The notes under the pieces were generated by a model. The model was given only the letters and a program-made list of their open reading frames with translations, did no database searches and was not told the DNA's origin. From the IMG/VR virus record IMGVR_UViG_3300009406_000001, positions 1 through 42,756 of that record: a stretch of DNA of 42,756 nucleotides. One strand, written 5' to 3'. The first letter of the stretch is position 1. Every line of letters starts with the position of its first letter. This document shows, one piece after another, positions 1 to 42,756 of the stretch. The translations under genes were made by a program, and so were the position numbers. Origin of the DNA: a virus.

Positions 1-124
1 AAGATAGCGTACATGACGCCCTGATTGCCGGCATAATGCCACGCGAATCCAAATAGACAATCTACACGCGTAGATGCTTAAGTGTTAGAGCCTCTGGACG
101 CGGGTTCGACTCCCGCCGTCTCCA
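1..124 (+). ncRNA. ssrA: tmRNA, 3' part (5' end outside window)
   Basis: The end of this stretch has the T-arm and acceptor 3' strand of a tmRNA: GGACGCGGGTTCGACTCCCG followed by CCGTCTCCA ending at 124. Upstream is the helix segment CTACACGCGTAGATGCTTAA typical of Bacillales tmRNA. tmRNA rescues stalled ribosomes by acting as both tRNA and template. Its 5' part and tag-coding region lie left of position 1. No CCA follows the discriminator A in this copy. The 3' end is the attachment site of the prophage, and integration rebuilds it, so the RNA should remain functional. Confidence 0.88.
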
Positions 125-127
125 TAT
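107..127 (+). repeat. attL core (21-bp direct repeat with attR)
   Basis: The 21 bases from CGACTCCCG to CCATAT recur exactly at 42630-42650. The bases on either side differ, so the repeat is exactly 21 bp. It covers the tmRNA T-stem 3' strand, acceptor strand and three bases beyond. The integrase gene begins just inside it, which fits a tyrosine-integrase attachment site in ssrA. Confidence 0.9.
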
Positions 128-168
128 AGTATGTCCAACCGTTGGTATGACAGCGTTTGTAAAATCAC

Positions 169-187
169 TGGCATACAATTGGCATAC
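169..187 (+). repeat. Paired TGGCATAC repeats, probable integrase arm sites (left)
   Basis: TGGCATAC occurs at 169-176 and again at 180-187, 11 bp apart. A variant TGGTATGA lies at 143-150. The same motif pair occurs just inside attR (42508 and 42520). Paired direct repeats next to both cores fit binding sites for the N-terminal arm domain of the integrase. This role is inferred from position and repetition. Confidence 0.55.
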
Positions 188-188
188 T

Positions 189-1262
189 TTATGATTTAAA
201 ACGAATAATTTTTGCGGTCTTGAAGTCGTCCTCCATCGTGAGTACGGCTTCTTTTTCTGTGGATGGATATAGGTGAGAATAAGTGTTGAGTGTCGTAGCC
301 ACGTCACTATGCCCTAGACGAGCCGCTACCACAGATATGATGATCCCTTTGTTTATCAAGTAAGATGCGTGTGAGTGGCGGAAGTCGTGCAGACGTATCC
401 TTTTTACTCCTGACAATTCGATAAGCTCCGCATAGCGCACATCTAACGTAGATGTGGATATGCTAGTGTGAAACTCTCCAAAAACAACGTATGTCATTTT
501 AGGACTTACTTGCTGCTTCAATACAGATAGCAACCGCATAACATGGGAGGGCATGATGACTTGCCTGGTAGACGCCTTTGTCTTAGTTGTGGTTACTTGC
601 CTGTTGTATTCAGTTTTGTCGATGTTAACCTTGTTGTTTTCAAAATCAATGTCCCCCCAAGTAAGGGCCAACAATTCACCTTTCCTCATCCCGCTATAAT
701 ACATAGTCATAAACAAGGCATGATACATAGGATCCTCCACATGTTTTATAAAAGATTTGAATTCATCCAGCGTCCAAAAGTTAATATGTTTTTCTTCTTC
801 TAAATCCACATTTCCTACAATACTTGCTGGATTAGTCGTGATGTACTCCTGTTTCATCGCGTGCTTAAAAATAGCCGATAAAGTCGTGTGGATTTTTTTT
901 ACATGTGAAGGTGCATAATTGTTAATGATGTCATCTTGGTATTTTGTAATATCCCGGGGACGGATTTCTGAAATGGGCTTCTTCTCGAACCTAGGGATTA
1001 AATGTATCCTCACAATACTTTCGATTTTGGTGAATGATGAAGCTTTCCTTCTTTTTTTATACCATGATAGATATTCCACAGCTAAATCCCCGAAAGTAAT
1101 ATCGTCTTTTTGCACTTCACTTCCTTCTCCATCCAAATATTTCATTTCTGCGATCATCGCTTCTTTTTTTGTGCCGAATCCTCTACGTTTGTATTGTCTT
1201 CCGTCTTGGTGTTTACCATAGAAAAACCACTTACCGGTATCTATATCTTTTTTTACAGCCAT
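189..1262 (-). CDS. int: Tyrosine recombinase / prophage integrase
   Basis: This 357-residue site-specific recombinase integrates the phage into ssrA and, with helper proteins, excises it. Residues 1-45 resemble the AP2-like arm-DNA-binding domain of the Tn916/ICEBs1 type, about 55-145 are the SAM-like core-binding domain, and the catalytic domain follows. The catalytic set is visible: Arg193 (GMRKGE), a Lys at 227 or 229, His292-x-x-Arg295 (HDFRH), His318 (LGHSD) and the nucleophile Tyr328 (NTYSH). The start is an ATG preceded by GAGGAGTG. The gene runs leftward and ends about 60 bp from attL, convergent with ssrA. Its promoter carries a LexA-like box, suggesting that damage raises its expression. 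No excisionase was recognised. Confidence 0.95.
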   Translation of the reverse strand: MAVKKDIDTGKWFFYGKHQDGRQYKRRGFGTKKEAMIAEMKYLDGEGSEVQKDDITFGDLAVEYLSWYKKRRKASSFTKIESIVRIHLIPRFEKKPISEIRPRDITKYQDDIINNYAPSHVKKIHTTLSAIFKHAMKQEYITTNPASIVGNVDLEEEKHINFWTLDEFKSFIKHVEDPMYHALFMTMYYSGMRKGELLALTWGDIDFENNKVNIDKTEYNRQVTTTKTKASTRQVIMPSHVMRLLSVLKQQVSPKMTYVVFGEFHTSISTSTLDVRYAELIELSGVKRIRLHDFRHSHASYLINKGIIISVVAARLGHSDVATTLNTYSHLYPSTEKEAVLTMEDDFKTAKIIRFKS

Positions 1263-1288
1263 TTATTTTCACTCCTCAATAAAAGTTG

Positions 1289-1300
1289 GAACACTTGTTC
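1289..1300 (-). promoter_or_regulatory. LexA/DinR-like SOS box at the int promoter
   Basis: GAACACTTGTTC has the GAAC-N4-GTTC core of the Gram-positive LexA operator, followed by a matching G at 1301. It lies where the int transcript should start, 7 bp beyond the -10 element, so LexA bound here would block int transcription. Binding is inferred; the sequence match and position are seen. Confidence 0.6.
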
Positions 1301-1306
1301 GAATGT

Positions 1307-1335
1307 GATATAGTAAGTGTAATGAAAAAAGTCAA
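1307..1335 (-). promoter_or_regulatory. int promoter, sigma-A type
   Basis: Read on the minus strand, TTGACT (1330-1335) is followed after exactly 17 bp by TATATC (1307-1312). The start point would fall near 1300, about 38 bp upstream of the int start codon. Confidence 0.65.
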
Positions 1336-1415
1336 ACTTTACAAGTGGAAATATTTCGTGAATTTGAGTACAATTAGGTAAGTCGAACGGCTGACCTCTG
1401 CCGGCGAGCAGACAA

Positions 1416-1649
1416 TTAATGTCCACTCGTTAAATCGCCTACTTCAACCCACTCGTACAAATCATCAATTCCGCAATGCAGAATGGTAGCTACGTTTTTA
1501 GCGACTTGCAATGACATGCGCTGTTTATTGGTTGTGTACTTGTTAATCTGTTGTTTTGACACATTCAGTTCTCGCGCGAGGGATACTTGATCTAATCCAG
1601 CGTCATTGAGCAAGCTTTGAAGTAGGCATCTTCCGACTCGATAAGTCAA
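1416..1649 (-). CDS. Small XRE-family DNA-binding protein
   Basis: The 77-residue protein is almost wholly one Cro/CI-type helix-turn-helix domain: residues 15-65 include QVSLARELNVSKQQINKY followed by a third-helix region and the C-terminal IDDLYEW typical of XRE proteins. The start is TTG, 7 bases after GGAAAGGGAGAGG on the minus strand. It lies between integrase and the main repressor in the leftward lysogeny block, so it probably regulates lysogeny or int. The target is unknown. Confidence 0.8.
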   Translation of the reverse strand: MTYRVGRCLLQSLLNDAGLDQVSLARELNVSKQQINKYTTNKQRMSLQVAKNVATILHCGIDDLYEWVEVGDLTSGH

Positions 1650-1696
1650 ATAGATACCTCTCCCTTTCCAAAATAAAACAAAAGGCGGCGAAGGTA

Positions 1697-1825
1697 ATGA
1701 CCAAAGATGAAGTGAATATTCTCATAGACTTTATTGTGATTCTTTCCAAAAAAGGCAATAAAGTCAAACCGCCAGCAAAGATGAATGAATCTACTTATTC
1801 ATTTTTTCGTAATATTCAATTGTGA
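1697..1825 (+). CDS. Possible 42-residue peptide opposite the repressor end
   Basis: An ATG frame encodes 42 residues starting MTKDEVNILIDFIVILSKK. A purine-rich stretch (GGCGGCGAAGG) precedes it, but the spacing is poor. It runs against the lysogeny operon and overlaps the repressor's last 35 bases. No family is recognised. Its reality is doubtful; it is listed because it occupies the otherwise empty gap between the two XRE genes. Confidence 0.25.
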   Translation: MTKDEVNILIDFIVILSKKGNKVKPPAKMNESTYSFFRNIQL

Positions 1826-2192
1826 ATTTTATGCTTTCTAAAAACTTTTCTCTACCCTCTCCCTTCATAGAGAGGGTTTTCTCAATCAAACTTTTCAAAA
1901 AGTTAATTTCCTTCAAATCTAAACCTTCTGCCATTTTTAATGCCCTTTCAAAACTCTCGCTCTTATCGTCTACGTTCATAGGTGGGAACAGATCGTCCAC
2001 CTTAATGTTTAACGCTCGTGCGATTTTGAATAGGGAGTCTTGTTCGGGGGAGTTTGTTGCATTCTCATATTGAGATATCGTATTATGCTTTACCCCGATT
2101 TTTTCCCCTAACTCTTTTTGGCTGAGCCTCGATTTTTTTCTTTCTTCTCGAATCCTGTTACCTACATACTTCTTTAAGTCTTTTTCTTCCAA
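1791..2192 (-). CDS. CI-like phage repressor, XRE family, no peptidase domain
   Basis: This 133-residue protein is probably the main lysogeny repressor. Residues 10-65 are an XRE helix-turn-helix (SRLSQKELGEKIGVKHNTIS), followed by the usual LNIKVDDLF. Residues 75-133 form a helical, charged C-terminus that may oligomerise. There is no S24/LexA-type autocleavage domain, so RecA-triggered self-cleavage cannot remove it, and no ImmA-like metalloprotease was seen in the window. It starts with ATG after GGAGGAGG and is divergent from the early operon across a 140-bp region with dyad operators, the classical layout of an immunity switch. Confidence 0.85.
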   Translation of the reverse strand: MEEKDLKKYVGNRIREERKKSRLSQKELGEKIGVKHNTISQYENATNSPEQDSLFKIARALNIKVDDLFPPMNVDDKSESFERALKMAEGLDLKEINFLKSLIEKTLSMKGEGREKFLESIKFTIEYYEKMNK

Positions 2193-2248
2193 CGGTTAAC
2201 CTCCTCCACTACACAGTTTATCATATAGTACGCCTAACATGTATAAAT

Positions 2249-2267
2249 TATTCATGATTCAAGAAAC
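2249..2267. promoter_or_regulatory. Putative operator O1 (imperfect dyad)
   Basis: This 19-bp stretch around TTCATGATTCAAGAA matches 14 of 19 positions of the perfect palindrome at 2531-2549. It lies between the divergent repressor and early genes, about 60 bp upstream of the repressor start. The role as repressor or Cro site is inferred. Confidence 0.45.
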
Positions 2268-2273
2268 TTTTTG

Positions 2274-2302
2274 TTGACTACGCTAATTACTTCATGTATG
2301 AT
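2274..2302 (+). promoter_or_regulatory. Early rightward promoter
   Basis: TTGACT at 2274-2279 and TATGAT at 2297-2302 are separated by exactly 17 bp, a near-consensus sigma-A promoter. It drives the operon starting with the Cro-like gene at 2335. Its -10 element lies inside operator O2. Confidence 0.8.
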
Positions 2303-2307
2303 GAAGT
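2289..2307. promoter_or_regulatory. Putative operator O2, 7-5-7 dyad over the early promoter -10
   Basis: ACTTCAT, five bases (GTATG), then ATGAAGT form a perfect 7-bp dyad. It overlaps the -10 of the early promoter, so a protein bound here would shut off early transcription. The same arms recur at 2531-2549. Confidence 0.65.
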
Positions 2308-2334
2308 TAGATTAGTAGAAACGAGGTGAAGAAC

Positions 2335-2568
2335 TTGAAAATATCTAGCGAATTGAGCAAGCTTCGCAAGTACAACGAACTAACTTATAAGGAAATGGGA
2401 ACGCTCCTAAACATAGACGAGCGCACCTATTACAACAAAGAGAAGGGCCTGTCTCAATTCAAACTAAATGAAATGTTTATCATCAGTCGGAAGTTTAACA
2501 AATCAATGGATGAAATTTTTTTACCCAACAACTTCATGATTCATGAAGTCGTGGAAAAGGAAAACTAA
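2335..2568 (+). CDS. Cro-like HTH regulator, first early gene
   Basis: The 77-residue protein has an N-terminal helix-turn-helix of the XRE/Cro type (LTYKEMGTLLNIDERTYYNK) and a third-helix/C-terminal NKSMDEIFL motif. As the first gene after the early promoter and divergent from the repressor, it is the probable Cro analogue. The start is taken as TTG at 2335, 6 bases after GAGGTG; an upstream GTG (2326) lies inside that ribosome binding site. Its 3' end contains the perfect operator palindrome at 2531-2549. Confidence 0.75.
   Translation: MKISSELSKLRKYNELTYKEMGTLLNIDERTYYNKEKGLSQFKLNEMFIISRKFNKSMDEIFLPNNFMIHEVVEKEN
2531..2549. promoter_or_regulatory. Putative operator O3, perfect 19-bp palindrome inside a gene
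   Basis: ACTTCATGATTCATGAAGT is a perfect palindrome (9+1+9) with the same arms as O2. It lies within codons for NNFMIHEV near the end of the Cro-like gene, 36 bp before the next regulator. It could be a roadblock operator or assist repressor looping from O1/O2; both roles are inferred. Confidence 0.6.
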
Positions 2569-2584
2569 TTGGGAGGGTGGGAAA

Positions 2585-2791
2585 ATGCACTACAAACTAT
2601 TTATTAAACGTAAAGAAGCAAAAATGAAACAAACCGAAGTTGCGAAAGCGCTGAATATCACGAATGTCACTTACAGCTTGAAAGAAAATGGCAAGTATGA
2701 TTTCACACTGGTGGAAGCTATTAAATTAACTAAGATTTTCGGATGTACTCTCAACGACTTATTCCAAACAGATATGGAGGCCGCGCAATGA
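2585..2791 (+). CDS. Second small XRE/Cro-type regulator
   Basis: The 68-residue protein is a compact helix-turn-helix: KMKQTEVAKALNITNVTYSL, then FTLVEAIKLTKIFGCTLNDL. The ATG at 2585 is chosen because GGGAGGGTGGG lies just upstream; an in-frame upstream ATG (2543) is inside the preceding gene and palindrome. It follows the Cro-like gene closely and may be an antirepressor or second Cro. The target is not determinable. Confidence 0.75.
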   Translation: MHYKLFIKRKEAKMKQTEVAKALNITNVTYSLKENGKYDFTLVEAIKLTKIFGCTLNDLFQTDMEAAQ

Positions 2792-2922
2792 ACACAGACT
2801 GGGGAGCATTCGCACTCTACATTGTATTCATCGCGGGATTAGGAATCGCGGCACATGTATTGGCAGCAATTGAACAGAAGAGGTCTGATAAAAAATTCGA
2901 GAGGTGGAATAGAAATGAATAA
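2788..2922 (+). CDS. 44-residue single-span membrane peptide
   Basis: This short gene overlaps the preceding stop (ATGA) and encodes an N-terminal hydrophobic segment, FALYIVFIAGLGIAAHVLAA (residues 8-27), followed by a basic tail (EQKRSDKKFERW). One transmembrane helix with the positive tail inside is expected. The function is unknown; small membrane peptides in early phage operons often act in exclusion or host takeover. Translational coupling and a ribosome binding site (ATATGGAGG) support it. Confidence 0.6.
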   Translation: MNTDWGAFALYIVFIAGLGIAAHVLAAIEQKRSDKKFERWNRNE

Positions 2923-3283
2923 TATCAAAGGGTTGAGTGAGAAAAAACGTGCTGCAATATCATTAAATGAAATTTCAGTACTGGTGCAGCAAATGGATTC
3001 GATCTTGGATGATTCCGAACGGACTGTACTTGGTGTCAGTGTGAGTTCAAATAAATCACACGTGCATTTAGAATCTATCACTTTTTTAATAGAATTCATG
3101 GAGTTCGACATTGAAGTTGATGATTGCCCTGATTATCCTTTCGAATTAAAAGCGGAAATCGGTGGAGTGGAATTCATTGCAGTGATGTCAGTTTCCGAAA
3201 TCGCCGATTTAAAAACAACCATTCCAGACCAGTGGGAGTATATTCAGCGGAAAGTGCAGGTGGAGCCGAATGAACCTACCTGA
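2915..3283 (+). CDS. Hypothetical early protein, acidic, 122 residues
   Basis: Start chosen at ATG 2915, preceded by TCGAGAGGTGG and overlapping the previous gene by 8 bases. The protein begins MNNIKGLSEKKRAAISLNE and is acidic in its middle (FDIEVDDCPDYPFELKAEI). No domain is recognised. It lies in a tightly overlapping early operon. Confidence 0.65.
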   Translation: MNNIKGLSEKKRAAISLNEISVLVQQMDSILDDSERTVLGVSVSSNKSHVHLESITFLIEFMEFDIEVDDCPDYPFELKAEIGGVEFIAVMSVSEIADLKTTIPDQWEYIQRKVQVEPNEPT

Positions 3284-3467
3284 TATCAACGACATCCATC
3301 CACAGGTTGAACCAATCCAATTCTTCAAATGTATAGCATGCGGAATTGAAATCTTCGAAGGTGAAGAATATATCGAACATGCAGGAAATGCGTTTTGTGA
3401 TATGGCTTGCTTGTCTAGCACTCTATTGTCGGAAGGTAATGCGGAAAGGAAGGTTGCCGGAGAATGA
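3270..3467 (+). CDS. Small zinc-binding-like protein, 65 residues
   Basis: Cys21-x-x-Cys24 (CIAC) and Cys43-x3-Cys47 (CDMAC), with His37 between, form a plausible zinc site resembling a small treble-clef or LIM-like finger. It overlaps its upstream neighbour by 14 bases, with AGGTGGAG before the ATG. Proteins of this kind are common in Firmicutes phages; partner unknown. Confidence 0.65.
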   Translation: MNLPDINDIHPQVEPIQFFKCIACGIEIFEGEEYIEHAGNAFCDMACLSSTLLSEGNAERKVAGE

Positions 3468-3661
3468 ATGCTGAGTACGTTATGTACAAAGGCGATGATC
3501 TTCTCTGCATCGGAACATTGGACGAACTAGCAGAATTCAGAGGTGTGCAGCGGGAAACGATTTATTGGTACACCATGCCGACTTATCAAAGGCGAATAGC
3601 TAAACGTAAGAATGCTAGGAACTATATTACGGTTGAAAAAATGGAGGAGGAAGAAGAATGA
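3464..3661 (+). CDS. Hypothetical early protein, 65 residues
   Basis: The protein starts MNAEYVMYKGDDLLCIGTL and has a possible helix-turn-helix (LDELAEFRGVQRETIYWYT), followed by basic residues (RRIAKRKNAR) and an acidic end (EEEEE). It resembles small phage proteins sensing codon-like HTH motifs, but no named family is certain. It overlaps both neighbours by 4 bases. Confidence 0.65.
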   Translation: MNAEYVMYKGDDLLCIGTLDELAEFRGVQRETIYWYTMPTYQRRIAKRKNARNYITVEKMEEEEE

Positions 3662-3981
3662 ATGTATTCAGACCCGAAAACAGCGAACTAAAAGAATTTG
3701 AAATCTACTTAGATGGCGAAGTGGCTAATCAGTATATCGCACCTACAATTTATGAAGATATTGAAACTATCTACAACGAACTGGACGTAGCTATCACAGA
3801 ACTGAAGACCGAACACTCTGATGAAATAACAGACTTGAAGGATGCACACCAATCTGAACTGGAAGCGTTAGAACTAACGATGCAGGATCTTTTAAACGAC
3901 ATTATCAATCTGAAAGATGAAGTCACTTCATTGATAGACCAAATTAACGTACTGGAAGAGAACGCTGAGGGAGGTGAATAA
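3658..3981 (+). CDS. Coiled-coil early protein, 107 residues
   Basis: Residues about 35-103 are a long heptad-patterned acidic helix (ELDVAITELKTEHSDEITDL and onward), predicted to form a coiled coil. The N-terminus is short and globular. GGAGGAGG precedes the ATG. Function unknown; it may be a structural or scaffolding partner of neighbouring early proteins. Confidence 0.6.
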   Translation: MNVFRPENSELKEFEIYLDGEVANQYIAPTIYEDIETIYNELDVAITELKTEHSDEITDLKDAHQSELEALELTMQDLLNDIINLKDEVTSLIDQINVLEENAEGGE

Positions 3982-3982
3982 A

Positions 3983-4144
3983 GTGGAATTAGGAGTCGCA
4001 GGAACAATCGCGGTACAACAAATTAATGTGCCGAATTTAGGTAGTGCCATCAATACATGGTTGGAAGAATTTGCAGACCACGAAGTTATCGAAATAAAAA
4101 TCGTGAGCGAATTTTGCGCAATCATCATTTACCGGACAATTTAA
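3983..4144 (+). CDS. 53-residue hypothetical protein
   Basis: A GTG start directly follows the previous stop, with GAGGGAGGTG as ribosome binding site. The product begins MELGVAGTIAVQQINVPNLG and ends in a hydrophobic strand (FCAIIIYRTI). It ends a run of tightly packed early genes just before a hairpin and a 76-bp gap. No family is recognised. Confidence 0.55.
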   Translation: MELGVAGTIAVQQINVPNLGSAINTWLEEFADHEVIEIKIVSEFCAIIIYRTI

Positions 4145-4168
4145 AAAACCACCGTTTGCAGACGGCGG
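4143..4168 (-). terminator. Intrinsic terminator for leftward transcripts
   Basis: Arms at 4049-4055 offset by 100, i.e. 4149-4155 and 4162-4168, form 7 pairs, and a run of six A at 4143-4148 gives a U-tract on the minus strand. The one imperfect pair is A-C on the plus strand but G-U on the minus strand, which supports leftward use. No leftward gene lies near, so it would stop antisense read-through. Confidence 0.45.
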
Positions 4169-4220
4169 CTAATTGAAATGAAGTTACTGACATTTTACCA
4201 CAGAAGGGACGGAAATATAC

Positions 4221-4754
4221 ATGAATGAATTAGAAATTGTGGAAGTCGAAGAAAAAGAACGCTTCGAAATCACAGACTTAGGCAGCTTAAATTGGGTGTT
4301 TCGTGAAGTATTAATCCCGTTGAAAGCAGAAGTTGAAGCAAATAACGCTTTTGCGAAAACTGAACTGGCCCGCGTGAATGATTGGCTTAAAGATAAGAAC
4401 AAAGCATCTCTGGAAAAAATCGAATACTTCGAGCATCTTGTGCAGAACTATCATCATCAGCTATTGCTCAATGATCCAAAAGCTAAAACACTTTCTACCC
4501 CATACGGTAAAAGTAAATCCAGAGCATCGAAAGCAGCTCCAGAACAAGCTGATAAAGACGCCTTGCTCGTCCATCTCTTAAGTAATGATATGCAGGACTA
4601 TATCAAGAAAGAACCGATGTGGGGAGATTTTAAAAAGTCGTTATCCGTTGCGAATGTCGACGGTGTTCTAACCGCGTTCGATGAAACTGGACAAGCGGTT
4701 CCTGGGGTAGTTATTAAACCGGAATCCATCAACTTCACAGTCGAGGTGACGTAA
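4221..4754 (+). CDS. Gam-like host-nuclease inhibitor (Mu Gam family)
   Basis: This 177-residue protein resembles the Mu Gam-type family (PF07352), which binds DNA ends and shields them from host exonucleases. Visible family features are ITDLGSLNWVFREVLIPLKA near the N-terminus, a long helix with FAKTELARVNDWL, and the conserved TPYGKSKSR segment (about residue 92). It opens the recombination cassette and is followed by the Sak4-like ATPase with no gap, a pairing seen in many Firmicutes phages. Confidence 0.75.
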   Translation: MNELEIVEVEEKERFEITDLGSLNWVFREVLIPLKAEVEANNAFAKTELARVNDWLKDKNKASLEKIEYFEHLVQNYHHQLLLNDPKAKTLSTPYGKSKSRASKAAPEQADKDALLVHLLSNDMQDYIKKEPMWGDFKKSLSVANVDGVLTAFDETGQAVPGVVIKPESINFTVEVT

Positions 4755-5474
4755 ATGAAAATCACCAATGCCGAAAACATCACGAAAGATAAAGCTACTT
4801 ACCTTCTGTATGCGGCGCCAGGCATCGGAAAAACGCACACAATCCGTTTTTTACCGAAAGACGAGAGAGTGTTAGTTATCGATATTGACAAAACATCTCA
4901 CGTTCTGAAGGGAGAAAAAAATATTGACGTGCTAGACTTCCCAACTGAATCAGCGTGGACATCATGGACGGAGTTATTGAAGGTGCTGAAAGGTGGACTG
5001 GCTGATAAATACGACACGATTGTGGTAGACAACATTTCGGAGTTGGTCAGAGCGATGTTGGCCGAAGCGGGAAGCACTGGAAAAAATAAAGGTGCACCGG
5101 AGTTGGCTCACTATAACAGATTAGATTTCTTCTTAATGAGGGAAGTTGTTCGAGCTATCAAGGGGTTAGATAAAAGGGTTGTTTTCCTCGCTTGGGAGAT
5201 GACAGACGAGTGGCAGACCTCGGCAGGACAAACTTTCAATCGAGTGTACCCACACTTTCGAAAAACGATACTGGAGAATCTGATGGGGTTATGCGATGTG
5301 GTCGGCAGATTAGTGTACGTCCCCGAATCGGGTAATAGAGGATTCTACTTGCAGCCGAATGACGAAATGTTCGCGAAAAATCAGTTGGATGCCAGGAAGA
5401 ATTGCTTGCAGGAGGATATTTTCAAGGTTGGATATGTACCAAGTAAGGGTGGTGCCGATGTTCAAACTCCATGA
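4755..5474 (+). CDS. Sak4-like RecA-fold ATPase (phage recombination)
   Basis: The 239-residue protein is a RecA-type P-loop ATPase of the phage AAA_24/Sak4 kind, thought to promote single-strand annealing or strand exchange with the phage SSB. Walker A is APGIGKT at residues 21-27; Walker B is YDTIVVDNIS with Asp92. It starts at the base after the Gam-like stop (GAGGTGACGTAA then ATG), and the helicase start overlaps its 3' end by 17 bases. Annotation as a generic phage nucleotide-binding protein is the alternative. Confidence 0.8.
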   Translation: MKITNAENITKDKATYLLYAAPGIGKTHTIRFLPKDERVLVIDIDKTSHVLKGEKNIDVLDFPTESAWTSWTELLKVLKGGLADKYDTIVVDNISELVRAMLAEAGSTGKNKGAPELAHYNRLDFFLMREVVRAIKGLDKRVVFLAWEMTDEWQTSAGQTFNRVYPHFRKTILENLMGLCDVVGRLVYVPESGNRGFYLQPNDEMFAKNQLDARKNCLQEDIFKVGYVPSKGGADVQTP

Positions 5475-6795
5475 CTACCAACGAACGCTAGTTAATCGCA
5501 CCAGGCAGTCGTACATGGACGGTTTTAAATCACCTTGTGTAGTTGCCCCGTGCGGCGCAGGAAAATCAATTATTATATCAGAAATCGCTAGAATGACGAC
5601 TGATAAAGGAAATCGTGTGTTGTTCCTCGTCCACAGGAAAGAGTTGATTGACCAGATACGCGGGACTTTCCAAAGCAATGAAGTTGATATGAGTTTGGTA
5701 GATTTCGGCATGGTTCAAACGGTTGTCCGTAGGTTAGAAAAAACAGCTAAACCGTCATTAATCATCACGGACGAATCGCATCACGGGTTGGCCGCATCGT
5801 ATCGAAGGATATACGACCACTTCGACGACGTTCCGAAATTAGGCTTCACCGCAACCCCAATCAGAATGAACGGATCTGGTATGGGAGATATCAACGACAT
5901 CTTAATAGAAGAAGTCGATGCGGAGTGGTTGATTGAAAATGGTTTTCTCTCTCCCTATAAATACTATTCGGTGAAGTTGATAAACGAAGAACATCTGGAA
6001 CTGAATAGACTGCAAGAGTTTTCAAATGAATCCATCGGAAACACGTTAAAAGAAAATGATGCAATCTACGGTGATATGGTGCGGCACTATCAAAAGTTAG
6101 CGGATGGTGAACAGACAATTTGTTATTGCCACAGCATCGAATCCAGTTTGGAAGCAAAGCAAGAATTTCTTGATAACGGGATTAACGCCGAGCACATCGA
6201 CGCTAAAACACCGAAAGCTGAACGCGATGAAATCATTCAGAAATTCCGTAATGGTGAAATTCGGATTTTGTGCAACGTCGATTTAATAGGTGAGGGGTTC
6301 GATGTGCCGGACTGCTCCACAGTCATCATGTTGCGTCCGACTCACTCCCTTTCCCTCTTTATTCAACAGAGCATGAGGGGCATGAGATACAAGCCTGGCA
6401 AGACGAGCATCATCATTGATCACGTCGCAAACGTTCACCGATTCGGATTGCCTGATGAAAAACGAATTTGGAGTTTGGAGGGTAAAAAGAAGACGAAGAC
6501 CGTGATAGAAGTGCCTATAAAAGAATGTATAAATTGTTTTGCGGCATACCCCGCGACCGGGAAAGAATGCCCTCACTGTGGACATAGAAACGTAGTCGAG
6601 ATGGCGAAGGAAAAAGAAATAATTGAAGCTGAATTGGAAGAAATCAAAAAAGGTGACATTGAACTGAAACTCGATTTCCGCGAACCGTCCGATTGCAAGA
6701 GTATGGGCGAGTTGATTGAGTTGGGAAGAAACAGAGGTTACGGAAAGCCGCAGGGGTGGGCGTACCACCAGGCTAAATTGCTTGGATTACTATAA
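5458..6795 (+). CDS. Superfamily 2 DEAD/DEAH-type helicase
   Basis: The 445-residue protein has the helicase motifs in order: a Q-like LHDYQ near residue 5, Walker A APCGAGKS (30-37), DESHH (105-109), GFTATP, and a late arginine motif QQSMRGMRYKP. Near the C-terminus is a zinc ribbon, CINC...CPHCGH. The start at 5458 (MFKLHDYQ) is chosen over an in-frame upstream ATG because it begins at the family N-terminus and follows AAGGGTGGT. It probably unwinds DNA at the fork or recombination intermediates together with the primase, DUF669 protein and Sak4-like ATPase. Confidence 0.88.
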   Translation: MFKLHDYQRTLVNRTRQSYMDGFKSPCVVAPCGAGKSIIISEIARMTTDKGNRVLFLVHRKELIDQIRGTFQSNEVDMSLVDFGMVQTVVRRLEKTAKPSLIITDESHHGLAASYRRIYDHFDDVPKLGFTATPIRMNGSGMGDINDILIEEVDAEWLIENGFLSPYKYYSVKLINEEHLELNRLQEFSNESIGNTLKENDAIYGDMVRHYQKLADGEQTICYCHSIESSLEAKQEFLDNGINAEHIDAKTPKAERDEIIQKFRNGEIRILCNVDLIGEGFDVPDCSTVIMLRPTHSLSLFIQQSMRGMRYKPGKTSIIIDHVANVHRFGLPDEKRIWSLEGKKKTKTVIEVPIKECINCFAAYPATGKECPHCGHRNVVEMAKEKEIIEAELEEIKKGDIELKLDFREPSDCKSMGELIELGRNRGYGKPQGWAYHQAKLLGLL

Positions 6796-6824
6796 AAAAC
6801 TAAACCAGAAAAGGATGATTAATT

Positions 6825-7349
6825 ATGACAGGATTCTCACTAGATTTTGAAAACACATTTGAAGGAACAGGTATTGCAGACGGAACATACGAGGTTGTTA
6901 TCTCATTTACGGGCGAAGATGCTACTAAAAACGGTGCTGAATATGCTGATTTCCGTTTAACAGTTCGGAACGATATTGACCAAAAACATAAAAACATGAT
7001 TATCTTCGAAAAACTTTGGAAAACGAAAGACACAGGGAAATACAACATGATGATGTTTAACACAATCGGGAAAGCTGCACAACTTCCGAAAGGAAAGTCG
7101 TATTCATCCATGAATGAATTGCTTGGTGATTACGTTGGTAAGCCACTGAAAGTCACGGTGAAAAACGAAGAATCTGAGTATAACGGAAAAACTTACAACA
7201 ATCTCAACGTAAAAAAATGGGACGTTACGAGTTTCCCGAATGTGCAGCATAAACAGAAGGTGAAAGAAAACGCTGGCGGAGTGCAGAATGATCCTTTCGC
7301 GGGAAACAGTGGCCCGATAACTGTCGAAGATGACGACCTACCGTTCTGA
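6825..7349 (+). CDS. DUF669-family SSB-like protein
   Basis: The 174-residue protein matches DUF669 (PF05037): FSLDFENTFEG at the start, then a beta-rich domain with TYEVVISFTGED and NNLNVKKWD. It ends in a flexible linker and the acidic tip EDDDLPF, a hallmark of single-stranded-DNA-binding proteins that recruit partners. It sits between helicase and primase and is likely the phage SSB. AAAAGGATG precedes the ATG at a reasonable distance. Confidence 0.78.
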   Translation: MTGFSLDFENTFEGTGIADGTYEVVISFTGEDATKNGAEYADFRLTVRNDIDQKHKNMIIFEKLWKTKDTGKYNMMMFNTIGKAAQLPKGKSYSSMNELLGDYVGKPLKVTVKNEESEYNGKTYNNLNVKKWDVTSFPNVQHKQKVKENAGGVQNDPFAGNSGPITVEDDDLPF

Positions 7350-7366
7350 GAAAGGAATGACGCTGA

Positions 7367-9661
7367 ATGTACTCAAAAATACCTTATGAATTAAAAGAAC
7401 TTGATCGTTGGTGTTGCTTCAAGATTGTCGAACGCAACGGCAGACACACGAAAATGCCTGTCGATGCGAACACGGGCGAGTTAGCAAAAAGTAATGATGA
7501 AGCAACTTGGGCAGATTTCGATACTGCCCTCACCGCTTCAACAGCTTATGACGGAATAGGTTTCTTCTTCAAAGAGCCATACGTGGGAATAGACATTGAT
7601 GACGTTGGCGGAGAGATAGAAGATTACAAAAATGATAAACACGATGACAATATCGTCTCTGAATTTGTGGACATGCTCGGCAGCTATGCAGAAGTATCGC
7701 CATCCGGTAATGGAATCCACATCATTGTTAAAGGTGAATTACCGCCAACAGGCAGACGCAAAGGAAATATTGAAATCTATACAGCAGGACGTTTCTTCAC
7801 AGTGACAGGGAATCACCTGGGCGGTTATACGCACATCACAGATGACGAGGACTACGGAAAGATAAAATTCCTCCACAGTAAATATATAGAAACATCCGAA
7901 CCAACTCCTGTCCGCAACATCACAGAGGGGGAGGGGAACAATCTACCCGAAACCGATTTAATCCGAATTGCTTCAAATAGCAAAAACGGCATGAGGTTCA
8001 AACTATTCCTAAGTGGTGGTTGGGACCAATTTTATGACAGCCAGTCTGAAGCGGACATGGCATTTGCTAATGATTTAGCTTTCTGGACTTCGAGGGATTA
8101 CGGAAAGATGGATAGTATCTTCCGAGGATCTTCTCTCTATCGTGAAAAATGGGATAGAAAAACAGGCGATTCAACATACGGAATTAACACGTTGAATAAA
8201 GCAATTGCGGATTGTACAAACGTGTTCAGTCCAGCACCACAGGATGATGATTATCAACTGTACATTATGGAGCACGATGTGAAAGAAGTGAAAAACAAAT
8301 ACTTCTCCTACGATGACACGGGCAATGCAGAACGCTTCACAACGTTGCACGGTGAGATTCTGAGGTACAGCTACATTCGAAAAAATTGGTACTTCTACGA
8401 CAGCAAGAAGTGGGTTACGGATCAAGAAGGAAAAATCAAAACGATGGCCGACCAGGTTCTTGTGAAAATGAAGAGTGAGAGAATATTCATTCCCGAAGAT
8501 GCGGATGAAGAAGAAATGAAAAAAGCGTTTCAGAAGCACGTTAAATCAACGCGAAATCATAATGGCAAAACGAACATGATTAAAGAAAGCGAACATTTAT
8601 TACCTGTTAAATCAGAAGCGTTCGATGCCGATAAGTTTCTGTTCAATGTACAAAACGGCTACTTGGATTTAAAAGCCGGAGTACTGAAAGAACACGATAA
8701 AGAAAAATACTTCACTAAGATATCCAATGTTGAATACACGGATAAATCGGATTGCCCATTATGGGACGAGTTCTTAACTACTATTTTCGATGGTGATAAA
8801 TCGCTAATTAACTATATTCAGAGGGCGATAGGCTACTCTCTATCCGGTTCTACGGAGGAACAAGTAATGTTTGTCCTCCACGGGAACGGCCGTAATGGTA
8901 AATCGGTGTTTCTCGACATCGTAACGGATCTATTCGGCAGCTACTCAACGAATATTCAACCGCAAGCCATCATGGTGAAACAAATGTCTAGCAGCGCTAA
9001 TCCGGACATTGCAAAACTTGCAGGAGCTCGCCTGGTAACGACTACAGAACCGAATGAAGGTGAAAGGTTCGACGAAGGGTTAATCAAGCAGGTAACAGGC
9101 GGGGACAGGGTTACAGCCCGATTCCTATATGAAGACGAATTTGAATACACTCCACAGTTTAAATTATGGATGGCCACAAACCACAAACCATTTATACGCG
9201 GCACGGATGACGGAATTTGGCGCAGGATGGCCATCGTTCCATTCACCGTACAGATACCAGAAGAAAAGGTTGATAAAAAGCTCGCCCACAAGCTGCGGAG
9301 AGAGATAAACGCTATTCTCCATTGGGCGGTAGAGGGTTATCTGATGTGGCAGAAGGATGGACTGCGAGAACCGCAGGTAATTAAAAATCAACGTCAAGAT
9401 TACCGTGTAGAAATGGATTCAATCGAATCGTTCATCCAGGAGTGTTGCATGAGGGATGATGAAAGGTCAGAAAAGGCATCGGTTCTGTTTCAATCCTATG
9501 ATAATTGGGCGAAAGAAAACAACCAATATACCATGAGCAATACGAAATTCGGGAGGGAAATCAGTAAAAAGTTCCCTAAGTTTTCTTCTAACGGAATCTA
9601 TTACAAAGGAATAAAGGTAAAAGAAGAAGAAAAAAAACCGTTTTTTAAGATGGGATATTGA
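7367..9661 (+). CDS. P4/D5-type primase-helicase
   Basis: This 764-residue bifunctional replication protein carries an N-terminal primase-like half (residues 1-200, with GIDIDDVGGE and SPSGNGIHI), a D5_N-like middle, and a C-terminal superfamily 3 helicase. Walker A is HGNGRNGKS at residues 505-513, followed by LWMATNHKP and RRMAIVPF, typical of phage/plasmid primase P4 C-termini. It probably opens the origin and primes phage DNA synthesis. The long non-coding repeat region right after its stop is the obvious site of action. AAAGGAATG precedes the start. Confidence 0.9.
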   Translation: MYSKIPYELKELDRWCCFKIVERNGRHTKMPVDANTGELAKSNDEATWADFDTALTASTAYDGIGFFFKEPYVGIDIDDVGGEIEDYKNDKHDDNIVSEFVDMLGSYAEVSPSGNGIHIIVKGELPPTGRRKGNIEIYTAGRFFTVTGNHLGGYTHITDDEDYGKIKFLHSKYIETSEPTPVRNITEGEGNNLPETDLIRIASNSKNGMRFKLFLSGGWDQFYDSQSEADMAFANDLAFWTSRDYGKMDSIFRGSSLYREKWDRKTGDSTYGINTLNKAIADCTNVFSPAPQDDDYQLYIMEHDVKEVKNKYFSYDDTGNAERFTTLHGEILRYSYIRKNWYFYDSKKWVTDQEGKIKTMADQVLVKMKSERIFIPEDADEEEMKKAFQKHVKSTRNHNGKTNMIKESEHLLPVKSEAFDADKFLFNVQNGYLDLKAGVLKEHDKEKYFTKISNVEYTDKSDCPLWDEFLTTIFDGDKSLINYIQRAIGYSLSGSTEEQVMFVLHGNGRNGKSVFLDIVTDLFGSYSTNIQPQAIMVKQMSSSANPDIAKLAGARLVTTTEPNEGERFDEGLIKQVTGGDRVTARFLYEDEFEYTPQFKLWMATNHKPFIRGTDDGIWRRMAIVPFTVQIPEEKVDKKLAHKLRREINAILHWAVEGYLMWQKDGLREPQVIKNQRQDYRVEMDSIESFIQECCMRDDERSEKASVLFQSYDNWAKENNQYTMSNTKFGREISKKFPKFSSNGIYYKGIKVKEEEKKPFFKMGY

Positions 9662-9762
9662 GTGGTAGACAGAGTATGTGAAATACTTCACAAGACTTCG
9701 GAAGACTGAATTATCAGAAACCGTTACTAATTACCCGTACAAAATATGGTAAATAAAAAAAG

Positions 9763-10026
9763 TTGGAAGGGTTGTGTAAGGGTTTGGAAGGGTTCTATTG
9801 AAAACCCTTCCACCCTTCAAACCGTTGGTATATCTATCTTTCTATTACTCTTTATTACTTTTTGGAAGGGTTGGAAGAGTAGTAGTAAAAAGTAGTAATA
9901 GAAATATAAAAATATATTGTATAGAGCCCTGTTTGCAAAGAGACCCATCCTTGTGTAAAAAACACTAATAAACATTGTAGTGACGGGGTTAAACGCTATT
10001 TCCAACCCTTCCAGAAACCCTTCCAA
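9763..10026. other. Repeat-rich non-coding region, candidate replication origin
   Basis: The 389-bp gap after the primase contains TTGGAAGGGTT at 9763-9773, 9784-9794 and 9862-9872 (with a partial copy at 9871), and its inverse AACCCTTCCA at 9803-9812, 10004-10013 and 10016-10025, plus a degenerate copy near 9812. The first two copies are 21 bp apart, two helical turns. Copies at 9785-9794 and 9803-9812 form a perfect 10-bp hairpin without a U-tract. Between them is an AT-rich imperfect dyad (9841-9903). This iteron-like pattern beside the replication genes fits a phage origin. Confidence 0.6.
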
Positions 10027-10050
10027 ACTATAAAATTAGGAGGTATTTCG

Positions 10051-10284
10051 ATGGTAAATGAAGCTGATTGGAAAGAAATCGGGGATTTATCGAAAAGCAT
10101 AAGAAATGACTTATCAAAATTACGATCGCTTTCACAAAACTCAGGAATGAGAAGAGAAGAAACTGATCACCTTGCCAGGACTGCAGCGCATTTAAATAAA
10201 TTCAGAAACAAAGCTGAAAACTTCATGTTCTCCCAAGGGATAAAGGATTTCAATATATTTTTCGGCGGTGATTCCGATTCGTGA
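10051..10284 (+). CDS. Hypothetical protein, 77 residues
   Basis: First gene after the putative origin, with a strong TTAGGAGG ribosome binding site. The product is charged and helical (WKEIGDLSKSIRNDLSKLRS; RREETDHLARTAAHLNKFRN). No family is recognised. Its 3' end overlaps the VRR-NUC gene by 17 bases, so the two are probably translationally coupled. Confidence 0.65.
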   Translation: MVNEADWKEIGDLSKSIRNDLSKLRSLSQNSGMRREETDHLARTAAHLNKFRNKAENFMFSQGIKDFNIFFGGDSDS

Positions 10285-10588
10285 AGCAGATATTCAGAAT
10301 TCCATCCGTTTAGCTTTGAATCCATACGCAGTTATCTTCCGTGTAAACTCCGGAAAAGTCAAAATGGCAGACGGACGTTATTTCGATACGGGCGTCCCGA
10401 ATGGCTTTTGTGATCTATGCGGATTTCGTAAATCTGACGGAAAAATGATTTTTATTGAAGTTAAAACCGTGACCGGAAGATTAAGAGATGCGCAAAAACA
10501 CTTCATCGAAACGATGCAGCAGCATCCGGTAATAATCGGGGTTGCGAGATCATCAGAAGAAGCAATCGAAATCGTATTGAAAGGGTGA
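10268..10588 (+). CDS. VRR-NUC domain nuclease
   Basis: The 106-residue protein is a stand-alone VRR-NUC (PF08774) nuclease of the PD-(D/E)xK fold. Motifs seen: an N-terminal Glu/Gln-rich helix (READIQNSIRL), GVPNGFCDLCGF with the Asp, FIEVKTVTGRL with the catalytic Glu-x-Lys, and a downstream Gln (RDAQKHF). Such nucleases are common in phage replication modules and probably cut branched DNA. Start is GTG at 10268, with TTCGGCGG before it. Confidence 0.85.
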   Translation: MIPIREADIQNSIRLALNPYAVIFRVNSGKVKMADGRYFDTGVPNGFCDLCGFRKSDGKMIFIEVKTVTGRLRDAQKHFIETMQQHPVIIGVARSSEEAIEIVLKG

Positions 10589-10593
10589 AACCA

Positions 10594-10845
10594 ATGAAAA
10601 CACAACCTTATTTCCAAACAACGGTAAACAGAGGGACAGCAGAAGCCCGCGAAAAACGCGTTACCGAATTAGTTGCCAGCGGGTTTGAAGTTGTTCGTTA
10701 TTACGAAAACACGGTGGAGAGCCGTAATAGCCAAACTGGATTAGTTAATAATCGAAAAGTAATCAAACACGCTTATGATGCCGGAAGTAGTCGCTCAACA
10801 TACGGTGCGGTACTTCGGAGGTACGGTGCTAGAACGAGTGAATAA
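10594..10845 (+). CDS. Hypothetical protein, 83 residues
   Basis: ATG at 10594 is preceded by AAAGGGTG at good spacing; a GTG at 10585 lies inside that signal. The product contains ELVASGFEVVRYYENTVESR and ends VLRRYGARTSE. It is basic overall. No domain is recognised. It belongs to a chain of overlapping middle genes. Confidence 0.6.
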   Translation: MKTQPYFQTTVNRGTAEAREKRVTELVASGFEVVRYYENTVESRNSQTGLVNNRKVIKHAYDAGSSRSTYGAVLRRYGARTSE

Positions 10846-10963
10846 TAGGCCTATGTGGTTGTTGACTCGTCTGGAAGGTCACGAGCGTGTTTATATCTAT
10901 GATGTGTTTTTCGGTAAGGAATTGAATCGGATGAAAAAAGCGGGATGGAGAGTGATTAAATGA
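10826..10963 (+). CDS. Small hypothetical protein, 45 residues (start uncertain)
   Basis: The frame is open from 10775, but GGAGG at 10817-10821 points to GTG 10826; ATG 10853 is another possibility. The product includes RPMWLLTRLEGHERVYIYDVF and ends MKKAGWRVIK, a small mixed alpha/beta fold. No family is recognised. It overlaps its upstream neighbour by about 20 bases and the next by 4. Confidence 0.5.
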   Translation: MLERVNNRPMWLLTRLEGHERVYIYDVFFGKELNRMKKAGWRVIK

Positions 10964-11121
10964 CAATAATCACACTACAAGAAGCCTTAATCCTAATCAT
11001 CGGTGGCGGGTTAATAATGGGGCTGTCGTATTGGCTGGGGACGAAGGATGGATTTGATAAAGGTTGGGATGGTTGTATGCGGGTTGTGGGGAAGGGGGAA
11101 ACTGAATGCCGAAAGAAATAG
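10960..11121 (+). CDS. 53-residue single-span membrane protein
   Basis: Starts with ATGA overlapping the previous stop. One hydrophobic helix (ALILIIGGGLIMGLSYWLG, residues 9-27) is followed by a Gly/Trp-rich cytoplasmic tail (DGFDKGWDGCMRVV). Similar peptides with a glycine-rich membrane anchor and GFxxG...CM tail are common in phage genomes, function unknown. Confidence 0.6.
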   Translation: MTIITLQEALILIIGGGLIMGLSYWLGTKDGFDKGWDGCMRVVGKGETECRKK

Positions 11122-11363
11122 TGGTCACGGCGATAGGAAATCGGATTGAATATGCAACTACAAACGGAAAAGGGCTAATCACAGGTAAGCGTGAGGACAT
11201 AACAGACCAAGCGATAAACGCGGTGTTTATGTATTTGAAAAAGGAGTTTGAAAGAAAGAATCCCGACGGCAAAGGTTTTGGTACAGGTTTTGGCATAGAG
11301 GGAAGTCTTATGTACCTTGAAGATGGAACGAAAGTTGTGTGGAAGAAAGAGGATTCGCAGTAG
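11106..11363 (+). CDS. Hypothetical protein, 85 residues
   Basis: ATG at 11106 follows GGGGAAGGGGG. The protein begins MPKEIVVTAIGNRIEYATTN and has a helical middle (DQAINAVFMYLKKEFERK) and a glycine-rich turn (GKGFGTGFG). No family is recognised. It overlaps the membrane peptide gene by 16 bases. Confidence 0.6.
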   Translation: MPKEIVVTAIGNRIEYATTNGKGLITGKREDITDQAINAVFMYLKKEFERKNPDGKGFGTGFGIEGSLMYLEDGTKVVWKKEDSQ

Positions 11364-11456
11364 ATACAAACACAGTAGTGAAAAATAAAAATCATATCGT
11401 CAACAGGCAACGTTTTAATGACCGGTCACCTTTCTGACGAGAAGGGGCTGACGAAT

Positions 11457-12086
11457 ATGAGGAATATTATACTAAGTTTATTTGATCTTACAGGGCATTG
11501 GAGCGATCCTTACCGAGAAAACGGATAAGAAGTAATCCAAGTAGATATTCAAAAAGGAATCGATATCCTGAATTGGGATTACAAACAAATTGATAAAAGC
11601 AATGTATACGGGATATTGGCAGCTGTTCCTTGTACTGATTACGCCGTAAGTGGAGCAAGATGGTTTGCTGATAAGGATAAGGATGGCAGAACAGCAGAAA
11701 GTCAAAAACTTATTGAAAAAACAAGAGAAATAATCGAATATTTCAAGCCTGTTTTTTGGGTGATCGAAAATCCGATATCAAGAATTCACAAACTTAACCC
11801 TTGGATGGGTAATCCTAAAATGTACTTTCACCCCTATGAGTATGCCGGGTACGGTTTCGACGATGACAGATATACGAAGAAAACTAGTCTGTGGGGCGAT
11901 TTTGTAATTCCGTTAAAAAAACCTTTAGAACCTTACCACGCGGGGGATTACGGGAAAATTCATTATCCAAGAGATGAAAACGGTAAAGCGTACGGGTGGA
12001 ACACTGTTGAATGTAAAAATGCTAGGTCAGCAACGTCTAAAGGCTTTGCTCAGGCATTTTATGAAGCGAATAATGGGAAAATCTAG
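11457..12086 (+). pseudogene. Cytosine-methyltransferase-like gene with an in-frame stop
   Basis: Read through, this frame would give about 209 residues of a C5-cytosine-methyltransferase-like phage protein: SAM-binding start ILSLFDLTGHWSDPY, motif IV AVPCTDYAVS with the catalytic Cys, and ENP (VIENPISRI). One TAA codon at 11526-11528 splits it after residue 23, exactly where relatives would carry a residue between ENG and EVIQVDI. The downstream piece has no in-frame ATG or good ribosome binding site near its start. One base change from TAT or TAC would explain it. The gene is either recently inactivated, a sequencing error, or read by suppression. Confidence 0.7.
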
Positions 12087-12144
12087 CACGTGCGACCAAA
12101 CGCTGCAGTAAAAACTATGAAACTTTGAAAAGGAGTGTTGAGGA

Positions 12145-12309
12145 ATGACTGACACAATCACTTGTAAATGTCCGAAGTGTGGAGGACGAGTTCATAACTA
12201 CATCAGAAAAGGCGCTACTGAATATCGGGGCATGACCTGTTATGAATGTGGAATGCGGTTCAAAATGAATATCAAGGATTTTTTCAAGGAGAGTGATTCC
12301 AATGCATAA
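12145..12309 (+). CDS. Zinc-ribbon peptide, 54 residues
   Basis: Cys9-x-x-Cys12 (CPKCGG) and Cys32-x-x-Cys35 (CYECGM) form a classical zinc ribbon. AAAGGAGTG lies upstream of the ATG. Its stop overlaps the start of the next zinc peptide gene. A role as a small DNA- or protein-binding adaptor is likely, target unknown. Confidence 0.65.
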   Translation: MTDTITCKCPKCGGRVHNYIRKGATEYRGMTCYECGMRFKMNIKDFFKESDSNA

Positions 12310-12460
12310 CCCATACGAAATACCAATAGCCCCAACAACCCTCATGTGCGCCGATTGCAAGGGGATTGGAACGTTAGGTGGCTCAATGTATGCAACGGAA
12401 TTATGTTACGTCTGCAAGGGTGCTGGGATGGTTCAGAAAGGGAGGGAAGATGATGAATGA
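12302..12460 (+). CDS. DnaJ-type zinc-knuckle peptide, 52 residues
   Basis: Two CxxCxGxG motifs are seen, CADCKGIG (Cys16, Cys19) and CYVCKGAG (Cys35, Cys38), as in the DnaJ central zinc domain but without a J-domain. It is translated from AAGGAGAGTG and overlaps the preceding gene by 8 bases and the next by 11. Function unknown; such knuckles bind zinc and often protein partners. Confidence 0.65.
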   Translation: MHNPYEIPIAPTTLMCADCKGIGTLGGSMYATELCYVCKGAGMVQKGREDDE

Positions 12461-12776
12461 GATGAATGCGGTGCAAATAGATGCCACAAAAGATATGCAT
12501 AGAAGAGGCGTCAGACTATCTACTGAATCTATAGATTATCTTATCGAACAAGCTGAACGGGCGCAGGGGTTGGAAAATCGTATTCAAAATAAGATTCTTC
12601 CTGAAATTGAAAAGGGTTATGAGCAAAATATGAGATTCCGTGAAGCGTTGGAGTTTTACGCGAACGCAGAAACGTATGAAACGAATGTCGTCAAACAATG
12701 GGATCCTGTAATTCCGATTTATCGAGACAGTGGAAAAATAGCCCGTCTAGCACTGGAGGCTGAACGCCGTGACTAA
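12450..12776 (+). CDS. Hypothetical protein, 108 residues
   Basis: Two adjacent ATG codons (12450, 12453) follow AAAGGGAGGG; 12453 has the better spacing. The protein is helical (ESIDYLIEQAERAQGLENRI; EIEKGYEQNMRFREALEFYA) and ends LALEAERRD. Phage proteins of this general look are common in middle regions, without known function. Confidence 0.6.
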   Translation: MMNEMNAVQIDATKDMHRRGVRLSTESIDYLIEQAERAQGLENRIQNKILPEIEKGYEQNMRFREALEFYANAETYETNVVKQWDPVIPIYRDSGKIARLALEAERRD

Positions 12777-12900
12777 ACCACTCGGGCCTATCACGGAAAA
12801 GGACTTTCTTTTGTCACTAATTGACACGGTGCTTGACTTGGTAGATATCGAATGGTTCATGGAAATTACTGATCGACTAAAGGAAATGGGGGAATTGTGA
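12769..12900 (+). CDS. Hypothetical 43-residue acidic peptide
   Basis: A GTG start overlaps the upstream gene by 8 bases and has GGAGG at suitable spacing. The product is acidic and amphipathic (LLSLIDTVLDLVDIEWFMEI). The next gene starts on its stop (TGATG). Coupling on both sides supports it; function unknown. Confidence 0.5.
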   Translation: MTKPLGPITEKDFLLSLIDTVLDLVDIEWFMEITDRLKEMGEL

Positions 12901-13319
12901 TGGGGGTTGAAACGGTTGCGAAACGATTGAATAAAGTTGAAATGCGGAAAAAACGACTTTGGATATTAGCTGAAATTAGCAGGTTGGATGGATTGCGGTG
13001 TGACCTCTGCACTGATGAAATCGAGGGTAATTCATCGGGGAATAGAACGAGTTGCCCTTGTCCTGCCGCTGTTGAAATACGAAAGATAGGGGAGAAATTA
13101 AATAAATTAGTTTCCAATCGGAAGAAGATAGAGGTCGAATTACCACCGAAGCCCGACGCTGAAGGTTTGACTGTCGATACGTTGACCATCGGAATTTACA
13201 AGAAATTCAAAGCGAGTAAGATGACAGACACGCAAATCATGAAACAACTTTGTGTCGGAACTAAAAAGTTTCACAAGTGGAAACAAGAACATGGGTTGAT
13301 GGTTGTTAGGGCGAAGTGA
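12900..13319 (+). CDS. Zinc-finger plus HTH-like protein, 139 residues
   Basis: An N-terminal helix is followed by Cys34-x-x-Cys37 and Cys52-x-Cys54, a probable zinc site, then a basic helical region. The C-terminus (about 95-135) reads IYKKFKASKMTDTQIMKQL then VGTKKFHKWKQEHGL, a helix-turn-helix of the kind found in resolvase-like or IS-like proteins. DNA binding is likely. ATG at 12900 is chosen over GTG 12897 for its position on the upstream stop. Confidence 0.6.
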   Translation: MGVETVAKRLNKVEMRKKRLWILAEISRLDGLRCDLCTDEIEGNSSGNRTSCPCPAAVEIRKIGEKLNKLVSNRKKIEVELPPKPDAEGLTVDTLTIGIYKKFKASKMTDTQIMKQLCVGTKKFHKWKQEHGLMVVRAK

Positions 13320-13341
13320 TTGAAAGGTGGCAGATGATTTA

Positions 13342-13788
13342 ATGCACACATCAAAAATGATCCATCTTCGACCAGAGGATGAGCTGCAGGAAGTGATAAA
13401 AGGGCAGAAAACAATAACGACAACTAAGCTGCAGAAACTATTAGAACCGTTACTTGAAAAACTTTGGTGGCAAGAAGAAACGTTAAACAGAAACGTCGTT
13501 TCCATTAGGGAATTAAGTCATAAAGTGAATAGATCAGCTCAAGAGGTTAGACGGAAAGACAAAGTGATTGAAAAACGTGTACAAGTATCGAGTTCTTGGG
13601 AAAGTCGGGCGCAAAGTGCTGAAGCATTATTGAAGCAACGCGATGCTAATGCTCAAAGAAGTTCCGAAGCTTACAATATATTGTTGAAAGAAAAAAGGAT
13701 ACTTGAAGAACAATTGAATAGGGCTAAAAAAGTTATTGCTGGATTGGAAATGGATGCAAGGATTGCAAAGTTAGGAGGAGGGCGTTGA
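13342..13788 (+). CDS. Coiled-coil protein, 148 residues
   Basis: From about residue 30 on, the protein is one long charged helix with heptad spacing (RNVVSIRELSHKVNRSAQEV; KEKRILEEQLNRAKKVIAGL). ATG 13342 is preceded by GAAAGGTGG; an in-frame GTG at 13327 sits inside that signal. Function unknown. Confidence 0.6.
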   Translation: MHTSKMIHLRPEDELQEVIKGQKTITTTKLQKLLEPLLEKLWWQEETLNRNVVSIRELSHKVNRSAQEVRRKDKVIEKRVQVSSSWESRAQSAEALLKQRDANAQRSSEAYNILLKEKRILEEQLNRAKKVIAGLEMDARIAKLGGGR

Positions 13789-13789
13789 A

Positions 13790-14125
13790 TTGGAAAAACG
13801 TTACTACTATATTTCACTAGAAGACGAGACTATCGCTGAGGCTAATGGGATTTCATATCAGACTTTATATCAAAGAGTACACCAATACGGATGGGATGTT
13901 GATCGAGCGATTACACAAAGGACAAGAGTTGAGGTTCCGTTTCATAGCGAGTGGATTGAGGTTGCAAAGGCGAACGGTATAAAACTCAGTTTATTCCGTC
14001 AAAGAGTTCGAAGGCATGGATGGGATGAAGAAGTGGCAGCAACTACTCCTATCATACCTAAAGTGGAATCAGCTAGGCGGGCAGGGGTAACGGCTCAACG
14101 TAAAAGGGAGGAAGCATTGTGTTGA
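13790..14125 (+). CDS. Protein with two HTH-like repeats, 111 residues
   Basis: Two internal repeats are visible: ANGISYQTLYQRVHQYGWD (18-36) and ANGIKLSLFRQRVRRHGWD (61-79). Each looks like a helix-turn-helix followed by a conserved GWD. Such tandem units occur in phage proteins that may bind DNA in a repeating way. The start is TTG, 8 bases after GGAGGAGG. No named family is certain. Confidence 0.65.
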   Translation: MEKRYYYISLEDETIAEANGISYQTLYQRVHQYGWDVDRAITQRTRVEVPFHSEWIEVAKANGIKLSLFRQRVRRHGWDEEVAATTPIIPKVESARRAGVTAQRKREEALC

Positions 14126-14349
14126 TTAAAAGTGACGACGTTGTTTACAAGCCAGATCATTATCATAAAGGTGGAATTGACGTTATCAGATTCTGCGAGG
14201 GGAAACTATCCAAGGAACGGCAAGCAGGATTCTTCCAAATGAACATTCTGAAATACACCACTCGGTACACGGAAAAGAACGGTGTCGAAGATTTACAGAA
14301 AGCAAAATTCTATTTAGATAAACTGATTGAATTGGAGAGTGTGAAATGA
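14119..14349 (+). CDS. DUF3310 family protein
   Basis: The 76-residue protein matches DUF3310 (PF11753), small phage proteins sometimes called SaV-like nucleotide kinases: the YKPDHYHKGGIDVIRFCE start and the FQMNILKYTTRYTEKNGVED core are diagnostic. A role in nucleotide metabolism is suggested by its dUTPase neighbour, but activity is unproven. Start GTG with AAAGGGAGG upstream; its end overlaps the dUTPase start. Confidence 0.85.
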   Translation: MLIKSDDVVYKPDHYHKGGIDVIRFCEGKLSKERQAGFFQMNILKYTTRYTEKNGVEDLQKAKFYLDKLIELESVK

Positions 14350-14942
14350 ATCTTATAAAATTATTCGATATTCAAAAGGTGCTAGATGCGGCGATCATCG
14401 AGAAGAAGGGGCTAGAAGGACGTGACACGCTTCCCGAAAAGATTCTTGCGTTACAGGTTGAACTCGGAGAATGCGCGAACGAATGGCGAGGGTTTAAGTT
14501 CTGGAGTGAAAACCAAAAGTCGAGAACACGTTGTGAGGAATGTAAGGGTACAGGCTATTGCCATTTCAACGGATATGCCGACCACATGCAACCTTGCGAG
14601 GAGTGTAATGGCTATCCCGAACGAAAAAACCCTCTACTAGAGGAGTACGTTGATTGCCTGCATTTCATCCTGTCAATCGGGTTGGAAAGAGAAGAAACCA
14701 CGATGACGGGAGACTACGACGAATCTTGGATAACTAAAACGAGTTCTGTGAGGGAACAGTTTAGCCACCTATTCGATGAGATAAGCAATTTTTCTAGGTA
14801 TAAGGCGGTTAGTGATTATGCGTCTGTCCTCGATACGTTCATAGGACTAGGTGAGATGCTTGGATTTACGTGGGGGGAAATAGAATCTGCTTACATGGCA
14901 AAGAACGAAGTCAATCATTCAAGACAAAATAACGGTTACTAG
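14346..14942 (+). CDS. Dimeric dUTPase-family protein with inserted zinc knuckle
   Basis: The 198-residue protein belongs to the all-alpha dimeric dUTPase/MazG-like family (dUTPase_2), which hydrolyses dUTP to dUMP and so keeps uracil out of phage DNA. Motif E39-x-x-E42 (QVELGE) and motif E100-x-x-D103 (EEYVD) supply the metal ligands. Between them, residues 59-94 carry an extra segment with CEECKGTG (Cys63, Cys66) and CEECNG (Cys84, Cys87), a DnaJ-like zinc knuckle, so the motifs are about 58 residues apart where relatives have far fewer. The frame is intact through the insert. Confidence 0.8.
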   Translation: MNLIKLFDIQKVLDAAIIEKKGLEGRDTLPEKILALQVELGECANEWRGFKFWSENQKSRTRCEECKGTGYCHFNGYADHMQPCEECNGYPERKNPLLEEYVDCLHFILSIGLEREETTMTGDYDESWITKTSSVREQFSHLFDEISNFSRYKAVSDYASVLDTFIGLGEMLGFTWGEIESAYMAKNEVNHSRQNNGY

Positions 14943-14952
14943 GAGGATCACT

Positions 14953-15072
14953 ATGAACCCTAAAACATGTACTGAATGCAAAACATATCCAGTCCGTAAA
15001 CACGGAAGTTACTTATGTCTCGGATGCTTCGAAAAGGCTATGCGGGATCTGTTTAGGAATGAAAAGCCATGA
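14953..15072 (+). CDS. Zinc-ribbon peptide, 39 residues
   Basis: Cys6-x-x-Cys9 (CTEC) and Cys22-x-x-Cys25 (CLGC) make a minimal zinc ribbon. AGGAGG precedes the ATG and the stop overlaps the next start (ATGA). Function unknown; it is one of several tiny zinc proteins in this operon. Confidence 0.6.
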   Translation: MNPKTCTECKTYPVRKHGSYLCLGCFEKAMRDLFRNEKP

Positions 15073-15200
15073 CTGTGGACGAGCGTGAGGAAATCATAGA
15101 GTGGTTGCTATTGTGGTCGATATGGAATCGTGAAGCGTTGGGGACGTTGAGTAATTGTAGGTTGCTTGAAGAGTATGACAAATATTTGAAGTTGAGGTGA
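15069..15200 (+). CDS. Hypothetical peptide, 43 residues
   Basis: ATGA overlap with the upstream gene suggests coupled translation. The product (starting MTVDEREEIIEWLLLWSIWN) is an acidic, Trp-rich helix pair ending in LEEYDKYLKLR. No family is recognised. Confidence 0.45.
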   Translation: MTVDEREEIIEWLLLWSIWNREALGTLSNCRLLEEYDKYLKLR

Positions 15201-15204
15201 GGGT

Positions 15205-15429
15205 GTGGAAGCGGTAATTGTCGCAGTAGCTTACTACTCTGTTTTGAGTCTAGGGGTATTGGCGTTTCTGACCTTAGTGGTTTGGCTTTGGGGGTTAGCA
15301 CTCAATTGGGTTTACCAACAATTGAAAGCTACTCATAGATTCTTTGAATACTTTCGTTACAGAAAAGAATTCCTTCTTTGGTTGAAGGAGAGAAAGCCAA
15401 AAACAATACGACCTAAAGCAAGACTTTAA
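15205..15429 (+). CDS. Membrane protein, 74 residues
   Basis: An N-terminal hydrophobic segment of about 35 residues (IVAVAYYSVLSLGVLAFLTL and onward to WLWGLALNWV) could span the membrane once or twice; the C-terminus is strongly basic (KERKPKTIRPKARL). GTG start with TTGAGGTGAGG upstream. Function unknown. Confidence 0.55.
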   Translation: MEAVIVAVAYYSVLSLGVLAFLTLVVWLWGLALNWVYQQLKATHRFFEYFRYRKEFLLWLKERKPKTIRPKARL

Positions 15430-15444
15430 AAAAGGGGTGACGGT

Positions 15445-15870
15445 ATGAAAACACTAAACAAACATGATATCCAAAAGCTTGAAGAATACTGGTCCAATTA
15501 TAAACAGAACAAGCAGCAGCTTAAATATCGCGAGTGGGAGTTAATGAGCCGTAACTCTGATGACGAAAACACGGGTGGTGGTGCAAACTCTGTCCGTACA
15601 ATCTCTAAGCCGACTGAACAGCTTGCAACACGATTGATAGAGGATAAGCTGTATCAGAATCTAAAACAGATTACGCACGTTGTGGAGAGCCTATATCATC
15701 AGTCTGAAGGAGACTTGAAGGTCATTGTGGACATGCGATATTGGGATGCTGAACGTAATTGTTATGAATGGGAAGAGATTGCCGATCAGCTGAATATGTC
15801 CAGGAGTAAAGTGTTGAGATTACGGAATGGGTTGTTGGATGATACGGCTGATTTGATTGGGTGGGTTTGA
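15445..15870 (+). CDS. ArpU/RinA-type late transcription activator
   Basis: The 141-residue protein resembles the ArpU/RinA/DUF722 group that activates late phage genes. The C-terminus (about 105-135) holds a sigma-region-4-like helix-turn-helix, EWEEIADQLNMSRSKVLRLR, after the characteristic DLKVIVDMRYW. It is near the end of the middle operon, directly before the structured intergenic region and the packaging genes, which is the usual place for this regulator. AAAGGGGTG precedes the ATG. Confidence 0.75.
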   Translation: MKTLNKHDIQKLEEYWSNYKQNKQQLKYREWELMSRNSDDENTGGGANSVRTISKPTEQLATRLIEDKLYQNLKQITHVVESLYHQSEGDLKVIVDMRYWDAERNCYEWEEIADQLNMSRSKVLRLRNGLLDDTADLIGWV

Positions 15871-15897
15871 CGGGGTTGACACAAACGGGAAGTAGGG

Positions 15898-16152
15898 ATG
15901 GTAGTGAAAATAGTGAAAGCATTAGATGTAAATGGGACTGAAATTAAATCCGGTGACATAGTGAAAATCGTGAAAACACCGGATGTAAGTCATGCTTGGT
16001 TAAGGGTAGGGAACACATTGCGAGTCGCACGTTGGGAAGACCGCTCGTTAAGTAAAGACGAATATATTTGTGTCTTCTTGAAATCTAAAAAAGGTGGGAG
16101 AATGTGTAGCCTTGGTGTGCAAGACGCACGGTTGGAAGTGGTTAAGGGTTAA
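15898..16152 (+). CDS. Hypothetical protein, 84 residues, SH3/KOW-like
   Basis: Beta-strand-rich: VKALDVNGTEIKSGDIVKIV has the NGxxIKxGDxVxI pattern of small KOW/SH3-like barrels, followed by VRVARWEDR-type strands (LRVARWEDRSLSKDEYI). GGAAGTAGGG precedes the ATG. It is the last gene before the structured non-coding region. Function unknown. Confidence 0.55.
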   Translation: MVVKIVKALDVNGTEIKSGDIVKIVKTPDVSHAWLRVGNTLRVARWEDRSLSKDEYICVFLKSKKGGRMCSLGVQDARLEVVKG

Positions 16153-16171
16153 TAACACAGTACGAACAAAC

Positions 16172-16449
16172 GGTGAACTTCTTAACACCAAGGAAGTTCA
16201 CTCTCACCTGTAGTAATCTGATAGAGTAGGTTCCTTTGGTTAGCGACCTACTCATTTCCCCTCTTTTACATCCGCATACACGGCACATAGTAAACTATGT
16301 AGAACTGCGCTAACGGGTATGCGGATGTTCCTTTTATATACCTTGAAGACTATATATCATAGAGTCACACAATAATCGCGGGCTAGTAGGTAAGGGTTGA
16401 CTAGCTATCATTAGGACTTGCTATGGTATGTAGTCTTGAGAGTATATAA
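16172..16449 (+). ncRNA. Candidate structured RNA: four consecutive hairpins
   Basis: The 339-bp gap 16153-16491 has no plausible gene but dense complementarity. HP1: 16173-16183 with 16191-16201, 11 pairs, 7-nt loop. HP2: 16224-16232 with 16245-16253, 9 pairs. HP3: 16268-16279 with 16317-16328, 12 perfect pairs, enclosing ACATAG/CTATGT (16285-16290, 16295-16300). HP4: 16334-16362 with 16421-16449, one unbroken register of 29 positions with 27 pairs (24 Watson-Crick, 3 G-U) and an inner GCTAGT/ACTAGC hairpin (16382-16387, 16400-16405). The G-U pairs in HP1, HP2 and HP4 would be A-C mismatches on the other strand, so the RNA is probably rightward. Roles could be a late leader, antiterminator, terminator cluster or phage ncRNA. 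Confidence 0.6.
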
Positions 16450-16491
16450 TAGTTAATTAGCGACTACTATAAATTGTGGAGGGATGATCAC

Positions 16492-16809
16492 ATGGCAAAT
16501 AAGCCAGTAGCTGCCCAATGTAATTTGGGATGCGAAAAGGAATTCACCATTACAAAGTTCCGCAATAAGAAAGTTAAAAATGGTATCGAGAAAACATTCT
16601 TCCGTTGTCCTCATTGCAAACATGAGTACGTTAGTTTCTATGCGAGTGATGAAACGCGTCGATTGCAGAAGGATATGCGCAAGCTACAAGTAGTTATTAA
16701 GAATGCCGCGAGCGATAAAGAATACGAAAACCATCTTGAAAGGTACATGGCATTGAAAGCAGAGATAAAGCTAAGCATGGATGATGCCAGGGTAATAGCG
16801 ACTGAATAA
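16492..16809 (+). CDS. Zinc-ribbon phage protein, 105 residues
   Basis: Cys10, Cys14 (CNLGC) and Cys39-x-x-Cys42 (CPHCKH) form a zinc ribbon; a helical charged C-terminus follows (RRLQKDMRKLQVVIKNAASD). ATG 16492 is chosen because GTGGAGGG lies 8 bases before it. First gene after the structured non-coding stretch and followed by an intrinsic terminator, so it may form its own short transcript. Function unknown. Confidence 0.65.
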   Translation: MANKPVAAQCNLGCEKEFTITKFRNKKVKNGIEKTFFRCPHCKHEYVSFYASDETRRLQKDMRKLQVVIKNAASDKEYENHLERYMALKAEIKLSMDDARVIATE

Positions 16810-16820
16810 ATAATACATTC

Positions 16821-16851
16821 AAAGTCTACTCAATCGAGTGGGCTTTTTCTT
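16821..16851 (+). terminator. Rho-independent terminator
   Basis: Arms 16821-16831 and 16836-16846 give 11 pairs (two G-U type) around a 4-nt loop AATC, followed by TTCTTA after the T-rich 3' arm. It lies 12 bp after the zinc-ribbon gene stop. Confidence 0.75.
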
Positions 16852-16879
16852 ATACATAAATTTAAAGGTGGTGTCTCGA

Positions 16880-17059
16880 ATGGACATTGAATCAATATTA
16901 AAACCAATCGACCGTTTTCTTGAAGAGGTTAAAGGTACTGAGTTTGAAGAGAGAGCCTTACAGATGAGGAAAGAAATCGTTAGCGAAGTTGATGCTTACT
17001 ACCTTCAACTGCAAGCAGATGGTGCTCACGATGATTGGTTGTCGGAACAAGAAGATTAG
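16880..17059 (+). CDS. Hypothetical acidic protein, 59 residues
   Basis: ATG 16880 follows AAAGGTGGTG. The product is an acidic helical protein (SILKPIDRFLEEVKGTEFEE) ending DDWLSEQED. No family is recognised. It lies between the terminator and the packaging genes. Confidence 0.55.
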   Translation: MDIESILKPIDRFLEEVKGTEFEERALQMRKEIVSEVDAYYLQLQADGAHDDWLSEQED

Positions 17060-17189
17060 TCGTTATTACATAAAAGGTGGTGGTCCTTCTTGCTGATTGA
17101 AATAAAAGTATCTAACACAAGAAAGGATGCGTGATTCTATCTCGGTTCGCTACTCCGTTATGTAGCCACATACGGTAGGAGGGTTAATG

Positions 17190-17291
17190 ATGAGTGAATT
17201 AGCAACGATAATGATATGGGTGTTATGCACACCACTTGGATGGGTAGGGATGATTTGTTTCGGGATTATGGTGAGCATGATTCGGAAGTAA
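17190..17291 (+). CDS. 33-residue hydrophobic peptide
   Basis: GTAGGAGGG precedes two ATG codons (17187, 17190); the product is nearly all one hydrophobic helix (IMIWVLCTPLGWVGMICFGI) ending MIRK. A dyad (around 17150-17180) lies just upstream of its ribosome binding site. A membrane micro-protein is plausible. The rest of the 17060-17189 gap holds no convincing gene. Confidence 0.4.
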   Translation: MSELATIMIWVLCTPLGWVGMICFGIMVSMIRK

Positions 17292-17306
17292 ACAAGGAGT
17301 GAAGCA

Positions 17307-17390
17307 ATGATAACTACAGGCTTAATACTCACAGTCTTCATATCAATTCCTCTACTACTACTCATAAGCAAGGTGAACAAGCATGGCTGA
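17307..17390 (+). CDS. 27-residue hydrophobic peptide
   Basis: AAGGAGTG precedes the ATG. The product (MITTGLILTVFISIPLLLLI then SKVNKHG) is a single membrane helix with a basic end. Its stop overlaps the HNH start by 8 bases, suggesting coupled translation. Confidence 0.4.
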   Translation: MITTGLILTVFISIPLLLLISKVNKHG

Positions 17391-17715
17391 ATACAAAACA
17401 AAAGAACAACAAAAGAAATTCTATAACACTAAATCGTGGAATGGTAAGAACGGATTACGAATGCAAGCATTGAAGAGAGACAATTTTGAATGCCAGATGT
17501 GTAAAAAAGACGGCAAGGTTCATCTCGATTCCATTAAAGAAAAAGGTAAACGGAAATCGATTGAGTTAAACGTTCATCACATAAAAGAAATAGAATATCA
17601 TCCGAATCTTGCGCTTGTGCTATCGAATTTAATTACTATCTGCATACAACATCACAACGAAATCCACGACAGATACAAGCCAAGCGAAACATTCGTAAGA
17701 GAAGAGAAATGGTAA
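17383..17715 (+). CDS. HNH endonuclease of the packaging module
   Basis: The 110-residue protein has an HNH (PF01844-like) site: a zinc-holding CQMC (Cys37, Cys40), the first His pair in NVHHIKEI, the Asn in LVLSNLITIC, and the last His in IQHHNEIH. In HK97-like cos phages of Gram-positive hosts such an HNH protein lies just before the terminase and is needed for cos cleavage. The same placement here suggests the same role. Confidence 0.85.
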   Translation: MAEYKTKEQQKKFYNTKSWNGKNGLRMQALKRDNFECQMCKKDGKVHLDSIKEKGKRKSIELNVHHIKEIEYHPNLALVLSNLITICIQHHNEIHDRYKPSETFVREEKW

Positions 17716-17898
17716 TTGTTGTTATAGTTAAAACAATTAAAACAAACTAAACAAACATTAATTCTCAAATACCCCCCATCTCTGAATTGTGTCTTTTTGA
17801 AAAACAATAAAGACCGCTGGGGTGAAGAAAAAAGACATATATTGATTTATTCGCGTATAAACACTTGGGATTAAATGGAATTTAAAGGAGGGAGGAAA
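17716..17898. other. Non-coding gap before terminase, candidate cos region
   Basis: The 183-bp gap has no gene. It contains a run TACCCCCCATC (about 17769-17780), an imperfect dyad GTCTTT/AAAGAC (about 17789-17814) and GGGGTG at 17819-17824. In cos phages with an HNH-TerS-TerL order, cos is usually close to these genes. No known cos overhang was recognised, so this is a positional suggestion only. Confidence 0.3.
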
Positions 17899-18228
17899 TT
17901 GAGTGGTGTAAACTTGGATGTTATTGATAATGTCGCCAAGTCACGCGACCGAATCAAGAGAGGATTACTCAATCAATTATCAGCCGATGGCGTTGACGGT
18001 GAGCATTACACAGACATGATTGACAAATATTTGACTATGTGGGATATGGCCCAGGCATTAGAGAGGGACTTTCGCGAAGAAGGCGTAAAAATATTCTCTA
18101 ACACTGGATCAAAGATAAATCCTTCAGTACCTGAGTATGCAAGGACGAATAATCAAATGCTGCGGTTGCTTTCTGAATTAGGATTGAAGCCCGTAAGACA
18201 AGAGCCTGAAGATAATGAAGGATATTAA
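17899..18228 (+). CDS. Terminase small subunit (P27-like)
   Basis: The 109-residue helical protein fits the P27-type small terminase that recognises the packaging site and recruits the large subunit. Family-like features are a central EHYTDMIDKYLTMWDMAQAL helix and the C-terminal NQMLRLLSELGLKP. The start is taken as TTG 17899 because GGAGGGAGG (17888-17895) immediately precedes it; an in-frame ATG at 17875 would place that signal inside the gene. It overlaps the large subunit by 14 bases. Confidence 0.8.
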   Translation: MSGVNLDVIDNVAKSRDRIKRGLLNQLSADGVDGEHYTDMIDKYLTMWDMAQALERDFREEGVKIFSNTGSKINPSVPEYARTNNQMLRLLSELGLKPVRQEPEDNEGY

Positions 18229-19840
18229 ACATAACAAGTACATCACAGAATATATACAAGCTGTCGAAAAAGGCGAAATCGTAGTTAATGAAGATGTTAG
18301 GAAACTGATCTCCCTTGTGGAAGAAAAACTAGCGCGGGACGACGTAGTGATTGACGACGAAGCGGTTGACGATGCAATCGAATCTATCGAGAAGTATTTC
18401 CCGTTCAAGTTATTCAAGTGGCAAAAGTTTGTAACAGCTTGTATGTTCGGGCTTTTCTTTGATGACGGTTCGCTAGTTTTTAATGAGTTCCTTCTATATA
18501 TGGGACGTGGGGCAGGGAAGAATGCGTTCCTCGCAGCACTCGCATTTCACTTTTCCGGCAAACAAGATATTCGGGGATACAATGTGGATATCGTGGCCAC
18601 ATCCGAAAAACAAGCAAAGACTTCATTCAATGATTTGAAAGATGTGTTAGAAGATCATTGGGATGTATTCAAGAAACACTTTAAGAAAACGATGGAAGTC
18701 ATTCGTCATTATAAAACTAAAGCAGAAGTAAGTTATTACACGAATAACGCAAAAACAAAAGATGGTTTCCGTCCTGGTGTAGTCGTATTCGATGAAATCC
18801 ACGCCTATGAGACGGAAGACAATATAAAAGTATTTACATCCGGCCTTGGTAAAGTCCCACGTCCACGAAGAATCTATCTGACCACAGACGGAAATGTTCG
18901 TGATGGATTCTTGGATCAAATGAAAGAAGAAGCCGAACGCGTTTTGAATGGCGAACTTCCAAATTCGAGAATGTTCCCGTTTATGTGCAGACTCGATGAT
19001 CCCGAAGAATACCATGATTTCAGAATGTGGGAGAAAGCTAACCCATCCATTGAATACATGCCGGACTTAAAGCTAGAAATGAAGCTTGAATATGACCGCA
19101 TGAAAGAACGTCCATCCGCACGTATTGAATTCATGACTAAGCGGATGAACATACCCTCTCAACTCTCACAGGATGGTGTAGCAGATTGGGACAAGATAGC
19201 GGCAACCAATCAACCCTTTCCCGACTTCTTGGGGGCTGAGTGCATCGGTGGTATTGACTATGCTGATACGCGGGACTTTGTTGGTGTCGGATTGTTATTT
19301 AAAAAGGATGGCAAGCGGTACTGGAAGAGTCACACATTCATTAATCACCGTTCGTTGCAGTTAACGAACTTTAGGATGGATATTGAATTAGCAATCGAAC
19401 AAGGGCTTGTTACTATCATCCGCGAAGAAACAAACAAACCCGAAATAATTGCAACGTGGTTTTTGGAACAGTCTAAGCTATATAACATTAAGAAGATTAC
19501 AAGTGATATGTACCGTATCAATCATTTGCGGGAAGTATTTGAGGAATACGGCTTTACTCTTGATATTGCTCGAAGCGGAACCAAAACGCATACGCAAATG
19601 CAACCGATTATAGAAGAAATGTTCGCATACAAAAACATTGTATTCGGTAACGATATGATGATGCGGTGGTATGTCAATAACACATATGCAAAGTATGACG
19701 GCAAGGGAAATATAACATATGAAAAAATTGAGCCGAAGACGAGAAAGACTGACGGCTTTTTTGCGTTCCTTCATGCATTACAGTTTGATATGGAATTGAA
19801 TGAAAGTAGCGAGTTTTTCCTTGATTCTATTAGGTTTTAA
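18215..19840 (+). CDS. Terminase large subunit
   Basis: This 541-residue ATPase-nuclease pumps DNA into the prohead. Walker A is GRGAGKN (97-103), Walker B VVVFDEIH (188-195) with the catalytic Glu, coupling motif YLTTDGN, and the RNase H-like nuclease starts at GGIDYADTRDF (about residue 345). Length and motifs fit the Terminase_1 (HK97-like) family. The ribosome binding site is weak, so translation is probably coupled to the small subunit. Confidence 0.95.
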   Translation: MKDIKHNKYITEYIQAVEKGEIVVNEDVRKLISLVEEKLARDDVVIDDEAVDDAIESIEKYFPFKLFKWQKFVTACMFGLFFDDGSLVFNEFLLYMGRGAGKNAFLAALAFHFSGKQDIRGYNVDIVATSEKQAKTSFNDLKDVLEDHWDVFKKHFKKTMEVIRHYKTKAEVSYYTNNAKTKDGFRPGVVVFDEIHAYETEDNIKVFTSGLGKVPRPRRIYLTTDGNVRDGFLDQMKEEAERVLNGELPNSRMFPFMCRLDDPEEYHDFRMWEKANPSIEYMPDLKLEMKLEYDRMKERPSARIEFMTKRMNIPSQLSQDGVADWDKIAATNQPFPDFLGAECIGGIDYADTRDFVGVGLLFKKDGKRYWKSHTFINHRSLQLTNFRMDIELAIEQGLVTIIREETNKPEIIATWFLEQSKLYNIKKITSDMYRINHLREVFEEYGFTLDIARSGTKTHTQMQPIIEEMFAYKNIVFGNDMMMRWYVNNTYAKYDGKGNITYEKIEPKTRKTDGFFAFLHALQFDMELNESSEFFLDSIRF

Positions 19841-19860
19841 AAGGGGGTGAAAATAAAAAA

Positions 19861-21015
19861 ATGGGACTACTGGATTATATATTCAAAAAAAATAGTGAAC
19901 TAGGTTTTATGTTCGATGTTGAAATGTTTCAAGAGACATCCAGCCGAGTCCACATGAAGAGATTAGCGATAGACACCTGTATCGCGTTTTTAGCCAGGAC
20001 CATTAGCCAATCAGAATTCAGAGTAAAAAAAGGCAAGACGTTTGAAAAAGATGAACTGTATTATCGATTGAATGTCAGACCTAGTAAAAACGTGACTGCC
20101 AGCACGTTTTGGCAGACCTTCATCCACAAACTTGTCTATGATAACGAATGTTTAATTATCCAAGCGGATGATGGCGACTTATTAATTGCTGATGATTTTC
20201 AACACGTCGAATACGCCGTATATGAGGATATATTCTCGAATGTGGTTGTTAAGGATTTTGAATTCAAACGAACATTCAAACAAAGTGAAGTCATCCATCT
20301 ACGATACAGTAATGAAAAACTAGCGCCAATGATTGACGGGTTGTTTGCTGACTATGGCGAGTTATTCGGAAGAGTATTATCTGCTCAGAAACGGAAGAAT
20401 CAGATCCGCGGAACTGTGGATATGGATTTGATTAACGCCAAAACACAAGAACAGCAGACTCAATTGCAAGCGTTTATTGACAACATGTACAAAGCTATCG
20501 ATAGCAAAGATGTCGCTATTATTCCGCAACAAAAAGGGTTCGAATATAAAGAACTGTCCGCTAACGGTCAAGCCGGTCAGAGTGTGGACGAGTTAAACAA
20601 AGTGTCCGATGGTTTTTTAAATCAAGTAGCCATGGTTATGGGCATTCCAATAAGCTTGCTTCGTGGGGATATGGCTGACGTAGAAAAACAGACGAAGAAC
20701 TATATGTTTTTCACTGTCTCACCTATTTTAAAGAAAATCAAAGACGAAGCGGATGTAAAGTTTTTCACAGAGAAAGAATATCTCGACGGGAATTATATTG
20801 ACATTCGAAAACCTTCTTATCGTGACATTTTCGACCTTTCTACTGCTGTAGATAAATTGAGAGCATCGGGGATTATGAATGGGAATGAGATTCGAACTGA
20901 ACTGGGGTTAGAAACTGTGGATGATGAGATTATGACGAAGTTCTTTATTACCAAAAACTACCAAGAAAGCTCTGAAGCACTTAAAGGAGGTGAAAATAGT
21001 GACAGTGAAACGTAA
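19861..21015 (+). CDS. Portal protein, HK97 family
   Basis: The 384-residue protein forms the dodecameric portal at the capsid vertex. Family signatures: the N-terminal AIDTCIAFLARTISQSEFRV, RLNVRPSKNVTASTFWQTF, and the C-terminal VAMVMGIPISLLRGD with the following helix. It sits between terminase and protease as expected. GGGGGTG precedes the ATG at long spacing. Confidence 0.93.
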   Translation: MGLLDYIFKKNSELGFMFDVEMFQETSSRVHMKRLAIDTCIAFLARTISQSEFRVKKGKTFEKDELYYRLNVRPSKNVTASTFWQTFIHKLVYDNECLIIQADDGDLLIADDFQHVEYAVYEDIFSNVVVKDFEFKRTFKQSEVIHLRYSNEKLAPMIDGLFADYGELFGRVLSAQKRKNQIRGTVDMDLINAKTQEQQTQLQAFIDNMYKAIDSKDVAIIPQQKGFEYKELSANGQAGQSVDELNKVSDGFLNQVAMVMGIPISLLRGDMADVEKQTKNYMFFTVSPILKKIKDEADVKFFTEKEYLDGNYIDIRKPSYRDIFDLSTAVDKLRASGIMNGNEIRTELGLETVDDEIMTKFFITKNYQESSEALKGGENSDSET

Positions 21016-21736
21016 ATTCGGCTTCAAAAATCAACAATATAATAAAGACTTATCAAGTATCCCTCATAATTTCGCGGCCGATCATGATGAAGAAAAAGGT
21101 GTGACGGAACTAACGATTTACGGTGATATTGGGGAATCATGGTTTTGGGATTCAACATCAGCGATAGATGTAGACGACGCATTGAAGAATGCAGGCGACA
21201 ATGACTTAGTTGTTCGATTAAACAGCCCCGGAGGATCAGCATTTGACGGTATTGCGATATACAACAGATTAAATGACCATAAAGGTAAAGTGACTGTTTA
21301 TGTAGATGGATGGGCGTGTTCTGCGGCTTCCGTAATTGCGATGGCGGCGGATGAACTAATCATGGGTGCGGGTTCCATGTTGATGATTCACGAAGCAAGT
21401 ACGATAGTTTGGGGTAATAAAGGCGACTTTAGAAAAGAAGCCGAATTACTTGAAAAACTAGAGGACGGAATCATTGATATTTACATGACAAAAGCCAATA
21501 TTACTCGTGATGAAATTCGTGATATGGTCAATGCGGAAACGTGGTTTAGTGCGAACGATGCGTTAACGATAGGCTTTGCTACTTCTACCACTGCATCTAC
21601 TGTGGATGACAATGAGGAAGTTTCGCAATTAAAAGTACAAATGTCAGCCATGCAAAATGAGTTAGATCAATTGAAAAATGTTGAACCAGAAAAGCCGGCG
21701 CCTGTTAAACAAAACAGAGCATCTAGGCTTTTTTAA
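20999..21736 (+). CDS. ClpP-like prohead protease (S14)
   Basis: The 245-residue serine protease matures the prohead, cutting scaffold and capsid termini. Catalytic Ser lies in GWACSAASVIAMA, the His in LMIHEAS, after the conserved NSPGGSAFDGIAIYN oxyanion-hole strand. The C-terminal 50 residues are a charged linker (QLKVQMSAMQNELDQLK) that may act as a scaffold tail. GTG 20999 is chosen because AAAGGAGGTG (20983-20992) lies 7 bases upstream; it overlaps the portal end by 17 bases. Confidence 0.92.
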   Translation: MTVKRKFGFKNQQYNKDLSSIPHNFAADHDEEKGVTELTIYGDIGESWFWDSTSAIDVDDALKNAGDNDLVVRLNSPGGSAFDGIAIYNRLNDHKGKVTVYVDGWACSAASVIAMAADELIMGAGSMLMIHEASTIVWGNKGDFRKEAELLEKLEDGIIDIYMTKANITRDEIRDMVNAETWFSANDALTIGFATSTTASTVDDNEEVSQLKVQMSAMQNELDQLKNVEPEKPAPVKQNRASRLF

Positions 21737-21761
21737 ATACAAAAAATGGAGGAATTAAACA

Positions 21762-22928
21762 ATGACAATTAAATTCAATAAATCAGAAACATTCCAAAAT
21801 GCTAAAACTGCACTATCTGCGGTACTTTCGAAAGAAAACGTGACAGAAAAAGAAACGACTGACGCTTATGAGAACTATTTCAACGCTTTGCAAACAGAAG
21901 TAGCTTCTGCAATTACAAAAGAAGTAAACAACGAAATGCTTGATCGTTCTATTCTTCAGCAACGTGGTCAGAACGTGCTGACTTCTGAGGAGAAGAAATT
22001 CTTCAATGCGGCAGTCCTGGACGGTGGATTCAAAGACGATTCAATCCTTCCCGTAACTACTCAAGTGAGAGTATTTGAAGACTTGGTGCAAGAACATCCA
22101 TTACTTGATGCTCTTGGCATTCAAGACCTCGGAGCCGTTACACGTTACATTGATTCAGATCCAACAAAAGCTTTCGCTTGGGGTAAGTTATTTGATGGCA
22201 TTGCAGGGCAAATCAATACTGCGTTCAGTGAAGAGAGCATTAGTCAATTCAAACTGACTGCATTTGCTGTAATTCCAAATGACATGTTAGAACTTGGTCC
22301 AGAGTGGATTGAGCGATACGTTCGCACCTTGCTTGTTGAGTCTTATTCTACGGGTCTTGAATTTGGTTATGTAAATGGTAGAGGACCAGGAGTAAATGAA
22401 CCGGTTGGACTAATGAAAAATGTTGACCCCGATACCGGAGCGGTTACTAATAAAACATCATCTGGAACGCTAACGTTCGCGCCGTCTCAATTCGGTGAAG
22501 TTGTTGCTGGTGAACTATTCAACGTTGTGAAAGAGCTTTCTGTAGCGTCACCAAAGGTTGGTGAAACCGAAGGTAAGTCTCTGAAGGTGCTAAATAAAAT
22601 TGTTATGGTAGTGAATCCTGTGGATAGTATTGGTGTACAAGCACGTAACACTATTCAGACTCAAAACGGTCAATGGGTAATGGCTTTGCCTTATAACGTC
22701 CAGGTTGTTGAGTCCGAAGAAATCCCGATGGGCAAAGCTTTGTTCTTCGTTAAAGGTCGATATACTGCAGCTATCGCAGGTGGTTACAAATTGAAAAAGT
22801 TCGATCAAACACTTGCCATCGAAGATGCTACTCTCTACACAATTAAACAGTTTGCTAACGGTAAGCCGAAGGATAATAAAGCGGCACTGGTATATGACCT
22901 AGCTATCTCGTTTGCGCCAACAGTCTAA
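21762..22928 (+). CDS. Major capsid protein, HK97 fold
   Basis: The 388-residue protein resembles the Phage_capsid (PF05065) family. An N-terminal helical stretch of about 90 residues (ENVTEKETTDAYENYFNALQ) may serve as an internal scaffold removed by the protease. The rest includes ILPVTTQVRVFEDLVQEHPL, the E-loop region, and a typical C-terminal DQTLAIEDATLYTIKQFANG. Strong ribosome binding site AATGGAGGAA. It directly follows the protease gene. Confidence 0.93.
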   Translation: MTIKFNKSETFQNAKTALSAVLSKENVTEKETTDAYENYFNALQTEVASAITKEVNNEMLDRSILQQRGQNVLTSEEKKFFNAAVLDGGFKDDSILPVTTQVRVFEDLVQEHPLLDALGIQDLGAVTRYIDSDPTKAFAWGKLFDGIAGQINTAFSEESISQFKLTAFAVIPNDMLELGPEWIERYVRTLLVESYSTGLEFGYVNGRGPGVNEPVGLMKNVDPDTGAVTNKTSSGTLTFAPSQFGEVVAGELFNVVKELSVASPKVGETEGKSLKVLNKIVMVVNPVDSIGVQARNTIQTQNGQWVMALPYNVQVVESEEIPMGKALFFVKGRYTAAIAGGYKLKKFDQTLAIEDATLYTIKQFANGKPKDNKAALVYDLAISFAPTV

Positions 22929-22947
22929 ACAAAAGGAGTGAAAGATT

Positions 22948-23166
22948 ATGGCTCGCAAGGTAATTAAGCAATTCAAAGATAAAGAGGATAAAGGTAGGTT
23001 GTATGAGGTGGGCGACGAGTACCCGAAAGGAAGCTTTAAGCCTACCAATAAACGCTTAAATGAATTATCCGAACTTCATCCACACTACAAGGCCGCATTC
23101 ATCAAGGAAGAAGAGAAAAAACCTGTAGTTAAGAAGCAGGAAAAAGATTCAAAAAGCAAGGAGTGA
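22948..23166 (+). CDS. Small capsid-region protein, 72 residues
   Basis: A small basic protein (starting MARKVIKQFKDKEDKGRLYE) with a lysine/glutamate-rich tail (KKPVVKKQEKDSKSKE). Such genes regularly sit between capsid and connector in HK97-like phages and may be head decoration or assembly factors. AAAGGAGTG precedes the ATG. Confidence 0.7.
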   Translation: MARKVIKQFKDKEDKGRLYEVGDEYPKGSFKPTNKRLNELSELHPHYKAAFIKEEEKKPVVKKQEKDSKSKE

Positions 23167-23171
23167 TGTAA

Positions 23172-23471
23172 ATGAGCATCACGGATGATGAATTAAAAGA
23201 ATTCAAAGAACGCATGCGCATTGAGGATAACGGTGAAGATGAAAATCTTACACGTATCCTCTCAGCGTCTTTTTTTTCCTTGAAAACAGCTTGCGGAGAT
23301 TACGATATGACGAACCTGTCATTCAAAGAACTCGTTTTCGAGCGTTCCAGGTATGCGTATAACGATGCTCTGGAATATTTCAATACAAACTTTTTGAGTC
23401 AGATTAATAGCCTAGGAGTCGGCAAGGCTCTTGAAGAAATTCAGGTAGGTGATGCCGATGCAACCATTTAA
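23172..23471 (+). CDS. Head-tail connector, gp6-like adaptor
   Basis: The 99-residue helical protein has the pattern of the HK97 gp6-like adaptor (PF05135): an N-terminal TDDELKEFKERMRIEDNGED, then LTRILSASFFSLKTACGDYD and a C-terminal LVFERSRYAYNDALEYFNTN. It forms the ring under the portal. AAGGAGTGATG upstream. Confidence 0.8.
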   Translation: MSITDDELKEFKERMRIEDNGEDENLTRILSASFFSLKTACGDYDMTNLSFKELVFERSRYAYNDALEYFNTNFLSQINSLGVGKALEEIQVGDADATI

Positions 23472-23817
23472 GTACAAGCCTAAATTGAATGCTGGGGATC
23501 TAAGGCAAACGCTCATCTTCCAATACGAAGGTGAAGGGCAAGACGAAGACGGTTATCCATCCGCAGTTGATATTGATTACATTTCCACCAAAGCGAAGTT
23601 AAGAACCTTGAAAGGTAGAACGTTTTATGCGGCTGCCCAAGAGAATATGGAGAATAGTCGAGAGTTTACTATTCGGTATCGTAAGGCGCTTGACGAAAAC
23701 GAGAGACCTAGCGGTTTATTCGCAATGTGGAACGGAAAAAGGCATGAAATCGTATCTATTGAAAATGACGATGGATTAAACGCTTCAATGACTGTTTTTT
23801 TAAAGGTTGTGGATTAA
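23458..23817 (+). CDS. Head closure / head-tail joining protein
   Basis: The 119-residue beta-rich protein fits the SPP1 gp16/phage head-tail joining family (PF05521): GDLRQTLIFQYEGEGQDEDG at the start, then KAKLRTLKGRTFYAAAQENM and WNGKRHEIVSIENDD. ATG 23458 is chosen over ATG 23452 and GTG 23449 because the CAGGTAGG signal gives better spacing; it overlaps the connector end by 14 bases. Confidence 0.82.
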   Translation: MQPFKYKPKLNAGDLRQTLIFQYEGEGQDEDGYPSAVDIDYISTKAKLRTLKGRTFYAAAQENMENSREFTIRYRKALDENERPSGLFAMWNGKRHEIVSIENDDGLNASMTVFLKVVD

Positions 23818-24198
23818 GTGGAACTTAAATTCGAAGGACTGGATGCGTTGCATCGACGTCTAGCTGACATGGCTAACTTCAAAGCAACTGAAAAAGTAAC
23901 GCTTGAAAAAGCAGGTGAACATTTACGGAACAAAATCGAAGAAAATGTTTACTCATTCGGGCTGAAAAAACGCTCAGGTAAGTCAGAAAAAAGCTTTGTG
24001 CTTAATCGTGAAATCATAAACGGTACCATCAAAGTCGGGTTGTCTAATCAAAGTAATGATGCGTTTTATTTGTACTATCACGAACTAGGCACTTCGAAGA
24101 TTCCTGCTCGACCGTTTATGCGCCCAACTTTTGAACAGGAAAAAGCGAAAATAGAACAGATCATGGCTGAAGAGATAAGGAGGGGGTTAGGAATTTGA
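23818..24198 (+). CDS. HK97 gp10-like head-tail / tail completion protein
   Basis: The 126-residue protein has the gp10-family signature YYHELGTSKIPARPFMRPTF near the C-terminus and an N-terminal LDALHRRLADMANFKA. It belongs to the neck/tail completion set. GTG start immediately after the previous stop, so translation is probably coupled. Confidence 0.88.
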   Translation: MELKFEGLDALHRRLADMANFKATEKVTLEKAGEHLRNKIEENVYSFGLKKRSGKSEKSFVLNREIINGTIKVGLSNQSNDAFYLYYHELGTSKIPARPFMRPTFEQEKAKIEQIMAEEIRRGLGI

Positions 24199-24527
24199 AC
24201 AGTTTGATAATGAACACTCTTAAACCTACCGGAGTCCCTGTCTACCCTCTCAACTATCCGGGCGAAGCGACAACGTATATTACATTTTTTGAATACAACG
24301 AGATGGGCGCTCTTTACGCAGAAGATGTGGAAGTAAAGACGCGGTATTCCTATCAAGTTGATATTTGGTCAAAAGGTAACTATACAGCTCTCGTTAAACA
24401 GGTATTCGAATTAATGACAGCTGCAGGATTCAGAAGAAACAGTGCTGCTGAGTTTTACGAGAAAGATACGAAGATAAATCATAAAGTTTTTAGATTTTAT
24501 TATGACAACACACTAGGAGGAATTTAA
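24195..24527 (+). CDS. Tail terminator-like protein
   Basis: A 110-residue protein at the position of the gpU/gp11-type tail terminator: ATTYITFFEYNEMG and RYSYQVDIWSKGNYTALVKQ match the fold pattern of these minor proteins, which cap the tail tube. TTG start with AAGGAGGGGG upstream, overlapping the previous stop by 4 bases. Confidence 0.75.
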   Translation: MNSLIMNTLKPTGVPVYPLNYPGEATTYITFFEYNEMGALYAEDVEVKTRYSYQVDIWSKGNYTALVKQVFELMTAAGFRRNSAAEFYEKDTKINHKVFRFYYDNTLGGI

Positions 24528-24529
24528 TT

Positions 24530-25117
24530 ATGGCAGGAGTACTAATTGGATTAAGAGATTTATATTTTGCAGAGATTGATGAAACGGCAGGTACATTTGG
24601 TACACCGTTTAAGATTGCAAAGGCGCTCGAAGCATCTGTAACAGCAAATGTTAGTACCAACATTCTCTACGCTGACGATAGCGCAGCAGAAACAGCAAGC
24701 TCTGAGGGAGAATCAGAAATCTCGCTTGGAATTGACCAATTGACGAATGGAATTTATGCGAAATTGTTAGGTAAAACAGTCAACAGTGATGGCGTAGTGC
24801 AAGATTCAAGCGGTGATATTGCTCCAAAAGGAGCTTTAATGTTCCGTTCGCTCAAGTCAAATGGCGAATATCGTTACATCGTGTATTACAAAGGTTCATT
24901 CGCACCACCAGAAGAGTCTTTCACAACTAAAGGTGAGTCAATCGAATATAATACCCCGACAATCACAGGGACGTTCGTACACTCCGACACGGTGCTGAAT
25001 GCTAAAGGGGAAGGCTTGAAACGTAGTGTTGTAGACTCTGATGATGTCGCGCTAACTGACCCTACTATTGTCACGAACTGGTTCACTAAAGTTTACGAAG
25101 AAGTACCGACACCTTAA
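24530..25117 (+). CDS. Major tail protein (phi13-like)
   Basis: This 195-residue tube subunit matches the phi13/TP901-like major tail proteins: VLIGLRDLYFAEIDE start, LEASVTANVSTNILYADD, and the ISLGIDQLTNGIYAKLLGK helix-strand. The tube built from it fixes the siphovirus morphotype. AGGAGG precedes the ATG. A terminator follows. Confidence 0.92.
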   Translation: MAGVLIGLRDLYFAEIDETAGTFGTPFKIAKALEASVTANVSTNILYADDSAAETASSEGESEISLGIDQLTNGIYAKLLGKTVNSDGVVQDSSGDIAPKGALMFRSLKSNGEYRYIVYYKGSFAPPEESFTTKGESIEYNTPTITGTFVHSDTVLNAKGEGLKRSVVDSDDVALTDPTIVTNWFTKVYEEVPTP

Positions 25118-25130
25118 TAAAAAACTAACA

Positions 25131-25160
25131 GGGAGATGGGAAACCGTCTCTCTTTTTATT
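25131..25160 (+). terminator. Rho-independent terminator after the major tail gene
   Basis: Arms 25131-25139 and 25144-25152 form 9 pairs closed by a GAAA tetraloop, followed by TTTTTATTT. The placement would lower expression of downstream tail genes relative to capsid and tube genes. Confidence 0.85.
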
Positions 25161-25188
25161 TACTTAAAAACTGGAGGAATGATGGAAT

Positions 25189-25536
25189 ATGGCTAAAGCA
25201 TCGACAGCGGAAGTAATGAAAGACGAAGGCGTCAAAATCACACTTGATAAGGAACGGACACTTAAATTCGATATGAATGCGCTTTGTGAATTGGAAGAAA
25301 AGGGCATGGGATTCGAACAAATAGTTGAAGGTTTGACTGAGAGAAACTTTAGGAAAATCAGAACTATATTACACGCCGTTTTAGCGCATGAAGAGGACGC
25401 CAATTTCACTGAAAAGCAAGTGGGCGCATTGGTAAATATGCAAAATATCGAAAAAGTTATTACTGCACTAGGAAATTCATTATCGAATGCAATGCCTGAA
25501 AGTGATGGCGACGAGGGAAACGAAGCGGGGAAGTAA
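25189..25536 (+). CDS. Tail assembly chaperone G
   Basis: The 115-residue protein is the short (G-type) tail chaperone: it is acidic, helical (MNALCELEEKGMGFEQIVEG; FRKIRTILHAVLAHEEDANF) and sits between major tail and tape measure genes. It coats the tape measure during tail assembly. Shortly before its stop is a GGGAAAC slippery heptamer, leading to the longer GT product. GGAGG precedes the ATG by 11 bases. Confidence 0.85.
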   Translation: MAKASTAEVMKDEGVKITLDKERTLKFDMNALCELEEKGMGFEQIVEGLTERNFRKIRTILHAVLAHEEDANFTEKQVGALVNMQNIEKVITALGNSLSNAMPESDGDEGNEAGK

Positions 25537-25733
25537 GCGACGAGCCTGTCGAAATTCCATATGACTTTTACATTTATATCGGTACTGTCCATTTAAATAG
25601 AACCGAATCAGAAGTGTGGAGGATGACACCGCGAAAAATTCTTTCGTTGTGGAACCGTCACGCTATTTTTAATGGTTGGAAAAAGGAAAAAGCGAAATCA
25701 CAAAAAGTCTATGCCGACCAGGTGCAATGGTAA
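25189..25733 (+). CDS. Tail assembly chaperone GT, -1 frameshift product
   Basis: A -1 shift at 25515-25521 joins the first 111 codons of G to the overlapping frame, adding 70 residues and ending at TAA 25731-25733. The extension contains SEVWRMTPRKILSLWNRHAI and NGWKKEKAKSQKVYADQVQW, resembling the T part of siphovirus chaperones. The extension has no start codon of its own with a ribosome binding site, and its frame is closed (TGA 25503) just upstream of the slip site, so a shift between 25506 and 25536 is required. The role is to bind tape measure and tube subunits. Confidence 0.85.
25515..25521 (+). promoter_or_regulatory. -1 ribosomal frameshift site GGGAAAC
   Basis: The heptamer is aligned as G GGA AAC in the G frame, the exact X-XXY-YYZ pattern of -1 slippery sites, close to lambda's GGGAAAG. 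It falls inside the only 33-base window where a -1 shift can join the two frames. Confidence 0.85.
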
Positions 25734-25745
25734 AGGGGTGAAATT

Positions 25746-28700
25746 ATGGCAGAGGATATAGGTAATTTAGCGATAAAACTCTCCATTGACTCGGCTAAGT
25801 TTGAACAATCAATGGCTAGTATTGACCGTAACTTAAAAGCGATGGGACAGGAAATGCGTGGTTTACAGAACCATGGTAATGCTTGGGGTCAGTCCACAGC
25901 GGGGCTAACATCCAAACAAGACGCGCTATCCCGCATGCTCAGTGGACAACAAACCAAGGTTGAGAGATTGAGAGCGGCTTATGACGCAAGCAAAGCTGCT
26001 ACTGGTGAAAACTCAGTCGAGACAGAACGACTTGCTATTCAATTAAACCGCGCTACCGCTGAATATAACCGGACTGAAGCTGAATTAGCGCAAGTAGCTG
26101 CAGCACTTCAACGGCAACGGGATGAATTGCGGCTGAGTGAAAGTTCATGGACACAGCTAGGCGAACGTATGCGAGCTGTCGGGGCTGTCATGTCAAACGT
26201 AGGCAAGGAAATGACCAAGATCGGGAAAAATATGTCGATGAAAGTTACTGCTCCAATTATGTTGGTAGGTACTTTAGCTACTAAAGCAGCTGTCGAGTTT
26301 GAAAGTTCCTTCGCAGGAATTAGAAAAACGGTTACTGCAACAGAAGAAGAGTTTGCTGAACTTGAAAAGGGTATTCGTGATATGGCTAAATCCGGTCCCA
26401 CTGCTGCAACTGAGTTAGCCGCAATTGGTGAATCGGCTGGGCAATTGGGCATTGAGACTAAAAATATATTAGCTTTCACGAGCACGGTTAGTGATATTGC
26501 GGTAGCTACTAACATGACTGCTGAACAAGCGGCTACAGACTTCGCAAGGTTTGCTAATATCACAAAAATGCCACAGACGGAATTTGATAAACTCGGTTCC
26601 AGTATCGTTGCACTAGGTAACAACTTCGCAACAACAGAGTCCGAAATCATGGGTATGGCTATGAGATTAGCAGGAGCAGGCGCCCAGGTAGGCATGAGTG
26701 AAGCCGACATACTCGGATTGTCCACAGCCCTTACTTCAGTAGGAATCGAAGCTGAAATGGGAGGTTCGGCAATATCCAAAGCGATGGTCCGGATGCAGTT
26801 AGCTTCTACTAGTGGTTTTACAGGACTTCAAGAAGTTCTAGGCAAAACAGGGATGACGGTTAGAGAATTACAAATGATGGCGTCCCACAGTGGTAAAGCC
26901 TTTGGGCATTTGGCTGAAGATATGGGCATGACCAAGAAAGAGTTAAATTCACTCTTGACAGCAGGCGTGGATTTAGAAAACTTCGGTAAAATTGCAGGAA
27001 TGACGGGCGAAGAATTTAAAACAGCCTTTGAGAAGGATGCTGTTGGTGCGCTTGGTGCGTTTATTAACGGTTTAGGTACTGCAGAAGAAGCAGGAGATTC
27101 AGCTATTAACATGCTTCAAGAAATGGGTATTTCAGAAGTTAGACTTCGTGATGCTTTACTTCGTGCTGGTAATGCGAGTGAACTTTTCGCGGGTGCGGTT
27201 GATCTCTCTAATGAATCGTGGGAAGAAAATAACGCCTTAACTAATGAAGCGGCTCAACGTTACGCAACAACGGCCTCACAGTTAGAAACGTTTAAAAATA
27301 AAATGGTTGACTTAGGTATTACTTTAGGCGGAATCATTATCCCGGTCTTACTGAAGATTGTGGAAGCCATCGAACCATGGATTGAAAAGTTTGCAGAACT
27401 AAGCAAGTCTTCGCAGAAAACTATCCTTGTTATTGCAGGAATAGCCGCTGCTATTGGTCCTGTTTTAGTTGTTGTAGGTGCATTGGTTAGTTCGGTAGGC
27501 GCAATAATGACTGCCTTCGGTACAGCATCGATGGCAATCGCAGTCGTGACTACAGGGGTGGCATCGGCAGTACCAGGAGTAGGAGCATTAGCGGCAGTAT
27601 TTACAGCGTTAACAGGACCAATCGGAATAGCTATTGCGGCAATCGCAGGTATTGGTATCGGAGTAGGATTACTAGTAAATCATCTATCAAAAGATGCTAT
27701 ACCCGAGGTTGATAGATTCGGTACAGGCGTCTCTGAAGCTACTCAAAAAGCACTTGGTAGTTTCTTCGAGCTATCCGATGGTGCGTCTCAATCCTTAATG
27801 GATATGAGTATCCGAAATACAGTCGTGACGGGTGAAATGGCATCATCTATGATTGACCAATTCAATGCCATGAATACGCAGATATTGGAAGGATTAAATA
27901 CCAATCACGCAGAACGTATGGCGGCTACATCATCATTCTTCCTAAATTCATCCGTATTAACAGACGAAGAAGAAGCGAAGATATTACAAAAACAAGAAAA
28001 CAATCACACCCTAGACGTCCTCTTGCTAGAATCCAAAAATGCAAGAATCGCCGAAATCATGAATGCGGCAAAAAATGCGAAGCGAGACTTGACTGAAGCG
28101 GAAGCTGCCGAGATTAATAACATTAAAGACAGCATGAATAAATTCGCGGTAAAAGCATTGTCTGCTAGTGAAGTTGAACAGAAAATTATTATGGAAAAAA
28201 TGAAGCAATCGGCAGGAGATTTATCTGCACAGCAAGCGGCAGAGGTTGTTAAAAACTCGGCAAAACAGCGTAACGAATCCGTGAAAGAAGCCGAAGGGCA
28301 GTTCGACGAAACGGTTGCTGAAATCATCCGTATGCGCGACGAGACAGGCGTTATTACAGCCGAACAAGCTACTAAGATGATTGCGGAAGCCACTAGAGCA
28401 AAAGACGAAACAGTGAAACACGCTGAAAATATGCACCAGGATGTTGTTAAAGAAGCCCAATCACAAGCTTCAGGCCATATTGAACAAGTAAACTGGGAGA
28501 CTGGCGAAATCCTATCTAAGTGGGAAGTCTTCAAGAATAAGACGAAGACTGTATTTAGCGACATTGCAAAAGGAATTCAAGACGGTTGGAATAAAGCCTG
28601 GACTTGGACGAAAGAAAAAGTTCAATCAATTATGACGTCTGCCACTGAAAAATTTGAGGAAATGAAGAAAGCTGTCGGCGATAAAATGACAGAAGTTAAA

Positions 28701-30512
28701 ACGAAAATTTCCGAAAAATGGGACGAAGCGATGAAGTTCTTTAAAAACATCGACTTGAAACAAATCGGCAAGGACATTATACAAGGTCTTGTTGACGGTA
28801 TAACCGACAAAATGAAAGTAGTAGCAGATGCTATAAAAGGCATTACTGACAAAATTAAAGGTGCTTTCAAGAAGGAAATGGAAACCGCGTCACCATCTAA
28901 AGTTATGATTCGTAGCGGTAAAGATGTGGGTGACGGTATTGCTATCGGTATCACTTCCACAGAAGGCACAAACCAAAAAGCCATCGAAGGTGTCGCAAAA
29001 GTACTATCCACAGCCGCTAAAAAGAATGCAGAAGAAATCACTAAGATTGCCACTGAAGCTGAGAAGAAGCGTACAGAGGTTCAAGCTGATTTCGCTAAGA
29101 AGCGTGCTGAACTCGGGCGGAAATCTAACCAATCTTCTCAAACTGCATTGAAAACTTCAAAGAATAAAAAAGGCGAGATTGTTACCACTGGTACACAAAG
29201 AGTCCATAACATTCGTGCTGATGCTTCTTCTAAATTGACTAAACTCAATGAGGACGAGCAGAAGAAACTCGCTAGTATTAACGAAAAAGCGTGGAAGGAT
29301 ATGCAGAAGAAAGAAGCTGAAATATCAAAGGCCCGTCTGGAATCCGTCAAGACTTATGTTGCTGATAAAAAATCATTGGACGAACTGTCACTCGTAGCTG
29401 AGTCAGAAGTGTGGAGGAAATCACTCGCTCTGTTCCAAGTAGGCACAAAAGAACGTGTGGAAATTCAAAAGGCGTACCAGGCATCACTTAAAGCAATCAA
29501 TGATGAAGTCATTAAGGTCAATGATGAATACGCAAGTAAGATGATGGTTATTAACGACCGACTACGTAAGGAAGAAGAAGACCTTACGAATATGTATACG
29601 AAATCAGTAGATGATCGCGCGAAGGCTCTTGAATCATTCGCCAACACGTTTGATTTGTTCGAAATTAAGCTTGAAAAATCCGGCGCCGATCTACTTACGA
29701 ATCTATCCTCGCAAGTTAACGCATTCAAATTGTGGCAACTGGAAATCGAGAAACTATCCAATAAGGCTATTGATGACGGATTGATTGCTGAGTTACGCGA
29801 GATGGGACCGAAAGCTTTACCTGAACTACTTGCTCTTAACTCGCTCACTGGCGAGCAACTTACTCAGTACTCTGCTCTGTATCAAGAAAAATCTAAACTA
29901 GCCCGTACACAGGCAGAAGCTGAATTGATTGGTATGAAAACTGATACGAAAAAACGTATCGATGAATTGCGAGTCACGGCAAATACAGAACTTGAAGCAT
30001 TACGTGGAGAATGGACAACTAAAATTCAATCCATCACGAAAGCAACTGATGACGAACTGAAATCACTCAAACAAATCGGAGTAAATGCCGGACAAGGATT
30101 ACTTGATGGATTGGCTAGTATGGAAGGTTCGCTCGTAGCTAAAGCGCGATCAATCGCCCAAGCAGTAAGTGCAGCAATGGCATCTGCATTACAAGTTAAG
30201 TCACCTTCAAGGGTCACGATGAAGATTGGTCAATTCGTTGGCGAGGGTCTAGAAGTTGGAATGGAAAATTCCATTGCGTCGATTAAAAACGCAGCTAGAG
30301 CGATGGCAAGTGCAGCTGTCCCAAATGTAGCAGCCTTTGCTAATCCACAACACGGTGGGTCAATGCACCCTGCTATTGCTTCGAGTGGAATCAACGGTGG
30401 AGATACGTATACGGGTCCTATATACGTTAATATCGACGGGAAAGATTTCGATAACATGCGAGATATTACGGACTTCTTTAGTCATCTAAAACAAGTAACT
30501 AGGAAGAATTAA
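25746..30512 (+). CDS. Tail tape measure protein
   Basis: At 1588 residues this is the largest gene; it sets tail length and helps DNA enter the host. The N-terminus (LAIKLSIDSAKFEQSMASID) and the PhageMin_Tail-like region with FESSFAGIRKTVTATEEEFA are family features. Hydrophobic segments occur around residues 560-640 (ILVIAGIAAAIGPVLVVVGA). Long charged helices follow, and a motif pair near the middle and end (SPSKVMIRSGKDVGDGIAIG; SPSRVTMKIGQFVGEGLEVG) suggests an internal duplication. AAAGGGGTG precedes the ATG. Confidence 0.95.
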   Translation: MAEDIGNLAIKLSIDSAKFEQSMASIDRNLKAMGQEMRGLQNHGNAWGQSTAGLTSKQDALSRMLSGQQTKVERLRAAYDASKAATGENSVETERLAIQLNRATAEYNRTEAELAQVAAALQRQRDELRLSESSWTQLGERMRAVGAVMSNVGKEMTKIGKNMSMKVTAPIMLVGTLATKAAVEFESSFAGIRKTVTATEEEFAELEKGIRDMAKSGPTAATELAAIGESAGQLGIETKNILAFTSTVSDIAVATNMTAEQAATDFARFANITKMPQTEFDKLGSSIVALGNNFATTESEIMGMAMRLAGAGAQVGMSEADILGLSTALTSVGIEAEMGGSAISKAMVRMQLASTSGFTGLQEVLGKTGMTVRELQMMASHSGKAFGHLAEDMGMTKKELNSLLTAGVDLENFGKIAGMTGEEFKTAFEKDAVGALGAFINGLGTAEEAGDSAINMLQEMGISEVRLRDALLRAGNASELFAGAVDLSNESWEENNALTNEAAQRYATTASQLETFKNKMVDLGITLGGIIIPVLLKIVEAIEPWIEKFAELSKSSQKTILVIAGIAAAIGPVLVVVGALVSSVGAIMTAFGTASMAIAVVTTGVASAVPGVGALAAVFTALTGPIGIAIAAIAGIGIGVGLLVNHLSKDAIPEVDRFGTGVSEATQKALGSFFELSDGASQSLMDMSIRNTVVTGEMASSMIDQFNAMNTQILEGLNTNHAERMAATSSFFLNSSVLTDEEEAKILQKQENNHTLDVLLLESKNARIAEIMNAAKNAKRDLTEAEAAEINNIKDSMNKFAVKALSASEVEQKIIMEKMKQSAGDLSAQQAAEVVKNSAKQRNESVKEAEGQFDETVAEIIRMRDETGVITAEQATKMIAEATRAKDETVKHAENMHQDVVKEAQSQASGHIEQVNWETGEILSKWEVFKNKTKTVFSDIAKGIQDGWNKAWTWTKEKVQSIMTSATEKFEEMKKAVGDKMTEVKTKISEKWDEAMKFFKNIDLKQIGKDIIQGLVDGITDKMKVVADAIKGITDKIKGAFKKEMETASPSKVMIRSGKDVGDGIAIGITSTEGTNQKAIEGVAKVLSTAAKKNAEEITKIATEAEKKRTEVQADFAKKRAELGRKSNQSSQTALKTSKNKKGEIVTTGTQRVHNIRADASSKLTKLNEDEQKKLASINEKAWKDMQKKEAEISKARLESVKTYVADKKSLDELSLVAESEVWRKSLALFQVGTKERVEIQKAYQASLKAINDEVIKVNDEYASKMMVINDRLRKEEEDLTNMYTKSVDDRAKALESFANTFDLFEIKLEKSGADLLTNLSSQVNAFKLWQLEIEKLSNKAIDDGLIAELREMGPKALPELLALNSLTGEQLTQYSALYQEKSKLARTQAEAELIGMKTDTKKRIDELRVTANTELEALRGEWTTKIQSITKATDDELKSLKQIGVNAGQGLLDGLASMEGSLVAKARSIAQAVSAAMASALQVKSPSRVTMKIGQFVGEGLEVGMENSIASIKNAARAMASAAVPNVAAFANPQHGGSMHPAIASSGINGGDTYTGPIYVNIDGKDFDNMRDITDFFSHLKQVTRKN

Positions 30513-30539
30513 CGTCACACAGAGAAAGGAGGTTATCAA

Positions 30540-32477
30540 GTGGCGAATTATTTATTTGATAAATATAACGTTGCGTTCGGCCCGTGGAGTGGTGAGGTAT
30601 ATAGCTACTCGCAGCGCGGAGGTTCGACAGGTAGAGATTTTTGGGGGTACAGTGGTGAGCCTAGTTGGAATGGTTCCTCGTATGCCCCAAGCGAACCATC
30701 TTATATGATGAGTCCGAGAAGTCACTGGCAAATCAATAACAACCTATTATTTTCTGCTAAGATGTGGTGGAGTTTCTTAGGTTACGTTGCCGAAAATTCA
30801 GCGCAGTATGACATTTCTTACTACCAAAGAACTCGAACAGCGACACCGACAACTAAAGTACAAGCTGGGATAGTCGGAGCAGCAAACGCGTATCCTACGA
30901 ATGGTCTGCACCATGACGGGTTTTATTACATCCGAACAGGCATAGAAAACAAGCCTGTCATAACGTCACCAAACGGCGGAGAATCATTCAACGAACTTCA
31001 CACAATCACGTTTTCCGACAACAAACCGACAGCGGGTATCCGATACCAAATACAACTGTCCCTTAATAACGGACAAACCTGGAAAGATATCATTGCACTA
31101 ACAACAGTCGGAGCTACTTCCTATCCTTACAATTTCATTAATGAACCGGCAACCTCGACGGCAAAAGTTCGCGTCCGCGCTTACGATGGTCAAAACTACG
31201 GCGCGTGGGACGAATCAAACGGAGTATTCACGATTCAACACAATATCGCTCCGACGAATCCGACGAATCTTACACCAAGTGGAATCATTGTTGACAGAAC
31301 AAAGACACAGCGATTCACATGGAAACACAATGATGATGATGCGCAGTCCAAAGTAAGCGTCGAATGGCGCCCACAAGGAACGACGGGATGGCACATAAAA
31401 GCGGCGAGTGGACCGGATCAATTTTACTTCATGCCGGGAGACACTTTCCCTAACGGTCAAATTGAATGGCGCGTCCGCACTTATGACCAACAGAATCTAT
31501 TCAGCCCTTACTCAGCTATAGCAGTATTCACATCTGCTGAACCGACTAATGCGCCGACAATTGTTCAACCTGTGACACCTGTTTCGATTTCACGTCCTGT
31601 TGTCGAATGGATGGGTGGTGCTCAAGCATCTTATCAAATCATTATCGAGGACGCGTTGGGAGTCGTAGTGTGGGATACAGGCGAAGTTACTTCATCTATC
31701 AAAGCGCGGACTGTCGGTGTTGATTTACTCAACGGCGGTACGTATACAATTAAGTTGCGTATTAAAGATGCTAGTGGTCTATTTTCATCCTTTGTCGATA
31801 CAACAATCGTCATATCCTATACACCACCTACCAAACCATCTGTAGCAACTTACAAAGAAAAAGCGGGCATAAGATTTGTGATAGACAACCCACCTTCGAG
31901 TGGTACACAACCGACAATTGCGGAAAATGAAATCTACAAGCAAGTTAATAATGAGTGGGTACGCATTGCGAAAAATTTAATTTCCGCATATACCGATTAT
32001 GCACTCGCGAGTGAAGAAATCGGCAAATATCGAATAAGAGCACTCGGTAACAACGGGACGTTCAGCGAATCGGACGTTATCGAAGAAAAAGCACCCAAAT
32101 TAATCGGCGTGTTCCTCCACGATATTCAAGATCCCGAGATGAGTATTCACCATTTTAAATTCAACGGAAACGAAGGCCGGAGTGATAATTTACAACGAGA
32201 ACACGCTTTTCGCCAATTTGCAGGACGGACAAGACCTGTTATCGAATATGGTACATTTGCTGATTATCAGATGCATGTAACCATCAAATTGTTGCGGGAT
32301 GAAGTTGGTCGAAAACGATTAAGTCAATTTGTAAACGACGGAGCGATCCTCTTATACCGTGATGGTCGCGGACGGAAGATGTATACGACGTTGCCCACGC
32401 TTTCAATGGATGAAGTCTTTTACGGAAATGACGTTAAGCTTACATTCACAGAAATTGATTACAGAGAGGAGGTGTAG
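30540..32477 (+). CDS. Large tail-tip protein with fibronectin-like domains
   Basis: This 645-residue protein occupies the distal-tail (Dit) position. The N-terminus is aromatic and glycine-rich; from about residue 135 to 430 are beta-sandwich repeats of the fibronectin III type (PVITSPNGGESFNELHTITF; APTNPTNLTPSG; EPTNAPTIVQPVTPV). The C-terminal 150 residues (FLHDIQDPEMSIHHFKFNGN onward) resemble a tail-tube/Dit-like domain. It may bind host carbohydrates at the tail tip. GTG start after AAAGGAGG. Exact family uncertain. Confidence 0.7.
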   Translation: MANYLFDKYNVAFGPWSGEVYSYSQRGGSTGRDFWGYSGEPSWNGSSYAPSEPSYMMSPRSHWQINNNLLFSAKMWWSFLGYVAENSAQYDISYYQRTRTATPTTKVQAGIVGAANAYPTNGLHHDGFYYIRTGIENKPVITSPNGGESFNELHTITFSDNKPTAGIRYQIQLSLNNGQTWKDIIALTTVGATSYPYNFINEPATSTAKVRVRAYDGQNYGAWDESNGVFTIQHNIAPTNPTNLTPSGIIVDRTKTQRFTWKHNDDDAQSKVSVEWRPQGTTGWHIKAASGPDQFYFMPGDTFPNGQIEWRVRTYDQQNLFSPYSAIAVFTSAEPTNAPTIVQPVTPVSISRPVVEWMGGAQASYQIIIEDALGVVVWDTGEVTSSIKARTVGVDLLNGGTYTIKLRIKDASGLFSSFVDTTIVISYTPPTKPSVATYKEKAGIRFVIDNPPSSGTQPTIAENEIYKQVNNEWVRIAKNLISAYTDYALASEEIGKYRIRALGNNGTFSESDVIEEKAPKLIGVFLHDIQDPEMSIHHFKFNGNEGRSDNLQREHAFRQFAGRTRPVIEYGTFADYQMHVTIKLLRDEVGRKRLSQFVNDGAILLYRDGRGRKMYTTLPTLSMDEVFYGNDVKLTFTEIDYREEV

Positions 32478-32480
32478 CAT

Positions 32481-33668
32481 GTGGATTTAGCACGTGATGG
32501 CTTTTCACACGATGCAGTAAAAATGGTGCTACACTCTCCGAATCGTCAGATTGATTTTCGTTACGAGTTATTAGATAAAGAAAATCGTAGAAAACGAGAT
32601 TTAACCAATGTGACAAGCGCAGACATCAGCCAGTCGATGCTCGCACAGATCAAACGCACTGCGAAGTTTAGTCTGATAGAAAACGAGCAAGGCATCGATT
32701 ACCTCAATGATCGTATAAAACCTTACATGAGATTGTGGATGCCACCAGGCAGGATAATAGCTAGAGAATATGCTTTCTTTAGCCACATTCATTCAATGGA
32801 ATTAAACCGAATAGAAGGGAACGAAAACTCTGGTTGGATTGAATTCCCTCTTGGAGTTTTTTTACTGTCATCCCCAACACGGAAAGATGATGTCGGCTCT
32901 ATTGTTCGTGATATTGAAGCTTATGATTTATCCCTTATTTTACGAGATGACAAGTTTCTTGGTAGGCACACCATTGTGGAGGGGACAGCCTATTATGATG
33001 CTTTAATCGGCATATTAACGAGTGCTGGCATTCGTCATTACAACATCGAACAGATGGACAAAAAGCTACCGCGAACAATTGAGTTTGAACCAGGTGCGGA
33101 AAAAATTGAAGCCATCAACGAGCTACTTTCCCAACTTAATTACACGCCAATTTATGTGGATGAAGAAGGGTATTTCGTTTCTCGTTCATATATATCTCCC
33201 GCTGAACGGTCAGCGGACTACGCCTACATTGACGATGAACAGTCCGTGACATTAATTGGAGCAGAAGAGGAACTTGATACGTTTGACGTTCCGAATGTTT
33301 TCACTGTGATTCGGACAAACGAAGAAGAAGGTCCACTTGTTTCGACGTACGTAAATAATAATCCAGACAGCCCGCTGTCCACAGTTAATCGAGGTCGAAA
33401 CATCGTAGACCACCGAGAGATTGATAACATTGCGGATCAACAGGCGCTTGATTCGTTTGTAGGGAGAATAGCATTTGAAGCAAGTCAAGTGTACGGTCGT
33501 ATCCGATTTAAGTCGGCACTAATGCCTGTGCATGGCTATGCGGATGTATTACAGATGCGTTATCGGGAATTAAAGATTGACGGGAAATACCTTGAATTAA
33601 ATTGGACTATGAAATTAGAAGTTGGTGGGGAAATGACTCACGAATTAAGACAGGTGGTGACGTTATGA
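32481..33668 (+). CDS. Tail hub protein (gp27/Gp37-like)
   Basis: The 395-residue protein fits the tail hub proteins after Dit in siphoviruses: DYLNDRIKPYMRLWMPPGR, a GWIEFPLGVFLLSSPTRKDD segment, and a C-terminal LNWTMKLEVGG. It likely forms the trimeric hub holding the fibre. GTG start is forced because the overlapping ATG hits a stop at once; GAGGAGGTG precedes it. Confidence 0.7.
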   Translation: MDLARDGFSHDAVKMVLHSPNRQIDFRYELLDKENRRKRDLTNVTSADISQSMLAQIKRTAKFSLIENEQGIDYLNDRIKPYMRLWMPPGRIIAREYAFFSHIHSMELNRIEGNENSGWIEFPLGVFLLSSPTRKDDVGSIVRDIEAYDLSLILRDDKFLGRHTIVEGTAYYDALIGILTSAGIRHYNIEQMDKKLPRTIEFEPGAEKIEAINELLSQLNYTPIYVDEEGYFVSRSYISPAERSADYAYIDDEQSVTLIGAEEELDTFDVPNVFTVIRTNEEEGPLVSTYVNNNPDSPLSTVNRGRNIVDHREIDNIADQQALDSFVGRIAFEASQVYGRIRFKSALMPVHGYADVLQMRYRELKIDGKYLELNWTMKLEVGGEMTHELRQVVTL

Positions 33669-33886
33669 TTACGCCCGAAGAATTTGTAGGTTTATTCGGC
33701 AAAGAGAAACAGTCGAAAAGTGTCCGGTTCGGAACAATTACGGACGCTACCGGAAAGCCGCGCTTACGTCTGGACGGCGAAACAGTTGCGTCAGTTAAGC
33801 GTTACCCACGACTGGCGTCATACACTCCGGTAATTGGTGATAGGGTTATGATTTTCAGTGGTGTGGTAATAGGTAAGGTCATTTAG
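33665..33886 (+). CDS. Small tail protein with OB-like barrel, 73 residues
   Basis: ATG 33665 overlaps the hub stop (ATGA) with CAGGTGGTG upstream. The protein is beta-rich: FGTITDATGKPRLRLDGETV and YTPVIGDRVMIFSGVVIGKV, a pattern of small OB-barrel baseplate proteins. It probably belongs to the tail tip; family not certain. Confidence 0.65.
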   Translation: MITPEEFVGLFGKEKQSKSVRFGTITDATGKPRLRLDGETVASVKRYPRLASYTPVIGDRVMIFSGVVIGKVI

Positions 33887-33896
33887 GAGGGATATT

Positions 33897-34253
33897 ATGA
33901 ACGCGACAGAACAACCACTAGTTACATCACGAGGTATTCCAGCGCCACAATATTTTAATAAACAAGGGAATAAGTTCGAATTCATTGAAGGTGAACACGG
34001 GGCAAATGCGTTTATCCAAAAAGGCACGGTTGCGATGGAATCGTGGCAAGGCGACGCGAACGAAGTGAGGACTTTCCCCAATGACCGCTTCGGATTTTCC
34101 ATCGTTAATGATGGAGCGACCGATGTAACATTTACGATTAACGGAAATACAAGAGTTGTTAAACAGCATGAAGCATACGGTGCGCTGTTTGAACCATTTA
34201 CAGCTGTGGACATCGTGACAACTAGTGCATACCGAGCGGAGGTGCTTAAATAA
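33897..34253 (+). CDS. Tail accessory protein, 118 residues
   Basis: A beta-rich protein (KFEFIEGEHGANAFIQKGTV; VTFTINGNTRVVKQHEAYGA) between hub and fibre genes. It is probably a receptor-binding accessory or baseplate component. AGGAGGG precedes the ATG; its stop overlaps the fibre start (TAATG). No named family is recognised. Confidence 0.65.
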   Translation: MNATEQPLVTSRGIPAPQYFNKQGNKFEFIEGEHGANAFIQKGTVAMESWQGDANEVRTFPNDRFGFSIVNDGATDVTFTINGNTRVVKQHEAYGALFEPFTAVDIVTTSAYRAEVLK

Positions 34254-36742
34254 TGGCGTGGAATGTTAATGGAGGTAAACAGGCGATTGATGCAGCCATG
34301 CGGGCGGAGGATTCGGCTGAACGCGCAGAATCAGCGAGTGAGTATATCGAAGAAAAGAAACCATTAATTGATGAATTTACAGGAAAGCAAACAAACCTCC
34401 AAACTCAATTAAACGATTTGGTGTTACAAAAAGGAACGGACATTGCCGAGGTTGTACAAGCTCGTGGCGGAGAGGTGACTTTGAATACTCGACTAAATAA
34501 AGTTACTACGCAGTTGGCGGATACGGCGAATGAAGTAACAACGAAAGCCGATGCGCAAACAACTAGTACAGCCTTAGCGAACTTGGAATTGGCGAAAGCA
34601 ACAAAAGCGTATGTATTAGAAAAAACACAAGCAACTAACGTACAGTGGAAAATGTCGTTTGCAACATTGAGCGAGTTACAAACCACTTACGCAACCGGTG
34701 ATATTTATAATCACGTCGTGCTAGCGGATGGTTATATCTATACTTGGCATAATGATGCGTGGGGTAGTACTCAGATTAGCGCTAATACGCGAGATTTCAC
34801 AGACCAGACAGTAGAACCTCGACACACAACGTTTTTCGAACAATCAACAAACTTATTAGACGAAACAATAGTCACAGCCAACAAAAATATTTTAGCAAAT
34901 GGAACGATTAGTGATTCAGCAGCTTATAGTCTTTATGGTCCTTATAACTGTAAACCAACAACAGATTATAGTTTTGCGGGTGTAACAAACGTTGCATGGT
35001 TTAATGCTAGTGGGGCATTCATTAGTCGGGTTCCGCTTAATAGTCCCGTAGAAAATTACGCAGGGGTAACTGTTAAAAGTCCATCTACCGCTCGCACAAT
35101 GTATGTTTCAAAGACTATACACGAGGGCAATGACTACGGTAAACAAATTAACGAGTCTAGCAACATACTACCTTACGAACCGTTTTACATTTCATTGGAT
35201 AATAATGTTTTAAAAGATGGAGGTTTACCATTAAAAAAGGTGGATTTGAATGTCTTTCAGTCGAAAACGTTAGATGGTGGCGTTTTAAAAGATAAATCAG
35301 TCTCGTTAGACCATATAGACTTTATCGGAACATCAAATAACTTGTTCAATCCGTCACTGGTGCTAAAAGGATACTCATTATCTAAAGATGGGACTATAGC
35401 AAAAACGGATTCAGGTTACGACATACTTGATTTCACGCCAGTAAAACCAAGTACAGCATATAGTTTTAAAGGGTTTAATCTGGTAGTGTGGTATAACTCC
35501 GCACATGTTCGTATCGCGCACACGGAATATTCGTATACATCAACATCGTGGGAAAACGTAATATCACCTAGTAATGCGGCGTATATGCGCGTGCGGTGGC
35601 AACCGGTAATCTACGGCGAAAAAAATCAGCAATTCAACGAAGGCTCGACTTTGCTTGATTATGATAGATTTGGTGAGCCGTCTTTAGTTGAGGACATATC
35701 ACTGTCAAATTCAAGCACGATTAAAGATATATATAATGAAATACGAGATATAAGCACTGTCGTTAATGCCGGTCGAGAATTAATTGTTGATTTTGATTGT
35801 CCTTCCGATGGCGTTTTTAGTTCGAACGAAAGTTATGAGGGTTTCACAAATTTCGGCAATGTAACAGCCGCTGAAGTATATGCTATGTATGATGCGCTAG
35901 TTACTTCATATCCCGACTACATCTCAAAAACGGCACTCGGTAACGACATGTGGGGGAATCCAATTGCTTATTACACATTTAACCCCGTACTTCCGGCGTC
36001 GTCCGAAAACTATAGGTTACCTGAAATCGGCTTAACACTTGGTACGCACGGCTACGAGCATATGCCCCCTTTATCGGTTTACCATATGCTTAAACTTGCG
36101 TGTGAAAAAACTTATGAGTATCCTTTATTACAAGTTTTACGCTTTAACGCTGTAATTAAAGTAATTCCCATTGTTAATCCGAGTGGTTGGAATGCCTACA
36201 CGCGTAAAAACGGTAACGGTATTGATATCAACCGTAGTATGCCTTTTGGATTCGTTGTTGGAAGCGATACTGCGGCTAGTACTTATGGGGGGACCGAACC
36301 ATTAATCGAATTGGAAAGCCAATATATTAAAACGTTCCTTGATACTAACCTCAACTTAGACTACCTATTTGATTATCATAATTTCCATGAAGTTGAAGTG
36401 GCTAGTCAGTTTTTATGGATTCCTATGCACATGAATACGGACGCGCCCACAAAAAATATTGCTAGAAATTTAGTAGCTCAAATGAGTCGGAAATGGGCAA
36501 GAGAGTTAGATTTCCTCACAGACGACGGTACGTTCTATGGGTATAGCGATGCGGGCACGTCAGCAACTATATCTGCATATGCCACATCGCGCGGCTTAAT
36601 ATCCACTACGTTCGAAGGACGATATCGTTGGTTGATGGATAGTACCAGTGTTGCTTATGATCATAACTCAATAAAGTGTAACGTAGAGGCATTCACAAAC
36701 TATTTGCTAATGCACTTACGTTATTCAGTTCTTAATAAATAG
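34253..36742 (+). CDS. Tail fibre with M14 zinc carboxypeptidase-like domain
   Basis: This 829-residue protein starts with a helical/coiled-coil shaft (residues 1-130), followed by two similar beta-sandwich modules (starting near TNLLDETIV and NNLFNPSLV, each with a TxYSF-A/K-G pattern), and from about residue 530 an M14 peptidase-like domain. The catalytic set is complete: His599-x-x-Glu602 (HGYE), Arg651, Asn660-Arg661 (IDINRS), zinc ligand His709 (DYHNFH) and Glu788 (TFEGRY). It may trim peptidoglycan stem peptides or a surface protein during infection. It is the last structural gene. Confidence 0.82.
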   Translation: MAWNVNGGKQAIDAAMRAEDSAERAESASEYIEEKKPLIDEFTGKQTNLQTQLNDLVLQKGTDIAEVVQARGGEVTLNTRLNKVTTQLADTANEVTTKADAQTTSTALANLELAKATKAYVLEKTQATNVQWKMSFATLSELQTTYATGDIYNHVVLADGYIYTWHNDAWGSTQISANTRDFTDQTVEPRHTTFFEQSTNLLDETIVTANKNILANGTISDSAAYSLYGPYNCKPTTDYSFAGVTNVAWFNASGAFISRVPLNSPVENYAGVTVKSPSTARTMYVSKTIHEGNDYGKQINESSNILPYEPFYISLDNNVLKDGGLPLKKVDLNVFQSKTLDGGVLKDKSVSLDHIDFIGTSNNLFNPSLVLKGYSLSKDGTIAKTDSGYDILDFTPVKPSTAYSFKGFNLVVWYNSAHVRIAHTEYSYTSTSWENVISPSNAAYMRVRWQPVIYGEKNQQFNEGSTLLDYDRFGEPSLVEDISLSNSSTIKDIYNEIRDISTVVNAGRELIVDFDCPSDGVFSSNESYEGFTNFGNVTAAEVYAMYDALVTSYPDYISKTALGNDMWGNPIAYYTFNPVLPASSENYRLPEIGLTLGTHGYEHMPPLSVYHMLKLACEKTYEYPLLQVLRFNAVIKVIPIVNPSGWNAYTRKNGNGIDINRSMPFGFVVGSDTAASTYGGTEPLIELESQYIKTFLDTNLNLDYLFDYHNFHEVEVASQFLWIPMHMNTDAPTKNIARNLVAQMSRKWARELDFLTDDGTFYGYSDAGTSATISAYATSRGLISTTFEGRYRWLMDSTSVAYDHNSIKCNVEAFTNYLLMHLRYSVLNK

Positions 36743-36872
36743 TAGGCGAATAAGGTGGCTAAGGCAGAACTATCAAACGTTCTTGATGGCTCTTCTGATT
36801 AATTTAAGGGAATTGTTGAGATATACAAATCAGTAAAATTGAGAAGTCCTTCTATTTTGGGGGAAATCAATG

Positions 36873-36881
36873 TGGTATACT
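36873..36881 (+). promoter_or_regulatory. Possible extended -10 promoter for the acyltransferase
   Basis: TGGTATACT matches an extended -10 (TG-N-TATACT); no good -35 lies 17 bp upstream. It is 30 bp before the start codon, inside a 169-bp AT-rich gap (36743-36911) which otherwise shows only a weak dyad near 36776-36791. A cargo gene with its own promoter would be expected here. Confidence 0.3.
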
Positions 36882-36911
36882 TTTCCTTATTGCGAAATAG
36901 GGGGGATTAAA

Positions 36912-37994
36912 ATGAAACAGAACGAAACAATGCACGGACTTAGAGGGTTAGCTTCTGTAATAGTCGTATTCTTTCACATATATGGGATGGCTTATATTGG
37001 TGGTTTTTTTGAAAAAAGAGAAATAGCTGGTTTTTTTAGGATATTTCATAACTTCGGATCTATGGGTGTAAATATGTTTTTCATGTTAAGTGGATATTTA
37101 ATCATTGGTAGCTTAGCGAGACATGGGAATATTAAGAATTTCATGATAAATAGAATCATTAGAATATACCCTGTGTTTTTAACACTTCATATAGTTTTAT
37201 TTTTGTTCGGTCCTATCATCAATTACGAGTGGCTAGGAGATGTTTCAATAACTCAGTATATTGCAGGTTTTATATCTAATCTCCTTTTATTACCTGGCAT
37301 ATTTGACTTACCTATTGCGCAAAAGAATGCATGGTCTCTAAGCTACGAGTTTTTGTTTTATATTGTATCTGCTTTATTTTTCTTAATAACACTAAAAATA
37401 AAGAAGAAATCTTTAAAATATATTTCTTTATCCCTCTTAACCGCACTATCAGTTGTAGTTATATACAATCATCCTACAGCGTTATTTTTTATATTAGGAG
37501 TAATAGTTTACTATTCGCAAGACTTGATTAAGAGTAAATACCAGTATAAAAAGTATTACTTTTTAAATGGCGTAATTTTATTACCTGTAATTTTTTATAT
37601 TTATGACGCAGGAAATAGTTTTGCCATTGTTCCTTTGATTCTAAGTTTAATTATGTTTTGGGTAGTTGTGAACCAAGAAGGTTTATTATCCAAAATACTG
37701 AAAACTAAAGTTTTTCAATTTCTTGGTACCATTAGTTATAGTCTTTACTTGATTCATCCATTTGCTTTATTTCCTTTTAAAATAATTTTCAGTACTGAAA
37801 AAGTGAAAATGTTAATTGAGAATGAGTACGTGAGAATTTCTTTGTTCGGCTCTATTAGTTTAACGGTAGCGATAATAGGATCATATATTTCATACCGCTT
37901 ATTGGAAGTGGCGCTGACGTCTAAGTTGAAAAGTTTGACAAAGAAAAAAAGGATAATCAAAAGTTACAAAGTAAAAGAATCGCCAGTTTCCTAA
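36912..37994 (+). CDS. Acyltransferase 3 family membrane protein (OafA-like)
   Basis: The 360-residue integral membrane protein belongs to acyltransferase family 3, which moves acetyl or other acyl groups onto surface sugars. The signature is HGLRGLASVIVVFFHIYGMA near the N-terminus with the conserved His; about ten hydrophobic segments follow, and the end is basic (KSLTKKKRIIKSYK). ATG 36912 follows a run of six G. The gene is clearly richer in A/T than its neighbours, has a gap before it and a terminator after it, and sits between tail and lysis genes: a typical phage cargo gene for seroconversion or blocking of receptors in the lysogen. Confidence 0.88.
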   Translation: MKQNETMHGLRGLASVIVVFFHIYGMAYIGGFFEKREIAGFFRIFHNFGSMGVNMFFMLSGYLIIGSLARHGNIKNFMINRIIRIYPVFLTLHIVLFLFGPIINYEWLGDVSITQYIAGFISNLLLLPGIFDLPIAQKNAWSLSYEFLFYIVSALFFLITLKIKKKSLKYISLSLLTALSVVVIYNHPTALFFILGVIVYYSQDLIKSKYQYKKYYFLNGVILLPVIFYIYDAGNSFAIVPLILSLIMFWVVVNQEGLLSKILKTKVFQFLGTISYSLYLIHPFALFPFKIIFSTEKVKMLIENEYVRISLFGSISLTVAIIGSYISYRLLEVALTSKLKSLTKKKRIIKSYKVKESPVS

Positions 37995-38047
37995 CGTCAG
38001 CTTAGGAACAAACACGGTAGTAAGTAAAACAGAATAATCAACGAAGC

Positions 38048-38080
38048 AGAACGTCCACTAACAGGGCGTTCTTTTTATTT
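38048..38080 (+). terminator. Rho-independent terminator after the acyltransferase
   Basis: Arms 38048-38056 and 38064-38072 form 9 pairs around a 7-nt loop, followed by TTTTATTT. It separates the cargo gene from the lysis genes. Confidence 0.8.
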
Positions 38081-38105
38081 ATCCAAAAATAAGGAGTGAA
38101 AAATA

Positions 38106-38627
38106 ATGGGAGGTTTAAATTTGGGTCAATTAGATATAGTACACATGTATTTATTCGGGGGAGTTAAGTTTCTGCATTTCTTATTAATATTAATGGCATT
38201 AGATATTATCACTGGGGTTTTTAAAGCTTTCAAGAATGAAAATTTGTGGAGTCGAAAGAGTCTATTTGGATACGCAAGAAAAATGCTAGTGCTTATCATG
38301 GTCATCATGGCAAATATCATCGATCAAATACTAGGCATGGGCGGGGCGATTACATACGCAACCGTGCTATTTTACATTGTTAATGAAGCTTTATCCATCA
38401 TGGAGAATATGGCTGAACTTGGCGTAGTCGTACCGGCTGGGTTGGCTCAGAAATTGAAGGTTATCGAATCAAGTAATCAATCATTTTCAGAGGAAATACG
38501 CGAGGAGTTAATTGGTTCGAAAGTGGACCATCAATTGAATTCCGCTAAAATCAACAGTCATATTAGTGCGAAAGTGGACGAACTGATTGATATTCAGAAT
38601 GAAAAATCGAATGAAGGTGAGAAGTGA
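38106..38627 (+). CDS. Holin (phage_holin_4 type)
   Basis: The 173-residue membrane protein has the features of the toxin-secretion/phage-lysis holin family: FLHFLLILMALDIITGVFKA, the basic WSRKSLFGYARK loop, then two more membrane helices (MLVLIMVIMANIIDQILGMG; ATVLFYIVNEALSIMENMAE). A charged C-terminal tail follows, longer than in many relatives. It makes the membrane lesion that frees the amidase. AAGGAGTG upstream. Confidence 0.88.
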   Translation: MGGLNLGQLDIVHMYLFGGVKFLHFLLILMALDIITGVFKAFKNENLWSRKSLFGYARKMLVLIMVIMANIIDQILGMGGAITYATVLFYIVNEALSIMENMAELGVVVPAGLAQKLKVIESSNQSFSEEIREELIGSKVDHQLNSAKINSHISAKVDELIDIQNEKSNEGEK

Positions 38628-38628
38628 T

Positions 38629-39396
38629 ATGCGACTTCTTAAACACGGCTCAAAAATAGGTAATGCTACTGTCATTGTGGACATCATTCAAAAAGGCAAT
38701 CCAGAGATCCGTCCATCCACGGCTATGAAGCCGAAAAAGATAACTACTCATAACACAGGCAATGCCAGTAAGGGAGCTAACGCTAAGGCACACAACACTT
38801 ATATCCATAACTTAGCCAGCTTCCATCCTAAAGACACCACACACGTTTCCTGGCATATCACGGTGGATGATAAGTTTATCTATCAGCATATTCCGTTCGA
38901 TGAAATTGCTTGGCATTGCGGGGATGGCGGTGGGGTGAATTCGGGTAATCGGACGTCAATAGGTATTGAAATATGCGAGAATCCCGAAACGAATACAAAG
39001 CAAGCGGAAGAAAACGCGATTGCTCTAACAGTTTTATTAATGAATGAATTCAAATTAACGCCAAGCGATGTCGTACCTCATCAGCATTGGAGCGGTAAAT
39101 ACTGTCCTCGTGTAATTTTGAAGCGTGACGGATCATTCACGCTGTATCGAAATAGGGTAGCTGCGGCAGTTAATAACACTGTAAAGGAGGATGAAGAATT
39201 GAAGTTTTCAAGCCCAACTTTAAAATCAGAAACTGAAACTTCTTTATTGAGCAAAGCACATCGTCAGATCGTCGTAACTGCAGCTGTGAAGGCAGGAGCT
39301 CATGCATCGTGGGCTGACAAGTTAGCAAATGGCACACTCACAGATGCGGATGTACTGGGATTAGCGGTTAAATATACAGTTGTAGTAAATAAGTGA
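38629..39396 (+). CDS. N-acetylmuramoyl-L-alanine amidase endolysin
   Basis: The 255-residue endolysin cuts the bond between muramic acid and L-alanine. Amidase_2 domain residues are visible: zinc ligands His41 (THNTG), His151 and Cys159 (PHQHWSGKYCP), and Glu114 in IGIEIC. A linker (about 175-205) leads to a C-terminal domain (HRQIVVTAAVKAGAHASWAD) that probably binds the wall. ATG 38629 fits GAAGGTGAG; an upstream in-frame ATG (38587) lies inside the holin gene. An in-frame TTG at 39199 with its own strong ribosome binding site could start a 65-residue C-terminal product. Confidence 0.93.
   Translation: MRLLKHGSKIGNATVIVDIIQKGNPEIRPSTAMKPKKITTHNTGNASKGANAKAHNTYIHNLASFHPKDTTHVSWHITVDDKFIYQHIPFDEIAWHCGDGGGVNSGNRTSIGIEICENPETNTKQAEENAIALTVLLMNEFKLTPSDVVPHQHWSGKYCPRVILKRDGSFTLYRNRVAAAVNNTVKEDEELKFSSPTLKSETETSLLSKAHRQIVVTAAVKAGAHASWADKLANGTLTDADVLGLAVKYTVVVNK
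39183..39201 (+). promoter_or_regulatory. Internal ribosome binding site and TTG start in the amidase gene
   Basis: AAAGGAGG at 39183-39190 is followed after 8 bases by TTG at 39199-39201, in frame with the amidase. It lies exactly at the linker between catalytic and C-terminal domains. Some endolysins are known to use such a site to make a separate wall-binding subunit that multimerises with the full-length enzyme. Confidence 0.55.
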
Positions 39397-39401
39397 AAAC
39401 A

Positions 39402-39447
39402 AAAGCGGCCCATCCACAGATCATTGTGGGTAGGCCGCTTTTTTTAT
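39402..39447. terminator. Bidirectional terminator between convergent genes
   Basis: Arms 39402-39418 and about 39424-39440 form 16 pairs with one mismatch, followed by a run of seven or more T. The A-rich left flank can give a U-rich end in the other direction. It separates the lysis genes from the leftward membrane-protein gene. Confidence 0.85.
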
Positions 39448-40164
39448 TTATCGAGTTTCCCCGTTAACATCAATACGAGTTGCATTCATTGCGCCTGTCA
39501 TTCCTACCACGTTATCTACCCCTAAATCAGACGATGCATATCCATCACCCGATAAAGGTCCCCATACTTCAATTTCATCACCTACACTTGCCGAAACTTC
39601 ATAGGGAGGAAAGATAGGCATCACATATCCTTGCTCATTTTTAACTAGTAAGGCATCTTCCATAACTCCGAAGAGACCTTCAACTTTTTCAATTTTGATC
39701 AATTCACCTTTTAAATGATAATTCATTCCTTTAAATTTTGATTCAGTTTTGTCGTACAACATTGCGCCTGGTTTAGCGGGATACTCTTCAGCGTTTGCGA
39801 TAGCATCGGGTTGATAAACTACTTCCCCAGGCGGGACTACTTTTTTCTCGGGTTCTGTTTTCACTTCGGTTTTCTTTTCTTCTGTTGCTTCGGGTTTAGC
39901 TTCTTCTTTTGGCTCGGTTTTCACCACTGGTGCCGATGTTTCGATTTTCTTAGGTTCGTCTGCTTGCTCGGTTGGTGCAGTTTCGATCGTTGCATCGAAT
40001 CCGATAGTCGCTAAAACCATCATTGCAAATGTGATTCCTAGTAGTTTTGAATGTTTCTTACGGGTTACTTTATTCTTTTTAGTTGCAGAAATGATTGTTC
40101 GCACGATGAAGTATAGGAATGCTGCCGTGGACAATAACGCTATGATGAAAAATAAACTATTCAA
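39448..40164 (-). CDS. Membrane-anchored prophage protein with OB-like outer domain
   Basis: The 238-residue protein starts with TTG, 7 bases after AGGAGG on the minus strand. Residues 1-25 and 41-60 are hydrophobic, with a basic loop between (KKNKVTRKKH). Residues 65-115 form a Glu/Lys/Pro/Thr-rich linker with repeats (EEAKPEATEEKKTEVKTEPE). The C-terminal 110 residues are beta-rich (NYHLKGELIKIEKVEGLFGV; VGDEIEVWGPLSGDGY), an OB-like pattern. It probably reaches outside the cell. Transcribed against the lytic genes, it may be expressed in the lysogen; superinfection exclusion is a reasonable guess, not shown. Confidence 0.65.
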   Translation of the reverse strand: MNSLFFIIALLSTAAFLYFIVRTIISATKKNKVTRKKHSKLLGITFAMMVLATIGFDATIETAPTEQADEPKKIETSAPVVKTEPKEEAKPEATEEKKTEVKTEPEKKVVPPGEVVYQPDAIANAEEYPAKPGAMLYDKTESKFKGMNYHLKGELIKIEKVEGLFGVMEDALLVKNEQGYVMPIFPPYEVSASVGDEIEVWGPLSGDGYASSDLGVDNVVGMTGAMNATRIDVNGETR

Positions 40165-40243
40165 TTGTGGACCTCCTAATATTTTCTGTTAGTTCTATGG
40201 TACGACAATGTAGATGAAGTGGCAATATGTGGACGACTTCCTA

Positions 40244-40846
40244 CTACTCAACCCTTCGCCATCCATTCACAACAAAATCCCCCACATACATCAACATATC
40301 TGCCCAAGCAATAACAGTTTTATACGGATTTTCAGAGTTGATATATTTCATGACCTTCTTTAATTCGGTTTGGTGTTCCTCGGTTAGTCGTTTTCTCTTA
40401 GAGTAATTTCTCATAAGAGTGTGGATGAAATCGGGATCACGGATGCTGGCGCTAAGTAAGATTGCGACTGCACGAGAAGGAGTGACATCTAGGGCGAATG
40501 CTAACAATCCAATGTTTTCAAAATCATCTGTTGTAAATTTAGCGGTGATTCGTTCATGAAAGCTTTTATCCTTTTTACGCTGCAATGAAGGATTATCTAA
40601 ACTACCAAAGTAGATGGTATTTCCAAGTCGCACCCCTCTCCGAAAGTTAGGCTTCAATAATCCCATTACCTCTTTTGATTGAATACCTTCCGCACACAGG
40701 ATCACCGCAATGTCTTTGACAGGTAAATCGCATATGTCGGACAAGCGGTAGATGTTTTTCTTTAAATGAACAGGAATCACTGGCTTCACATCTCGCTTTT
40801 TATCCGACCGAACCTTTCTTTCTCCCCTATCCCCCACCGTTTCCAT
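40244..40846 (-). CDS. DNA-binding-like protein with two RHH-like segments
   Basis: This 200-residue protein is not a recognised family. Residues about 97-137 fit a ribbon-helix-helix: a strand (RITAKFT) followed by helices (DDFENIGLLAFALDV, then SRAVAILLSASIR). An earlier segment (about 23-55: VIPVHLKKNIYRLSDICDLP then KDIAVILCAEGI) has the same outline, so two such units may lie in one chain. It is divergent from parM, like an autoregulator or second centromere-binding factor. AGAGG lies directly at the ATG, so GTG at 40837 may be the true start. Confidence 0.5.
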   Translation of the reverse strand: METVGDRGERKVRSDKKRDVKPVIPVHLKKNIYRLSDICDLPVKDIAVILCAEGIQSKEVMGLLKPNFRRGVRLGNTIYFGSLDNPSLQRKKDKSFHERITAKFTTDDFENIGLLAFALDVTPSRAVAILLSASIRDPDFIHTLMRNYSKRKRLTEEHQTELKKVMKYINSENPYKTVIAWADMLMYVGDFVVNGWRRVE

Positions 40847-41055
40847 CCTCTCTTATCGTGTATTTGATTAGGACACATTCCGCAGTCCTAAGCTTAAATC
40901 TACTATATGAACGATAGGGGAGTGGTATGAATCACTATTTTTATGAATATTTGGTTTAGTCTACTAATACACTATGTAATGCAACGGTAATTCATTGAGA
41001 GTGTGGATGGCCAGTTTGGTAATGCAGGAGTATTACATTATAGGAGGATGATAGA
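40847..41055. promoter_or_regulatory. Divergent region upstream of parM, candidate parC/operator
   Basis: This 209-bp region holds a perfect dyad TTAGGAC/GTCCTAA (40868-40874, 40885-40891), three TATGAA direct repeats (40906, 40926, 40942) with a dyad AGTG...CACT around the second, and two possible rightward promoters: TTGGTT-16-TATGTA (40951-40978) and TTGAGA-17-GGTAAT (40995-41023). Actin-type partition loci have the centromere at this position, and ParR binds repeats there. No strict iteron array is seen, so the centromere role is tentative. Confidence 0.4.
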
Positions 41056-41916
41056 ATGGGTGGATTAATACTGGGATTAGATGCAGGGAATCACATGGCG
41101 AAGGTGGCAGGACCTTACGGGGTGGATTCATATAGAACAGCCATCTGTGATTGGTTCGAACGGGATGTAGAAGAGTCATTCGGTAACGATGATATGGAAT
41201 TTGAAATCTGTGGCAGAAAAGGGTTTGCAGGATCCATTGCTGAACATGAGGATGAATTCGGTGGTGGTTCAATGTTTGGCGATACCAAGGCGCATGAGGA
41301 TACGAAAATAAGAGTGCTACTAGCAATCGTTCGTTATGTTAAAAAATACTGTCCACAAGAATACTCAGTAAAAATAGTGGTCGGGCAGCCAGTGAAAACA
41401 CATAAGGAATCCGAGAAAAAGAAAATCAAGGATATGTTAATTGGTCATCATAATTTTGTAGTAAACGGCGCTCATAAAAATATAACCATTGAAGCGGTAG
41501 AGGTAGCTACAGAGGGTGGTGGTGCGTTCTGGTCAAACCCCGACAATGGCACGATTAGAGTATTAGACATAGGTAGCGGCACGGTGAATGCGGTCACGAC
41601 AAAAGATAAGAAGTTCATTAATAATTCGTCGGAGACATTTAACTTTGGCGTCGAAACGATTAAAAATAAAGCTGATTTAGATGGGTTGTCCCGCGGTATC
41701 ATCCGAAATACTACTAAATTGAAGTGGCATAAGAATGACCGGGTATACGTCTGTGGAGGGATAGCAGAACAAATAGCGCCTTATATAGAAGAACACTATG
41801 CAAATTCAGAGGTGGTCTATCCACAGTTGCAGTGCCAGGACGGTGTTATCGCGGTTCAATCTGTGTTTGCTAACGCGGTAGGATTCTATAACATCGCAAA
41901 GGGTGTTTACAGATGA
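41056..41916 (+). CDS. parM: Actin-like partition ATPase, ParM family
   Basis: The 286-residue protein has the actin-fold nucleotide signatures: phosphate-1 loop LGLDAGNHMAKVAG (residues 6-19), phosphate-2 loop VLDIGSGTVNAVT (about 173-185), and adenosine motif YVCGGIAEQ near residue 234. Relatives polymerise into filaments that push plasmid copies apart. It is slightly shorter than R1 ParM. TAGGAGG precedes the ATG, and a ParR-like gene overlaps its stop. In a prophage it may segregate an extrachromosomal form or move replicating DNA. Confidence 0.85.
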   Translation: MGGLILGLDAGNHMAKVAGPYGVDSYRTAICDWFERDVEESFGNDDMEFEICGRKGFAGSIAEHEDEFGGGSMFGDTKAHEDTKIRVLLAIVRYVKKYCPQEYSVKIVVGQPVKTHKESEKKKIKDMLIGHHNFVVNGAHKNITIEAVEVATEGGGAFWSNPDNGTIRVLDIGSGTVNAVTTKDKKFINNSSETFNFGVETIKNKADLDGLSRGIIRNTTKLKWHKNDRVYVCGGIAEQIAPYIEEHYANSEVVYPQLQCQDGVIAVQSVFANAVGFYNIAKGVYR

Positions 41917-42125
41917 GAAAAATTAAGACGACAAGTTTCAATCAACAAAATGGATATGAAGAAAGGTTGCTGGCATACGCTGAATCACCCGAACATGGTG
42001 ACTATAGCAACTACATCAAGCGATTGATTGGACGCGATATGGAGGGGCAGAGTCGCCCCCCTGTAGCGGCATTCGTTAGCGCACCTGTAGTTAAGTCGAC
42101 GGATGATTTCAGCGGGTTCATTTAA
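41913..42125 (+). CDS. ParR-like partition adaptor
   Basis: The 70-residue protein overlaps parM by 4 bases. The N-terminal part fits a ParR-type ribbon-helix-helix: TTSFNQQNGYEERLLAYAES then DYSNYIKRLIGRDM. The C-terminus (VKSTDDFSGFI) is a flexible acidic-aromatic tail of the kind that docks on ParM filaments. It would bind the centromere and connect it to the filament. Family assignment rests on pattern plus position. Confidence 0.7.
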   Translation: MRKIKTTSFNQQNGYEERLLAYAESPEHGDYSNYIKRLIGRDMEGQSRPPVAAFVSAPVVKSTDDFSGFI

Positions 42126-42399
42126 CGTCCTGTTGGATAAAACGAATTAATTTTATAGCGTGTAAAATTTCCTCGTCTGTTGCGCTAATTTTTATTAACT
42201 CCACAGGCGTATTAAAGAAGTATCGCGGATCAACTTTGTACACATCAATAATTTTCTGTAGCAGGTCAACAGGTATATCGTATTTACCACGCTCTATTTT
42301 CGACAGATTGCTTTTGTCATGGCTAATTTTATCTGCTAAATTTTGAAGTGTGTCTTTATTTTCGGTTCTTAGTATTCGGATTTTAGTACCGATATTCAT
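42118..42399 (-). CDS. XRE-family regulator near attR
   Basis: The 93-residue protein carries an XRE helix-turn-helix (residues 5-60: TLQNLADKISHDKSNLSKIERGKYDIPVD) and a helical C-terminus. It starts with ATG after AGGTGG on the minus strand and converges on parR, overlapping it by 8 bases. It might control the partition cassette or be a second lysogeny regulator; a sigma-A-like TATAAC lies upstream. Confidence 0.8.
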   Translation of the reverse strand: MNIGTKIRILRTENKDTLQNLADKISHDKSNLSKIERGKYDIPVDLLQKIIDVYKVDPRYFFNTPVELIKISATDEEILHAIKLIRFIQQDVK

Positions 42400-42467
42400 G
42401 TGAGCACCACCTAATTTGTTATAACTTATTGATTCGATGAAACGGCAAGGATACCCTTTTTAAGAAT

Positions 42468-42495
42468 AAAAAAAGAGGGGCGATAAAGCCTCCTC
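42468..42495 (-). terminator. Intrinsic terminator facing leftward transcripts
   Basis: On the minus strand, GAGGAGGC (42488-42495) pairs with GCCCCTC (42475-42481) with one bulged base, followed by seven T (42468-42474). It would stop transcription entering the prophage from the right flank. Confidence 0.6.
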
Positions 42496-42507
42496 GTTGT
42501 AAAGTCG

Positions 42508-42527
42508 TGGCATACTTACTGGCATAA
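42508..42527 (+). repeat. Paired TGGCATA repeats, probable integrase arm sites (right)
   Basis: TGGCATAC at 42508-42515 and TGGCATAA at 42520-42527, 12 bp apart and in the same orientation, mirror the pair at 169-187 inside attL. They lie about 100 bp inside attR. Confidence 0.5.
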
Positions 42528-42629
42528 AAAACGTTAATATTAATCGAAAGTATTTGCGTTTGGTTTTCGATAAATCGTTACTATTACTGACTTTTAATAA
42601 GTATTTGTTATTGGCGATAACGAACGAGG

Positions 42630-42650
42630 CGACTCCCGCCGTCTCCATAT
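42630..42650 (+). repeat. attR core (21-bp direct repeat with attL)
   Basis: Exact copy of 107-127. Only the last bases of the tmRNA are present here; the T-loop 5' strand is replaced by phage sequence (GAACGAGG), so this copy cannot make a working tmRNA. Confidence 0.9.
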
Positions 42651-42694
42651 GTAAATATGGTATAAATGCAGTCGTATCAAAGATTTTTTAGAAT

Positions 42695-42741
42695 AGAGGT
42701 ATTGAACAGAGGATAAACTTCTGGTCAATATCTCTTTTTTT
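42695..42741 (+). terminator. Probable original ssrA terminator, displaced by the prophage
   Basis: Arms 42695-42712 and 42718-42735 pair in one register with a single mismatch, around a 5-nt loop, followed by a T run to 42741. It lies just outside attR in host sequence, the same strand as ssrA, and so is likely its native terminator in an unoccupied chromosome. Confidence 0.7.
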
Positions 42742-42756
42742 ATAATTAGGAATAAA

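Follow-up and report, generated by a model that had tools for sequence, protein, structure and literature searches.

Our main finding is that the last of four hairpins in a gene-free gap of a prophage is a member of a conserved family of structured RNAs. We regard the existence of this family as practically certain, and the family is new, being absent from Rfam and earlier uncatalogued. The gap as a whole is best read as a late promoter with a mobile cassette leader downstream of it. The window, that is, the entire stretch of DNA analyzed, is 42,756 nucleotides long and corresponds to the prophage record IMGVR_UViG_3300009406_000001. Its first part (positions 1 to 127) is the 3' end of a tmRNA gene, and ssrA is probably the attachment site of this prophage. 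This part shares 87% identity with the tmRNA of Lysinibacillus (now Ureibacillus) yapensis, which makes a relative of this species the probable host.

The gap extends over 339 nucleotides (16153-16491), as originally predicted, and the next ATG lies at 16492. It is preceded by a late activator gene, an identity already proposed and now supported by matches to phrog_36 and to an Alt-like activator profile, and by an 84-amino-acid open reading frame; it is followed by a cassette gene, and then by genes for HNH (17383), TerS (17875) and TerL (18215). All four of the consecutive hairpins announced for the gap were found (Table 1; hairpin 3 itself spans 16268-16328). Their arms measure 9 bp or more in hairpin 1 and 9 bp in hairpin 2, hairpin 3 consists of a perfect stem with an inner hairpin, and the long stem of about 29 positions in hairpin 4 has mismatches, for example G.G, as its sole defects. 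The end given for the hairpin stretch, 16449, needs correction, since hairpin 4 ends at 16453. The + strand of the gap folds at -107.4 kcal/mol, compared to -80.1 +/- 5.0 for dinucleotide shuffles (z -5.49; 0 of 100 shuffles), and the - strand gives a z of -4.35. Taken singly, hairpins 4, 3 and 2 have z values of -5.0, -4.4 and -3.6, respectively.

Table 1. Features of the gap and its surroundings (positions in the window)
Feature	Position	Strand	Remarks
Late transcription activator (ArpU/Ltr-like)	15445-15870	+	phrog_36 (8e-29); Alt-like activator phrog_2198
Hairpin 1, 29-bp palindrome GTGAACTTC-N11-GAAGTTCAC	16173-16201		Probable DNA operator of the activator
Extended -10 TGATAGAGT of predicted late promoter	16219-16227	+	Predicted start near 16234
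Hairpin 2, inverted repeat over the -10 and predicted start	16224-16253		Stem p=0.003
Hairpin 3 and T-rich tract, terminator-like	16268-16338	+	12-bp stem 16268-16279/16317-16328
Hairpin 4, member of new conserved structured-RNA family	16332-16453	+	Models R1-R3; R2 118.2 bits, 3e-26
-10-like TATAAA (16468-16473) and Shine-Dalgarno GGAGGG (16478-16483) of cassette gene	16468-16483	+	
Cassette gene, 105 aa	16492-16809	+	phrog_1315 (4e-25)
Terminator-like hairpin closing the cassette	16821-16848	+	Read from the sequence; corresponding terminator in L009

The four hairpins had been proposed to form one RNA, an idea ruled out by the separate occurrence of hairpins 1, 3 and 4 in relatives. A close relative (L009/L089), 92% identical across hairpins 1 to 3, has no hairpin 4; L091 carries hairpin 1 and, separately, a copy of hairpin 4, and in L090 hairpin 1 is accompanied by a plain terminator.

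Hairpin 1 most likely acts as DNA. Homologues of the activator, among them those of L089-L092 and L099, lie upstream of the same palindrome, which is present downstream of most of the activator homologues examined. Its arms vary with the activator clade (GAACTT..AAGTTC, GCACTT..AAGTGC or GGACTT..AAGTCC), and its distance to TGATA, the extended -10, is fixed at 19 nucleotides in most of the window clade; this clade-wise change and the constant spacing point to an operator of the late activator as its most likely role. The layout suggests an activator site that overlaps the -35 region. No second palindrome of equal quality is present in the window, and the extended -10 aligns with TGATATTRT or TGNTAGTAT of the relatives. 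At the place of hairpin 2, L266 has a stem of another sequence (p=0.007), and stems are also visible by eye in L091, L099 and L090, while most other relatives show no clear stem there. Hairpin 2 is therefore probably real, having been re-made with a different sequence; because it extends across the -10 and predicted start, the late mRNA would contain half of it at most. The possibility that this repeat is a repressor operator with further sites in the phage was considered and rejected, as the window holds no second copy.

Hairpin 3 (-24.8 kcal/mol) is terminator-like and would form the upstream boundary of the cassette. An automatic terminator scan missed it (score 6.5), the inner hairpin being larger than the loop that the scan allows. 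L090 has a classical terminator in its place; in L009 hairpin 3 is 92% identical and is followed by a different sequence in place of hairpin 4, and the terminator matching the one that closes the cassette in the window comes after hairpin 3, with no cassette in between. More generally, leaders that carry the element match those that lack it as far as the T-run of the terminator and diverge from there on, which indicates that the element moves together with an accessory cassette, of which it is the 5' part. Gene linkage proved a dead end: none of the phages retrieved with the neighboring 105-amino-acid protein as query has such a gap. A homologue of its gene does lie directly downstream of a copy of the element in L313.

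A first covariance model (R1), built from the window and L091 copies, found relatives of hairpin 4 in at least 11 of the 261 host-family genomes, and an improved model (R2) in at least 36 of them, these counts being lower bounds since some candidates per genome were scored. After fetching of the context, 65 distinct copies were retained, distributed over the 36 host genomes and a small number of phage contigs; IMG/VR yielded 52 copies, which partly overlap the 65, and an exact 20-mer of the Lysinibacillus subclass is present in 55 IMG/VR contigs, some of which derive from these same strains. Because the copies share descent and are exchanged, their numbers are not numbers of independent events; the nonredundant Shine-Dalgarno comparison and the diversity of neighboring genes, both described below, partly offset this relatedness. 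Among the genomes searched, the family is confined to the host family of the seed genome. A sample of 400 Bacilli genomes gave 4 positives, all already positive in the host-family search, and a phylum-wide sample gave 0 of 399, a result that is uninformative as the sample held no positive-control genome.

The structure is maintained by compensatory change. Across 47 aligned copies, 93.7% of the cells of hairpin-4 pairs are paired on one strand, against 35 to 47% with slid partners. Double changes affect 20 of 34 pairs and total 101 cells, for a shuffle mean of 32.6, and no measure was reached in 500 shuffles. Because the 47-copy alignment was fitted to the model, a fairer test is offered by a MAFFT alignment of 16 sequences, which has 10 double-change pairs (reached in 3 of 500 shuffles) and 28 double-change cells (0 of 500). 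Over the 65 copies, the pairs comprise 1,415 Watson-Crick, 311 G-U and 37 A-C cells; this preference of G-U over A-C wobbles identifies the conserved molecule as the + strand RNA. For hairpin 4, then, the original prediction of a structured RNA on the transcribed strand, located after the late activator and before the packaging genes, is borne out: the G-U bias extends from the window to the whole family, and the covarying pairs that it demanded of homologues are present. A simple repeat or MITE was rejected in view of the few copies per genome, their single orientation and the RNA-type substitutions.

That no known RNA class had been recognized also agrees with our searches. With Rfam release 15, neither the gap nor the loci of the relatives gave a covariance-model match at or near the gathering score, and the only matches outside the gap or element in these sequences were to tmRNA and one tRNA; blastn against annotated phages and plasmids gave no match, and among the papers searched none described the element. 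Its invariant features are a G.G mismatch within the long stem and a 1x3 internal loop. The terminal part is variable, so that the length of the copies ranges from about 85 to 162 nucleotides. Sites of this type may also hold a divergent class B (GAAAAGTRAGTATC...GGTACTTRCTTTTGA), whose middle stem is entirely different (AAAAGTRAGTATC / GGTACTTRCTTTT). Present in L294, L295, L300, L303, L308, L317, L325, L331, L337 and L340, it shares with class A the adjacency to a terminator and the G.G mismatch, and in arrays it sometimes follows class A.

Copies of hairpin 4 reside in a strict context. They start precisely at the base of an intrinsic-terminator hairpin, and its U-tract is the 5' edge of the element; this adjacency is found for 56 of the 65 copies, compared to 6 after shuffling (45 of 51 compared to 6 in IMG/VR contigs). 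A start codon follows 35 to 65 nucleotides downstream in 41 of the 65 copies and 37 of 51 in IMG/VR, and a late activator upstream and/or packaging genes downstream are found on the same strand for 52 of 65 and 48 of 52, respectively. Upstream activators are either of the ArpU type or of a second, unrelated type in which a weak GerE-like helix-turn-helix is seen, the latter type being recognized with queries taken from the same loci. The genes that follow are highly diverse: 43 proteins encoded downstream fall into 34 unrelated clusters, and the products include RES, DUF4145, DUF2971 and membrane proteins, as well as the candidate defense families PDC-S31 (1.7e-54) and PDC-S64 (6e-14). Two such candidate defense genes are located at L311:10512-11438 and about 50 nucleotides behind the element in L272. 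Some leaders contain arrays of two or three copies in a row, 736 to 920 bp apart, and in a few phages (L343, L345, L279, L270) the element lies directly upstream of terS or HNH genes.

Other structured leaders were encountered in the relatives. In L110, L116, L118, L121, L123 and L124, a conserved late leader about 60 to 150 nucleotides downstream of the palindrome comprises a hairpin GCGYACGGAAAUGCGC with loop CGGAAA (re-paired as GUGUACGGAAAUACAC in L091), then CACGUUCGCUUGUACGUG, then a terminator; the CACGUUCGCUUGUACGUG loop can pair with a downstream ACAAGC, possibly as an H-type pseudoknot. In L267, L269, L271, L277 and L278, a strongly structured, conserved stretch of about 220 nucleotides (GGCAGGTTCGGGGAGTTGGGTGG...), located 100 to 350 nucleotides upstream of the element, separates it from the activator of the second type. 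Neither of these leaders has a match in Rfam. The Lysinibacillus late leaders L294, L299, L305 and L308 have, upstream of the terminator, a repeated segment AACGTGGTGTAGCTCTACCACGGTT...AAAAGTGAGCTAACTCGACA that looks like another leader hairpin.

The segment between the element and the gene is also structured. In most copies it holds an arm complementary to the Shine-Dalgarno sequence (SD), for example CAUCUUC/GGAGGUG or ACCUCUC/GGGAGGU. In leaders with the element, the probability that the SD is unpaired is 0.17, compared to 0.34 when the upstream part is shuffled, and 44 of 79 leaders rank within the bottom 10% of their own shuffles for SD accessibility. For 20 nonredundant element genes the mean is 0.24; the 316 control genes from these loci average 0.53 (p=4e-6). 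The window copy is weakly paired (0.42, compared to 0.50 shuffled). A -10-like TATNAT or TATAAW is present in 11 of the 20 element genes and 44 of the 316 controls, and TATNAT is often located in the loop of the SD hairpin. These nested motifs have, by eye, no good or consistent -35; a start 7 nucleotides downstream of the TATAAA in the window would land within the SD.

These features suggest a mobile cassette leader similar to that of T4 gene e, in which a late read-through mRNA would be left untranslated and a nested promoter would supply a translatable one. The upstream terminator would insulate the cassette; as the element starts at this terminator, only read-through mRNA from the late promoter would contain it, barring a promoter within the gene upstream. 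In this long mRNA the segment downstream of the element would fold and bury the SD, which would keep translation of the accessory gene low in lytic growth. A short transcript starting from TATNAT inside the SD hairpin would lack the 5' arm, leaving the SD free for translation. If the analogy holds, the lysogen would express the cassette gene, which would be muted in the late read-through mRNA. As the least certain step, hairpin 4 itself, with its long stem, invariant G.G mismatch and internal loop, would be bound by RNase III or a double-strand RNA-binding protein, its likeliest partners, and isolate the cassette message. We hold this mechanism tentatively, as the SD of the window is weakly buried and some copies precede terS or HNH genes, for which silencing makes little sense; moreover, SD burial does not explain the conservation of hairpin 4 itself. 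More doubtful still is the broader proposal that a mobile RNA leader recognized by its structure allows accessory, often defense-like, genes of the late operon to be expressed in the lysogen from a nested promoter and silenced late, with no self-harm at induction.

The conservation of hairpin 4 might instead reflect RNA processing, in which the double-stranded RNA, formed only once the adjacent terminator is passed, would be cut by RNase III to part the terminator-capped upstream mRNA from the cassette mRNA, following the logic of lambda sib/tI or of T7 intergenic sites. About 25 bp of nearly unbroken stem is a length compatible with RNase III, and the structure is kept despite sequence drift, but the invariant G.G mismatch and the conserved internal loop suggest a more specific partner; we consider this account rather unlikely. 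An antiterminator of the HK022 put type, as first envisaged, or more generally a put/nut-like processive one, would have hairpin 4 modify the polymerase transcribing it and so render the cassette terminator non-polar on the late operon. The element does lie in late operons and upstream of each cassette's own terminator. A put-like RNA should, however, precede the terminators it suppresses, whereas the 56 copies that start at a terminator foot precede the next one only, and passage of the terminator ahead of the first element has to occur without its help. Other terminator-flanked genes of the same leaders also lack the element (for example, in L327), and we judge this role improbable.

Equally improbable, in our estimation, is a DNA-level recombination or insertion element, whether an attC-like cassette site, a terminator-targeting MITE or an intron relative. 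Cassette arrays, diverse genes and the fixed insertion behind terminators, the latter also expected of a group II(C) intron, are in its favor. Against it, the module boundary is the T-run upstream of the element and not a point within it, unlike an integron attC junction, copies are few per genome and mostly sense to the gene, the excess of G-U over A-C on one strand and the double changes fit RNA, and no intron domain was matched in Rfam. Least probable is a context insulator, a rigid fold that would, with no trans-acting partner, keep the ribosome-binding region from pairing upstream as cassettes move: the short constant spacing to the start codon and the diverse contexts would suit it, but the SD is buried rather than exposed and specific unpaired residues are invariant.

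Whatever its function, the family combines strong covariation with an unusually strict context: behind a terminator, before an interchangeable accessory gene and in the leader of a late operon. If the proposed switch is true, it explains how prophages can keep accessory or defense genes downstream of a late promoter without lytic expression, and the RNA model becomes a marker for finding such cassettes.

Several known systems offer points of comparison. In lambda sib/tI retroregulation, and at phage RNase III sites, a long hairpin forms only in RNA that passes an adjacent terminator. Hairpin 4 would likewise be confined to RNA reading through the adjacent terminator but, unlike sib/tI, it lies upstream of its gene, is associated with many genes and has invariant unpaired residues, and it is at most a candidate for cleavage. 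HK022 put is a phage-encoded structured antiterminator RNA of a leader region; hairpin 4 differs from it in its fold and in lying behind a terminator, not ahead of it. Those late promoters of the Ltr/ArpU/RinA family in phages of Gram-positive bacteria that are described in PMC13123087 have direct repeats. As in these promoters, a small basic activator gene is found directly upstream of conserved repeats and a -10, with predicted binding of the activator, whereas the window has one palindrome about 19 nucleotides before an extended -10. Finally, in the leaders of T4 gene e, soc and I-TevI the SD is sequestered in long transcripts and a late promoter is nested in the hairpin (PMC3014915). The leaders described here resemble that of gene e in that the SD is predicted to be buried in read-through RNA, family-wide if weakly in the window copy, and in the -10-like motif often seen within the hairpin, which would allow a short transcript to escape. 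Unlike gene e, a separate conserved RNA and a terminator precede the SD hairpin, this hairpin is common to unrelated cassette genes of temperate phages, and it is the long transcript that would be the late one.

Follow-up and report, generated by a model that had tools for sequence, protein, structure and literature searches.

The AlfA-AlfB-parN system of Bacillus subtilis pLS32/pBS32 is described as a plasmid partition system, and its plasmid also bears a cryptic prophage (PMC6751061). On an integrating element, the srpMRC locus of ICE SXT/R391 is an actin-type system located near int, with four 13-bp repeats, and is reported to stabilise its element (PMC4489591). The AlpAC system is found in CGP3, a cryptic prophage of 187 kb in C. 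glutamicum; its adapter gene comes first, it has 24 alpS repeats, and its adapter is presented as not homologous to ParR/AlfB (PMC4446434, PMC5539076). Bacillus plasmid prophages, B83 and IEBH among them, are described as commonly carrying ParM with a ribbon-helix-helix (RHH) adapter; B83 also has Xer recombinases and a RepA-like initiator (PMC8026635, PMC6669507). Chromosome-encoded ParMs have not been interpreted as phage genes, the word "phage" being absent from the main text of their description (PMC12270681).

Actin-type partition genes with RHH adapters in Bacillus plasmid prophages, and an actin system in one integrated prophage, are therefore already known. What appears to be new is that Bacillota phages encoding recombinases repeatedly carry, as a module, an AlfA-like cassette together with two conserved palindromes; no description of such a module was found among titles and starts of abstracts (subscription papers excepted), which is a weak negative.

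The sequence analysed here, hereafter the window, is a virus record of 42,756 nt (IMGVR_UViG_3300009406_000001). A two-gene actin-type partition operon occupies positions 41056-42125, and the window exhibits features of type II systems: an actin-fold motor, an adapter gene directly downstream and repeated upstream sites, two in number. Starting from the endolysin gene, a strong hairpin is followed by two genes on the leftward strand (39448-40164 and 40244-40846); the motor gene then begins after 209 bp of intergenic DNA, and the adapter gene and a leftward HTH gene complete the series up to attR.

1-127, + strand: 3' part of ssrA (tmRNA), the integration target (Rfam RF00023, 67.9 bits, model positions 236-374 of 374)
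107-127, + strand: attL core, 21 bp, equal to the ssrA 3' end (exact repeat of 42630-42650)
189-1262, - strand: tyrosine integrase (PHROG 1 integrase, 1.1e-80)
39401-39442, + strand: terminator-like hairpin 3' of the endolysin gene (-27.2 kcal/mol, z -6.8, T run after it)
40244-40846, - strand: divergent gene of about 200 aa, a recurrent neighbour and proposed DNA-binding regulator (homologues, alignment)
40904-40925, no strand assigned: TATATGAACGATAGGGGAGTGG element between the divergent genes (matched once in the window)
40977-40992, no strand assigned: candidate centromere/operator site 1, TAATGCAACGGTAATT (relatives' matrix)
41020-41035, no strand assigned: candidate site 2, TAATGCAGGAGTATTA, at a distance of 43 bp from site 1 (highest-scoring single site of the window, same matrix)
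41056-41916, + strand: AlfA-like (ParM-like) actin motor gene, 286 aa (ALP_N, PHROG 691, AlphaFold model)
41913-42125, + strand: ParR/AlfB-like adapter gene, 70 aa, with an RHH-like core, a linker and a C-terminal DDFSGFI (ORF, model, AlfB alignment)
42118-42399, - strand: Cro/CI-type HTH regulator between cassette and attR (HTH_3, 2.8e-10)
42630-42650, + strand: attR core, 21 bp (exact repeat of 107-127)

The preliminary description, made from the sequence alone, had placed a ParM/ParR cassette next to attR of an ssrA-integrated prophage. This frame was confirmed by the tmRNA 3' end, the integrase and the 21-bp att repeat; because this exact repeat marks attL and attR, the cassette can be said to adjoin attR. 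Other prophage genes in the window encoded a repressor-type regulator, an annealing protein, a helicase, a primase, a terminase, a portal, a major head protein, a holin and an amidase. The window was not assigned to the plasmid prophages, defined as extrachromosomal and without integration, given its integrase, the ssrA 3' end and the att repeats that flank it. Scans of a subset of the window ORFs recognised no initiator of plasmid type. We also observed an 829-aa protein encoded just 5' of the holin region (34253-36742, + strand), the C-terminal part of which we take to be zinc carboxypeptidase-like (GTHGYEHMPP and YHNFHEVE stretches).

The motor has an actin fold with nucleotide-binding motifs and is closest to AlfA. 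Its gene matched Pfam ALP_N (6.1e-15) and PHROG 691, "partition protein" (2.1e-41), in agreement with the ParM-like gene described previously. When a profile of 47 motors (the window and fetched loci) was compared with solved structures, AlfA ranked best (3.2e-20 and 9.7e-20, nearly full length), followed by CorM and clostridial ParMs, with R1 ParM behind at 6.7e-5. The earlier identification as an actin-like motor is reasonable, with the correction that the nearest solved relative is AlfA and not R1 ParM. Structure prediction, which had been proposed as a check, yielded an actin fold (mean pLDDT of 92.9) that matched both AlfA and ParM structures. AlfA was the top match of this model by Foldseek and by Z (6f95; Z 29.3, rmsd 2.2 Å over 260 residues), Dh-cParM1 was third (Z 28.1) and R1 ParM reached 23.5; judged by the predicted fold, AlfA is only slightly ahead of Dh-cParM1.

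The motor and AlfA share only 22% identity, but between the second phosphate motif and the adenosine motif they align almost collinearly. AlfA is not known to possess actin subdomain IIB. The nucleotide-site residues D9, G11, K16, E153, D171, G173-T176 and G234-G235 were invariant in 47 out of the 47 aligned motors, which speaks against the loss of ATP binding that the preliminary description had considered.

The ParR-like gene of that description was also recovered, as an ORF overlapping the motor gene by 4 bases at ATGA. Among relatives, an adapter ORF was called 3' of 62 out of 63 distinct motor genes whose downstream sequence extended for 200 bp or more (74 rows, minus 6 duplicates, 3 without a gene end and 2 with less than 200 bp downstream); at the remaining locus, L077, the adapter start was present and the frame was unusually long. 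The offset of the adapter from the motor was -3 in 24 cases and -7 in 16. Adapters were characterized, from the N-terminus to the C-terminus, by a conserved block, a variable linker and a hydrophobic pair, the latter being present in 59 of the 62 adapters. In the AlphaFold model, residues 1-40 averaged more than 90 pLDDT, with helices at 14-23 and 31-43, and the rest was of low confidence; as modelled, the core fits a ribbon-helix-helix monomer. Foldseek gave zero fold matches with this model and, for this reason, there is no VIA-align match either. The adapter sequence had no credible Pfam match, and a PDB sequence search returned weak rows for unrelated proteins; against the AlfB profile, hhalign gave a probability of 60, over 20 columns only.

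In relatives, the motor gene is preceded by a pair of imperfect palindromes of the form TATTACNNNNGTAATA. Using a matrix built from 26 relatives' sites, from which the window and its near-copies were excluded, the window pair at 40977 and 41020 ranked first among 170,794 position-spacing combinations (score of 21.0, versus 6.0 for the next). In 18 of 20 genome loci, represented by stretches of 18.5-19 kb, the top pair was located 68-95 bp 5' of the motor start. Four stretches (L112, L124, L127 and L128) contain training sequences, and among the loci not used for the matrix the top pair was found just upstream of the motor in 14 out of 16. The lead over the next best pair was narrow at L111 (7.5 versus 5.9), L115 (11.1 versus 7.6) and L117 (7.6 versus 3.8), and the pair was missing at two of the 20 loci, L120, whose motor is 29% identical, and L121.

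A palindrome-pair search blind to sequence placed the best-pair spacing at 40-44 bp in 28 of 66 loci, versus 7.1% in shuffles. Further spacings were observed near 31-32, 52-55 and 61-63 bp, roughly in steps of a DNA turn, this being a rough reading of related loci. The helical phasing of the spacings reached an R of 0.72 at 10.5 bp (28 loci; L046, L068, L070, L076 and L077 passed the same cut and were removed as near-duplicates) and was nearly flat across 10-11 bp. Because the loci are related, its p-value of 4e-7 should not be read as a real probability; outside 39-45 bp, nine loci gave a p of about 0.014. When the unbiased test was applied to the window alone, other pairs were chosen (44 of 100 and 4 of 60 shuffles were as good), and the window copies of the palindrome were more diverged than those of relatives. 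The test was weak here, and the window pair is claimed only via the relatives' matrix. Dispersed matches to the consensus, with up to three mismatches, numbered 36 in the window versus 28.2 ± 5.4 expected, and a second array is therefore not claimed.

Across 25 loci, chosen for their clear pairs, operator divergence tracked motor divergence (partial r 0.53, p 0.0002); a signal specific to the adapter was absent (partial r -0.01, p 0.49). Since site divergence carries no such signal, the putative binding of the adapter to the sites is proposed from their position. Site 2 ends 20 bp 5' of the motor start codon, which makes autoregulation plausible; a promoter scan at the cassette revealed nothing convincing, and the two sites may be an operator only. 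The three-part anatomy, consisting of motor, adapter and site pair, is secure; the site pair is an addition to the preliminary description, which had named the two genes only.

Compared with the described systems, the cassette most resembles AlfAB, which provides the best motor match by both profile and structure and has the same motor-then-adapter order and 4-base gene overlap. AlfB of pBS32 (L089:23302-23583) is similar to the adapter in size, layout and core end, with a tail of DDSGGFL versus DDFSGFI. However, AlfAB sits on a plasmid that encodes a replication initiator, and the motors are distant in sequence. The same pair search did not find a 16-bp palindrome pair upstream of alfA (20 of 100 base shuffles were as good). 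On pBS32 (L089 with L088) we also noted genes for phage heads and tails and two genes of integrase type; given these phage genes, AlfAB may itself be a phage-plasmid system.

The srpMRC system, compared by description only, is likewise an actin-type partition system on an integrating element, with few repeats as centromere, but it is conjugative, belongs to Gammaproteobacteria and has a motor that its authors consider distantly related to R1 ParM. AlpA-AlpC-alpS shares with the window an actin-like motor, a DNA-binding adapter, upstream repeats and an integrated prophage; in the window, however, the motor comes first and there are two sites, versus four in srpC and 24 in alpS, so that the window does not have the AlpAC layout. 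The likeness to AlpC drawn in the preliminary description holds for an actin system on an integrated prophage and is otherwise loose, AlfAB being closer. Bacillus plasmid prophages, which are temperate phages too, carry an actin-like motor gene and, after it, one for a small RHH-type adapter, an arrangement like that of the window, but are extrachromosomal by description, whereas the window has an integrase, att sites and ssrA integration. Finally, Dh-cParM1 and Cb-cParM are ParM genes on chromosomes, and some published chromosome-encoded ParMs may be prophage genes like that of the window.

A tblastn search with the motor retrieved 12 phage records and 7 plasmid records, some homologues being on large plasmids. 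Motor scans yielded 8 and 68 viral loci and 4 genome loci, the latter in Paenisporosarcina, Sporosarcina, Psychrobacillus and Lysinibacillus. In the family around the Paenisporosarcina locus, 19 out of 261 genomes had a match at 1e-30 or better, and several of these matches are chromosomal, as they lie on contigs of 0.5-4 Mb.

Recombinases were searched for in 42 longer viral records, drawn from 76 viral locus rows (duplicates included) and leaving out short or duplicate contigs and genome loci. A tyrosine recombinase was found in 27 of these, a large serine recombinase in 14, and either type in 37. Partition genes had been thought unusual in a phage with an integrase and att sites; with a site-specific recombinase in 37 of 42 related records, this view was not upheld. 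On the circle, the recombinase was located at most 6.5 kb from the motor in 23 of 37 records (11.6 expected; the 5 of 42 records lacking both families were omitted) and farther away in 14, which do not show the "beside integrase" arrangement. One record of 41,362 bases (L003/L021) encodes a motor identical to that of the window, with cassette-side neighbours 97-100% identical, and yielded a match for a large serine recombinase but none for a tyrosine integrase; the cassette was thus kept when the integration machinery differed. Next to the cassette in 20 genome stretches, we found a tRNA-Arg in 2 and neither tRNA nor tmRNA in 18, so these data do not establish integration at ssrA as typical of the family. 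The motor of phage PVJ1 is 58.6% identical to that of the window. PVJ1 is described as integrating at deoD, with attP beside the integrase, and as induced by mitomycin C, and the term ParM does not occur in the main text (PMC8779076).

On balance, we slightly favour the view that the cassette is a self-contained three-part type II (actin-type) partition or positioning system of the AlfAB kind, which segregates or retains the unintegrated circle; its role as such is about an even call. This view draws on the AlfA-like motor, the conserved adapter tail and site pair, the frequent recombinases and the srpMRC precedent. Counting against it are the small number of sites, the unbiased pair test that chose other pairs in the window, the absence of an adapter-specific divergence signal, the adapter model's empty fold search, its short AlfB match and the lack of a recognised plasmid-type initiator among the proteins scanned. 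An integrated prophage needs no partition, and the cassette would therefore act on the free circle or have some other use. What follows is our inference as regards filaments, binding of the sites, docking of the tail, autorepression and the stage of the life cycle concerned. Adapter dimers would occupy both 16-bp palindromes 5' of the motor gene, on one helix face, and the flexible adapter tail DDFSGFI would dock on AlfA-like nucleotide-driven filaments, which would push or hold the attached phage circle. At the same sites, the adapter could repress its own promoter. The most likely task would be to segregate or retain a low-copy unintegrated circle as cells divide, both before an infecting genome has integrated and once a prophage has excised spontaneously or abortively, comparable to srpMRC for ICE R391. 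By analogy, the srpMRC precedent shows that an actin-type system with few repeats can stabilise an integrating element. Both roles put forward in the preliminary description, stabilisation of an excised form or AlpC-like movement of DNA, are reasonable.

In the latter role, the main rival, which we regard as rather doubtful, filaments formed after induction would carry the excised DNA to a favourable site, such as the membrane, and raise lytic replication without segregation. In CGP3, deletion of AlpAC is reported to lower circular phage DNA about two-fold, and the authors argue against segregation (PMC4446434); the window cassette has the same integrating-phage context. Nevertheless, its gene order, adapter type and number of repeats are unlike those of AlpAC, and its closest relative, AlfAB, is described as a plasmid partition system (PMC6751061). 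Moreover, the hairpin at 39401-39442, which was absent from the list of a simple terminator scan, separates the late operon from the cassette. Its location 3' of the endolysin gene favours cassette expression outside late lysis and, together with the cassette's own control region, it argues mildly against a late lytic role; early lytic expression is still compatible with it.

It is improbable that the cassette is simply a passenger. Such cassettes are described as common in Bacillus plasmid prophages (PMC8026635, PMC6669507), homologues occur on large plasmids, and pBS32 combines AlfAB with phage genes, all of which would suit a passenger. However, integrating members have conserved the nucleotide residues of the motor, the tail of the adapter and the pair of sites; decay would be expected of a passenger, yet no internal stop codon was found in 21 genome copies. 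Least probable of all is that adapter and sites mainly serve incompatibility or superinfection exclusion, by titrating or mis-segregating incoming relatives. Site sequences do differ among relatives with the layout kept, as if escaping each other's adapters, but this divergence simply follows that of the motor.

Segregation or retention of the unintegrated circle might have a wider counterpart. We suggest, tentatively, that for many integrating Bacillota phages a plasmid-like phase with active segregation is a regular part of the life cycle, the cassette being a standard module that many of them keep beside attP. If so, the circle would be carried through divisions until integration or re-integration, and "integrating" and "plasmid" prophages would be two ends of one life style. 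Partition genes are usually taken as a sign of a plasmid prophage, whereas here they were mostly found in phages encoding site-specific recombinases; if the role were confirmed, the unintegrated phase of temperate phages would be a real, selected stage. PVJ1, which is integrating, mitomycin-inducible and carries the same cassette, provides a laboratory test case, and the conserved two-site element would be, among actin-type systems, a candidate centromere of very small size that lends itself to reconstitution.

Two leftward DNA-binding-type proteins had previously been described as bracketing the cassette. Both genes are indeed leftward and the product of 42118-42399 belongs to HTH_3, but that of 40244-40846 is without a clear family, with no Pfam match over the cut-off (best 4.5e-4). 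From its sequence pattern, this second product may be DNA-binding and perhaps a tandem RHH regulator. In 17 rows (window and near-copies counted), such a gene, coding for about 160-220 aa, lay divergent from that of the motor, and one was found on a Sporosarcina plasmid. The second half of these proteins, with VTIRFKxxDYDxLxxLAxALDxTPS, has a ribbon-helix-helix-like look.

In the divergent intergenic region, zero chance occurrences of TATATGAACGATAGGGGAGTGG would be expected in the window. Elements similar to TATATGAACGATAGGGGAGTGG, compared by eye, were also observed in L005, L007, L011, L012, L015 and L019. Moreover, a short frame of about 30-33 codons, with a peptide end resembling GIPxKKKPK, was seen by eye beside the cassette, upstream of the motor gene, in L007, L012 and L019. 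The same type of frame was present on the reverse strand in L008 and L016.
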